Shown here in pieces: positions 1-64,000 of a stretch of 64,000 nucleotides of DNA. The stretch covers positions 22,314,501-22,378,500 of the forward strand of contig NC_090779.1 in assembly GCF_040054535.1 (NCBI RefSeq), in the 5' to 3' direction. The stretch's first letter is position 1; every line of letters begins with the position of its first letter. The position numbers and the translations under genes are program-made. Under the pieces are notes generated by a model. It saw only the letters and a list, made by a program, of their open reading frames with translations. It did not search any database and was not told where the DNA came from. This DNA comes from Antennarius striatus (taxonomy: Eukaryota > Chordata > Actinopteri > Lophiiformes > Antennariidae).

Positions 1-1479
1 GGGATCAAGAGTTTTGGAGGCTGGTCTAATGTGATGCAGTGTGAATGAGTCCAGCTCTCTTGATGATACAGGAGACTAAAGTCACTGATCCAGCCTTTTA
101 TGAGGCGACAGGGAGGATCAAACCATCAGCTGATTAGTCGATACTGAAGGTTGGATGACCTCTGATGAGTGAAAGTCGACGGCAGATCTGGAGAAGCTGA
201 TGACGTTCGTCCCTCAATTGTGACGGTGGAAACCTCCTGCAGCGTGTCGGGGGGGTCAGGTCACCATCACCTCTAAGGACTCCACCACCAACCCCACGCT
301 GGTTTAAAACTGTCGCTGCGACGTTGATTAGGAAACAGCTCAGCCGTAGCCGCCGTCTGAATGAATCTCTGCAGCATCTTTGCTCTTTGTTCAGTCCAGC
401 GACAGGACCAGACCGGGTGTTGCTGAGACGGGCTGTGAAATGTCACAGATACGCAACACTATGGCTATCACGGCCACACTGTTTTGAAGGCCCTTCCAGG
501 AACGGTTCCACGGCTGTTCCCAACACTTGCAGGCCCATCAAGGCTTCAGCTGCCTGCAGGCTGCATAGAAGCTTCAGCTGTCAACACATCACAGCGTTGG
601 CACTCACATTCACTTTTCTTTGGTAGGGGGATCGTGAGTCATGCAGAATAACTGGACTTGTTTTGGCTCCGGGGTTTGGGAGACATATCCCTTGGACTTG
701 TGTGTCTGTGATGCAGAGCGACAGGACAGAATCAGGTACAAGCCAGCATTGTTTGTTTGGATTTTCTTTAACACCAGACTCTGGGCTCGGCAAGTTTCTC
801 TTGGAAAAGCTCCCCGTCATCATCATCTGCCTGACCCTGGATTTAAAATAGCTCCGACCCGCAGATAAAGAGCCTGGTGGGAATCTCAAAAATTAAAATC
901 ACAACATAGGAGGACAGTAATGCAACCGCAGTTAAAACACAGCAGCTTGAGATACTTGCTCTCTGTGGCGTTATGCATTAATTTTCTTGGCTTCAACAGA
1001 CCACCACGGTTGTGAGGCAACATAACACCAAAATCTGGCTGTAACAACGTTCTGTGATCCAACAGCTCTCATTGCATTTTATTCTGAGAAATAAACAAAA
1101 CGGTCAGTTTGTGCTGCAGACTGGAGATGTTTTGGAGCTCATCTCATGCAGATTTGCTGAATCAACACTGAGATCTTATTCTGTCAACTGATTTTGAAAA
1201 GTCACAGTAACAAATACATTTGAATTAAACATAATTTAGAGGCTGCATTCTGAATAACATGACTTTCAATTAAATATAAAATTAAAATACTAGAATAATT
1301 AAGATTCCCAGTAGATGTGAAAACAAATCCTTTATAGAGGAACCAACAGGTAATTGAAGACCGTCGGATCACATGTGGACGGGTTCGAACCTCACCTCTG
1401 AGTTTCTGGAGGAATCATTTCAGTTGTTTTTGAGTAATCATCATTTTTCAAGCGATATTGAAGTGGGGGAGGAAAAATC
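1..1479. other. non-coding stretch, nothing recognised
   Basis: Only short ORFs of about 60-100 codons occur, on both strands and overlapping, with no domain I recognise and no consistent splice-site framing. Base composition is mixed in the first 900 bases and AT-rich after that. It could be intron or intergenic DNA; I see nothing that decides between them. Confidence 0.5.
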
Positions 1480-1645
1480 TCCATTGTTGGTTTGATCTGG
1501 ATCCACACCGACTTTTAATGGGTTCTTTCATGGCTCATGTATCCTTCCACCCAATTTAATGGAAATCCGTCCAGTAGTTTTTGTGCAGTCCTGATAGAAA
1601 GTGGACATAGGTGAAATCCTGACCTCCTTGGAGGGAATAATACGA
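1480..1645 (+). repeat. decayed teleost dispersed repeat
   Basis: The run contains phrases found in a very common teleost interspersed repeat: 'ggatccacaccgactttta', then 'ggaaatccgtccagtag', then 'gacctccttggaggg'. Related, more decayed copies appear near 18600-18790 and 35085-35235, which supports its repeat nature from within the window. I cannot assign its class with certainty; it may be the non-coding part of a longer element. The family assignment rests on memory of the phrase, not on a search. Confidence 0.5.
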
Positions 1646-4018
1646 GAAAACTAGATGAACCCTTCCTGTTAAACATAATATTTGTACACACAGCCTGAAA
1701 ACACCCCAGAAAATAAATTTGGGGGGAACAAATCCTACTCCTTGCTGATTTTTACAAGTGTGTTCGATCCAAAAGTAGCTCCGTCAATTTACCCTGAGAT
1801 AACCTCCTGAGCAACAGCTTGGCTAAGAGCTTTAACACTCCAGAACAAACACCCGTCACCAAGGCCTCAAATAGCCCTGACAGATACACCGCAGAGCTCT
1901 GGAGAGCTCTCCAACACCTGGGGGCCTCAGAGGTCACCGGGGGGGGCTCCAGTCATGGGTTGCCCTCACGGCAAACAGCCTCCACACTGCGCCGCATCCA
2001 AACACTAATGATGTTTTGGCAGCCGCTTTATACGGCCTGTTAGAGAACGCTTTTGGGCCGTTCCAGCGATCATTACTGAAAGCATTGGTGGACAGCCCGT
2101 CGTGGTGGGACTGGTCCTCATTAAAGAGGCTGTCCCAGTTCTGACCCGCCGAGAGTGAACACGCCTCGGCTTGCTTAACTTTGAATAATAACTTCCTTTT
2201 TGTCCTGGGATGCTCCTTTAATGCCAGAGAGTTCAATCCTAGGAGATAACATCTTCCGTTATTTTACCTGATAACATCTTTGGTTAAATTATTACTCCAT
2301 ATTGGAGGGATTATATTTAGCTGCTGAATTTGTATTGAATAAAAAAATAACGGCTTTTGAGCCCAAAACGACTGAATAACAGACAGAGAGTTTAATTCTG
2401 TCAGGGGCGACACTTTGCTTCTATCACACGCTCACTCAAAGCAGTTTACAGAGCAATTAAATATGTGGGTTTTGTGATGAAACTTCAGAAACTTTAGAAT
2501 CAAAAACTGAAGATTTTATTCATGTTTTTTTTTTCAGCCACAAAACGACAACATTGTGTTTTTAGTCTTATTGATGTGAGCAGCCAGAGATCTGAGGCGA
2601 GGACGAGCGACGACTCGTCTATTAGACCTTTAGGACAGTTTAGTGTCTGAACTGCTCATTTAAAGAATTACGTGCAGTTTTATGTGAATCTGAGGTTCTA
2701 GCAGGTCCCTAAAAGACTCGTTCCCATCAACAAACTGAATTCTTCATCAAGTAATGTGAATGTGTCTGAAATAACAAAGGTCAATCTCCGCGTAAGTTTT
2801 CTCACGTCAGCAATTTAAAGCCAGTTGAATCGATATGCTGTCGCAGAGAAACGAATGCTTAAAAATTATTTCACTTAATCAGTTAAAGTTCTGGCACAAA
2901 CTTCCCTAATTTTACTCACAGTAAGGTTTTATAACTCCTGATCAACAGCAGTCCTGAAAGCAATTAAAGATTTAAACACCATTTTCTTTCTCCCAGAGAC
3001 TCGCTTGAAGAAATGTGCCATGCTAGACTTTATTAGAAACTGGATAGCTGTTGACTGAACATCTATAGTAGAAATCTGATAAATCTGGATCACTGAACAT
3101 CAAACTCCAAGTAATAAATACCTAATATAAAGCCTGGAACTGAGCATCAGACCCAAAGTATTTAATGAATAAATCTGGAACTGATCAGGCTGACCATAAA
3201 AATATGCATGGGAGCTATTATTTTTTCAGCTCTTATTTTCCCTCATAGTTTGCGATTCCTGATGTCAATTGTTTGTACAATGTTCTGTCAACTCCATTCA
3301 TCAATTCCAAGATCCAGACTAAACTTGCATGCTTGGAAAACCTTTTCCATCGGTGGTCCATCCACACAAACGTCACCAAATGAAGTTAAGATGATTTGAT
3401 CACTTCAATCAGTTCATTTAGTTTTAGATTTAGATGCAGAATAAACCCTCTTTATAGACGTATGGTGCTCGGTGAAGAAACTGCTTCCTTCACCCACCTT
3501 CTGTTGCTGCAGCCTTTCCCTCGACACGCTCCATTATCTGCTGATAAAAAGCGTTCGGGCTACATTACGAGACTGAGCCAAAGCGACAGAGGCTACCCGT
3601 CTCACCTCCAGCTCCGTAATCAACGGTCGCTGTCTGACATCGACGTTTAACCCTTCGTCGGATTCTGCGCATCGCTGCCTTGGCTCACCTCTGCTCTCTC
3701 CTTACAACCGACGGTTAATGAGGCCAGTCAGGCAAACGGCTTCACGGGGGGGATGCTGACAGCGGAACATTCCAGTTGGGCTCCTCTTATTTACGGATTC
3801 CGTTCCTGCTCTCATCCCTTTATTTCCGTGCATGAGATGTTTTCTTCCGGGCCTGCAGATGCAGACTGTACTGAGTGTGTGGTAGTGAGAGGAGACCTCG
3901 CTAGGATACAATCTAAACCAGGAGCTACAACTGATTTAATCTAAACCAGTTTGCTGCTGAAGCTGGAACTGGGAGAGTTGCTTTTTCTTTCTATGTTAGA
4001 AAACCTGAAACATGTAAA
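1646..4018. other. non-coding stretch with two GC-richer blocks
   Basis: No gene is recognised. Blocks at about 1790-2230 and 3500-3900 are richer in GC and CpG than their AT-rich surroundings and contain short open frames without known domains. They could be conserved non-coding DNA or unrecognised exons, but no splice sites or motifs make a case for either. Confidence 0.4.
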
Positions 4019-4065
4019 TTATGTGGACAGAAGGTCCACATAAGCGCTGGTACCTGCGGTACCAG
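4019..4065. repeat. pair of adjacent small palindromes
   Basis: Two perfect inverted repeats sit side by side. 4019-4028 pairs with 4034-4043 (10-bp arms, 5-nt loop). 4047-4054 pairs with 4058-4065 (8-bp arms built on GGTACC, 3-nt loop). Both are short enough to arise by chance or by local template switching; two within 47 bases is mildly unusual. Confidence 0.6.
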
Positions 4066-5089
4066 TGGTATACCGGCTCCATCTGCTCCACATATTAATT
4101 AGTCTTTCCTGAAGGATCAGGTCAGATTGTTGTGGGTGGATCTCAGACCTTCCACGTGGATTTACCCCCGAGACCAAATTTAGCATATTCAGGTGAGCTT
4201 TGAGGGCAAAATTCAGAAGCTGGATCATAAATATAGAAAAGAACTAAACGTAAGGCGGAGCTGTGGCTCTGCCGCCTGATGATGAGTGGCTCAAGGACAC
4301 AAATGCCTGTAGTCGTGTGATGCTGATAATTTTTAAACTACTGATTTCTGTTGGTCCGTCGGTCAGCAGAAACATGCAGATATGGATCTTTACGGTCACA
4401 CGTGACTCCACCCACGTATCAAAGCGAGTTCATTGGAGGTTAAACACGAGGCCAATGGGAACAGCTGCTACGGTCACTGGCCAGACGCTGCAACACTAAA
4501 TAATGAAAATTGTGTGGATTGAATGAGAAACGAATGAAACCGAGCATAAAGATTTAAATGTCGATATTACAGCAATTCTGTTGTCTCTATTCGGATCAGG
4601 CTGAAGCTCAGACCCCCGACCCGTTTCTTCTCTGAGAACTGATGACATCAACAACACAACAATATCCAGACAGACGTTCCTCTATTATTACTGTGGAGCT
4701 TGAACAATAAACACAGACTCTGTTTACATAATGAAAAAACCTTCAACCTCCCTCATGTCTTCATTTGGGCCTGAATGATCATTCATGTGTGATGGAACTG
4801 TTTGGGCTGGGTCAATACACAGCCTCCAAGGAGTCTGAATCGATGCACACTTTCTTCCCGTTTGTGTCGATCCCTCACACACACATTCACACACACACAC
4901 GCAAAGCAAACAGATCATTAATATTCAAACAGCCACCGGGTGAATTAGTGTCTGAGTTTCTTGATGATTCTGGCGGCTCCCTGTTTGAGGAGCCGCCCAA
5001 AAGGAAGACATGACTCCCTGATGTCGATAAAAACTCAAAGCATACAACAGTGAACATGGAAGAAAACACGAGTCAACATTCTGATGTTT
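4066..5089. other. non-coding stretch with a CA microsatellite
   Basis: No gene is recognised. An interrupted CA repeat lies at about 4876-4902. Short ORFs on both strands across this repeat are simple translations of CA/TG sequence. Confidence 0.5.
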
Positions 5090-5106
5090 ACATAAAGAAA
5101 ATGTTT
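5090..5106. repeat. 17-bp target-site duplication, left copy
   Basis: The 17 bases acataaagaaaatgttt are repeated exactly at 7141-7157 and immediately bracket the LINE. This length is typical of target-primed reverse transcription. An exact match implies a fairly recent insertion. Confidence 0.95.
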
Positions 5107-5131
5107 CTTCTTTTCCTTTCGGCTTTTCCCT

Positions 5132-6511
5132 TCAGGGGTCGCCACAGCGAATCAATTGCCTCCATCTAGCCCTGTCCTTTGCATCCTCTTCTCTCACACC
5201 AACTACCTTCATGTCCTCTTTCACTACATCCATAAACCTCCTCTTTGGTCTTCCTCCAGGCCTCCTGCCTGGCAGTTCAAAACTCAGCATCCTTCTACTA
5301 ATATATTCACTATCTCTCCTCTGGACATGTCCAAACCATCTCAGTCTGGCCTCTCTGACTTGATTTCCAAAACCTCTAACATGTGCTGTCCCTCTGATGT
5401 ACTCATTCCTGATCCTATCCTTCCTGGTCACTCCCAGAGAGAACCTCAGCATCTTCATCTCTGCTACCTCCAGCTCTGTCTCCTGTCTTTTCCTCAGTGA
5501 CACTGTCTCTAGACCAAAAAACATCGCTGGTCTCACCACAGTTTTGTACACCTTTCCTTTCATTTTAGCTGAAACTCTTCTATCACACATCACACCTGAC
5601 ACTTTCCTCCACCCGTTCCATCCTGCCTGTACACACTTCTTCACCTCTTTTCCACACTCTCCATTGCTCTGGACTGTTGACACTAAGTACTTAAAATCCT
5701 CCACCTTCTTGATCTCTTCTCCCTGTAACCTCACTCTTCCATTTGGGTCCCTCTCATTCACACACATGTACTCTGTCTTACTGCAGCCAACCTTCATTCC
5801 TCTCCTTTCCAGGACAAACCTCCACCTCTCTAGCTTCTCCTCCACCTGTTCCCTGCTCTCACTGCAGATCACAAAGTCATCTGCAAACATCATAGTCCAT
5901 GGAGATTCCTGTCTAACCTCGTCTGTCAGCCTGTCCATCACCACAGCGAACAAGAAGGGGCTCAGAGCTGATCCCTGATGCAGTCCCACCTCCACCTTGA
6001 ACTCCTCTGTCACACCTACAGCACACCTCACCACTGTCTTACAGTCCTCATATATGTCCTGCACTGCTCTAACATACTTCTCTGCCACTCCAGACCTCCT
6101 CATACAATACCACAGTTCCTCTCTGGACACCCTGTCATAAGCTTTCTCCAGATCTACAAAAACACAATGCAGCTCCCTCTGGCCTTCTCTGTACTTCTCT
6201 ATCAACATCCTCAAAGCAAATACTGCATCTGTAGTACTCTTTTTTGGCATTAAACCATACTGCTGCTCACAAACGTTCACTTCTGCCCTTAGTCTAGCTT
6301 CTACTACTCTCTCCCATAACTTCATTGTATGGCTCATCAGCTTTATTCCTCTGTAGTTGCCACAACTCTGCACATCTCCCTTGTTCTTAAAAATGGGCAC
6401 TAGCACACTTCTCCTCCACTCCTCAGGCATCTTCTCTCTATCTAAGATCCTGTTGAAGAATCCAGTCAGAAACTCTACTGCCACCTCCCCTCGACACTTC
6501 CATACCTCCAC
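5132..6511 (-). pseudogene. LINE reverse transcriptase ORF, C-terminal 459 codons
   Basis: This frame carries most of the RTE reverse transcriptase, the enzyme that copies element RNA at a nicked genomic target. Visible landmarks are GNYRGIKLMS near residues 51-60, FVDLEKAYDRV at 118-128 (catalytic Asp motif A), GLHQGSALSP at 176-185 (motif B), and the catalytic MMFADD ending at 212. After the polymerase come LRWFGHVQRRD near 390-400 and the terminal CGDP typical of the clade. The ORF is open for 459 codons, so decay is slight. It is continuous in origin with the upstream frame at 6475-7089, from which it is separated by a one-base loss near 6535. There is no sign of a host role. Confidence 0.93.
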
Positions 6512-7089
6512 AGGTATATCATCAGGACCGACTGCTTTCCGCTCTTCATCCTCTTCAATGCCCTCCTCACTTCATCCTGACTAATCTTTGCTACTTCCTG
6601 GTCCACAACAGTCACCTCTTCTAGTCTTTGTTCTCTCTCATTTTCCACATTCATCAACTCTTCAAAGTACTCTTTCCATCTTCCCATCACACTACTGGCA
6701 CCTGTCAATAGACTTCCATCCCTATCCTTAATCACCCTAACCTGCTGCACGTCCTTCCCATCTCTGTCTCTCTGTCTTGCCAACCGGTATAGATCAGTTT
6801 CTCCCTCCTTGCTGTCCAACCTAGCATACAAGTCATCATAAGCTTCTTGTTTGGCCTTTGCTACCTCTACCTTCACCTTACGCTGCATCTCCCTGTACTC
6901 CTGTCTACTCTCCTCAGTCCTCTCAGTGTCCCACTTCTTAGCTAACCTCTTTCTCTGTATACACTCCTGTACCTCCTCATTCCACCACCAAGTCTCCTTA
7001 TCTACTTTCTTTCCAGATGACACACCAAATACTCTCCTATCTGTCTCCCTGATCACATTAGCTGTAGTTTTCCAGTCATCTGGAAGCAC
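6475..7089 (-). pseudogene. LINE ORF, N-terminal part of the same coding region
   Basis: This 204-codon frame holds the part of the RTE polyprotein between endonuclease and polymerase. It contains ETWWWNEEVQECIQRKRLAKK-like text near residues 32-52 and then the start of the polymerase (RALKRMKSGK near residue 183). The normal continuation in the family is GK followed by a small-residue/GPDDIP stretch; here the frame shifts by one base near 6535 and the rest is read in the 5132-6511 frame. The first amino acids match the element's internal sequence, so the listed ATG is not a true start. The element is truncated just upstream, at 7140. Confidence 0.9.
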
Positions 7090-7140
7090 CTCCTGACCAC
7101 CCAGAGCCTTGTCTTAACTCCTTCCTAAAAGTCATGCAAC

Positions 7141-7157
7141 ACATAAAGAAAATGTTT
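7141..7157. repeat. 17-bp target-site duplication, right copy
   Basis: Exact second copy of the 17 bases at 5090-5106. It marks the truncated 5' end of the LINE. Confidence 0.95.
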
Positions 7158-7699
7158 ACCAGTTATTTAAAGAGTGAGAAATGTTTGCGTGGCGGTTGAA
7201 TCAGGAGGTTTATGCTTCGCCTGAAGGGTCAGGATGCATAGCGCTGTGCTACGCTACCATCTAAACACTGACACAAAGCTAGCTGGATCTTCGCCTCTGG
7301 CAGCTGATGGTTACTGCACTGAAGCACGCAGGGGTCATGAGGAGGAGGATGAGGAGGAGGAGGACAGAGAGCCCACAGCTGATGAAGAGGGCCTGTGATT
7401 ATCATCTGATGGGGAAGCCCGTAAACAGAAACCATCAGTGCTTCATCCAGGAAACAGCTTTGGTTGGCCTCTCTCTCTCTCTCTCTCCTTCTGTCCCTCT
7501 CTCTCTCCTTATTCTTCTTCCTCATGAAGAATAAATTTGAAACGGACACGGTACAACCTGCTCAGCCTTTTGACACAGTCCAGGGTCAGTGATAAGAACC
7601 AGTCGCCATTTCTCTCCTCTAAAGAGTCCCCGTGCAACGTGTGATCACCCTGGCAAAGAATATTATAGACCTTTAGTCACAGTGGATTTTCTCTCATTA

Positions 7700-7740
<41 letters not shown>

Positions 7741-9539
7741 GTCCTGTAGAGCCATTAACATTAGCATACTGTTTCCATACAGTAACACTGTGTAACCAGT
7801 ATACTGAATAAAGCAGATGAAATGGTTGAACCTAACCTATTTGTTTGGTCTCAACTTTAATGTTCAATAATGTTCATGATTAATGTTTCATTTAAGTAGT
7901 CAGAAAACTAAAATCACAGACCCAAAACTCTACAATCCCCCTTCTAAGACATTGGTTTATTCCACTTCTGTTCAGGAAATTATCACAGATTAATATTGTT
8001 TAAATTAAAGGTAACTTCCTGACGATGGGCTGCAGCAGGAGGATCACTGGATCCTCGATGTGGATCGTTTCAGATCCGAGGAGGTCAGTCGTCTTTCCTG
8101 CGGAGCGGCGGTGGAACAGTGGCCATGTGCCGCTCTCCAAAACGGCATTAATGTGATCCCAGTCACGTTGCCCTTGACATGAAACAAACTTCATTTCATT
8201 CCCAGTCTTGGTGTTTTTTTATAAGAGTGTTATTTCTACAGGCGAGGGGTCTGGTGGGAGGAGCTGGGTCAAAGCGTCATGGCTGTTTCACGATAAAACC
8301 TTCGTCTCACACATTCTGTGTGTTGTGTTTTTAAATACCTTGAGCACAACTCTTGAAACACACTTATGCGTACTGACACACACACGGAGACGAACACACG
8401 AGACGGTGAGTTCAGCGTGGACCCGCGGGACGAATGTGTCACGATGACAGACCTGATGAAAATCAACGCTGACTTTTCTGCACCGTGGGTCAGAAAACAA
8501 GACGGCAGTTTGTTTTGGACTGAGATGAGATGCTGGTAGGTTGATTAAACTCTCAGTTGGAAACTGCTGGATTTGTTTGGTTTTGTTTTTTTTTTTGGGT
8601 GGGGGGGGGTCTCAGTCAGATACCATCCTTTGTTGCTCAGTTGTGCAGACGGATGTATCCGGAAGCTAAATGTTTAGCTTCTAAGTCATGCTGGATTTAA
8701 AAATCGACTTAAGGATAACACTCCGAAGAGAATTAAATCATGAAAAACAGACTTTCAGTGTTCTCAGGGGGTGTAACGCTGGCAGGGAAACATGACACTA
8801 TTCATACACACAATTTTTACAATGAACACTTAAAGTCGGCCTCGCGCTCCAAAAGAATCCGGCCAATTTCACCGTGATTCGCTCCTCAGCAGTCTCAACA
8901 AGACCGGGCTGGATTATCTGCTATTGTGAGGTGTTTACAGAACCAGTCTTAAAGTTTCTGATCAACCCCCCCCCCCAGCCCTCAATTGATATTGAGAAGT
9001 TCAAGTCCAGACATTATGTCGGCACCTCCAGCGTTTAAATGTTGACACGCTTCTACCTGAAGGTGAGGCAGCCTGTATGGACCCCCCCCCACCAGACAGT
9101 TCCTCATTCACACTGGTTCCTCTTGACTGTACAATACAGTGATCGCTACGGCAACAGTCATTTTGTTTACAGAACATCGCACAGCTGTTTCTCCTGAGAT
9201 CACCTGAGACGGTGCGTTCACTGACTCCTGATGTAATCTGTGATTTTTAAACCTTGTTGTCAGTGAATGTTTGCGCTTTAAGATTCTGTTGTGTTGAAGC
9301 CTCCTGTAGATGAACAGAGCCGGGATTCAGGTAACCGTCGGGTCATGTCTGACAGTTGTTTTTTTCGTTGATTCTGAAAACACATTTTTTAATGAAGGAG
9401 TTCGGAGTTTTATCTCGGCTAATCTCTAGTGACCCTCCCCAATTAAACAGGGCCAGTCTAATAAAGAAAGCAGAAATAATGAGGAGGAATTGATGTTTAC
9501 AGGAATACCAGCGCTGGGACCACATGACCAGGATCTCCC
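7158..9539. other. non-coding stretch with microsatellites
   Basis: No gene is recognised. It contains an interrupted CT tract (7469-7510), a clean TTA repeat (7701-7739), a G run near 8592-8610, and C runs near 8965-8978 and 9080-9090. A 64-codon minus-strand frame at 8000-8194 reads smoothly, but it has no recognised domain and no convincing splice acceptor upstream of it. Confidence 0.5.
7701..7739. repeat. (TTA)13 microsatellite
   Basis: Uninterrupted TTA repeats. Likely length-polymorphic. Confidence 0.97.
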
Positions 9540-9690
9540 ATCCGCGCGTTGAGGGCGGGGCAGCGAATGCTTACCATTGCAATATAGGGCGCCTACGCTG
9601 CCATCATGTAGCCGAGGGAACGACGACAGCCCGCCCACGCCCCACTGGACCTCATCCAACCCGGAAACAGGATTGACGTTTGTGCCTGGT
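9540..9690 (-). promoter_or_regulatory. CpG-rich promoter-like patch with a splice donor
   Basis: Within AT-rich DNA this patch concentrates promoter-type signals. GC boxes lie at 9553-9560 and 9630-9643, an ETS-type CCGGAA lies at 9661-9666, and a TGACGT half CRE lies at 9673-9678. Read on the minus strand, the ETS and CRE-like sites come first, then a GC box, then ACATGATGGCAGCG, then a good splice donor ATG|GTAAGC with the exon ending at 9575. That order suits a TATA-less promoter with a short 5'-untranslated first exon transcribed leftward. I see no matching downstream coding exon in the window. It could also be an isolated GC-rich block. Confidence 0.3.
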
Positions 9691-10022
9691 GCCGTCCATA
9701 GGGAGGAGGATTACTGCTGTAATCAATGCTGATCAGGGACAGGCTTATTATTGATCATGTGAAATATTGATCCTCCTAACTTTCTTATTTTTGGCTTGTT
9801 TTAGTTTCATTATTTACAATGAAAAGGATTCAAAGTTTTGAGAACTGTTTTCAGCTTCTATCTGGGTTCATGAGGCGACGCCCACCTGTCCACTGTTACT
9901 ACACCTGAACAAACAGGTGAAATTCAAACAAGCAAACTAAAGAACATCTGAGGCTGACGATGAGGTGGGGGAAGACACACTTAGAACTCTTTGCACCGCA
10001 GACAGGTTTACCATCTACGGTG
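9691..10022. other. non-coding stretch, nothing recognised
   Basis: AT-rich sequence with no gene, repeat family or structured element that I can identify. Confidence 0.5.
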
Positions 10023-10066
10023 CACCTTAAAGGATGGGATGTTTTTACATCCCATCCTTTAAGGTG
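10023..10066. repeat. perfect 20-bp hairpin, 4-nt loop
   Basis: 10023-10042 is the exact reverse complement of 10047-10066, separated by TTTT. Twenty unbroken base pairs with a tiny loop is very unlikely by chance. Replication template switching that creates a new inverted copy is the simplest origin. There is no transposon terminal signature around it, and the loop is smaller than usual for a microRNA precursor. Confidence 0.9.
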
Positions 10067-10189
10067 TGGCTGAAATATACAATAAAATAATCCAAAAAGC
10101 ATAAAAAGAGGTTTTTTTTTAATTAGCAGCATTCTCATACCATCACACCAACGTTTTTTGTTTTTTTTCCCACTTTGCTATCTTGGGAA

Positions 10190-10456
10190 TTTCAATATAG
10201 TGGTAATGTATTCTGTGTTACCAGCCGGAGCAGCCCAGTAGTCATGTGACTGAGGCAAGCATCTTGACAAGCGTCAAAAGAGACTAGTAGACAGACGTGG
10301 AGGGCAGAATCCCCTCATTTTAAGACAAAACATCATTCAGAATCAGATCAGTATTAAAAAGGAAATAATGTAAGTTCTGTATTCTTTCTGTGCAGCCCAT
10401 TACCAATTGGCCCACGTACTGGTACCGCTCCACGACCCGGGGGTTTGGGACCACTG
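10190..10456 (-). mobile_element. hAT DNA transposon end (non-autonomous remnant)
   Basis: The right part contains the hallmark teleost hAT terminal text: 'accgctccacgacccggggg' followed by TTTGGGACCACTG. On the minus strand this begins CAGTGGTCCCAAACC, a typical hAT terminal sequence. Internal text such as 'gcagcccattaccaattgg' and 'cagaatcagatcagtat' also fits that family. The true right end is probably 10456, with the next 8 bases as half of a possible target duplication. I could not find the left terminus or a matching 8-bp copy, so the element is partial or eroded. No transposase reading frame is present. Confidence 0.75.
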
Positions 10457-13400
10457 CATTAAAGAGTTGAACAGGTGACAAACTGAAGCAAAGCCTGTAT
10501 GCTCAGATCTGTGTGGGTGGGAGGCAGCATGAAGACGTTTACATAAGAGTTATTAAAAGTAAAGATGGGAGGGAAACCGCTGTGCAGCTCAACAGACGTG
10601 ATTAACAGGTGATCAACTTGTTCCTGCAGTTTCCTTTATTGCTTCTGTGGGTTTAGCAGAGCGACATACGGTGCCTTGGCTGGCACAGTGTTGGATTCCC
10701 AGTCAGAAATAGTCAGTTCACATGTGATAAACTGGGGCCTGGCTTCAATCTAACCATGAAAAACAGTTTGTGCTCCTGCCTGCGCTCTGATACATAGATG
10801 TATGGCCAGACAGCTGAACACAAAATGCAGTTTTCTGGCTTCACCTGGACCGTGATAAGAACCGCCATCCGTGAGATGACGATACGACTTGGTTGAATTC
10901 AGCTCAGCACCTCTGACTTTTATGTCTGAGACTCAGGAACCGAAAGCTCTTCCCCTGCCAAAAGATTGTCTGCATCTGCAGCCGCCAGCGTGTCTGCAGC
11001 GCCGCTGCCGGTTTGATCATCTGTTCTGCGTTTGAAATGCTCCTCGCTCAAAACGTTAACCTTCAGGGCTTCCGGCGAGCCAGCGGTCATGACGCCTTTC
11101 CCTGCTGTGTGTATGTGTGTGTGTGTGTGTATACAGTATGGGCCAAACACACATTCACACCCTCTCAATGCCAGCGACTCCTGCTGTCGAAGGGGAGTTG
11201 TAAAGTCACTGATAGACTCTCTGTGCCCCCCCCCCCCCACTGGGCTAGACTGACACCAGGTCAGCCATGGACCCCCCCATCACTGAGCAGTGGTGGTCGG
11301 ACACGACTGTCCCTCTCGTGTTCATACACACACAAGAACCACTTAAAGTTGAGTGTTTTCACGACATGAGTCCAGTAGTTGTCATCTTTGGGTAATTTAA
11401 ACATAAAGACAAGAACTAAACACTCAAAGCCTTTTAAAGCTCAATCTTTACTGCAGCCATCAAGCTTACAGGGTAGCAGGTAAACGATGATGTATGCAGA
11501 GAATGAATGGAGATGTGTCGACACCACCTGCCCCTTCCTCCTGGTATGACACTTTAGCTTTAGAATTCAACTTCAAAAGTGTTATAAAAAGATGTCAAAT
11601 GAAACTAGAACATCTCGGATCCCATTCTTCAGGATGTCTGGAGTATTTTCATGTCTACTTTTGGGTGTTTCTCCACGAGCTACATTCCCCCTTGGGTGTT
11701 TTGGAGAAGCTGTGATGCTATTTGAAGCTCCAGAAGCGTGTGTGGTTAACAGACTTCATTAGACCTAAAAAATTATCCATTTTTGGGGGAACTGATTAAA
11801 TTTAAGAATAAATACTCCACCTCTAAATTACATATTGGCATGAAAATGACTTGTGATCGGATGTTGCTTTATAAAAACTGTCAACTGATGGTAACAACTT
11901 GATTTCTTCTTTTACGTTTAAACAACAGAAAAATAAATCCACAAAAATCTCCCTAACCCTGAGCTCACCTGTTTGATCATGTGACAGAAACGCATCGGTC
12001 CAGACTAAACACAAAGTGAGGACATTGACCACACTCTTCAGCCGCCCAGCGACCATAGAGCAGGCTGTATAAACAGATCGTGCTGAAGGCGGCGCGGCGC
12101 TGAGCTGTCCTGCAGACGAATGGACAGGGAGGATTAGGCTTACGCAATATCTCTGCTTCAGTGTCAAAACACTCCAGAGTAACGACCCCGACAACACCTG
12201 TGTTTACCCTTTGCCCCCCCCCTGCTGCGACCCCGGGGTCGCCTGAAGGTTCACAGCCAACCCACTGCTGTTTGACACAACAGTACGACACAAAAGCGTG
12301 ACAAACACTGTCTTTAAGTGTCGTGTGTGAACATTAACGGTGTGAGGTTGTTGCAGGTCACATGAGCGCAGAGCTCTGCTAAGTAACAGCTTCATTGTTT
12401 ATGAGTGCTGCTACCCATCATGCATCTGTCACCTGCAACATGTGATCTAAGGTCACAAGTTGAAATAAATCAGTCATCTGAGGGTGATATTCCCCACCCC
12501 ACCAAATGCTGCACAACAAGCACATCAGTACGTGACCCGTCCTCCATCACTCCGGTGATGGATGCTGCTTTGGATTCTGGAGAACCTTCTGTTATAAAAC
12601 AGACGTGTGCTGTAATCAAAAACAATTTGTCTTAAATTCAGTCTTTCTGCACCTCAGAAAGGAAACATCCAGATAGAATCCAGGTATTGTTTCACGACTT
12701 TCCAAATACATTTATTAAATCAATATAAGCAACAGCAGCATGAACAAAACATGGTGCTGACAGCAGCTCTGATGGAGCTGACGCCGATGGAAAGATTCTC
12801 GGACACAGTGAGGTTCTAGCGACTCGAGTTCAGAGGAGATGAATCAACTTTACCTTCAGCTTTAGAGACGGTCGTCAAGTCAGTCTGCGCTAAAGCCGAA
12901 GCCTCTGGGGTTTGTACTTATTCATTTTATTGTTTTATTTGGTTTACGGAGCTAATTCGTTTTCATTTTCTAATTACTGCCTATCAGACGTGACTCCACC
13001 GGCAGCCCTCTTTATTTAAAAGCATGTAACCCAGAACAAAATGTTCTCCCATGATTCACTCTTCACAAACAGAGCTACTCCAGCATTGGGTGTTATTTCT
13101 TAATATTGCAGAATATGTTACTGAAAAGAGCATGAATTATGCTTTCATAAAAAGCTTTATTTTAGGGATTCAGCAACAGAGGTGTAGTTTCTGGTGAGGG
13201 AGTCACACAGGGAGGCGTATAATCAAACTGTATCCTCTCCTAATGAGTCTTAAAAACTTGATCGGCTGCATCAGCCCGACTTCGGCGTCTCCCGGATCGC
13301 TTGACGCTGAAATATGGCTGCGAGGGGGCTCGGAGACAGATGGTGACAATAATGCGTCTTTATTGGTTTCAAGGAGAATTTTTCAATCAAATCCTGTAAA

Positions 13401-14199
13401 TAAATAATCCTGGATGTGAGAATGAGGAGTTGTCCCCCGGAGAGCTGCTCATCCATTAGCTGGAGAAGCATCTGTTTTTTTATTCTTTCTCCTGATTTTA
13501 TGCTGACTGGTTTAAAATAAGAAAGATTTGATGCTTGGTGTTTTTTTGAAGCCTGGGGGGGCTCACCTTAGACTCGCTGCCTCCTGTGTGGAAGCCTCTT
13601 ATCTCCCTGCATGCATGAACACACTTTCTATGCACATGCTCCTGCAGCGCACACACCCAAACAACTGTCATGCAAAATCATAAAAGCTCACACAAGCGAG
13701 CGCAGGTCTTTTCGCTGAGGAGCAGGCTATTGTGTCAGCGAACAAAAGGGAATCTCCTTCCTCCTAATGCTCCCCTCTCCTCCTTAAATCCTATCATGTG
13801 CCGCCGTTCGTCTCCCACAAGCCTGTTTCCAAGTTACCGCCGGTGCCGGCTGTCAATCTAGTTTAATTGCCTCTTGTGTAAAAGTGACGGCCGGGGAGCG
13901 TGGAGCTGTCCTCGCCTCTCCCTGCGCCTCCACCTGAGGACTGTTCTGCACACCTTCAGGGAAATTACACAGCAGAGTTGACCTGGAGTGAAACTTGACC
14001 GCCCATCATTAAAGAAAAGCCCCTCAATGCCACCAGGAGACTTTCTGGCAAACTGGTCTAAGAGGAAGCTTCAGCCTTAACAGACTTAAGGAAAAAAAGC
14101 ACAGGAATATGGAGGCGTCTGCCTGGAGATCAGAAAGTAAAGAACAGGAACAGCAGGCGCTGTTTGCTCCAACAGTAAGCAGCTTTCCTCACCAACAAT
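10457..14199. other. non-coding stretch with CA/TG and poly-C tracts
   Basis: No gene is recognised. TG repeats at 11106-11132 and C runs near 11226-11239 and 12212-12221 are the only simple features. Moderately GC-rich blocks around 12000-12260 and 13250-13480 contain short open frames without domains. The second reads like possible conserved regulatory DNA (AT-rich homeobox-type cores between GC-rich parts), but that is an impression only. Confidence 0.45.
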
Positions 14200-14530
14200 C
14201 CACCAGCATGTAAAAGAATAAAAGCAAACATACCACCCTGTTGCTCCTCGTTTCCTCTCCTTTTGTTTCGGCTTCCTCACAAACAGACCCTCCTCATCCT
14301 CTGGACCGGGGGCTGGGATTAACAGCTCATGAGGGAAGCCGGGCGGAAGAGCGAGAAAACACACCAGAAGAGAAGAAAAGAAGTCTCCTCGCCCTTAAGT
14401 CCTCTCTGGCAGTGCGTCCCCATCCGTCAGAGAACAGCGACTGGGAGAGAGAGATGAGAAGATACTGAGTAAGTGGGCGAGGGAGAGAGAAAGTGAGCAA
14501 GCGAGGGAGAGCGAGCTTGTGTTAATGCAG
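14200..14530 (+). other. GA-rich stretch with a strong splice donor (possible 5' exon)
   Basis: Purine-rich runs of GAGAGA/GCGAGGGAGA type dominate 14440-14520. A good donor, CTGA|GTAAGT, lies with its GT at 14469. In teleost genomes such GA-rich DNA is often found in promoter and 5'-untranslated regions. The 75-codon frame at 14241-14468 stops at the donor and has no recognisable domain, so I do not call it coding. It may just be low-complexity sequence. Confidence 0.2.
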
Positions 14531-14749
14531 TGGAGGGTGATCCTCTATGCTGTCTGAGCTCCTGTTTATCTCCACGTCTGTCTCCTTCCCGACTGAAGCC
14601 TTTTACAGTAACGAGACTCCTTTTCCTCTGGAGAGCAGAGACTTCCTGTCAGCTCCCAGCTTCCCTCCTGCTTCAACTCTTTTAAATCCTCTCTCTCCTC
14701 CTGTTTCTTAATTCACTAACACCCTGCCAGTAACTCATCTCATTTCTTC

Positions 14750-14797
14750 TTGTTTGTTTGTAGGGTGGATCTCTGGATCCACCCTACAAACAAACAA
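14750..14797. repeat. perfect 22-bp hairpin, 4-nt loop
   Basis: 14750-14771 is the exact reverse complement of 14776-14797, with loop TCTG. The arms hold a TTTG repeat plus GTAGGGTGGATC. Like the hairpin at 10023-10066, it looks like the product of a recent template switch: a GTTTG-repeat segment copied back on itself. Confidence 0.9.
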
Positions 14798-15074
14798 ACA
14801 AACATAAAAGTTTTAGCTGAGGAACATAAACTTGTACTCATGCATCACCTGATAACACCTCAAGGAGATGAAGAGGACAAACATCAATACGATGATCGAA
14901 CAACTCATAATATTAAGTGTTCATCAATAAAACTAAATGGCAAACTAACACAAATAAATATTTACCCCATCACAAGTATGTTCCAAAGAAATTGGCGTGA
15001 ATTTTTGATGCTTTAAGCTGGGAATTAGTTGGTGTCTTTCACCTTTGGACCAATAAAGGAAGTCTAAGTCTAAG
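14798..15074 (+). mobile_element. possible LINE/SINE 3' tail fragment
   Basis: The end at 15041-15074 reads 'acctttggaccaataaagg' and then AAGTCTAAGTCTAAG, a short tandem tail. A '...gaccaataaagg' phrase followed by a short repeated tail is common at 3' ends of teleost L2-type LINEs and the SINEs that borrow their tails. The left limit is unclear, and no coding remnant is visible upstream. Confidence 0.4.
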
Positions 15075-18000
15075 CATCAAGATGAGACCGGTAACCGATC
15101 AGTTGAGCCCCAACCTCCAGCTTAAGGTAATTCAAGCTAGCAAAGAAAGGCTCAGATATGTCCATAAACAACTAGTTAATTAATGCTGACATTCACACCT
15201 CACTTTAACGCTTATTTTTTAACTGATATGAAAACTAATAATGTCCTGTTTCTTGTATCTTGTAAATGAAGTTACGCCTGAAGCTAAGGCGGGTAATGAT
15301 CTAATATCCCATAAGGTTTGTTGTCTTGTTGTGCTCATTTCCTAATGAATCCAAAATGAATTATTACAAATTATAATTTACTCTAATTATTGGCTATCAT
15401 TTTTAAACTGCCTGATGCTCCTTAATATTCATTAAAGAGCATCAGGCATAACTGCTGAATAATTTGCTCAGTAAACCGTTCATTCCCGCCCACCGCAGCT
15501 CTGCTCCATGCTGATGTCACAGGAGCATCTCAGAGCTGATTGGCTCCTCCAGGAGCACAGCTGTGTTCATAAAAAACGTCTATAGTTGAAAGTAGGTCAA
15601 AATTTAGTCACAACTGTCTAAATTATGAATAAACCTTAACAGTGTTCTGGGGGAGACGGCCGGTTCTGGAACAATACAGGTGCTTAGAGAAGCTCTGAGC
15701 TGGGCTGACTCCTGACGTGACTCCCCAGAGGATAATCCCAGCTGGGCTGATGAGCACATGAAGCGGTGGATCGATCGGGTCCTTCGTGTGTGGAAGGCGA
15801 TTCAGGGGCCGGCCCTTCAGAAGTGCTGCGACACAAATCCTCAGTCACTCCTCTCTGCAGAAGAGAAGAACCGGATGTGAGGATCCTGCTGTGTCATCCT
15901 GCACATTCGCCAGAGGGGCTCCCCTGGAGCATTGTGGGTGATGTGCCGTTTTGGTTGGTGGGTTATGCTCCAGGACAAAAACGAGGATAAGAAGCGCTTT
16001 CTGAGATGGGGAGGCCTCAGATGTTGAGCCAGGAGGACGTGATGCAGCTCCACCATCCAACAGTTGGTGTAAACAAAAACTCAAGTCAGATTTTTACCTC
16101 TCAGAGAGCTGAGATGGAATTATTTTAAATGTTCCTCACAGTAAATGCTGCTTTCCTTTCACAGCTTATGAATTATTGAGTGTCTTTAAATGATCTCTGG
16201 AAATGAGGTCATGATGAATGGGTGTGAAGCCGATTGTTTGATCTTCCTCACTGGATGTTGATGATGACTACACGTCATACTGCAGTCGTCCGTATTGTAA
16301 ACCCATCTGTTGGGTTCTCTCACGTTCCCTCGTCCAGAGGTTCTCTTGCTTGTATCATTTTCCTCACGGCTGAGTTCATGAATAATGCAGATGGCTGTGA
16401 GCATGAGAGTCTTCATCGTACCTCCTTACAGGAGCTGTTACGATACATCCATGGGTGGGGGGGCAGGGAAGATGTAATGTCCAGTCTTCAGTCAATCAGA
16501 TGCTGTTTGGTCCAAGTGAAGGGAAATACCTGGGAGCCCCCCTCATTTTAAAACCCGTGTAGGTTCCAGCTGCTGACGTCGCCCTACTATGAATTGGCGT
16601 CCTGCAGCTGATGCTCTTCCGTCCCATGGTGATACAGTGAGTGGATGCTGTTGTCAGGCGTTTCTCAGGGGACCAGCTTAAGTGCAGCAGAAAGAGGTCA
16701 GATGATGCTCAGGGAATTGTGCAAATCTCTAGAAGTCAGTGCGAGTCTTCACACCTTAATTCACACCTTAATTCAGATGCTGCTAATAGCAACGAGATCT
16801 GCTACTTCCTATTGAGTAGACCAATAATCAAACACCGCTGTTTGGACATAAGTCCAAATGTTGCACGTGCAAAAATTATGATTTAGTCAAACAGAGAACA
16901 AACAAAATAGCCTCAGAGGCTGTGTTCACATCTAGTCTGGAGTGGATTCTCACCGTTCAAGTCCAATTTGAGTCTCCGTTTCTATAGTTTCAATGCAGGT
17001 GAGTCGTGTGAGAACGTGTCCATATCTGCAGACCTGTCGTTTCACATGTGATCAGCCAAAGCTGACCGGAGCTAGTATCATGTTTGGAGTCATTTTATAT
17101 TTGCATTTTTAAACTTAACCCCCATTTTCTTCAGTCATTCTGGAGGAAGCTACACAGACGTTGGCAGACTTCGGCTAACTTCCTGTCAGTGTCAGACAAG
17201 CAGATCCTCATTTCTTCTATTCCACTCCTTTTTAGAGGTTAGAGGAAAGTTAGAGGAAATTCAAACTTGACCATTTACTTCTCTTTTGTTGCACTGATCG
17301 TTTAAAGCATAAACTAGAAAATGATGGACATCCGTCCTCCAGCCTGTCTTGTGATTGCCAGCTAAATGGGCAATAAAACAAGACATCAGCCAATCTTGTT
17401 GCCTTGTCTCCCTCACTGAGGTAACCAGGTCCTAATCTCTTGAAGGAAGAGTTGCTTTAAAGCTGTAAAGCAACAAGGCGTCACTTAACATCATCAATGA
17501 GACGATTCCACATTAACAGTCCATCCATCTGAAAGATGACTTTGTGAACATTTTCTTTTCACCTAAAACAAAGCCAGTGAAGAGACTCATGCACAGCTGA
17601 ATGGATTACAGCTCCTTGTCTTGGAGTGCTTGGTGTTCCACACCGATCAGTCCAAATCGATTGCTTACTGAGATTAAGAGCGTTCTCACGCACATGGATT
17701 CCAGCTTCCAGCGCTGCAGCATAAAAACGGTTTGGGTGGAATTTATGAGTTGATGTTGGAGTGAAGCCTCAGCTTATCTTCCTTTGAGCTTTTTTGACAG
17801 CAGCGTTGAAATGCTCTCTGACAGGTTCTGTTTTCTCTGAATCAATCGTACATCTAATCAGCGTCACCCCCGCTGTATCGGGAGTGACAAATGGGCCCTG
17901 GCATCGTGCTGAAATAGCTCCGCTCTCAGAGCCGCTCTGAGCTACTTCAGACTTTCACATCTAGCTTTATGGTCAGGTTGTGTGTTTCCATTTCTGTCTC

Positions 18001-18539
18001 AAAAATCATCTGAGAATCAACTTTGTACCAATCAGAGCACTTCTCTGGAAGCCTGGAAACGATTTCTGTTTTGGTTCCATTAAGCGGGTCTCTGCTTTTT
18101 TTTTTTCTTCACGTCAAAAGAAAGAGAAAAGATCACATGTAGGTAAGAAATGTGACAGAATGTTTCATGTCCACCAAAAACTGTTTACCTTTATCTTATC
18201 TTTATCACTGAAGGAGGAAGATCTGATCCAGGAGATTGAGCGCTGTGAGATTTTAGTAACATTTAAATGCTTAAATGTATAATTTCTCACTAAAATGTCT
18301 TCATAATTGTCATATTTTCCTTATCCTGTCTCCATGTGATGTCTGGGTCTGACAGTACTAGTTACTATTGTAGTTAAACTGACCGTGCAATTAAAAAGCC
18401 ATATTTGGCTGGGGGACAGTTAAAAAGGTTCTGTCTGGTACTTCATACCCTGGCAGTTGAGCTACAATAGAACATGCCTCCACTGAGGATGAGTTCAAAC
18501 TGCTCCAAAAGAAACCTGTGAGCTGGATAACAGCCGTTT
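15075..18539. other. non-coding stretch, small hairpin at 15410-15447
   Basis: No gene is recognised. 15410-15420 pairs exactly with 15437-15447 (GCCTGATGCTC arms), and the stem resumes inside the loop for five more pairs. A short direct duplication of TTCACACCTTAA lies at about 16748-16771. Several short open frames on both strands carry no known domain. Confidence 0.45.
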
Positions 18540-18790
18540 AAATCTGGCGGATCCAGGTTTTCATTTGGATCCACACCAATCTGCACATTCCAAAACCTAA
18601 ATCTGCCACATTTCCCTCCTCAAGAGTCATAAATGATTCTCTGAGAAACTGCTAAAGAAAAAATTGATAATTTGCAATATTCAAAACAAAAATCCTGAAT
18701 CAATCCTTTTATTTGGATCCACACCAACATTTAATAGAGCCTTCTGAGATCCAAGATCTCAACGTCCCAGAAGCTTTCAATAAAATGTGA
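18540..18790 (+). repeat. decayed copy of the dispersed repeat seen at 1480-1645
   Basis: It shares 'ttggatccacaccaa' followed by TTTAATAG with the repeat at 1480-1645, and the phrase occurs twice in this interval (near 18560 and 18715). Much of the rest is too diverged to align by eye. Class unassigned. Confidence 0.4.
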
Positions 18791-21700
18791 TCTAACCTTT
18801 TTGCATAATTTGGTAAAATGTGAAAAAAAAATTAAATTTAAATTTCAAGGGGCCGGAGCGCGACCTTGTAGCCAAGTTTCAACAAAAACCATGTGGTGGT
18901 TCAACAAACCAAAGAACGCAGAGGTGGACGAGTAACAGTCTCGGCTCCAGGGACGATTCCTGCACTTCTAAATCTACAATTCATGAACTCTAATGGTCTT
19001 GATTTTAGTGTAAATAATATGGATCCTCAAGGTAAAGATAGAACAACACACAGAATCCAATCCTCCTGAACAAGATTATTATGTAACTTAATGTCAAAAA
19101 CTGTCATGCCTCCATTTAATTAAAAATCTAAAAAAAAGGGCTTGAATGGGACAGTTTTATCTTCAATAACTGGAAAATGTCACAAGCCATACTTTATGAT
19201 CATTAAACCATCATTACTAAAACATCTCTGAACATAAAGTCATCCTTCATTTTCTGTTCCTCCCCTCCTTTAGTCCCTTTTTTTTATCAATCACATTATC
19301 GATGGCTTCCTCCTGTCATATCACATGACCCCAAAAACTTCTAATTCACCTCCCTGTGACTCATCACTCTGTTTTACCACCTGTCCTGAAGCTTTACTAT
19401 GTCATCAATGCTGTAAAGAAAGACCACATGCACACACACACACTCACACACACACACAAAGAGAGAGAGAGTAGAATTGATTTCAGCGCTTAGAACCCCC
19501 AGCTTTGTTTCTCACTAATTATCATGCACCGAATCAGCAGTGAAGGCATCAATCACTGCAGACGCTCGTCCCTCCGGGGGCGAGAGGCTTAACCTCAGGG
19601 GGGATCGTTGTCCTAATAATGCGTCGTCTTTATTCACCGAACACGGCAGTAATTCTGCAGCTTTGTGGAGGTAAATAACAGCGTCTTGGCCGTGACGGTG
19701 ACCCTCAGGGAGAATCTTTGTATTCAGCTTTACGGTTTTGAGAGAGACAGTTGCTTCGAGAATGTTACCCACATAAAGACGCCACTGGTTGTTTGTTGGT
19801 GACAGATTTTTCTCTCTAAACCCACACAATTAGAATTTAACGTCTATGACAGATTTATTTACATAACAGGTGATTTATTTTTTGGTGATTCGCTTTGGAG
19901 CAAAAAGCTTCATTATATTTGAGTTTTTTCTTTCTCCTTTTTATTTTCAACTGACTGAGGTACGAACTACATTTCCAGATCGCTTCATGCTGCACTGACT
20001 GTCGGTCATGTCAAACATTTCATATACAAATGGCTCAATTAAAAAGACATTTCCCCCTGGAATGAGATTTATTTGTTCAACATAATGTGCAACACACTTT
20101 AGAAATAAATATTCCTCCTGGCCATTTAGTTCTGTTTGACCCTTCATCCTGAATGTGTTTGGAGAAATGAATCCTCTCTGAAAACATTTTGTGTTTTTAT
20201 TTTCTCATTATAACACCATAAAAACCCTCTAGAACAAGCTGTGTGTTGGCTCTGCTGACAGGTCTCTGTGGTTGTTGTTTCAATCTCTTGGCTGGATGAA
20301 GACAAACTACTAAAGCTACTAAACTCAAACGTTGCGCTTTGCGTCTCATGTGAACCAAGTGGCTAATCCAGAAAGCTTTATTGTTCAGACACGTTCCCAT
20401 CAGTTGTGTGAGCACTGTTCTTTATTTAGCTGCTTCAGTAGACGTGACACTTGGCCTGATGTGCTCCGCCGTCACCTTTTACCAGTACTTTCCTCAGGAG
20501 CGTTTAGTTTCTCCTCTGTTAAGCCTCAGCAGGCTCAGACTACCCGACCGGACCGACCCTACAGACGGCTTCTACAACAAATTAAAACCAGAGCGCTAGG
20601 GAGAACATCCAAGATGACACACTGAAATACAACTCATTCTGGCATCGACGCAAAAATGTTTAACAGCAGCATTGAGCTGCAAATCTTTGCTGCGAAAGGC
20701 TTTTGTTGCGTCTGCCCGAGTCCAATCCAACACACATGGTCGTCTGGCTGGTTGTGTCTCCGGCGGTGATTCACGGCTTCCAACCGCTCAACCCGCTGTG
20801 ATCTGAGACCAGCAACAGATCCAGCATGTGATCACATGACCTCACTTGAACAGGTTTTCACCACAGCAATGGATTCTGGAGCAGAAACCAATGACACACA
20901 CCGGATACACACTTTAATGTCTTCAATTTGGTTTCTCTTAACATTTACTTTTCAATTCAATGAAAATAGTCTCTGCCTTTGAGGGCTCACCCGCTGTGTT
21001 GTGTTCCCATCTGGGGTAGAGTGCCCCCTGTCTTTAGGGAGACTCTATGTTTCTGTGTTCATCTGAATATCCTGCTTGTTTTTAATCCTGCTTGTCTGCA
21101 GAGTTCAAAGCAGCCCCCATTTAATGGGTTGACAACCCTGCTGTGTATCCAGGGCTGAGAAGGGCTCCAATAGGAGGGTGGAGGTCCAACACTCAGTATG
21201 AACCCTGACCTCAACGCTTTCCTGCAATTCAACAAATCCAATTAGGCTTCGTCCACCTTGGAAAGTCTGATCTTCTGTTTCTGTTGATGACCTCTGAGCC
21301 TCGGTGCTCTGGAGAAGTTTAGACTTCAGGGGATGTGTCCCACTGTGATGATCATTCACCCCATCCTGTTATCAAAGCTTAACAAAATGTCTCACAGAAA
21401 TGACGACTTTTTCATCTCTGTCATTATAAATTTTCATTTTTTAATCACTGATATTTTTTTATTATTTACTCACACAGGAATAAATAATTTCAAATATGTT
21501 TTCTAACTATAAATAGAAAGACAAATTAGCCACGAATCATTACATAAAAACAAATTAAGTCTCATCAGCATGAAGCCTTGACCTCAGGAAATACTGAATC
21601 ATGATGTGAGGAACAGCGTCTTCAAGGCAATAATGTCTATAGGTGTGTTTAGATCTATCCTCTACCACAACTGAAGAAATAAATCAGATGAATCTGACTT

Positions 21701-22228
21701 ACTGGACAGTTTTCAGATCCATGTGTAGAACGCTTGAACCTTGGCACTGATCAAGTGTTTAGTTCTCTGCCACAAACATACTGTAGGTGTCCATCGAGGC
21801 CTTCCAAAGGAAGTCCTCACAAAGCCATTCAGCCCCGTAAACGAGTATTTATGTCCTGTTTATGTCCGAGGGTTTCAGAGACATGTTCATCTGATGGAAA
21901 GTAGAATGAGTCACTTTTTAAAGTCTCAGGACATGGCGCCACAGCACTGCTATCTCTCTAACTTCTGTAAGTACAACGCTCTCATCACTCCATCTTTCCC
22001 AGACAGCTTTATAGGCAGCTGTAAAAAAGTTGAATACAATGCTGTCATCCAACACATCCTGTTGTCAACCCTCTAGTCCAACAAGCAGCAGGTCCTCCTA
22101 AAGCTGCGACTTTCACAACAAATACAGATCAATCAAAATGATCTATGTATTGACTTCGCTAAATTCCGCCTCGTGGTAGCATAGCTGCTGAATGGCACTC
22201 GTTTGTAACCCAGGAAGACAAAGCGAGC
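18791..22228. other. non-coding stretch with a CA microsatellite
   Basis: No gene is recognised. An interrupted CA repeat followed by GA repeats lies at about 19430-19470. A 104-codon minus-strand frame (19515-19829) and a 111-codon plus frame (21741-22076) are the longest here; neither shows a domain, signal peptide or splice framing. Confidence 0.45.
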
Positions 22229-22290
22229 AATTCAAATTCGAAACACTTTATTAGTCCCCAAGGGGAAATTTGAATTGAAATTAATGTTGA
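22229..22290 (-). mobile_element. LINE/SINE-type 3' tail, reverse orientation
   Basis: On the minus strand this reads 'tttccccttggggactaata' then AAGTGTTTCGAATTTGAATT. The 'ccttgggga...aataaa' phrase and AATT-type tail are typical of 3' ends of teleost L2-like elements. A similar tail occurs on the plus strand at 48207-48248. No body of the element is visible. Confidence 0.5.
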
Positions 22291-22832
22291 AAATTGAAAT
22301 AAATGTTTTATTCTGTCTGTTGTAATTTATGTTGCAAATGTTAGCATGATAATTATGATTGTAGCACATGCTGCAAAACCAAGCATCTTGGTTTTCTAGT
22401 GTATGCTACCTCAATCATTAACTATGGAAGTAAAAAGCTAAATCTAGCTGTGAGAATATCCTATAACGTTACATTTAACTAATTACCTGTTCCTAACCTT
22501 TGAATATTTTTCCTTTGATGAATCTCTCAGCAAGTGGTTGAAAATTCCTGCATCTAAATGAGAACATTTGCACTTGAAAGAGTGAGGGTCAAATCTTTGC
22601 AATGAGCAGTAACTCTTTTTTAATATTGTTTGTTCTGAAGATAAAGAGAATGTGAACTCTCCATAATTATAATAGGGCCAGTAGCAGAGAGAAGACCTGT
22701 GGCAAAGTTCTTTATGAAACATCACTTGATTACAAAAGGAATAATGATCAGCAGTTTAATTATCAATCAGCAGAGGAACGACTGGGCCGTGATTGCTCAA
22801 GGTTGTTAGACAGTTACTGAGGCACAAGAGCT

Positions 22833-22881
<49 letters not shown>

Positions 22882-24292
22882 TGCTGCATTAAATCAGCAA
22901 CGCCTGAGGAAGAGGAGCGTGCTCTGAAGAACCACGCTCCTCATGACTGATGAGCTGACCTCTGACCTCAGTGTATGTGATGGCATTGCAGCAACCTTCA
23001 ATCTTTGGAGATGCAGCTGCAGCGCTGAATGTTAAGACATGAGAATCTGAAGCTCACATCTCCTCAGTTCTGTCATGTTGTGGTTCTGGTCTATTTTTAA
23101 AAGCATTAGAAAGTTTCTGGAGCTGCTGAGCTGCTCTTTGTTTGCTTTGGTTTAATAAGAATTATCAGAAATAAATATAAAATGAGAAATCTAAAGTCAG
23201 ACTGGATAACGGCTGATATGAGATCAGTGATCCGTGTTTTCAGGCACTGCATCATGACAATCCTCCAGTTTACTCTGAGCTGCAGGGCCTGGAGGTGAAT
23301 GGGATTCATAGATAATCACAATGATCCACAACTATTGATTTACTCCACCATCCGTGTGCTATTGACAAGCTTCAAGCCTTCATGCTACATGCCATCTCTC
23401 TTTTGGTACGTGTGAATGGGTCTATACGAGTCACGTATTTCCCAGCGTCATTAGTCGTGTACCGCTGTCTCAGTGACTCGTAGAAGGTCATGTGATGCTG
23501 ATGGCTGGAAAGACCTTGGATGAATGAAGCATGAGGTTCTGTAATGACTGTTACATCACCTCTTGATGAATTATAACCTTTCAAAGTCATCTACAGGAAC
23601 GCAAACATGCATTAAAGTCATTTAACTTTTTGCCATATTAATAAAATCTTTCTAATGGTAATAAAACTATCAAACAGCGTTTCGTTCTTTAGACTGTCAG
23701 ATCTCAGTAATTATGCTTTCAACAGGCCGACATAAAGACGGGCTCAGACTGCAGGATATAAAGTTTGTTGTGACGGAGGTCATGATGGACAGTGTCACAT
23801 GATCCCAGGTGACATGACAGATCACACCTCGACTACAACTGAAGCCGGTATCTGTGAAGGTCAAATGTCAGCACCGACCAATATCCTGGACCTGATTGGT
23901 CCAAGGGGGAAGATCAGGACGAAATCATGAGAGGAAACGTCTGGTCAAACCTAAATGCCTCTACAAACTGAGGAGTCCACCAAGTTTGAATGTCAAGTCT
24001 CCTGCCACAGCTGCAGCTAATGTTAGCACATCTGAAGCTAACGTTAGCGTATCTCCAGCCAGCGCTGCACTCCTTCATGGAAATCTAAGCTTAAAGTGAG
24101 GCATCAAAAACTTGATGACATTCTGTAAATATTCAGCTACCTGGAAAGGTTGGAGATGTTTGGACTTTATTTTCTGTCCTGGCTTTAGCTCACAATGTTT
24201 CCTAGCATTAGATTTCTTCTTCTTCGGATTAGGTAGAAATTGGCATATTGCTGCCCTCTATAGGTTGTTATTAAAGATGCTTTTCACATCCG
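22291..24292. other. non-coding stretch with TG microsatellite and 21-bp duplication
   Basis: No gene is recognised. A clean GT repeat lies at 22835-22880. At 24016-24057 a 21-bp unit containing GCTAAYGTTAGC is duplicated head to tail; the second copy is a perfect 12-bp palindrome. Confidence 0.5.
22835..22880. repeat. (GT)23 microsatellite
   Basis: Forty-six bases of uninterrupted GT. Likely length-polymorphic. Confidence 0.97.
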
Positions 24293-24420
24293 GGAAGGTA
24301 TTCATTCATCCAGGTCATGGTTTCCGAAAGTTGTTTAGCTCTAAAAGTCCAGTGGATTAATTAAACTCTTTGGATGCTTCTGACAGTTCTTTCTCCTTTC
24401 GAACAGCCTCCTTGTCTAAT
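24293..24420 (-). mobile_element. possible Penelope-like element debris
   Basis: The phrase 'attcattcatccaggtcatg' followed by text resembling AAAGTCCAGT..GATTAA is similar to the non-coding end region of teleost Penelope-like elements, in the orientation opposite to the remnant at 54198-55090. The match is short and the rest is not recognisable, so this is a weak call. Confidence 0.25.
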
Positions 24421-27400
24421 GAAATACAGTCGTTTTCTTGACGACTAAAATCCTGTTAATGGTATTCCAGACAAAGTTGAGTCTTGAAGGACCTGAAGGC
24501 TTCGCTGCTATTCTGGAGGAAACCTTTTCTGTTTGAGCTTAATGTTTTATTTGCTCCTGCTGACTGCTGTAGTGAAGATAGCGCCATGTTTGTTTCCTAT
24601 GTAGGCCAACATCCATAACCATCAAAAATATTCTCGGAGCTTAACCATTGACATCCCCACTTCTAATTCATTGCACAGGGTATGTTAAACTGCAGGTAAC
24701 CATAGCAACAGTACTTGTACTTCATGCTACATTACCAGTTAATTCTCACTGGTGAAACTGGCACATTAAGTGTGGGTCAAACTGAGTTTCCCTTTTTGAG
24801 ATGCAGGAAACAGGTTCAGTGGCGGAAGACGTTCTGGCATGCGTGAGTACAAGTTAAATACCATGGTTAGTATAAAGTCGCATTTTGTTATTAAAACAGA
24901 CACATATCTAATTCCTGTTCCTGTTCTCAGACAATTTTGTGCTGATATTATCTAAATTGTCAACTGAAGCAGAAACATGAGCTCCACATATTGGTTTGAA
25001 TTTAACATCGTAAATAAGCAGCGATTCTGACAGATTATCCAAAGCTTCAAAGCTCAACTCAACTCAAAGCTGATGAACAGTTGGGAGGAAGTCCTACCAT
25101 CCAGTGAAACCAGATAATTCCCAAGAAAGGCTGGACCAAAACACAAAACCTGCCATAAAGAAAAACACTTGGAGAAGACCAACCTTGAGGCGCTCCAGTT
25201 GTCCTGCCAGCTCCTTCCAGAATAACTTTAAGATGGTGTCCTTGGTCGTCAGCCTAAAACCATGCATTAAAGAGAAGCAGGCTGCTCTCATAAAACTTTT
25301 GTTATTCCATCCAGTGTTTGGGTTTGGCTGCTCCAGACAAAGTTGTCAACTCTTCCAACTATGAATCATCAACTTTGAGAGAACACAGGGAACAGGAAAC
25401 ACTCATTACGGAGGGTTGAAACATTGTGATGGTAATTCAACAGAGCAAAAAAGGAATCGCTGGAGCTGCCCCCTGTTCAGGAGGTCGTGTTAAGCCTGCA
25501 GAGCAGTAAAAGATGTTGCTGGTCTTATGCTGCTCATTTAAATCTCCTTTCTTTTACTTCATTGGTTTTGTGAATTGCCCTTGATCACAGCCAAGAATCC
25601 AGGATTTGTGAGACCCCCTTCAAGGAAGACAGACGGGTAAGAGATTTATGAGGGATAAAGATACTAGAGCCCCCAGCAGATCAAAATCTACAGCCATTCA
25701 TTTATAACTGAATGTCAGAGAAGGAGACATGATAAAACCTGGAGCTAATACCATCCTTCTTTTTCCTCAAACAGTTTTGGAATAATCAATATTTACGTGA
25801 ATCGGGTTGAGCTACAGGGTCCTAATTCACTGGCAGGCCATCCAGAGTTCTCTGCAGGGCTGAGAAACCCAACTGTGACTGCATGGATGTCTATGAGATG
25901 AGAGAAGGACGGGACGTGGACCAGGAAAGGACATTAGACATTTATGACTCTGGTGTTCACTGATCCAGACGTATCTTTTTATTTAGCCAACAATGATTTT
26001 AACTTAAATGTCTTATTTCGTTTCTAATATAAAGTCATGCCTGAAAGTGGCAACGGATCAACTATTGGGATATCAGTACAGCCAGTCAATACCAATATAA
26101 TAGTGTTTAGTAACTTTAGTTACAGTATTTAGTTACATGATGCTAGTCAGTCAGATTTGAACAAATACAACAAATTCAATAAATCTATCTGAGAGGATTA
26201 TTACGGGTCATAATTCAAATTGTGGTTGTGATCAGAAAACCTGTGTTTTGAGACTTTTCATCACTTTATTTTGTTTTAGTTAACATAGCACAGTGAGTCT
26301 AAAGCCAGTGCAAGCAGAGGTACTGTGTTATTTTTGGGATGTCCTTCAGGAAAGGCCTGGACAGACATGTTGTCTCATCTCTGTTTGATTCCATCTGTCG
26401 GAGCTTCAGACTCGTCTGTTTTTTCTTGCAAGACTTAAAGGAGGAAGAGAAGGGAGGAAGACCTTCCCCTCTCTTAACCCTCAGAAAAGACAGGGGGTGA
26501 TTTAAATATGATTTGTCATGAATCACAAAACATTAGCTCAACAAGACGGACAGAACACTCAGGCTGTGACCAATCAGTGAGGCCGAGGCCTGCAGAGCTG
26601 TATCCGCTGCATGCTGGGAAGGCCAAATGCTGCTCGGGTCCTGCCTCTGTCTCAGCCGTTTCTTACCACCACGTCGATAAAACCATAGCAGACACGTAGG
26701 TTCTATGTAGGTTCTATTCTGCGTATGGGTGGAGTCTGTCTGAACAGTATGAGAACAAATTGTTCAGGCTGGAATGGTGGAAGGATAAAATCAATCTTAT
26801 TGGTCACTGATCACTTTCAACCTGATATAATATACTGTATGTGGGTCTAATTTTTACACTTCAATAAAAGCACCCCTGTCAGCATTAATAGACCATTCTG
26901 CAGTACCATCTATCACTTTAAACTTACTGCACCATTTAGTGTTAATGACAGGAAGAGGAAGATGTAAAATTGGGACTTACATTTTGTTACTGGAGACAGC
27001 AGCTCCTGGTCTCGTGTCACTCCAGACCCAAACCAGAGTCCGGATGAGGAACGCACCTCTAATGAGGTTTTAAAAGAAGAGGTGTAGACAGCAGGTCTCC
27101 TGGCGAACGTAGAGAGGCTAAACCTTTCAGAATCGATCAGGGATTAATGATATGCACAGACTGCAGTAAGCCTCCACTATTTTGTCTGAACCTTGTCTCT
27201 TCGGTGATTTATTATAGTGTCAGTTTGGACCACCCCCAAAGTCCCAAACTGTAAACTCAAAGCATCAGGGGAAAAAAAAAGTTTTTTAAATGCTATAATT
27301 GGGATAGATCAAACTCAGAGGGAACAACCCACAACTCCAACAATGTCAGATTACATGAAGCAAAAAACTGGACCCAGAATACAGTATGTTAAATGTTAAA

Positions 27401-29029
27401 ACAACGATGAAATGTTCAAATTGAATCTTCTTTCCTTTTACAATCAGAATTTTTCTCCCCTATATCCAGGGATGGGAACCTCTTCACGCTTTATGTTTAA
27501 AGAAGAAACGGAAATGTGCCTCTCATCCTTTGGCTGGAGCATGAAAATGAAAGGAAATTTATCCTGTCAGTTTCACAAAACTCTGTAGTGTCTGTCTGCT
27601 CACTGTTTGATTTGAAAATCTGAAGTTTTTCTGTAATATTTTACTTTAATAAGCATTTTCTTCTGTCCTGTCTTTTCCATCAAAAGCTTTGACTGCTGTT
27701 TCTTAATATTCCACCAACATGTAAGCAAGCAGGGGAAAAAACCTGTCTTCTAAACGTGGCTTTGTTGGCCAGTAAATGAAACTTATCTGTTGTAAACTAA
27801 CTGAATAGTGTGCCGCTCTTACTGCTGAGTACATCGGTGTCATGTTGCCCCAAGTGGCCAAAAGTAATCACTGCAGGTTAAATAACCAGAGAGGCAGATT
27901 GGCGACACGCTGATTCTCACCAGGATAAGGAAGCAGAAATAATCAAGAGACGTCCAACACAGATTATCTTACATCCATTTAAAAAATTAATCTCCTCATG
28001 TTGTTGTCATTATTACAATCAGTGTTTTTTTGTTGTTGCTACTTCAACGGTCTGCTTTAACACTTCATTTCAATCATTCACAGCAGGCATCTATACTAAC
28101 CGGCACATACATCACTGTAAATGGAAACTGGTTGTTCATTTTTGTCAGTCTCCGTCTGAACAATCGCTGCCTAAGACACCAACAGAACGCCATTAGCAGG
28201 ATCGATACGGACAATTTGCTCTGATTTTTATGAAAAGAAACATCTGAAGATGAAGAAACTTACCGGCGAAGCCTGGTTGCCATGGCAGGGCTGAAGCAGA
28301 CGCAGGGCCACACACATTTGATGACTACTGTAAGCACCTGGAAGCTCTAATCTGAGTTTTTAAGTGCTGTAATTGGGATGGGGAGGAAGAGAAACATGAG
28401 GCTGACATGTGGTGGTGGGGGGTCAAGAAGACTCCTGTTATCCTGCTCACCTTTGCTGCTTTAACATCTGCTTTCGCATACACACATCCTCCTGTCAGAT
28501 GTGGCCTCACAAGCCTTTCACCACACAACCTCTATATTTCTGCTCCGTTGGGACTGATTTGAGCTGAATAAACGGCTCGGTGACTCATTCCAGGGTACTA
28601 TACTGGAGTCATATGTTGTTCCTGCAGCAGCGCTGGACGGATGCCACTTTGGATTCCTTGTGAGATGAGTGGGTGGAAGTCGGATCTATTCTTGGATGAG
28701 GATGGATTTGCTTCTCAGACATCAATTAGCCTGGAAATAGCAGTAAGTCGGGAAGATTATTAGCAGGAGGAGCCAGAGAGGACACAGACACCTGCGCCTC
28801 CCTGTTTTTAATGGAGGATGTCAGCTGTCACCAACACTTGGTTGAAGTCAAAGAGGTTTCATGTGAAAGTCTGCGTGAAACATCCTTTGTTTGTTAGTCT
28901 TTCGCAGGAATAAACAAAAAAAATTTGATTTCATCAAATGCTGGGCTGTGAGGTGAGGACACACAAGCTGTGGAGTTTCACTTTCTTTTCGGTGGAAAGG
29001 ATCAGGCATAGTCCGTATATATTCCACGT
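24421..29029. other. non-coding stretch, nothing recognised
   Basis: No gene, RNA or repeat family is identified. Short phrases such as CCAGACAAAGTTG occur twice (near 24468 and 25334), which hints at an old dispersed repeat, and an 11-bp GTAGGTTCTAT duplication lies near 26697. No ORF here exceeds 90 codons or shows a domain. Confidence 0.45.
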
Positions 29030-29245
29030 TCAAATATGTTCTCAGAGGGCCCTTTTAGCTGCTTGATGGTAACAAATACAGCCTGAGACCTGAAAACCAG
29101 CACCAGCTTGGATCTGGAAACAGTGAGGCTTGAACCATTCTGATATGTCTTCTATAACTTTGAGTTTAGCTGAATTAAAGGGACCGTTGGGCCGTGGTGG
29201 AGCTTCTGTATGGGATCTCCTAAGAGCCATTCTAGTTTATATCAT
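29030..29245 (+). repeat. decayed teleost dispersed repeat
   Basis: The stretch ends with text resembling GTGGAGCTTCTGTATGGGAT..AAGAGCCATTCTAGTTT, similar to a common teleost repeat that carries '...actgagtgccattctagtt'. The interior (AACCATTCTGATATGTCTTCTATAAC) also fits. Class unassigned; recognition is from memory. Confidence 0.3.
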
Positions 29246-32200
29246 TCTGAATTCTTTACAGAAAATAAAGTTTCCATTTTATACTATTTATTCTACATTG
29301 CACAAGCGGCAGAGTACTTAACCTGATGATTAAAGGTGCCGTTTGAACGCTCTTAAGCTTTCACTCAGATGTTGTGATGAGACCAAGAGGATTTTTAGTG
29401 TGCTCCAGTAATTTCAACCATTCTGTGCTTCAAACTGCAAATCATTACCACTTAGAGAAGTAAAAGGAAGAAGAGCGAAGAAGGGTTTAGATTTACTGGG
29501 AGTTCAAAGGCGAGAGGAAATATGAGCCATCTGTGCAAATCCTTATTTCATGGTTGTAAAAAAACATTTCTCTGTATTTGTATTTCTAATAATCTAGCAA
29601 TGTGCCTTGTAGATGTTTTTAGGCTGCGTTCAGCATCCACAGGCCAATAAACAAATGCACAACGCAGGAGCATACTACTCAGGCGTGTTTCAGAGGTCAT
29701 GTAAGTTACACCAGTCAGACGATCCAAGTGTCGGTTCTGTCAGAAACTGTCAGAGGAGCGACATCGTCCTCCTGCTTCCTTTGAAACACTGAGGGTCGTT
29801 ATGATAAAACTATTCAGTCTTATTGTGCATGTTTCCATGACAACCACATTGCTATCCACATTGCAGGCAGGCGTCTGGAAGTTCTCCCCGTGATCCCACT
29901 GATTAGATGGAGCATCGGTTCTGGTGGAGGTGTGCCTTTACCTGGCGGACGTCACCTGGGCCTCAGTTAGCTTAGCATAATAATGCAGTAGGTTTGCACA
30001 GATGCATTGCACAGTCTATAATACATAGGAACTCTTCAACTTGGTCTCAGGAGTTTGCTCCTTTATTTAATGCCTCATACACTACATCTGGATTGCTCTA
30101 CATTCCCCTGAATCCATCACAGAGGCAGCCTCCATCCCGCTGAGCTCTGATGGTTCTCCTGGAGAAACGGCAGGATCATTAATGCAGAACCAGTATGGAG
30201 GCTTTGAATCTTATTTCTGAGTCCATCCCTGCAGGTGTGATTGGGATCTCTAACTGTATGAGCGTCATAACGTAGCACACACTGAAATAAACAATCCTCC
30301 TGCAGATTATGTGATGCATAAAAATATGCATCCACAAACATGAAGTGCAATCGAAGGAAAAAGCCAATAAAACCGACAAGTGTGCATTCTTCCTCTTCGT
30401 CCCAGTGTGTAATAAGTTACCATGACGACCAGCAAGTGGAGAGGATTGCCCTTGTTGAGCCTGAGCTCAAGCTGGTCGGAAGCTTCTGCTGGGATCACGA
30501 GGAGATGATATTTAGTCATTCCCAGGAGAATATAAGGTTTACATAATCATCTGTTTTAAGGGTTAAATATGAACATCACTTTCATTTGTGCCTCCATGAT
30601 CCCTGATTTTTTTAAAAATCCTGCAATAGATACAGAATGGAGGTGTTTCCATGATTTTATTTAGCATTTGGAGAATCCTGAGAGGTGAGACGTACTGCGG
30701 ACATTCTGAGCCAGGAGGTCGGATCTAAATACAGGTGTTGGATGTGAACATTGTTGTACCTGGTGGGGAGGCGGTACCCTCTGGAGGGAACGATCAGCCT
30801 CAGGGGATGTTTTCGGTCTCTGAACTGTTTGAATGTGTAGCAACAGTGAAGAAACACTAACCCAACCACTTGTAGCATCCCGTAATCAACACGCCTGCAC
30901 CTGTTGAAGAGGATTAGCATTTGAGCCTCTTTCACGTCTATAATCCCCTTTAAAATGCACTTCATGCTATAATGAGCTGCTCGACTTCCTTGATAACACT
31001 GCGAGAATCTGATTCGGAGTCTCCCTGAGGTGGAAGGAGCTGCTCTGCCACAGAAACTAACAATTTTCCTGTCCTCCTAGTGCATATTTTTCCCCAAAAA
31101 CGCAAACACAAACTACCTCCACCAGTCGGGATCTCATACCCTCCATCACTGGCTTCCACTCTGAAGGAAACCTGATTCCTGGTGAATCCACCTGATCCAC
31201 CTTTGTCATGCTTTGTCATACTTTTGAACTTCCGCTCATCTCATGAAGCTCTGCAGTGAAACACAGAATCTACACCGACGACATTTCAATATCGATTCCC
31301 AGCTGCAGAGCAGACACGAGAAATTGTGGACAGAGGAGGGCAGAGAAATTCATCAAGGTAAGCTGGTGATGAATGAGAGTGAAAAATAGAAATGTTAAAG
31401 GTCACTGGTCTTCGTTTCCGACCGGGGTTGGGGGCTGTGCCATCGCCTTGCCGTCCAGCTCAGAGGAGGGGGCTAGGAGGGTTAGTTAAATGTCACATCT
31501 GTTCGGGGAGCGGACGCCAGCTAAGCATCGTTGCTGGATGCTGGTCTATAATGAAGAACACAACCCAGAACTGACTCACAATAGCTGTTGTATAATGTCA
31601 GCAGACAATGAAGGAAGACTGAAGCCTCCCCTCTGAGAGTCCCTCCTCTTCCTCAAATTCTTTAACTGTCAGGGGGTTTCTACAGATCTCCAGGTTCGAA
31701 CCTATAATAAAACCAAGTCTGTTGTAAATCACAGAGCAGTGGCAGCCTTCTGACAGCCTTCATGTCGGCATACTTTAACCCAAACACTCAAAAAGAATTC
31801 TCCTGTGACATTGCAGCTTCACTTGTGTAAAAATGTTTTGATGCTTTACTTATTTTATTAAAGTCTTTGGTTCACAGAGGCAGTGGAATATTCAAATCAA
31901 TTCAGAGATCTATGTATCATAAATGTTTAAGACACATTTACATTACGTATGTGAAGTGCTTTGTCCGAAGTCTTTTGTTCTCATTTATAAATATCTAGGA
32001 ATCCAGACAAGATTCTAGCAATGATCACAATAATTTTAATTTGAAACTGGTCCTATTCTGTCACTTCACAATGTAAGCTTGTCATTGTGTCAGACTGATA
32101 GGAGATATGTACTATATAATAATGACATATTCATTACTTTAACTTTTTTCTGGCATACGGGGATGAGACTTAAAAGCGATGAAGGGGACATGAGGATAAA

Positions 32201-32269
32201 AAAATTTGACAATTATTGAGGGATTATGTGTCATCATTGACATCTGCAGAACATTTTTTTTCTGAGCTG
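29246..32269. other. non-coding stretch, nothing recognised
   Basis: No gene is recognised. The longest frame (102 codons, minus, 30657-30965) has no domain. A 60-codon plus frame at 31392-31574 lies in a GC-richer patch, also without support. Confidence 0.45.
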
Positions 32270-32720
32270 TATTCATTATCAAGTGAATTACTCCCTTTTT
32301 AGAACCTAATCAGCCTGCAGAGGATTAGCTTCGACTCATGTAATATTTATTTCATGCTTCGGCTTCCATGGAGGAGCCGCATTAAGAGGCACAGACCAGT
32401 GAAAGTGCCACAGGCATGCAAATAAATGATGCTCAGGATAGCTTAAATGTTATGCTGGAGAATCATAATACAGTATTATTTAGTAATTATATAGCAAGCA
32501 CAAATAATTCACCTCAAAAATCCTCAAGAACACCGGCGTTAAACATGTTCCACAGAAAGTGGGAGTGCTGCGTTCTTTCTGTTGTTACCTGGAGAAGTTG
32601 CAGAGAGGCTGACCTTTAGCTGGGGAGAGAATTAAGCTACCACCCAGGCCTATTTATATGCAGAGCAGATCATTATTCATATGTTAATATCTGGCAATCC
32701 CGTCCTGCTTTGCACTGAAG
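32270..32720. promoter_or_regulatory. candidate conserved non-coding element
   Basis: AT-rich sequence with an octamer ATGCAAAT (about 32415), several TAAT/ATTA homeodomain cores, and few low-complexity tracts. This is a texture often seen in deeply conserved vertebrate enhancers. The 67-codon frame inside (32416-32619) shows no coding signature. This is purely a suggestion from composition and motifs; conservation cannot be judged from one sequence. Confidence 0.2.
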
Positions 32721-33346
32721 AAATGAATGGATTGACCTTTGGTGTCAAACTGGCCGAATTTCATAAAGTTGTTTAATGTCAACTGAACCTGAGTCCAGCA
32801 GCAGAGGGTAACGCACCGACTGGTAGAGCTGAAAAAAAGACTTAAATAATTAAACAATCACCATCTAAACACAACATGCAGTCATTACCTTCCCCCATAT
32901 CCCCCTCCAGCAGTCTGCTTTAATTCAATTAACACTCTTCAAATATTCAGAGAGACGTGTGTAAAATATGACGGCCCTCTGGGTTCCTTGGGTTCTTTAG
33001 GTTCTATAGGGTCTCTGAGTTCTCTACGTTATCAGAGTTCTCTGGGTTCTCATGGTGTCAATTGGTGCAAAAAGCTAAACTCATGGGTGTATGTTCACTG
33101 ATGCTTTTGCCTTGGAGGTAATGATGGAGCTGAGTAGATGACAAAGCATTTGTTTTGAGGAGGGGGGGAAACTGTTCCTTTAATGTCGTGTCACAATAGC
33201 TTTCAATGGTCTGTTTCTGCTGGGTTGATCTAATGCATGTATTGAACTGATGAAACGATCACTGCTGATTTTCTGCTCTGCAGAAGTAGAACAACCAACC
33301 AGGTGAGAAGAGCAGGAGAGTGTGTGTAAATCTCTCATTCCAACAG
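32721..33346. other. non-coding stretch with GGTTCT-type degenerate repeat
   Basis: From about 32978 to 33056 the text is a degenerate run of GGTTCT/GGGTTCTCTGAGTTCT units. No gene is recognised. Confidence 0.5.
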
Positions 33347-33534
33347 TAGAGATGGCCGACAGCCAGAGAGGAGCAGGTCAGAGCAGCAGAAGAGGAGGAG
33401 AGGTTTTCGTCTCTGAGGTCTGGAGCTGATGGAGGCTGATTTCCATCAGAGTCGCTGCGTTTCTCGGAACCAGGACGTCACAGCTGTTTGCTTCTGTTTG
33501 CTCACCGGTCTGCCGTTTGGGATTTGTGCGTCAG
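33347..33534 (+). other. weak exon candidate (non-coding or 5'-untranslated)
   Basis: A pyrimidine-rich acceptor 'tctctcattccaacag' ends at 33346 and a donor CAG|GTGAGG follows at 33534/33535, giving a 188-base candidate exon. An ATG at 33352 in fair context (GAGATGGCC) opens only 25 codons before a stop, so a long coding role is unlikely. A second donor-like CAG|GTGAGA lies upstream near 33302. Such site pairs occur by chance; RNA evidence would be needed. Confidence 0.15.
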
Positions 33535-33899
33535 GTGAGGTTAAAGTTGACGCACCTTGTTGTTGTACTGTTGCTACGGTAGCAGGACAGCTGTATCCAT
33601 GAGGTCACTCAGCTTCGATTAAATTTAAAGTTAGTTAAGCGATGATTTGCAGACACGATTATTTATTTAACGATCAGCTTTTATAAAATGTGACTGGGCT
33701 AATAATCCTCTGTCGTTTAAAGCTTTAGTGTTATTTAACACATCTCTAGTAATGAATTAAGAAAATGTGTGACCTTTGGCCTTTGTTATTATAGTCACAT
33801 GACCTACAGCTGCCTGAGGTCAGGTTCAGGGAAAAACAAAGACGGTTTTTCTTACATCATTTGTTAAGAACAGGTTTGATGTTCTGGTTCTGGTCGGGT

Positions 33900-34030
33900 T
33901 GCATCCTGTGCACACCAAGGATTCACTGGAGGGATTACAAATCCCACCTCTGCTGGGATGACTCACCATCATCCAGGAAAAGCCAGAAAGCATTTCTGGT
34001 GAGGGGGCGTCTGGAATACCCCATAAATGG
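33900..34030 (+). mobile_element. decayed LINE 3'-region fragment
   Basis: The string 'ctggagggattacaaatccc' with '...gctgggatgactcaccatcatccaggaaa...ctggtgagggggcgtctggaa' follows a pattern common near the 3' end of a teleost LINE (GGATTACATCTC..CTGGGAACGCCTCGGGATCC..GGAGAGGGAGGTCTGG). The continuation at 34031-34110 looks like another decayed repeat. Family assignment is uncertain. Confidence 0.45.
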
Positions 34031-34110
34031 ATGATCGAGGAAAAAAAATTGCCAAATTTGCAGCTCCAGAAATTGCTAAAGATTTTATCAGCTTTGAAAG
34101 CAGGTTAAGA

Positions 34111-37100
34111 TATATAGAAAATATAGAAATATAGAAAAATTAAGCATCATACAGCATAAATATTTTTTTTTAGAAGAAGAAGGTTCTGAAATTCATTGTA
34201 ACATTAAAAGGTAAGTAAAACCTAACAACTAGAGAGACTATAAAGAGATAATCTGGTCAGGATCACCTGACTCTGGTCGTCCTGACCACCACATGGCTGA
34301 ATGGCGTGAACATGAGCAGGTTGTGTCGAAATATTTGCGCTCTGTGGTTTTGCCGTTAGTCATCCTGGTCGACATTCATTCGCTTCAGAAGCTGTGACTC
34401 AGACAGCATTCAGGTGTCTGTACTCATGAAGAGTGAGGAGGACTTCAATGAAGGCTGCTACCATTTGACACCAGCTGGGCAGAGGCAGAAACTTTAAATG
34501 ATGTCATCTCCTCAGGCTCTTCTTTTTTTTTGAACGCAAACATTTCTGGGGACTGGGATGTTATTGAAATATCAGTTTATCCCAGAGAGCTGGATCCTGG
34601 ACCGAGGCGCCTTTACACCAGCTATGGCACGATGGGAATGCTATTTGAGTACTCTGTTTGTGTCAGAGCTCATGGTTACTGACGCCGGTGTTTAGACTGT
34701 AATCACAGATAGAGCTGCTGAAACGAGCTAACAAACGCTCTATGGCTGGCAAATCGTCTCCTCTTAGTAACACGATCCTCAGAAAATGACAAACCTCCAC
34801 TGAGACCGAACAAACTGAAGAGTCCTCCATGTCTGTCCATCGCTCATCCTACAGAGTCAGCATTCTGTCATGACCTCCATTATCCCCACTACACATTGGT
34901 GCAGGTTTCTAGATACATTAACAACTGATAAAAGAGGAGAACCCCTCAAATACATATTTAAATCCGATCATGTATTTTTATTTACACTCAATATGGCTGA
35001 TACACACGTAGTCCGACTGTACCTAAAAATGCACACATGAGAAAACAAACGATTATGAGACGTGCACCTTCAGAGCCTTCAGAGTTGGTCTCCTTTGGTG
35101 AGCTCATACCTGGATACTTTTGATCCAGACCCCACCTCCCTGTCTTGTCCTTTCCCTAGGTTCAGTGGAAATCCATCCAGTAGTAGAGTATTTTAGTATT
35201 TAACTGACATACAAACAGAAACACCTCAGAGTTAGTGAGGAGAAACAACTTTTCAGCTTTTATTATTTAATGTACATCAACCTGGAGGGCATTTATTTAT
35301 GTATCCTCACTGGACCTAAACCAACAGCTAATGGGACCGGCACCAGTGTGATCACTGCTTAATGTATTTGTTCCCACACAGGTCTCCAGCAGAGACGCCC
35401 TCCCGTCTGTGTCAGTAGCCTATAATTAGCATGAAGAAGTCAGGTTTTCAGACAGAGGTGAGGAATGCTCCCCACAGGAACATTTCTTTGCTAAAGCAGT
35501 GAGCTGTCAGAGCCTCTTACTCACTGTGTCCAATAATGCCCAATAATGACCGGTGTGTCTTTACTGCATTCATTTTTAGCATGGTGCTGTTTGAAGGACT
35601 CACCAGGACCCTCGACAGAAGCACAGACAATTTACTTTGCTGACAAAACAATTAGTACATCTGGTCCAGAGAGACACAACGCCAGTCCTGACAAGATACG
35701 GATGAAACAACAACGGAACTCTGTCAGCCGCTAACAGGCCTCATTAGCACGCCAACGCCGGAAGCAGCCATTAAAAGGAATCCAGGAATGGTCAGATTAA
35801 TAGAAGAGCTGAGCTATCTGGATGTTGTGCATGTTCACTGTGTAACAGTATAGGACGGGTCAGGAATTAAGTGACAGCCAACAGTACGTCTTCTGTTTCC
35901 AGCACAGACAAGGGATACCCCTGCTAACACATCAGAAAACAGTTTCTAGGTGATGTCAAGACAAAGTCCTTTTAATTACCATTCATGTTTAATAAATCCA
36001 CTTCCAGAGAAATAAAATATTTAAAGCACAAACAATTATAATTATTATTTTATGTGTATGGTTTACTGCAGGTAGTTCAATAGATAATAGCATCATAATG
36101 TAAACTCAGTTATCAATATTGGCTACTGTGAATGTCAATCAATACCTGTTTCTACAGCGAACTACTAAATATGTGAACACACATGGGAACACACCATCAG
36201 CTTGATGGGGGCTATAAATCATCCCGAACAACCTCAGGCTGTTAATATTAGCAATAATCAACATGGTAACAGTTTGTGCTTCACGCCGTTTGCCAGAGAA
36301 CGACTTCACTGAACAGAAATGTTGATCTTGCTCTCAGAACACCCCCGCTGTGGTCCGCAGCATGTCCAGTTAATTTACTAGATGTCTCTACGGGTGCAGA
36401 AGTGAAGCTGCCATTCTAAATGGTGTCTGTTGTCCCCCTCGACACCCATTTAAGTTGTCAGCTCCACAGTCTCTGATGGAGGCACAAAGGGGAGGTGATG
36501 GCGTCGAAGACTAAAGGAGCTTCTGATGTTGGCTGTTGAGCTGTAGAGGATTTATGTTCACACGTTGAAGAAAAGAACAAAAGTGGGAACTAAAGCTGCT
36601 AACTGGTGAAAGCTCACTTTATTTGTCTGCGTATAAACCCTTCATGGTTCCCCGTCCCCTTGAAGAATGGAGGCATCAGACTCACAGGAATGAGTTGAAC
36701 GTACCAGTCAGAACACTTCGCCCCTGACTACATCTATCACCTGAGGGACGACGAGAGGCTGAACGTTCTGATTCAAACAAGAGTTAATATCTATAGATAA
36801 CGAGTTAATCTCTTAAAATAATGACAACCTCTAGCAGTAATTCTTTTAACACATTAAGTCATTTTGACTTTCTTTTTAAACTCATACTGGCGTTGTAATT
36901 GTTCTGACAGTTGATTATCATCTTCAAGACAATCTTGTTTTGAGACAGTAATGATTTAAGGACATTTTCTGACTGCAATGACTAATTTATTTAAATTTAA
37001 AACAGTAGCAGATTGAGAATCAGCTGTATTACTACTACGCTGTACTTTGAGTTACTATAGAGCCTGGCTAATGAAATTATTGAGTCTTTTTCAAAAGTAA

Positions 37101-38164
37101 AGGGATTGGCAGGGATGAGAGCCATGGTACAAAAGTCAAAGAGGAAGGTGAACTTAGCAGCAGCTTCATTTAAAGGAGCAGAATTAGACCCATTCTAATT
37201 CACAAAGAGAAATCTCATAGAGCTTTGTGTCGGTGCGTCAACTTCCACTCCACGCTGTGATGCCACGGCTCCTCTCTCTGAAGGGATTAGTGATTCTGTC
37301 AAATTCATTTGATCAACAAAGAGGCTGAAGAGGGATGAGACGCCCTGCTTTCCCACAGCTAATTATCTTGAGTGAGCCGCCAGGACAATGACAAACCCAG
37401 AGCTAACACAGCTAGCTGTCTGCTACATGCTTATCACTTGCTGTCACAGATAACGTACCATTAGAAGTTTGCTGCAGAGTCACTCCTCTGTGTCTGATTG
37501 TAAATACTGACCTTTGGACTGGAAGATTCCTGACATTTGAATCTAAAATTAGTCAATTATGGGACCAGTGTGAGACTACACAGTTAAACTTTTGCTGATT
37601 TGTTGCGACAGACACATTACAACTCCAGATTACAAGCAAAAGTTTTCAGATCATATTCTAATCCTCATCACATGTATAGACTCCAGTTTTAAAAAGCAAT
37701 AATCTCTTCAGTTACAGCTGCTAAATGATCCTAAGTAACAGACGCATGTGGCAGAGAAGTATTTAAGAGTATCTATGACCACTGGGCACCAGGAGACTGT
37801 TCCTATTAAGCTGCTTTACAAAATAAAAATAGACACTTTTATAAGCTGAGTAATGCTGACAGGTTTAGACGGTAGCTCCAATTTCATCTCTAGATGATAG
37901 ATTTATAGCCTCCATGTTTTAGTTTTCATCTGGGTACTTTTTTGTCAGAATAGCATCGTCTGCAAAGTTAAAACAAAGTTGGTTTACTGGAGCAGAGCAG
38001 ATAAAACACAGCAAAAAACAGAGATGTGCATTTTATTCTTCTGAACTGAATGTGGGTGTGAAGTGAAGTTGGTTAAACCAGTTACGACGAGCTGCACTCA
38101 GCTGACTACTGTCTGCGGTAATCATGGACCTGTCTTCCAGCGAGCAGAAATGGACGGAGGCTGA
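34111..38164. other. non-coding stretch with one decayed dispersed repeat
   Basis: No gene is recognised. 35085-35235 carries 'ggaaatccatccagtagtag' and nearby text matching the repeat at 1480-1645. The rest is AT-rich, without long ORFs. Confidence 0.45.
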
Positions 38165-38191
38165 CCTGTAGCCCCTGGATGGGGCTACAGG
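38165..38191. repeat. perfect 11-bp hairpin, 5-nt loop
   Basis: 38165-38175 pairs exactly with 38181-38191 (CCTGTAGCCCC arms). A short stable stem; could be chance or a small template switch. Confidence 0.7.
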
Positions 38192-38741
38192 CATTCGACA
38201 TGGATGTGTGTGTGTGTGCATTTCAAGGACGACATTTTGATCCTCATCCATCATTGATGAGAACGTCACTCACTGAGAAAACAGTTGATTTAATGTGTTC
38301 TGAAAGACCGCCTTTGTCATCTGACTGAATAAAGACTTTACATACGTGTGGACAGATGTACGGTACATTCAATATACACACTATGCTGTATGAAGAAAAT
38401 CCGGTGGCATTTATGAACCAAAATCTGTTTTTATACAATATTTATCTTCTACCCGTACAATTCTGTTGTTAAAATAATGCAGACGTAATCATATATTCAG
38501 TTTTACATTTGTTTGAGCCGTTTCTGATGACTCATTTTTCTTACATATGTACTCAAATGTGTAATTTAACAGTCATTATATCAAGGTTTTATGTTGCTCT
38601 TTGAATGAATCCTAAGGACATTACATTCACCAAGGACAAAAAAATTGGACCCTATATTTCATAACTGAGATCAGGACCTTGTCTTGAGAACATGCACAGA
38701 TACGAGGAAAGGGATCATGACAAAATATTTAATAAAAAAAA
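38192..38741. other. non-coding stretch, nothing recognised
   Basis: AT-rich with a short TG run at about 38205-38218. No gene or repeat family is identified. Confidence 0.5.
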
Positions 38742-38985
38742 AATCTCATAAGTATGAGAAAAAAGCAATTGAGAAATATAAATTGTGAGAAAAGGCCTAT
38801 TATCTTGATCTTTTCTCAGAATTACAAAATCTAAACTAATAGACCTAAATTTAAACTCAAAATTGCTAGATATTTTCATATAATTATGAAATCTTTTCTT
38901 ATAAATATAGGATTTCTTTCATTATTGAAAAGATCTTGGAATGATGAAATTCTCATATTAAAATTACAAGATGTTTTCTGATCCA
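38742..38985. repeat. degenerate palindromic minisatellite (CTCATAAnTATGAGA-type)
   Basis: The stretch is a decayed tandem series in which motifs like TCTCATAA.TATGAGAAAA, ATTGTGAGAAAA, TTTTCTCAGAATTAC, TTCATATAATTATGAAATCTT and TTCTCATA recur every 20-25 bases, alternating in orientation. It resembles a teleost simple repeat built on a self-complementary core (TCTCGTAATTACGAGA). The units are strongly diverged, so the array is old. Confidence 0.6.
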
Positions 38986-40120
38986 CTATGGAATGTTAGA
39001 GATAAACTTTCAAATGTATAAAAAGACACCTAACTCTGACAGGCAACAGATGACAAATTCATGTTTGAGTAAATAAAATCTTTGTTGGATATTTTTCTTG
39101 CAACAGGTCTGCAAAACTCATCCCAATGTTATGCATGACCTTTACGAAAATAAAAGTCTGAGGGAGGAAAAGTATGCAGCTTAATGTCAGATGTCGTCAT
39201 TTGAAAATCCTCCAGGAGGTGAAATCAGCGGGGTCATCACAAGTGAACAATAAAACCAATGAAAAAAGGGAGTTTTTTTTCTTAGCCAACAGAATAAAGA
39301 CACAGCCACAGGTGTTCTCATTTTAAAATCAATACCCAGGCAGGATAAATGAGCCTCTGATGAGAACCTGATGCTGAAAACGCTGCGCGCCTTTTCTCAG
39401 ACTACCGCCGGTTTGTTTTTCATGCATGTGAAACGATCGTCCTTCGAAGCCATCACTTTGAAAGTGAAATCCTATTTTCCCTGCTCTGATTGGTCTGAGG
39501 TTCGAGGCATATTTCAGAATAGATGAGTAGAACTAAGATGACTGACAGTGGAGGAGAGAGGCCAGTGGGCATCAGCTTGTCACATGGGTGAACTCTCTGC
39601 AGCCTGCAGCCTGTCTGCTCTGATGGCAGGTTCTCAGCTCTGACACACAACAGGGGTGCTTGACATCCAATGGCTTTGCAAGGTTTCTGGGTTCAAACAC
39701 AGTTCAGGTGTTTCTGGGTGAGATTCCAAGTAGTTGGTAACTGCAGTACCAAGCTGAGCCTGAAAACACTATGGTTTAAAAATTAAATGCAGCACAGATT
39801 TTAAAAAAAGAATAATGTCTAGGCAGTGGTTTAATAAAATGCTTTGGGTGGATGTTGCTTTTGATTTCATGTCTTTCTCAAAAACAGCCTCTAGAAAAAC
39901 AATATGCTAACCAACCACACAGGATGACAGTGAGTAGATAGAATGTGCAGCCATGTCTACACTCTTACCATTAAAAAACTAGGCATGCAGGGATTGGCTG
40001 CACGGAATGATTAACCTGTGAGGGGGCCGCAGGGCCAAAAATAATTGTTTGGCCTCAATTAACTCTTCGTTTCCTATTGCTCTTTGTACAATGTGTGCAG
40101 CATTCCTCTCCTGTGTGCAT
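38986..40120. other. non-coding stretch, nothing recognised
   Basis: No gene or repeat family is identified. Short ORFs on the minus strand (39453-39650, 39979-40293) lack domains. Confidence 0.45.
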
Positions 40121-40148
40121 GTTTGCTGTGCAAATCTGCACAGCAAAC
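40121..40148. repeat. perfect 11-bp hairpin, 6-nt loop
   Basis: 40121-40131 pairs exactly with 40138-40148 (GTTTGCTGTGC arms). The flanks do not extend the stem far, so it does not look like a microRNA precursor. Confidence 0.7.
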
Positions 40149-40639
40149 CTGCTGCTGGCTGATCAAGACAAATGGACGCCCTGGACAGTTTCTCAATCGC
40201 CTTCAAACTGTGAGTCATGAACACAATGTTTTGTGCCACAGCTCCAAAAGTTGTGTGTGACTGATTGTTAACGATGAAAACACAAATGTACAAACCTCAA
40301 TAAAGGACAAATACATAGCTAAATAAGGTGTGTATGACCTGGAAATGAACCTTGTGTTCTTTTGAGGAGAAGAACGAAAAAGCAAAAGTTAGAAATGACT
40401 GAACATCAGCAGAGGATGGATTTGACATCATGCCTGGTTTAAACAACAGAAGAACAGTTCATAAGAAACCTCACCCTAATGGCAGGAATAACAGGTTGTC
40501 TGCACAAAAATGTGAAAGTGAAAATTGTAAAATATCCAAAACATCAAAACATTCTGCTCCGGCGTGCAGTTGATGTGTGAGTTTAGCAAAAAAAAAAGCC
40601 TTGGAACAGTTTCTGAGTTGTGTTACATTTCATGATGAC

Positions 40640-41170
40640 GGGTACAAAAGGTCTGCCACATACCTGTAGTTCATGGATGACGTCCCATTCGAGAATGAGT
40701 CCGCCTCACGTTGGCTGGTCATTCAGAACAACTAAGTCCTCAATAGTGAAGACAGCAGAGGTGGTTGTCTTCAGAAATAACCCAACCCCATCTGCCTATC
40801 ACCTCCTTCTACCTGGGAACCATCTTATCCCAGTGGGAACCAAACACCAGTTCCCCAAAAGCGAAGTAGAACCTGCCAAAGATTATGACTGAGTCCATTC
40901 CCTCCTCCTCAATCACCAGCTGGTGTGCTGCTGCTGTTGCCAAAGACACAGACTGACTGTGGAGCATCATCCGCTCTGCTGAGAAGGTGATTGGCTGCAA
41001 TCTGCCATCCCTCCAGGACCTGTACCCCTCCTGGACCCTGAAGCAGACAGGAAAGGTTGACGCTGACCCCTCCCACCCTGGATTCAAACTCTGACAGTGC
41101 CCCCTTGGGTAGGAGGCAGTGGTTCTGCAGGACCAGAATCACAGTTCCACCATCCATCTGTTGTTGGCAT
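40640..41170 (+). mobile_element. decayed L2-like LINE, reverse-transcriptase C-terminal region
   Basis: Two coding remnants in the right order identify this fossil. About 40748-40795 reads KTAEVVVFRNNPTPSA, matching the family's KTKE-(I/V)VVDFRRNP region after the catalytic domain. 40966-41094 reads IIRSAEKVIGCNLPSLQDLY and then LKQTGK...ADPSHPGFKL, matching the family's C-terminal '(A)E+IIGC.LPSL.DLY...ADPSHPGH.LF'. They are in different frames with stops between, so the copy is dead and old. The 5' part, including the catalytic YADD region, is missing. No target duplication was found. Confidence 0.8.
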
Positions 41171-41910
41171 CAACAAAAAAGTCATGGTCAAGCAAAAAGG
41201 CCAGAATGTACGAACCTGAGTGGAAGTGACTGAATGTTTACCTAGGGGGATTTGGTTTGCGAACAAAATGAAGCAGCCAGTTGTTGCTGCAACATCTGTT
41301 ATACTGTATTCCCTGCTGCCAGTTCTTCTGAATGCTGACATTTACACTGTATTTTCCTCCATCTGAAGATCTCCATCTTACACTTGTCTTTCATTCGGGT
41401 GAGCCTGAAGTCATCCCAGGGTCACCATCACCTGCAGGTTCTCATAATTTTGAGGGATGTAGCTTTCACCATGCCCCTGTCTCTCCATCTTATACTGGAT
41501 AAATTATTCACCAGTGATCACATTCCAGTCGTATAATTATCACCGTCCAACAGCAGCGCCTCACCAGTTTCTTAGCAACTGCTATTGGCACATTTTCCTC
41601 GTCCACAACAACCGTATTTTAATTCAAACTGGGCTCATTGTTTGTTGGATTTATAAAGTAACCCCATAGGGACTGTCACGAGCACAAACGCACACAGTTC
41701 CGTGCAATTAAAGTTATTCAACTGTTATAGGAAAAAGTCTTAATCTGATGTCATAACAAGCGTTTCTGCTCTGTTCTGCTGAGCTGAATGGAACACCGCC
41801 TCTAGATGTGGGAGTCAAAGGGAAAAAGAAGAACGCTCCACACACACTGGGGCTGGGGAGATGAAACACCTCTGGACGGGGCTCCTACATTATTCATCCA
41901 TCCTTTTCAG
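41171..41910. other. non-coding stretch, possibly continuing LINE decay
   Basis: The first 150 bases may be the strongly diverged end of the L2-like element. Beyond that nothing is recognised. Confidence 0.4.
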
Positions 41911-42028
41911 GCAGCCTAAGCTACGTATTTCAGACCAGGAGACCAGGGAGTCGGCCTCGGTCGGAGTGGAGGAGCTGGTGGCTCGGATGACATCAGATGA
42001 CGGCGAGGACGGCGGCCAAAACAATTGA
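41911..42028 (+). other. weak terminal-exon candidate (38 codons)
   Basis: A reasonable acceptor 'attcatccatccttttcag' ends at 41910. From 41912 an open frame runs 38 codons to TGA at 42026-42028 and encodes an acidic, polar tail (including SDQETRES near the start and EELVARMTSDDGEDGGQNN at the end). Composition and GC content are more coding-like than the surrounding AT-rich DNA. No partner exon is recognised and the length is small, so chance is a serious alternative. Confidence 0.2.
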
Positions 42029-43147
42029 GGGGTTTTCAGAAAAAGAGAAAAATGTCGAGGATTTGTTTATCACATGGAGGAGTTAGTTCATGGATATTCT
42101 CTGAGTCTGAGGAGTTTACTGGTTTTAAAATAGACTTTTTTTTTTAACTTTCCCACTCCGTATACATACTCACATATGTGTGTGTGTGTATTTTTTTTTA
42201 TAGTAATCAAGCAGTGACTTAAGAAAGCTTCATTAGATCAGTCATCAACATTAAGCAGAATTCCCTTTACAAACTAAAATACTATACGCAGATCAGATCT
42301 TCTGCCTGCCCTTCAACATGAGATGCAGCTTGAGTGAAAATACTGGAAAAGAAACAAAAGTTTCCCCTCAAAAGTTCCAACAAAGCAGAGGAAAATTGCC
42401 CGTATGGTTCCTGGAGAGCTGAGGTGATCACACGTTCCAGTGATCATCTGGGCGTCCCTACAGGGTGCTGATGTCTCTAAATTTAACACTTCAGCGGCTT
42501 GTCTCTGGGGGAGGCCGTTAATCGTCCCCGGTGACATTAGCTGGGCTGCGCAGCATGGGCCTATACTCCTCATTTCCTCCCCATCTATCTGTGATCAGGT
42601 GTCTGGTTGCTGTTTGGAGGAAGCTTTCAAATAGGAGCTGACGTCTCCATTGACAGCCAATCTCCTGTTCCCATTCTCCGGATCAGATATTAAAGATCTG
42701 CAGTTTTGCCAGCCTTTCGCTGCTCTCACATTTACCAGCATATCGACTTTTCGAGAATTACCTCACTGATATCAGTGAGACACAAAACAATTCATCTCCG
42801 GCTGCTTAAATTGCTTTTTCTCGGTCTCACGCGGCGCTCTATGGGATATTGACTGACTTCCTGTTAAGCTTCTGAAAACAGAGACACAGTGAGCACAGCA
42901 GGCCAGAAGAAATGCCATTCAGACAGAAAGCTTTATTGTTTTTCCAGCATATATTTGAATTTTACATTAAATCTGGGGATGCTGATGTACTTTAAGTGCA
43001 TTTTGTAATACTTAATATCTAATAGCATCAATAGCAGATATATGCTAAAGCTATTAGAGACAACACTAACATGCTAGTCATGCATGTTGATTATGTTAAT
43101 TCTGATCATGTGATCTTACAGCTGGATACAGTAAGCAATGACATGAT
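42029..43147. other. non-coding stretch, nothing recognised
   Basis: No gene is recognised. A short TG run lies at about 42178-42189. The GC-richer block 42480-42640 has a 64-codon plus frame and an 86-codon minus frame, neither with a domain. Confidence 0.45.
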
Positions 43148-43211
43148 AGCTGCTGTGAAGTTAGTCAGTTGTGTGTGATGTCCAACCTAAAACTAACTTC
43201 ACAGCACAGCT
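43148..43211. repeat. 18-bp hairpin with 26-nt loop
   Basis: 43148-43165 pairs with 43192-43211. Thirteen consecutive pairs (CTGTGAAGTTAGT core) are followed by a 2-nt bulge and five more pairs. Arm and loop sizes approach those of a microRNA precursor, but the stem does not clearly continue outward and no known mature microRNA is recognised in either arm. Confidence 0.6.
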
Positions 43212-45125
43212 GGAGACCACCACCAGAGACTGATCACCCACATGTGAAAAACCTACCAGCCAGATTCCCACTGAAAACATTAGATGGACAGGGAATGGAT
43301 TAAGACAGAAACCATAGTCTGTTGGCACAGATACTGATAGAAAAACAAGATGCTTTTAGAATTTAACCTGAATTATACAAACACTACTGAAAGGATTTCC
43401 AGGTGTCTCAGCAGAGGGGTTTTGCCTCATCGTGTAGGCTAAGCAGATGAGCGGGTGACCAATGTGTTTTCTAAACCTCATCATGCAAACTTCAAAATTC
43501 AGCTCCTCTTGTTTCTCCAACTTCAGCTTAAAGATGCAGCACGGCTCCAACTCAATCACCCTGAGATGATGCTTCAGTGTATAATGACAACTATTTAATT
43601 CTTCTTTAAACTCAACAACCAGCTCTGTGGCAATGCTACTGGTACACAACAGAAGTTATTCCACTACAAGAGGAGCGATTAAATATCTCTGGACATCTTT
43701 AACAACTTAAATAGAAAACAGTTACTGAATTGATTCAATATGTTTTATGAAATTTATTCTAAAGATTTGAATGGCATTCAATAGAAAAAGTCCTACATAT
43801 TTTACATCCAGCAAACCTGGATCCCCACCAAACTTTGTAAAATAAATGAAAGTAATCTAAATACATTTCTAGAACCGTAGGAGCAGACTCTAAGACCCAC
43901 CATCTCAGCTGGTAGATGTGTGTTTCGGTTTATTACATCATAACAGTGGATAAAACATACTGTACATGTTTTCATCAAGCAGACCTGGAATCAAATTGGG
44001 ATCTCATTATGCTATACAACAAAATGTTCTTTCACTGATTTATGGATTATTTCTAGAAACTGGGAGACATTCACGTAAGTAATGAAAATTTTAAATGAAA
44101 TAAATTTTAAATGAAATAAATTATCTAAAACAATAAATGACCTAAAAACAAACTGCTTTAAAGTATTCCTTAGTGCAGGTGATTAAACGATTCATGCTAT
44201 GTGTTAATTTAATGTATATTAAAAATACAAGGAACCCCTTTAAGAGAATACATCATCAGTGATATACAGTATTAACAGGCTTACATCCAGATGGTGTTGT
44301 CACATCTCGTACTATTACCAACTGCACGGGTCGCCTTTCATCCACAGGCTTTACTCATCACTAGCACTTGTTACATAAGCTTTCACATGGGTTTGCTGCT
44401 CAGCTCAGCTCGGCATCAAAGAGTGTCTTCAGGAGGCTGGAATAATTGCCATTTGTATGGAGGATTTTGTTCCTAATAAATTTCTCTTCTGTGTTTTCGG
44501 CTCCTGTTCGGCTGTTTGTTTTAGACGCTGGAGTCTTTGGCCTCCATGTTTACTCGGTGGAAGGAAAAGCTGCCTGACAGGAGATTTGTCATGGATGTTG
44601 ACCATGCGCTGACGCTCCATCACTCTCAAACCCGAGCGTGGGCACTTCTGACCTGTCAGGACTGAATGTACTGTGGATCCCGATCGGCCCGCTGTTTGGG
44701 AAATAATAACCAGTCTCACAGGAACAGGTCGAAGGATCCATCCATAAGGCGGAGTAAGCTGCCAGGTTTACTCTGTTGCACACGCGTGAGGTTGAATTTC
44801 ATCTGCTGCTGCTTTTCAAACCTATTGGGTCTGGCACCATAACATTCAGCTTTTTCTTCTTCTACTTTTTTAAAACTGGGCTCAGCCTTATTATAAATTT
44901 AGTCATGAATCATTTATATAAAATGTCATAAAATAAACTCCTCTAAATGCTGAGACACACATTTAGTTTAATGTTTTATAAAACTAAGACAGATTCATTC
45001 ATTATAGATGAATACACCTTATCCATCTGTGTCACCAACAATGGTTAAATGTCCACTGCTCATAAAGAGACACTCCAGAGACACTACACTCCAGTCTGAC
45101 CTGAGCCACAGGACACACCTCCAAG
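43212..45125. other. non-coding stretch, nothing recognised
   Basis: AT-rich. A small direct duplication of TTTTAAATGAAATAAA lies near 44089-44120. ORFs are short and without domains. Confidence 0.45.
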
Positions 45126-45225
45126 AGACCTCCATCTGACCTCCTTCAGACCTCTATCTAACCTCCACCTGACCTCCTTCAGACCCCCATTTAACCTCCG
45201 CCAGACCTCCATCTGACCTCTACCT
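45126..45225. repeat. degenerate minisatellite (AGACCTCCATCTGACCTCC-type)
   Basis: About four to five diverged copies of a 20-24 base unit combining AGACCTCCATCT and GACCTCCTTC follow one another. Unit length varies. No coding frame is associated. Confidence 0.7.
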
Positions 45226-47813
45226 CTCAAGCTCATTCAGGTTTCCACTCTCAGCCTCAGTAAAAAGCCTCCCTACCATGTGACCAGGTGATCTCAAAAC
45301 AAACATATGATTACCTGGAGGAGACTCTTTTCATACCCAGTGGGGACAGATGTACAATTGTTTTGTCTGAATTAGATTTAAACTGATGGCCTTCTGATGG
45401 CTGTAATCATGTTTCCGTCGACAACCATCTCAGCTTCGGTGGAGAAGGTTTGAACCAAACACTCTGCTTCGGAATGAATTATTCATACATATAAATGTTA
45501 AAGTGGATTAAGTGGCAAGATTAACACAAATTAAATGAAGTGGAAAAATGCTGTGTAAAGAATGCTTGTCATCCTAATCTCATTTATAAACCACACAGAG
45601 GTGTCAACATGAACACAGGATAAAGTAAGAATACAAATACCTCAACCACCCCGTAACAAGCAGGACAGCTACCGATAAAGGATGGAACAAAACACTTTAC
45701 TCAAGGACTGTACATCAGTACAACTACAGTATTTCCATTCCTTCTTATTTCTGGTACATTACACCTCAGAGACAAATCAATTACTTTCTCCTTCACTACA
45801 TTTCTTTCACAGCTCCAGTTGGATCTGGATCTACCACACATAGTGGAGGATATTTGAGTGTTTGATTTTGATTGTACTATATTTACATTATTATTATTAT
45901 TATTATTGTTATTATTATTACTATTGCTATTATCATTATCATCATCATTATTATTTGTTAGATGGTCCCTTTAGAAATGTTTTAACAACATATTTTAAAT
46001 TTGCTAAATCTTTGTTTGGAACAACAATCATCAAAATCCATGGACAAGTTTTTGCAGACAAAAACTGACACACTGGGGAGCACATATCCCCCACTGACTC
46101 TCATTGACGGACGTAAAAAATTTTTTTTACAAATTCTTCATCATCCTTAGATTGTGATACTTGAACATTTCAAATATTGTGCGGTGTCGCTCTGAAGATC
46201 GACAGCATGCACAACTGGTACAGACCTCTTGACTGTGGTGTTTGAATCTATTTCCGGTGGGAAAAAATCAAACGGATCTTTGGACTGCACTTCAGAGTGT
46301 TAACCACCAAGTGAAATCATCTCAGCGGCATAGAGGGAGGAAAAGTTCTCTTTGGGAATGACATACAGGTATCAGTCCAATCCCTTCATTTTCCAGTGCC
46401 TCACTATTTTGACCTACCCCGCCAGCAGGGTTATGAGGGGTAGTTGTTGAAATCTTTATCTGTTATGGTTATGATATTTATCACAAACAATTAATGCATC
46501 GGTCAGGTCTCTCACTCCCACAACAGTTCGCTTGTGGAAATCTTTTCTGTTGAAAATCGGATTAGATTCCTGGTTCGCTCAGACGTCCCATGAACACAAG
46601 AAAATATTGTGGTTCTAAACAAACTTGTTGATTCTGCCATTTTTCATGATTATGACCGGGCATTCTGGTTTTGGATAAGGACTTATTGAGGTCTCATTGC
46701 CTGTGGAACAGTTCCTCCCTATCCAATAGGATAGTAAGTAAATTACAGCGAGGCGTCACAGATGGTGCTCTCAGGCATTCCTGTCATTCTAGAGGAAGCT
46801 GGCTAAAAACCAACACCATTAACACCACCAGTCAAACCTCTTAAAACAGACCACTAAGTTTAGATATGTTGTTTATACTCAGCTAAGGTCAGTTAAACTG
46901 TATTAAAGTTAAAACTAGCTTCAGTCCTCTTTCATTCCTGACATTTTCAGGATTTGGCAGAAGAATAACATCAAAATGGGATTACTTCAAAACTCCTGAA
47001 AACCGTCTGGTGTTAAATTAGAAGAGAATCCATTTTTAGCTGGCTTTAATAAGCCGTGACATGAGAACAGATGACGCTCAGCACGAGGGCATGACATGAA
47101 GTACTACCTTAATAAACTCACACCTGACATCCTGTCAGAATCTGTATGTTGTTAAAATTTCCCAGCTGAGCCCTGAGGACAGCATTTCATGTCTCACTTC
47201 CCATTTAGCCATCAGTCAGTTACTCTAGTGCCTTTTGGCAGCACTGACTGAATACCATCCAGGTCCAAACACCAGAACCAAAAGCATCATTCATACCTGA
47301 CAAGGGTTCCAGACAAACGGATTTTCCTACATCCTTTTCTTAATATCACAACCTGCTAGGATTCCTCTGCTTCTCTGCCATATCGGACAAAAAACCTTTT
47401 TATTCAATAAAAGTGGAATTATCAGCACACTATTTTCAAAACTAGTTAGTTCCCGCTGGAAGACGCTGAACCTCAGAAAAGCTTCCAGACAAATGTATTC
47501 AGTTAGTTCATTAAAGTATGAAGAGGTTCACAATAGTGTGTAAAAAATAATACTGATGATATTTGTGACATACGATAACAGAACAGGAAGGGCCCCTACC
47601 GCTGTCAAGGTACAACACATTATTTTAATTAAAAACTGAATAAATATTGACTTAAACTACTTCAATAAAAAATAAAAAAAACACACATTACAGTACATAT
47701 AAAACTTCTGGGGGAAATTACTTACGTTGTTTAAAACCGATACACTAGTGATGTTAGCTTTTTTCTGGTGCATTTTTTTGCCTGTTCTTAACTGTTTCAT
47801 AATAATTTAAACT
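45226..47813. other. non-coding stretch with a trinucleotide repeat
   Basis: No gene is recognised. A TTA/TTG/TCA-type trinucleotide tract lies at 45888-45956. The 68-codon frame across it is repeat-derived. A possible old dispersed repeat starts near 46080, but I cannot place it. Confidence 0.45.
45888..45956. repeat. impure (ATT)/(ATC) microsatellite
   Basis: Trinucleotide repeats, mostly ATT with interruptions to GTT, ACT, GCT and ATC. Confidence 0.9.
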
Positions 47814-48250
47814 TTAAATGTGTTTAATGCTCTTAATTAACCTTTTCCACCATGTTTGTCTGTGACTGTCATTACTGGACCAAACTGGATCAACACCGGT
47901 GAGGTAATAGAGCGTAACCCTGAAAACACCTCCCCTCTCATTATCATAATCATCACTGACCTGGGTCGTTTTCAACCAAAACTTAAAACTTTTCTTTTTA
48001 TATTTAGCATTTTTGTGACATTTCATTCTATTTGAATGTATAAATGTGGATGTGTATTTTTATGTCTCTATACCTGGCTCAATTTCATTTTACTGTTTGT
48101 AAGTTGTTCTCCTGTTTCTATTGAAAATCTCTGATCACTTCTTGAGCTGTTGTAATCGGCCACATAAATACATTTTGAGTGACCGAAAATTCCTAAATCC
48201 ACTATTATCCTTGGGGACAAATAAAGTTTTTTGAATTTAATTGAATTATT
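47814..48250 (+). mobile_element. L2/Rex-like LINE 3' end
   Basis: The right end reads 'tatccttggggacaaataaa' and then GTTTTTTGAATTTAATTGAATT, a characteristic 3' tail with AATT-type repeats (48207-48248). The preceding 350 bases look like AT-rich 3'-untranslated sequence and lack a clear coding remnant, so the left limit is a guess. Confidence 0.5.
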
Positions 48251-49639
48251 CCAGATCCACTCCAGGATATGCTGGGATCCTCCCTACCACGCTTGGTTAG
48301 AAAGTGATTTTTGGATCATATTCACTGCTGAAGAGGAGATGTTTTTCACTGGTGTTTAATCAGTTGTAAAAACAGTCAGATAAAAACTGTTAAAGCTGGA
48401 TCAACTCTGCAGTTTAATTCTTTACTGCATGGCCTACTCAAAACCCATTAGGTGGGTTATCTATAGATAGAATAAAAACATGTTGTTTCCATCCGATCAT
48501 GATTCGGTCCAAATCCAGGTCTGGATTAGGTGACAGATTGTGATTTTCTTTTACCTCTTCTTCTCAAGGCCTGGAATTTCAATCAAAATATCAATTATCA
48601 AACAAACTACTCCACAGATTTTGGTGAAACTTCATGGAATATGAGTCAAAAAGGGAAACAAAAATACTTTGGAGTAGATCTGCTTTAACGAAATCCTGAA
48701 GGCAGCCAATGTGACTGCAGACATTCTTGCTGGGATTTAGATTACGGTAAACTTCTGCCAAATGCAGCTGAAATTCTCTCCAACCCTGCTTTACACTCAC
48801 TTGCTTTGTGACTTTTCACCTTGGCTGCACTCGTGTAGACCATTTTTGTACTTCACAATTTGAAAATGAATTATAGCAGTAAGGATACACAATAACCATC
48901 CTTGTGGAGGTGCCGGCCTTTTAATGGGCACCAAATAGTCTCTCACAAAAACTCACTAAACAATAAAACATTTAAATTAGCGTGACACAATCTCACTCTT
49001 TATGAATTAATGTGTCCATTTAACGGGACAATGTTCTACATTTTCTCTGACCAATTGCTTTGACCATGCCTGGACCTGTTATGCTGTTATAATAGGATTT
49101 TGAAAGAGACATTTTCTGAGGGATTATACGGCTGGCTGGGATAACTCGCCGCCCTCAGCACCAGTTCATCTTCCTCAAGTCAGATGCATTTAGGAAGGTC
49201 ACAGCACGGAGGCGGTGGGTCCCAGGGAATAAATGCTTTGTTCTGTCCATACATTGGGGATTTTAACTGATCTCCTTATGAGGTGGTTGTGTAAAATGAT
49301 TCTGCTGAGCCTGAGATGCTGTGATAGAGGCCAGTAATTGTGTATGTCCGACCATTCATCACATGCAACTCCATGAAGTCTCAGTAGACTTTATTATAAT
49401 TAAGGATTACAAAGAATTGCACCACTGGTGGGGGTGGATGAATGTGTAAAGGGGTAAATGTTTGGTCACATTAAGAATTGTTGTGAAATTTACTTATGAC
49501 TTAAGTGATGATGAAGAGGCCCTAGTTAAAACTATCATTCTGGCCTGAGACTTCATGATCATGTCAACAAAATCCTAAAATCCTTAAAAGAACTTGGATC
49601 AGCAGGAAACAGGGCAAGTTGGACCTTTTAGAAAGTTAT
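48251..49639. other. non-coding stretch, nothing recognised
   Basis: No gene or repeat family is identified. ORFs are short and without domains. Confidence 0.45.
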
Positions 49640-49880
49640 TACGGAGAGCCACAGGCTACTGGGGCCACCAGGACTAAAAGAGCTAGTGGGGCTACCAGAA
49701 CCAATGCACTGTGAACATGTAAGGCAGTTCCCTCAGGGCAACAAGCTTGTGGGGTTTGGTGTCTTGCACAAGGGCACCTTGGCAGTGCTCAGTTAATGAA
49801 CTGACACCTTGCCACACTTTGGTACCAGCCACCCTCCAGTTCCCAAGCCAAGTCCTTGTGGACTGAACTACTGCTGGCTC
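49640..49880 (-). mobile_element. tRNA-derived SINE, decayed
   Basis: On the minus strand the element starts near 49876 with a tRNA-like head: GCAGTAGTTCAGTCC (decayed A box), then '...ttgggaactggagggtggct' and GGTACCA at the B-box position. After it comes the familiar body '...gagcactgccaaggtgccc' and '...gcaagacaccaaacccca'. This layout matches a common teleost tRNA-derived SINE (head GGCGGCAGTAGCTCAGTCC in fresher copies, from memory). The 3' limit near 49640 is uncertain. Promoter boxes are degraded, so it is unlikely to be active. Confidence 0.65.
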
Positions 49881-52800
49881 AGTTTCATCCTTTCTTTAAT
49901 AATCTTCTACATATTTATTAACTCTCAACCGACATATTTTGTAACAGCAGAAACATAATGAGTTTTGAACAGCTCATTTTTTCCACACAATCAATTTCAG
50001 AAAATATATGTAGAAAACTCATTGATGTTTTTTCATCTTGAACACACAGCAGAAGCCTTTTACCAACGAAATAAAAGACTTCTGCTAAGGACATCCCAGT
50101 TGCATCGTAATTAAGCAGAGTGAACATCCATTGTTCGCTGCTGAGCTAATTAGTGGGATTAGCCCACAATAAAGAATGAACAACTCAATGGGTTTGACGA
50201 GCATCTGAAATGGACATGATGAAGTAATCCTGAGTGCACAGCGGCTTGCTTGACCCCAAGTCTGAACAGCTGCAGCAGAAAACTCAGAGGTGTGTCACTG
50301 ACAGCTGCATTGCACTGACAGGAGGTCACAATTAGCGGAACAATGAACGGAACTGAGCCCTTTTTACTGTTTATAACTGCTTGTGTTCCTACTGTGACAG
50401 TTCAAACTATTGGCTTCACTGTTCACAGAAAAAATAAGCTTACTGTTTGTGTTTGTGCATAAATCTCTACAGATAGATGATCTGATTTTTCATAATGTTT
50501 CAAATGTCTTACATTCCTCTATAAAAACAGGTGGTGAAACACAACCATTCATCAACATTTCCACATTTCCCACCATCTGATGTTTGACCGGCAATCGTTG
50601 ATAAAATCACTGGGTTGTGTTTGCTCTGATATAAAACAAGAATTGGGGTGTGTTTTGTTGGAAGAAGAGGGGTTATTATGATCATGCGTGCAAGCTTCTG
50701 ATATTCATTTCACATAAGATGAGGTCTTTAACACAGAAACTCACACACGGTGAACTCATAATGCTAAGTAGGAATATAAAACACATGCATGTCAAGCAAA
50801 ACAATAATTGTTAGAGTTTATGGCTCTTATATTCCAAACTGGGACAGACAGTGGAGCGGCGAGAGCAGACAGCTGACTGCCTTCGCTTGAAGGCATTTCA
50901 AAGACGACAACAATGAAGCTCCATCACAATTCAGCCTAGCATCAGGGTGTCCACGGAGACGGATAATTGGGGGCAACCCCTCCAACACCAGGCAGTGATT
51001 ACTCAGGAGACAGCATTAGAGGATTGGAAGGAGTTTAATTGGGTGTGCTGAATAACTTGATCACTATTGAGGTTCATGTCACTGGTGTGATGTCTGAATG
51101 TCTAAACTGAGGATAACGGACAGAGTCGTCTGACGAGGAAAGAGGAAGAGTCGTCGCTTGACGGTGATGCAACAGGGATGTCCATAATTGGCTGCATATC
51201 AAAGCATCTTTTTGATTTGCACCTGCTTTTTGTAATAGAAACGACTGTGATGTCTCTGTCTTTGAAGAGCGGCCGGCTTTTTCATTTAGTTGAAACTGGA
51301 ACAGAAACTAAATAAAAAAGTTGCTGCAAAGCAGATTGCAAATGAGCTTCCTGAACAAAAGATCTAAAGAAAATTATTAAAAGGAGTTCTTGTTTACTCT
51401 GATCCTGAAAAACGCCTTCAGTTGTAATATCGTTCAGGATAATTATAGTTTATGTTTTATGGGAGTCAGAAGAAACAAATCTGTAAAACCAGAGCTGTTA
51501 ATTATTCTTATGTACAAAAGTAATGTTTATAATAAAAGTCGGTCTTACAATGTAAATATTGTATAAGAAACAAAGTCCTTTTTGACCAACCCTGAATAAA
51601 AACTACATATAAAAGCAAGCTATTAGATACAGAATATTGTTTGATCGATTATTTTGTGTGCTTAAGGTCGGACTTACACCCCATTTGTTGGATTTCATTT
51701 GATTTCACTCATGACGCCAGGTTCCCCCAATCAGGACTGGAATCTGATTTGTTCCTCCACCTTTCAGGAAGTCCAGTCTGATGTAAAACATGTCAACCAC
51801 TGCTTGTGAAACATGACTTCACTGTAATGTAAGACTTTCTCATGAATATTGATTAGTTGAGAGCAAGTCCAGGGTGGGTGTCACATGTCTTCCTGCGAGT
51901 TAACAGCATTCAATAAAACTCTGCAGCATCAATTCTCTGCTCGGAAATCTCTAGAGCTCATATTGACATGATGTGTCCCATTATTGGTTGGAGGGGTAGT
52001 GGTTATCTAGTGAAATATGGTGGGGGGGAAATCCCAGAATGCTTTGCGAACAGAAGCAATGTAAATGAAAGATGGCTCCAATTCTGGAAAAAGAAGAACC
52101 CAAAGGTAATTTATCTTCAAAAAAAATGTTTTAAAAAATTCTAAGGACTATCATATTAATTTGGATGTATAATTGATAATATTCTGAAGCAGTTCTGAGC
52201 AATAGTCATGTATTTTTACATGCAGGTTATTTTCTCCTCTTCTTTTGCTCCATCCTGTAAATAAGGATATATTTGTCAAGAGTTTTTGGTTTGTATTGAA
52301 GTAGAATACTTTTATGTTTTCATGAGATGCCTGAGCAAACCAGGAATCTAATCTGAATTCTAGTACTAAAGAAATCCACATCAAAAACTCCTGTGGGAAT
52401 TAGAATGCTGAGTGATGCATTACTGTCTGATAATTATCTGAACCAGAGCATAACTTACCTACTGATGAGGTCATGAGTGGCGTCCAATTTCCGAGATACT
52501 GGACTGGATAAAATTGGTCTGGACTAAGCCGTACTAGACAGAACTGGACTGGACTTATGAGTCAATGCTTGTAAATGTTGGTATTTTCATTTAGCTGCTG
52601 AACCTGTTACGAAGCACAAAATGCATACAGGAGATTGTTGAAGTTCTTTAGTCAGTAAAAAGTTCCTAAACAATAAATAGAAAGAAAGGGTGATGTCACA
52701 AAAAGCTAAATGTGCTCTGACCTCATTTTAAAGGCTGTTCTAGACACCAATTCCAAAAAAAGTCAATCAGGTGGGATGTCATATTTCATCTAGTGCTGAA

Positions 52801-53808
52801 TGATTTGCAATTTATTCATTGCCTTTCAGGAAGCTCTGTGAGGACTGCCAGCCGCATTTTATGATCAACCATGATTCCTGTAAAGCAGGCTGCCTGAATT
52901 TATTCTACAGTTTGTACAGCGCAAGCAGGGAAAATACTTCGTGTGACGTGACAATGTCTTCCTCCACAACTGTCAAACCTGAAGAGAAAAATCGATTCAC
53001 AGAAAAGGGAATATTCTCACACATTTCCTCAAAGACCTGAGAGACACAGAGAGGATAAGCTGGTTTCCATAGCAATTGTCGGTCCTGTCACATGGTTACC
53101 TAGGAACTAGTCCTGTGATGCTGTGCGATTTATTTGTTTATGTTTGGTAAATCTCTGGTTGTCACTTCGATAGACTAAAGCCGTATGTCAGTGTTCCACT
53201 CCAGCAGTCAGGAGAATCTAAAATGTCAGAGTGAGAGATAGAAAACATGGCGCTAAAGATGAAAAGCTATCATCTCACGTTATTTACCATGAGTTGGGTT
53301 GCAAAAGCAAAGGGGTCAAACTACACTATGATTAAATCCAGTAATGTATGTAGAGATGAATATCTTAAAAGCCTCTGCTCCATCTCTGAAGGAGACGACC
53401 AAACTCCATTTGGCTGAAAGCACCATCAGTTTCTTAAAATCCGATTACTGGGTTCAGAAGAAAGATAAGTTACGAGCAACTGGATTACAGTAATCACATT
53501 ATTAAACCAAACCTAGAGGAGTGATTGCAGTCGTAACCCCAGGCAAAATGAGAAGACATAACTAATTTTTTTTTTACCAGAATAACAAAAATCTCTGTTG
53601 TTAAGTTTTAATTTATTTAAACTTAAATTAAAGTATATTTAACATCAACACTTCCTCTACTTCATGTAGGTTCCTCTCCGTTTGTTCACTACCACATGTC
53701 CTGGTTCAGAGCGCCCTCTGCTGCACCGTGAACAGGAGGTTCGTTTTTACATCCAGTGCAAGACATGACTAAAAACACCTTCATGTAACAGAAACATGTT
53801 TCTCTATA
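49881..53808. other. non-coding stretch, minor degenerate repeat
   Basis: No gene is recognised. A small run of GGACTGGA/GGTCTGGACTAA-type units lies at 52501-52555. ORFs do not exceed 77 codons and show no domain. Confidence 0.45.
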
Positions 53809-53985
53809 CAGCCATCCATCCATTTTCTGCCGCTGCATCCACCGCAGTGGGTCACGGGAAGCTGGAGCCTATCCCAGCTGGCATAGGGCGTGAGGCGGGG
53901 GACACTCCGGGCACTACGCAGTGCACCGCGGAGCCACACACAAAGACAGACAACCAAGGACACACACACTCCTAAGTGCAATATA
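53809..53985 (-). mobile_element. LINE 3' tail with GATG-type end
   Basis: On the minus strand this reads '...agctgggataggctccagct' and then '...gcggcagaaaatggatggat', ending in short GGAT/GATG repeats. It is one of the most frequent teleost repeat tails and is associated with GATG-tailed LINEs such as the Rex3/RTE group. It is a 3' fragment of about 175 bases without coding sequence. Exact family is uncertain. Confidence 0.65.
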
Positions 53986-54139
53986 TCCATTCTTCACTCA
54001 CACAGAAGGCAACAGCGGCACTGATGCTAAAGACATAAGAAAAACATTCAAGAGGTGACACATTTTAATACTATACTACAATCATTACAGTTGACCTAAT
54101 CTCTGAATGTGATTTTTGAAGCAATAACCTAAAACATCT
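53986..54139. other. non-coding spacer
   Basis: No feature recognised. Confidence 0.4.
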
Positions 54140-54197
54140 AGTCTCCATAGAGACTATTAAAATTACAATTGCTGAATATTTTTCAAGTTGTCAAGAC
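54140..54197 (+). repeat. single-copy relative of the tandem-array unit
   Basis: This 58-base stretch aligns with the array unit at 55869-55927: AGTCTCC.TAGAGACTAT, then AAAA, then a CAATTG/CCATTGG region, ending TTTCAA.TTGTCAAG. Most positions agree, with scattered mismatches and one gap by eye. It ends where the Penelope-like remnant begins. It may be an ancestral flank, an old escaped unit piece, or part of a shared element. Confidence 0.55.
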
Positions 54198-55090
54198 AAC
54201 AGAAGAAGCCTCTTGAATGAAATGTCTTCAATGAACTTCCCACAACCAGTTGATTGGACTTAATGCCTTAATAACCATGACCTCGATGAATGACAAGGAC
54301 ATGAGAGGAAGTTGAGGAGAGCAGCTAGTTATTCTTATACTCATTTTACAAATTATTAATTTTCTATATCTGACAATTCCAAGTCTTCATGGTGTTAAGT
54401 GAGCCTCATGCTCATCCAACGGTTGCTGTTTTTGATTGAATCTACAGATAAAACATATTATAGTCTTAATAAGCTCAGTAGGCAATATCAATTCAAAAGT
54501 TAATGCTCTTCAATTTTAATATTACACAGATAATAAGTCTCCTTAAAGTGTCTGAAAAGCTAAGGAGGATCTTTAACAAATACAAGGTTCCTGTGTAGTT
54601 TAAACCGGGAAACACCCTCTGACAAAAACTGGTCCATCCAAGATAAATGCAACGAGGAATGCTCCAATGTCTACATAGGGGAAACCAAATAACCACTACA
54701 CAGGCGCATGGCTCAACACAGAAGAGCCAACTCATCAGGACAGGACTCAGCAGTCTTCCTTCACCTCAAGGAAGAGGGACACTCATTTCAGGATACCGAT
54801 GTTCAGATCTTGGACAGGGAAGATATGTCCATGCTAATGACCCTCATTAGCACACAAAGGAGAAACTCGCATTTGAACAACCCCCCTTTGACACCCCCAT
54901 CAACAATCGTTGAAGAGGCAGACGGGTTTCAACGATGGTCGTTGGAATGTGAATAGCAATGACCACACCCACAGGGTTAATAAGTTGGGACATGACCAGC
55001 CACCTTCAGAACTGAAGAAGTCTCTTGGATGAGAGACGAAACGTCTTCAAGAACTTTCTAAACGTCCAATGAATTGACTTAAACAGCTTT
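54198..55090 (+). mobile_element. Penelope-like retroelement remnant (GIY-YIG endonuclease region)
   Basis: A fossil of a Penelope-like element. The middle (about 54647-54950) encodes recognisable endonuclease text: NVYIGET of the GIY-YIG fold and MAQHRRANSSGQDSAVFLHL further on. It is flanked by two related non-coding blocks in direct orientation, beginning GAAGAAGCCTCTTG at 54202 and GAAGAAGTCTCTTGG at 55014, each followed by ...CGTCTTCAA-like text. This layout fits the terminal repeats known for the family. The reverse transcriptase part is absent and the endonuclease frame is interrupted in several places, so the copy is broken and probably old. Confidence 0.8.
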
Positions 55091-55122
55091 CGAGATTAGA
55101 GAACTCAGACCGCCGCCTATGT

Positions 55123-55124
<2 letters not shown>

Positions 55125-55179
<55 letters not shown>

Positions 55180-55190
55180 ATGTGTGTGTG
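55125..55190. repeat. (TG)n microsatellite, slightly interrupted
   Basis: Sixty-six bases of TG with two interruptions (TTTG and TATG). It lies between the Penelope-like remnant and the tandem array. Confidence 0.97.
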
Positions 55191-55282
55191 AAACTTATGA
55201 GATAAAGTGACAGAAATGTTTATTGTATATTTAAACAAAATACATATGCAGCCAGCAAAATAATGAATGGCATGTATATAAT
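55191..55282. other. spacer to array edge
   Basis: AT-rich bases with no clear match to the array unit. Similarity to the unit starts at about the TGTTTAAA near 55280. Confidence 0.4.
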
Positions 55283-55865
55283 GTTTAAATCTCTTCAGAA
55301 CGCAACACGTGAAGAATATCAAATAGAAAACTTGGATATGTACAACTAAGACAAACTAGAAACATTACGCAGTAACTTCCAAACAACAGCTGCATTTTTA
55401 CAGTCGAGTAACTTCCAAACAACAGCTGCATTTTAATAATCGAGAAAATGTCATGGCAACAGATGAAAACAATTATGAACGTCAGATCTATTTTGAAAAT
55501 TTTGAATTCCAAATTTAAGAAGTGAATAACCGAAATACACGAAGACATGACATGAAAACAGAAAAAAAATCTGTATGGAAACAAACCATCTCATCTAAAA
55601 TAGCATCTTTGAAGGTTTTCTTAAAACTCAAGCTGCGTGTAGTGTCTCAAACAGACTCTTCATTTACCAACACTTCATGACCCTTCTTAGAATCACAGTC
55701 ACTCATCACTTCCGAGTCACAAGGGCGGGGTATTGGCGATAGCTTTCAATGAGTAGGAATTAAATGAAACTTTACTTTAATGATCGCTGTCTTTAGACAT
55801 ATCCAAGAATGCCTTGCAATGTCCCATCTATTCATCAATCAACTTATGTTACTTTTAGACAGATA
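55283..55865. repeat. left-edge partial unit, diverged
   Basis: This covers the part of the unit from TGTTTAAA to the next anchor. It starts diverged (for example GAACGCAACACGTGAAG versus GAGTGCAACACGTAAAG) and becomes almost identical further right. It contains a local 36-base direct duplication, 55372-55407 and 55408-55443, not seen in other units. More divergence at the edge than inside is typical of tandem arrays. Confidence 0.85.
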
Positions 55866-56724
55866 ATGAGTCTCCTTAGAGACTATCAAAAATTGCCATT
55901 GGCGATTATATTTCAAATTGTCAAGGCGGGGTATTGGGTAAAGTTTTCAACTAGCAATAATCGCGCCTCGGGTAAACCTCATAGGCTACGATACTGCCAC
56001 TGCGCAAAGCTGATGGTAAGATTGGACCACCAGCATCATGTCTCTACTCACACTCCTCTTTGCTATGGTTTCAACAATGGCCCTGGTCTCAGCTACCAGT
56101 CTTTCGTGTGTGGGAAAAACCAAAAACAGGGTCAGCGCCACACAGTACCTCTACAGACTATCAAAATGTTCATGTTTAAAGAGAGTGCAACACGTAAAGA
56201 TCAAATGGAAAACTTAGAAAAGTACAACTAAAGCAAACTAGAAAGGTGACAACATTATGGTGTAACTTCCAACTTTTTCCAAATATCAGATGCATTTTAA
56301 TAATCGAGAAAATGTCATGGCAACAGATGAAAACAATTATGAACGTCAGATCTATTTTGAAACTTTTGAATTCCAAATTTAAGAAGTGAATAACCGAAAT
56401 ACACGCAGACATGACATGAAAACAGAAAAAAAATCTGTATGGAAACAAACCATCTCATCTAAAATAGCATCTTTGAAGGTTTTCTTAAAACTCAAGCTGC
56501 GTGTAGTGTCTCAAACAGACTCTTCATTTACCAACACTTCATGACCCTTCTTAGAATCACAGTCACTCATCACTTCCGAGTCACAAGGGCGGGGTATTGG
56601 CTATAGCTTTCAATGAGTAGGAATTAAATGATACTTTAATGATCACTGTCTTTAGACATATCCAAGAATGCCTTGCAATGTCCCATCTATTCATCAATGA
56701 ACTTATGTTACTTTTAGACAGATA
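55866..56724. repeat. array unit 1 (859 bp)
   Basis: First complete unit. It differs from the others in two informative places. It has CTTTCGTGTGTG where all others have CTTTAGTGTGTG, so the signal-peptide-like frame reads on. Its plus-strand frame extends upstream to give 140 codons (55809-56231). Confidence 0.95.
56038..56217 (+). other. signal-peptide-like 59-codon ORF in array unit 1
   Basis: The frame starts MSLLTLLFAMV and continues to ALVSATSL: a run of leucine, alanine, methionine and valine ending in VSA, which looks like a secretory signal sequence with a plausible cleavage after Ala. In this unit it continues through SCVGKTKNRVSATQYLYRL and KCSCLKRV to a stop at 56215-56217, giving a basic, three-cysteine tail. 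In every other unit that keeps the ATG, the frame stops after 22 codons (TAG right after ATSL). The tail is probably not under coding selection. The unit may have captured the first coding exon of a secreted-protein gene, with GTGTGT at the end as a weak splice donor. I cannot name the gene. Confidence 0.25.
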
Positions 56725-57583
56725 ATGAGTCTCCTTAGAGACTATCAAAAATTGCCATTGGCAATTATATTTCAAATTGTCAAGGCGGGGTATTGGGTAA
56801 AGTTTTCAACTAGCAATAATCGCGCCTCGGGTAAACCTCATAGGCTACGATACTACCACTGCGCAAAACTGATGGTAAGATTGGACCACCAGCATCATGT
56901 CTCTACTCACACTCCTCTTTGCTATGGTTTCAACAATGGCCTTGGTCTCAGCTACCAGTCTTTAGTGTGTGAGAAAAACCAAAAACAGGGTCAGCGCCAC
57001 ACAGTACCTCTACAGACTATCAAAATGTTCATGTTTAAAGAGAGTGCAACACGTAAAGATCAAATGGAAAACTTAGAAAAGTACAACTAAAGCAAACTAG
57101 AAAGGTGACAACATTATGGTGTAACTTCCAACTTTTTCCAAATATCAGATGCATTTTAATAATCGAGAAAATGTCATGGCAACAGACGAAAACAATTATG
57201 AACGTCAGATCTATTTTGAAAATTTTGAATTCCAAATTTAAGAAGTGAATAACCGAAATACACGCAGACATGACATGAAAACAGAAAAAAAATCTGTATG
57301 GAAACAAACCATCTCATCTAAAATAGCATCTTTGAAGGTTTTCTTAAAACTCAAGCTGCGTGTAGTGTCTCAAACAGACTCTTCATTTACCAACACTTCA
57401 TGACCCTTCTTAGAATCACAGTCACTCATCACTTCCGAGTCACAAGGGCGGGGTATCGGCTATAGCTTTCAATGAGTAGGAATTAAATGATACTTTAATG
57501 ATCACTGTCTTTAGACATATCCAAGAATGCCTTGCAATGTCCCATCTATTCATCAATGAACTTATGTTACTTTTAGACAGATA
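56725..57583. repeat. array unit 2 (859 bp)
   Basis: Full-length unit of the 859 class. The 22-codon signal-like frame is at 56897-56965. The 121-codon plus frame is intact (56725-57090). Confidence 0.95.
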
Positions 57584-58442
57584 ATGAGTCTCCTTAGAGA
57601 CTATCAAAAATTGCCATTGGCAATTATATTTCAAATTGTCAAGGCGGGGTATTGGGTAAAGTTTTCAACTAGCAATAATCGCGCCTCGGGTAGACCTCAT
57701 AGGCTACGATACTACCACTGCGCAAAACTGATGGTAAGATTGGACCACCAGCATCATGTCTCTACTCACACTCCTCTTTGCTATGGTTTCAACAATGGCC
57801 TTGGTCTCAGCTACCAGTCTTTAGTGTGTGAGAAAAACCAAAAACAGGGTCAGCGCCACACAGTACCTCTACAGACTATCAAAATGTTCATGTTTAAAGA
57901 GAGTGCAACACGTAAAGATCAAATGGAAAACTTAGAAAAGTACAACTAAAGCAAACTAGAAAGGTGACAACATTATGGTGTAACTTCCAACTTTTTCCAA
58001 ATATCAGATGCATTTTAATAATCGAGAAAATGTCATGGCAACAGACGAAAACAATTATGAACGTCAGATCTATTTTGAAAATTTTGAATTCCAAATTTAA
58101 GAAGTGAATAACCGAAATACACGCAGACATGACATGAAAACAGAAAAAAAATCTGTATGGAAACAAACCATCTCATCTAAAATAGCATCTTTGAAGGTTT
58201 TCTTAAAACTCAAGCTGCGTGTAGTGTCTCAAACAGACTCTTCATTTACCAACACTTCATGACCCTTCTTAGAATCACAGTCACTCATCACTTCCGAGTC
58301 ACAAGGGCGGGGTATCGGCTATAGCTTTCAATGAGTAGGAATTAAATGATACTTTAATGATCACTGTCTTTAGACATATCCAAGAATGCCTTGCAATGTC
58401 CCATCTATTCATCAATGAACTTATGTTACTTTTAGACAGATA
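57584..58442. repeat. array unit 3 (859 bp)
   Basis: Nearly identical to unit 2; differences include GGTAGACCTC for GGTAAACCTC. The 121-codon frame is intact. Confidence 0.95.
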
Positions 58443-59301
58443 ATGAGTCTCCTTAGAGACTATCAAAAATTGCCATTGGCAATTATATTTCAAATTGTCA
58501 AGGCGGGGTATTGGGTAAAGTTTTCAACTAGCAATAATCGCGCCTCGGGTAGACCTCATAGGCTACGATACTGCCACTGCGCAAAGCTGATGGTAAGATT
58601 GGACCACCAGCATCATGTCTCTACTCGCACTCCTCTTTGCTATGGTTTCAACAATGGCCTTGGTCTCAGCTACCAGTCTTTAGTGTGTGAGAAAAACCAA
58701 AAACAGGGTCAGCGCCACACAGTACCTCTACAGACTATCAAAATGTTCATGTTTAAAGAGAGTGCAACACGTAAAGATCAAATGGAAAACTTAGAAAAGT
58801 ACAACTAAAGCAAACTAGAAAGGTGACAACATTATGGTGTAACTTCCAACTTTTTCCAAATATCAGATGCATTTTAATAATCGAGAAAATGTCATGGCAA
58901 CAGACGAAAACAATTATGAACGTCAGATCTATTTTGAAAATTTTGAATTCCAAATTTAAGAAGTGAATAACCGAAATACACGCAGACATGACATGAAAAC
59001 AGAAAAAAAATCTGTATGGAAACAAACCATCTCATCTAAAATAGCATCTTTGAAGGTTTTCTTAAAACTCAAGCTGCGTGTAGTGTCTCAAACAGACTCT
59101 TCATTTACCAACACTTCATGACCCTTCTTAGAATCACAGTCACTCATCACTTCCGAGTCACAAGGGCGGGGTATCGGCTATAGCTTTCAATGAGTAGGAA
59201 TTAAATGATACTTTAATGATCACTGTCTTTAGACATATCCAAGAATGCCTTGCAATGTCCCATCTATTCATCAATGAACTTATGTTACTTTTAGACAGAT
59301 A
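58443..59301. repeat. array unit 4 (859 bp)
   Basis: Nearly identical to unit 3. One change (ACTCGCACTCC) alters both overlapping frames. The 121-codon frame is intact. Confidence 0.95.
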
Positions 59302-60011
59302 ATGAGTCTCCTTAGAGACTATCAAAAATTGCCATTGGCAATTATATTTCAAATTGTCAAGGCGGGGTATTGGGTAAAGTTTTCAACTAGCAATAATCGC
59401 GCCTCGGGTAGACCTCATAGGCTACGATACTGCCACTGCGCAAAGCTGATGGTAAGATTGGACCACCAGCATCAATTTCTCTACTCACACTCCTCTTTGC
59501 TATGGTTTCAACAATGGCCCTGGTCTCAGCTACCAGTCTTTAGTGTGTGGGAAAAACCAAAAACAGGGTCAGCGCCACACAGTACCTCTACAGACTATCA
59601 AAATGTTCATGTTTAAAGAGAGTGCAACACGTAAAGATCAAATGGAAAACTTAGAAAAGTACAACTAAAGCAAACTAGAAAGGTGACAACATTATGGTGT
59701 AACTTCCAACAGAAAAAAAATCTGTATGGAAACAAACCATCTCATCTAAAATAGCATCTTTGAAGGTTTTCTTAAAACTCAAACTGCGTGTAGTGTCTCA
59801 AACAGACTCTTCATTTACCAACACTTCAGGACCCTTCTTAGAATCACAGTCACTCATCACTTCCGAGCCACAAGGGCGGGGTATTGGCTATAGCTTTCAA
59901 TGAGTAGGAATTAAATGATACTTTAATGATCACTGTGTTTAGACATATCCAAGAATGCCTTGCAATGTCCCATCTATTCATCAATGAACTTATGTTACTT
60001 TTAGACAGATA
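59302..60011. repeat. array unit 5 (710 bp, short class)
   Basis: It carries the 150-base deletion (junction 59710/59711) and a one-base gain near 59475 that removes the ATG of the signal-like frame and shifts the 121-codon frame. Its neutral loss of both frames argues against an essential product. Confidence 0.95.
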
Positions 60012-60875
60012 ATGAGTCTCCTTAGAGACTATCAAAAATTGCCATTGGCAATTATATTTCAAATTGTCAAGGCTGGGTATTGGGTAAAGTTTTCAACTAG
60101 CAATAATCGCGCCTCGGGTAAACCTCATAGGCTACGATACTGCCACTGCGCAAAGCTGATGGTAAGATTGGACCACCAGCATCATGTCTCTACTCACACT
60201 CCTCTTTGCTATGGTTTCAACAATGGCCCTGGTCTCAGCTACCAGTCTTTAGTGTGTGGGAAAAACCAAAAACAGGGTCAGCGCCACACAGTACCTCTAC
60301 AGACTATCAAAATGTTCATGTTTAAAGAGAGTGCAACACGTAAAGATCAAATGGAAAACTTAGAAAAGTACAACTAAAGCAAACTAGAAAGGTGACAACA
60401 TTATGGTGTAACTTCCAACTTTTTCCAAATATCAGATGCATTTTAATAATCGAGAAAATGTCATGGCAACAGACGATAACAATTATGAACGTCAGATCTA
60501 TTTAGAAAATTTTGAATTCCAAATTTAAGAAGTGAATAACCGAAATACACGCAGACATGACATGAAAACAGAAAAAAAATCTGTATGGAAACAAACCATC
60601 TCATCTAAAATAGCATCTTTGAAGGTTTTCTTAAAACTCAAACTGCGTGTAGTGTCTCAAACAGACTCTTCATTTACCAACACTTCATGACCCTTCTTAG
60701 AATCACAGTCACTCATCACTTCCGAGTCAAAAGGGCAGGGTATTGGCTATAGCTTTCAATGAGTAGGAATTAAATGAAACTTTACTTTAATGATCGCTGT
60801 CTTTAGACATATCCAAGAATGTCTTGCAATGTCCCATCTATTCATCAATGAACTTATATTACTTTTAGACAGATA
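60012..60875. repeat. array unit 6 (864 bp, long class)
   Basis: Long-class unit; it shares the diagnostic ACGATAACAATTATG and TATTTAGAAAATTTTG with units 7 and 9. The 121-codon frame is intact. Confidence 0.95.
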
Positions 60876-61739
60876 ATGAGTCTCCTTAGAGACTATCAAA
60901 AATTGCCATTGGCAATTATATTTCAAATTGTCAAGGCTGGGTATTGGGTAAAGTTTTCAACTAGCAATAATCGCGCCTCGGGTAAACCTCATAGGCTACG
61001 ATACTGCCACTGCGCAAAGCTGATGGTAAGATTGGACCACCAGCATCATGTCTCTACTCACACTCCTCTTTGCTATGGTTTCAACAATGGCCCTGGTCTC
61101 AGCTACCAGTCTTTAGTGTGTGGGAAAAACCAAAAACAGGGTCAGCGCCACACAGTACCTCTACAGACTATCAAAATGTTCATGTTTAAAGAGAGTGCAA
61201 CACGTAAAGATCAAATGGAAAACTTAGAAAAGTACAACTAAAGCAAACTAGAAAGGTGACAACATTATGGTGTAACTTCCAACTTTTTCCAAATATCAGA
61301 TGCATTTTAATAATCGAGAAAATGTCATGGCAACAGACGATAACAATTATGAACGTCAGATCTATTTAGAAAATTTTGAATTCCAAATTTAAGAAGTGAA
61401 TAACCGAAATACACGCAGACATGACATGAAAACAGAAAAAAAATCTGTATGGAAACAAACCATCTCATCTAAAATAGCATCTTTGAAGGTTTTCTTAAAA
61501 CTCAAACTGCGTGTAGTGTCTCAAACAGACTCTTCATTTACCAACACTTCATGACCCTTCTTAGAATCACAGTCACTCATCACTTCCGAGTCAAAAGGGC
61601 AGGGTATTGGCTATAGCTTTCAATGAGTAGGAATTAAATGAAACTTTACTTTAATGATCGCTGTCTTTAGACATATCCAAGAATGTCTTGCAATGTCCCA
61701 TCTATTCATCAATGAACTTATATTACTTTTAGACAGATA
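60876..61739. repeat. array unit 7 (864 bp, long class)
   Basis: Near-identical to unit 6, implying a recent local duplication. The 121-codon frame is intact. Confidence 0.95.
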
Positions 61740-62448
61740 ATGAGTCTCCTTAGAGACTATCAAAAATTGCCATTGGCAATTATATTTCAAATTGTCAAGG
61801 CGGGGTATTGGGTAAAGTTTTCAACTAGCAATAATCGCGCCTCGGGTAAACCTCATAGGCTACGATACTGCCACTGCGCAAAGCTGTTGGTGAGATTGGA
61901 CCACCAGCATCATGTCTCTACTCACACTCCTCTTTGCTATGGTTTCAACAATGGCCCTGGTCTCAGCTACCAGTCTTTAGTGTGTGGGAAAAACCAAAAA
62001 CAGGGTCAGCGCCACACAGTACCTCTACAGACTATCAAAATGTTCATGTTTAAAGAGAGTGCAACACGTAAAGATCAAATGGAAAACTTAGAAAAGTACA
62101 ACTAAAGCAAACTAGAAAGGTGACAACATTATGGTGTAACTTCCAACAGAAAAAAAATCTGTATGGAAACAAACCATCTCATCTAAAATAGCATCTTTGA
62201 AGGTTTTCTTAAAACTCAAGCTGCGTGTAGTGTCTCAAACAGACTCTTCATTTACCAACACTTCATGACCCTTCTTAGAATCACAGTCACTCATCACTTC
62301 CGAGTCACAAGGGCGGGGTATTGGCTATAGCTTTCAATGAGTAGGAATTAAATGATACTTTGATGATCACTGTCTTTAGACATATCCAAGAATGTCTTGC
62401 AATGTCCCATCTATTCATCAATGAACTTATGTTACTTTTAGACAGATA
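61740..62448. repeat. array unit 8 (709 bp, short class)
   Basis: Same 150-base deletion as unit 5 (junction 62147/62148), without the extra base. It begins the GCTGTTGGTGAGATTGG variant that also marks units 9 and 10. Confidence 0.95.
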
Positions 62449-63312
62449 ATGAGTCTCCTTAGAGACTATCAAAAATTGCCATTGGCAATTATATTTCAAA
62501 TTGTCAAGGCGGGGTATTGGGTAAAGTTTTCAACTAGCAATAATCGCGCCTCGGGTAAACCTCATAGGCTACGATACTGCCACTGCGCAAAGCTGTTGGT
62601 GAGATTGGACCACCAGCATCATGTCTCTACTCACACTCCTCTTTGCTATGGTTTCAACAATGGCCCTGGTCTCAGCTACCAGTCTTTAGTGTGTGGGAAA
62701 AACCAAAAACAGGGTCAGCGCCACACAGTACCTCTACAGACTATCAAAATGTTCATGTTTAAAGAGAGTGCAACACGTAAAGATCAAATGGAAAACTTAG
62801 AAAAGTACAACTAAAGCAAACTAGAAAGGTGACAACATTATGGTGTAACTTCCAACTTTTTCCAAATATCAGATGCATTTTAATAATCGAGAAAATGTCA
62901 TGGCAACAGACGATAACAATTATGAACGTCAGATCTATTTAGAAAATTTTGAATTCCAAATTTAAGAAGTGAATAACCGAAATACACGCAGACATGACAT
63001 GAAAACAGAAAAAAAATCTGTATGGAAACAAACCATCTCATCTAAAATAGCATCTTTGAAGGTTTTCTTAAAACTCAAACTGCGTGTAGTGTCTCAAACA
63101 GACTCTTCATTTACCAACACTTCATGACCCTTCTTAGAATCACAGTCACTCATCACTTCCGAGTCAAAAGGGCAGGGTATTGGCTATAGCTTTCAATGAG
63201 TAGGAATTAAATGAAACTTTACTTTAATGATCGCTGTCTTTAGACATATCCAAGAATGTCTTGCAATGTCCCATCTATTCATCAATGAACTTATATTACT
63301 TTTAGACAGATA
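62449..63312. repeat. array unit 9 (864 bp, long class)
   Basis: Long class, carrying the TTGGTGAGA variant of unit 8. The 121-codon frame is intact. Confidence 0.95.
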
Positions 63313-64000
63313 ATGAGTCTCCTTAGAGACTATCAAAAATTGCCATTGGCAATTATATTTCAAATTGTCAAGGCGGGGTATTGGGTAAAGTTTTCAACTA
63401 GCAATAATGGCGCCTCGGGTAAACCTCATAGGCTACGATACTGCCACTGCGCAAAGCTGTTGGTGAGATTGGACCACCAGCATCATGTCTCTACTCACAC
63501 TCCTCTTTGCTATGGTTTCAACAATGGCCCTGGTCTCAGCTACCAGTCTTTAGTGTGTGGGAAAAACCAAAAACAGGGTCAGCGCCACACAGTACCTCTA
63601 CAGACTATCAAAATGTTCATGTTTAAAGAGAGTGCAACACGTAAAGATCAAATGGAAAACTTAGAAAAGTACAACTAAAGCAAACTAGAAAGGTGACAAC
63701 ATTATGGTGTAACTTCCAACAGAAAAAAAATCTGTATGGAAACAAACCATCTCATCTAAAATAGCATCTTTGAAGGTTTTCTTAAAACTCAAGCTGCGTG
63801 TAGTGTCTCAAACAGACTCTTCATTTACCAACACTTCATGACCCTTCTTAGAATCACAGTCACTCATCACTTCCGAGTCACAAGGGCGGGGTATTTGCTA
63901 TAGCTTTCAATGAGTAGGAATTAAATGATACTTTAATGATCACTGTCTTTAGACATATCCAAGAATGCCTTGCAATGTCCCATCTATTCATCAATGAACT
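63313..64000. repeat. array unit 10 (short class, cut by window end)
   Basis: It shares the short-class junction (63720/63721) and is cut at the window edge. Units 7-8 and 9-10 both read long-short, so a two-unit higher-order period of about 1573 bp may be forming. Confidence 0.95.

Follow-up and report, generated by a model that had tools for sequence, protein, structure and literature searches.

A tandem array of probable U4 spliceosomal snRNA genes evolving in concert in Antennarius striatus

The right end of a 64,000-nucleotide stretch of the Antennarius striatus genome (the window) carries a tandem repeat that is, very probably, an array of 18 U4 spliceosomal snRNA genes, expected from their sequences to be working and transcribed by Pol II; this confidence concerns the identity and working state of the genes and leaves aside any developmental (oocyte/embryo) role of the array. 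The first-pass annotation had described a unit matching no known element, possibly a satellite, and this reading is not supported by searches with the Rfam model RF00015, which identify every unit as a U4 snRNA gene together with flanking sequence. Rather than an unknown satellite, the repeat is a multigene array whose copies evolve in concert, which removes a false lead: it represents a required gene family, U4 being a small RNA needed by cells for splicing messages. Arrays of snRNA genes are already known as a kind, and very recent duplication steps are clear in the present one, where the sequence itself displays duplications of one unit and of four units, a new mutation confined to a single copy, and an edge in decay. 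The mapped features are as follows (window coordinates).

54142..54195, minus strand: decayed U4 gene fragment (nt 87-141; BLAST, 80% over 55, E 8e-6)
55302..55870, no strand: left decayed part-unit, spacer with no gene (BLAST of the 864-bp unit)
55871..56011, minus strand: U4 copy 1 (RF00015, 123.8 bits)
56730..56870, minus strand: U4 copy 2 (RF00015, 123.7 bits; differs from copy 8 by C3T and C16T)
57589..57729, minus strand: U4 copy 3 (RF00015, 122.4 bits; C3T, C16T and T37C)
58448..58588, minus strand: U4 copy 4 (RF00015, 125.8 bits)
59307..59447, minus strand: U4 copy 5 (RF00015, 125.8 bits)
60017..60157, minus strand: U4 copy 6 (RF00015, 123.8 bits)
60881..61021, minus strand: U4 copy 7 (RF00015, 123.8 bits)
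61721..61734, minus strand: candidate 3' box GTCTAAAAGTAATA, starting 11 nt past the Rfam end of copy 8
61745..61885, minus strand: U4 copy 8, opening the duplicated four-unit block (RF00015, 127.1 bits)
61745..64000, no strand: in-window part of block 61745-64735, comprising four units (1 difference from its tandem repeat in 2991 bp)
61925..61944, minus strand: PSE-like block AACCATAGCAAAGAGGAGTG, -59 to -40 of copy 8, common to 18 genes
62454..62594, minus strand: U4 copy 9 (RF00015, 127.1 bits)
63318..63458, minus strand: U4 copy 10, carrying G50C (RF00015, 120.7 bits)

Every unit, whether of 0.86 kb or 0.71 kb, contains one full-length U4 gene on the minus strand. In the window, RF00015 matched all ten units over model positions 1-138 with 120.7-127.1 bits, the gathering cut-off of the model being 46 bits, and the genome search found all 18 genes of the whole array to be full length and far above this cut-off. 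The ten full U4-bearing copies lie in one orientation within 55871-63458, and their successive gene starts are 859, 859, 859, 859, 710, 864, 864, 709 and 864 bp apart, which is exactly the series of spacings that the first-pass annotation had given for at least ten copies. As that annotation had also stated, the array runs off the window; it extends 6 kb further, its right end being at window coordinate 70072 (C4:22384572), with a TG repeat beginning past it at 70120, and the assembled array of 18 genes is unbroken, with zero N across 84 kb of joined sequence. Among the 40-mers of 55283-64000, 91% occur there more than once, compared with none in five shuffles and none in one upstream 8.7-kb control stretch.

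The units fall into three lengths: those of 709/710 bp are without about 150 bp of spacer present in the others, and those of 864 bp have 5 bp extra, missing from the 859-bp and 709-bp units. Pairwise identity among the 18 units is 97.7-100%. Two of them, 60017-60880 and 60881-61744 (copies 6 and 7), show no differences along their 864 bp, and four units forming a block of 2,991 bp (61745-64735) recur in tandem at 64736-67726 with one difference; both findings support the earlier proposal of ongoing unequal exchange or gene conversion. The sole difference between the two blocks is G50C of copy 10, which unpairs positions 22-50 of the 5' stem-loop. One U4 sequence is common to 8 of the 18 copies, and each of the other ten has 1-3 substitutions, at seven positions in total. 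The left edge proved to be diverged, as had been noted before: the 864-bp unit matches it with 83.6% identity over 55302-55362 and 96.9% over 55413-55870 (BLAST), and a 36-bp direct duplication was found by TRF inside this part-unit at 55371-55444. Copies would be kept alike by unequal exchange duplicating blocks of one to four units, with the array edge presumably decaying. The genome also has a diverged U4 cluster, located on the same contig about 2.2 Mb away, with which the array unit aligns at only about 55-62% identity outside the gene-rich match, which indicates that the spacer evolves fast.

The array U4 possesses the 5' stem-loop, the 3' stem-loop, the terminal stem-loop and AATTTTTG, which we take to be the Sm-type site (three alignments shown). 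Beyond the array, at 71546-71686 in window coordinates, there is a separate U4 gene that scores better than the array copies and differs from the array gene at 8 of 141 positions; in the 3' stem-loop, the differences include two-sided changes from A-U to G-C at 93-108 and from U-A to C-G at 95-106. Of the 260 cells examined across ten sequences, 95.8% are paired (shuffle mean 94.0, reached by 0 of 500 shuffles) and three pairs are changed on both sides (shuffle mean 1.0, reached by 6 of 500); further pair types show no excess in this set (5, with a shuffle mean of 5.8), and pair 36-40 of the structure used is unpaired in nine of the ten sequences. Single-sequence folds of five U4 copies are not unusually stable (z -0.9 to -1.9), so it is the covariance model and the pair counts that make the structural argument.

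Upstream of all 18 array genes there is an identical PSE-like 20-mer, AACCATAGCAAAGAGGAGTG, starting at -59 in 17 of them and at -60 in copy 5; this putative element lies around -55, the position of the PSE in vertebrate Pol II snRNA genes. In a joint motif search, this 20-mer lined up with blocks preceding U1 and U5 genes of the genome; the search revealed a block at -66 to -45 common to all 15 U4, U1 and U5 genes tried, with a score of 15.2 bits compared with at most 11.7 in 20 shuffles (150 restarts on the real set and 60 on the shuffles). Restricted to U1 and U5, the motif search missed the PSE block and settled instead on a GT repeat and further blocks unrelated to the PSE. In a later scan, which used the block positions of the joint search and is not independent of it, the two sites of the second U4 cluster came only 2nd and 3rd among 483, and higher scores occurred on the opposite strand. 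The distal element of vertebrate Pol II snRNA genes is an octamer or a ZNF143/Staf-type site near -220; the 350 bp preceding the array gene contain no octamer within one mismatch, so that no distal element was identified there, and a ZNF143-like candidate, judged by eye, was seen at -208 of the isolated U4 gene only. The vertebrate snRNA 3' box lies 9-19 nt downstream of the gene; in 17 of the 18 copies, the candidate 3' box is either GTCTAAAAGTAACA or GTCTAAAAGTAATA, equally far from the gene, and the remaining copy is further changed. The common form, GTCTAAAAGTAA(C/T)A at +11, is close to, and not identical with, the consensus. The suggestion that a once-functional locus had been amplified stands as regards the amplification, but not as regards "once-functional": being full length and having the same PSE-like 20-mer, the 18 genes look like working genes.

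In the explanation that we prefer, each unit is a minus-strand gene with its own promoter, expected to be read by Pol II via the proximal sequence element; the transcripts would end at the 3' box, the U4 product would pair with U6 in the U4/U6 di-snRNP, and the many copies would give high output. We infer that most array copies are transcribed and that the array probably supplies the bulk of U4. By analogy, there is about an even chance that the array meets the high demand of oocytes and early embryos, the isolated gene being of the somatic type; the presence of a distinct single U4 gene beside the array makes it possible to ask whether the lineage uses a separate early-development U4 type. 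Somewhat short of an even chance, in our estimate, is a reading that competes solely with this developmental part, namely that every tissue draws working U4 from the array, which would then not be separated from the isolated gene by developmental stage. It is favoured by the share of the array in the genome search: of the 21 U4 genes listed with scores above 118 bits, 18 belong to the array. All 21 are on contig C4 (26.7 of 548 Mb). A second, distinct U4 sequence adjoining the array speaks against it, as does a similar two-group layout for U1 and U5: the arrays of these genes in the same genome (U1 on C17, U5 on C2) also consist of head-to-tail genes, with periods of mainly 750 bp and 457 bp, respectively, and each is likewise a large tandem array accompanied by a separate small group of different sequence. 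These arrays differ from that of U4 in encoding other RNAs, and a comparison of the U4 unit with short stretches of them showed no homology at E 0.1. U4 isoform switching, reported in Xenopus and chicken (PMC4291461), is a further argument against the all-tissue source. PMC11075544 assigns maternal U1 and U6 to zebrafish chromosome 4, together with two U4 sequences called somatic there, the latter counting against an oocyte/embryo role of the array. Contig C4 also carries 15 of the 16 U6 genes with the highest scores among those listed, including a trio that is separated from the U4 array by about 116 kb; it seems doubtful that one chromosome is a shared, old and conserved home of U4 and U6, akin to zebrafish chromosome 4 with its wealth of snRNA genes, and that the tandem U4 is the oocyte/embryo form.

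It is very unlikely that the repeat is a silent satellite, i.e., a dead U4 copy carried passively and no longer transcribed. Such a satellite would agree with the gene being about as variable as the spacer (7 of 141 variable columns vs. 26 of 723, in 17 units) and with the octamer result; as variation in the gene is no lower than in the spacer, the array shows no sign of recent selection acting on single copies. All 18 copies, however, are full length, eight of them with one common sequence, the PSE-like 20-mer is unchanged throughout, and the changes between the array and isolated genes preserve the 3' stem pairs. An assembly artefact, with one unit included repeatedly, could account for the identical units, but it is scarcely credible in view of the private variants, the three length classes, the structured unit order, the stretch free of N and the two array edges, which differ from each other.

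Considering the array as a working U4 gene family, one of the closest counterparts is the human RNU2-1 array at 17q21.31, in which a single snRNA gene is likewise repeated in a large tandem array, but U2 rather than U4, with 6 to >80 copies per chromosome according to PMC13083260, which also gives at least two functional genes for human U4. Titles of papers refer to concerted evolution of the primate RNU2 array. The U2-U5 snDNA of Plectorhinchus mediterraneus, as presented in PMC3464664, contains tandem genes with a PSE and a 3' box and is said to evolve in concert; its units are mixed, whereas the present array contains U4 alone. Clusters of U4 on fish chromosomes, as here, are known as hybridisation signals from FISH of U4 snDNA in Hollandichthys multifasciatus (PMC8056886) and, by a title cited in PMC12923391, in Apareiodon and Parodon. 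The literature search returned such FISH mapping and the zebrafish work, and among its results there was no fish U4 array with a unit sequence, which is not a claim of absence from print.

Repeated 121-aa ORFs were rejected as coding; running antisense to U4, they cross the gene and promoter and are a by-product of the repeat. A scan of 54500-64000 for other RNAs, to an E-value of 1, gave the ten U4 matches only, and no tRNA was found in the unit. Each spacer contains a weakly U4-like stretch (nt 62-90; 83-87% over 26-30 bp), for which no real homology is claimed, as its wider alignment scored 162, with 182 as the top value of 500 shuffles. As a separate observation, the decayed U4 fragment at 54142..54195 lies 1.7 kb outside the first gene of the array.

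The tandem array at the right end of the window consists of U4 snRNA genes, an assignment that is near certain. A cmscan search of the window found the Rfam U4 family (RF00015) at full length in every unit, once per unit and always on the minus strand, with scores of 120.7–127.1 bits (gathering score 46). No match beyond these ten passed the cut-off in the 64-kb window, and a permissive scan added no further RNA matches in 54500–64000. The first-pass annotation had described some ten units, all oriented alike, between 55283 and the end of the window, which proved exact, the U4 starts reproducing its spacings (859 ×4, 710, 864 ×2, 709, 864). Of the 40-mers in 55283–64000, 91% recur; five shuffles and a single 8.7-kb control region left of the array gave none. 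The window corresponds to G000:C4:22314501–22378500. A U4 search of the whole genome (548 Mb, 42 contigs; 41 candidates scored, repeat counts being lower bounds) listed 28 matches, 18 of which belong to the array.

U4 features (window coordinates unless a contig is named; positions above 64000 lie past the window end)
Starts 55871, 56730, 57589, 58448, 59307, 60017, 60881, 61745, 62454 and 63318, minus strand: U4 (RF00015) matches 1–10, cmscan
54142–54195: older U4 fragment, left of the array
71546–71686 (C4:22386046–22386186; 7546–7686 of stretch L009): isolated U4 gene, top score among the matches listed (130.4)
C4:20188324–20189995 (6325–7996 of stretch L011): second, diverged U4 cluster, three matches, two full (125 and 118.4 bits) and one partial
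Contigs C9, C20 (two), C10, C4 (at 6738000) and C19: six weaker U4 matches, 34.7–70.2 bits

The two full genes of the second cluster lie 863 bp apart, and the third copy is interrupted by a 61-base run of N. The match on C9, the one aligned of the six weak matches, is U4-like for approximately its first 80 bases and then diverges, a pattern typical of truncated pseudogenes.

From one end of the array to the other, the spacings are 859 ×4, 710, 864, 864, 709, 864, 709 ×3, 864, 709 ×3 and 864. The 709/710-bp units are missing about 150 bp of spacer from a region over 260 bp upstream of where the gene starts; 5 bp present in the 864-bp units are absent from the 859-bp and 709-bp units. Pairwise identity among the 18 units is 97.7–100%; units 6 and 7 agree at all 864 bp, and units 8–11 (61745–64735) and 12–15 (64736–67726) form two blocks of 2,991 bp that differ at a single base, G50C in the U4 gene at 63318, which disrupts pair 22–50 of the 5' stem-loop. 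The identical units and the duplicated four-unit block are direct evidence of recent exchange within the array, by one unit and by four units at a time. After unit 15 comes an incomplete third round, where unit 16 differs from unit 12 by three bases and unit 17 from unit 13 by two. The left edge of the array is decayed. TG repeats border the array on both sides (55125–55190, and 70120–70201 past the window end); TG aside, the flanks share only hits of 10–16 bp with E above 0.5.

Eight of the 18 array genes are identical and the other ten carry 1–3 substitutions each, at seven positions overall. With the truncated unit 18 set aside, the remaining 17 units vary at 7 of 141 gene columns and at 26 of 723 spacer columns, so the array shows no sign of recent constraint on the gene. 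Over longer time the picture is reversed, with the gene kept better than the spacer: array and isolated genes differ at 8 of 141 positions, high-identity alignment to the isolated-copy region is confined to the gene region, and an array unit is about 58% identical to the second cluster over the whole unit and 86.5% where the gene with its 3' edge is aligned. Among the 3' stem-loop differences between the array and isolated genes are two pairs with both partners altered (93–108 and 95–106); one second-cluster gene has a third such change, in its terminal stem (133–138). Pairs were counted in ten sequences (eight distinct array variants, the isolated gene and one second-cluster gene, the shorter one being excluded); 95.8% of 260 cells are paired, pair 36–40 of the structure used being unpaired in nine of the ten. 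The number of both-side-changed pairs was reached by 6 of 500 shuffles; the count of further pair types was not above shuffles.

In this genome the genes for U4, U1 and U5 are each divided between a large tandem group and a small group located elsewhere.

Other spliceosomal RNA gene groups
G000:C17:2168941–2219804: tandem U1 array (750-bp)
G000:C2:5296207–5342593: tandem U5 array (457-bp)
C4, 22.25, 24.61–24.63 and 25.18 Mb (22247058, 22253166, 22253942, 24609130–25179760): best-scoring C4 U6 groups

Among 42 U1 matches listed, 38 are on C17, most of them spaced by multiples of 750 bp (lag-750 self-identity 99.6% in the stretch read), and four are on C13 within 14 kb; the groups differ in sequence and in score (163.2–163.7 on C17 versus 172.5–173.2 on C13). 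The 47 U5 matches listed comprise 43 on C2, most of them spaced by multiples of 457 bp (lag-457 self-identity 83.7% in the stretch read), and four of different sequence on C21 within 10 kb; as the best single U5 score is on C2, the score split is unlike that of U1 and U4. The U6 search listed 43 matches, 36 above the cut-off (19 of them on C4); above 98 bits, a line chosen after the list was inspected, 15 of the 16 listed are on C4 and one on C18. All 21 U4 genes above 118 bits among the matches listed are likewise on C4. This co-location of top U4 and U6 genes is a lead, not a statistic, because within-chromosome duplications make positions non-independent.

The 20-mer AACCATAGCAAAGAGGAGTG precedes every one of the 18 array genes, at position -59 for 17 of them and at -60 for the remaining one. 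A joint motif search of 15 upstream regions from this genome (four U4, five U1 and six U5 genes) revealed a proximal-sequence-element (PSE)-like block at -66 to -45 in all 15, at 15.2 bits versus 10.7–11.7 in 20 shuffles, a figure raised because several regions are close copies of one another; the block was not recovered when only the U1 and U5 regions were searched. In a matrix built from nine U1/U5 blocks, with positions taken from the joint search, the site ranks first of 483 positions on the gene strand for two array genes and for the isolated gene, which carries its own PSE-like block; the two second-cluster sites rank second and third, the opposite strand scoring higher for both. A search upstream of the array gene gave no octamer. 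CCCATGATGCATTGCGGG, at -208 of the isolated gene, is a candidate ZNF143/Staf-like site judged by eye.

Each unit would act as a Pol II snRNA gene in its own right, and its product would join U6, as U4 does; the many copies would meet high demand. By analogy, the odds that the array is the oocyte/early-embryo U4 source are about even. A passage in PMC11075544, citing a preprint, places maternal U1 and U6 genes on zebrafish chromosome 4 with two U4 sequences termed somatic; this last point does not directly support a maternal U4 array. Tandem snRNA arrays are already known for human U2 (PMC13083260) and fish U2–U5 (PMC3464664), and U4 sites in fishes have been mapped by FISH (PMC8056886); this U4 array is a further example.

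Elsewhere in the window, 54630–55080 resembles, by eye, a retroelement's 3' part with a GIY-YIG-like frame, and Pfam gave it no match at E 0.01; an open frame at 5132–6571 on the minus strand contains a reverse transcriptase domain (PF00078, E 2.5e-33) and represents a retroelement.
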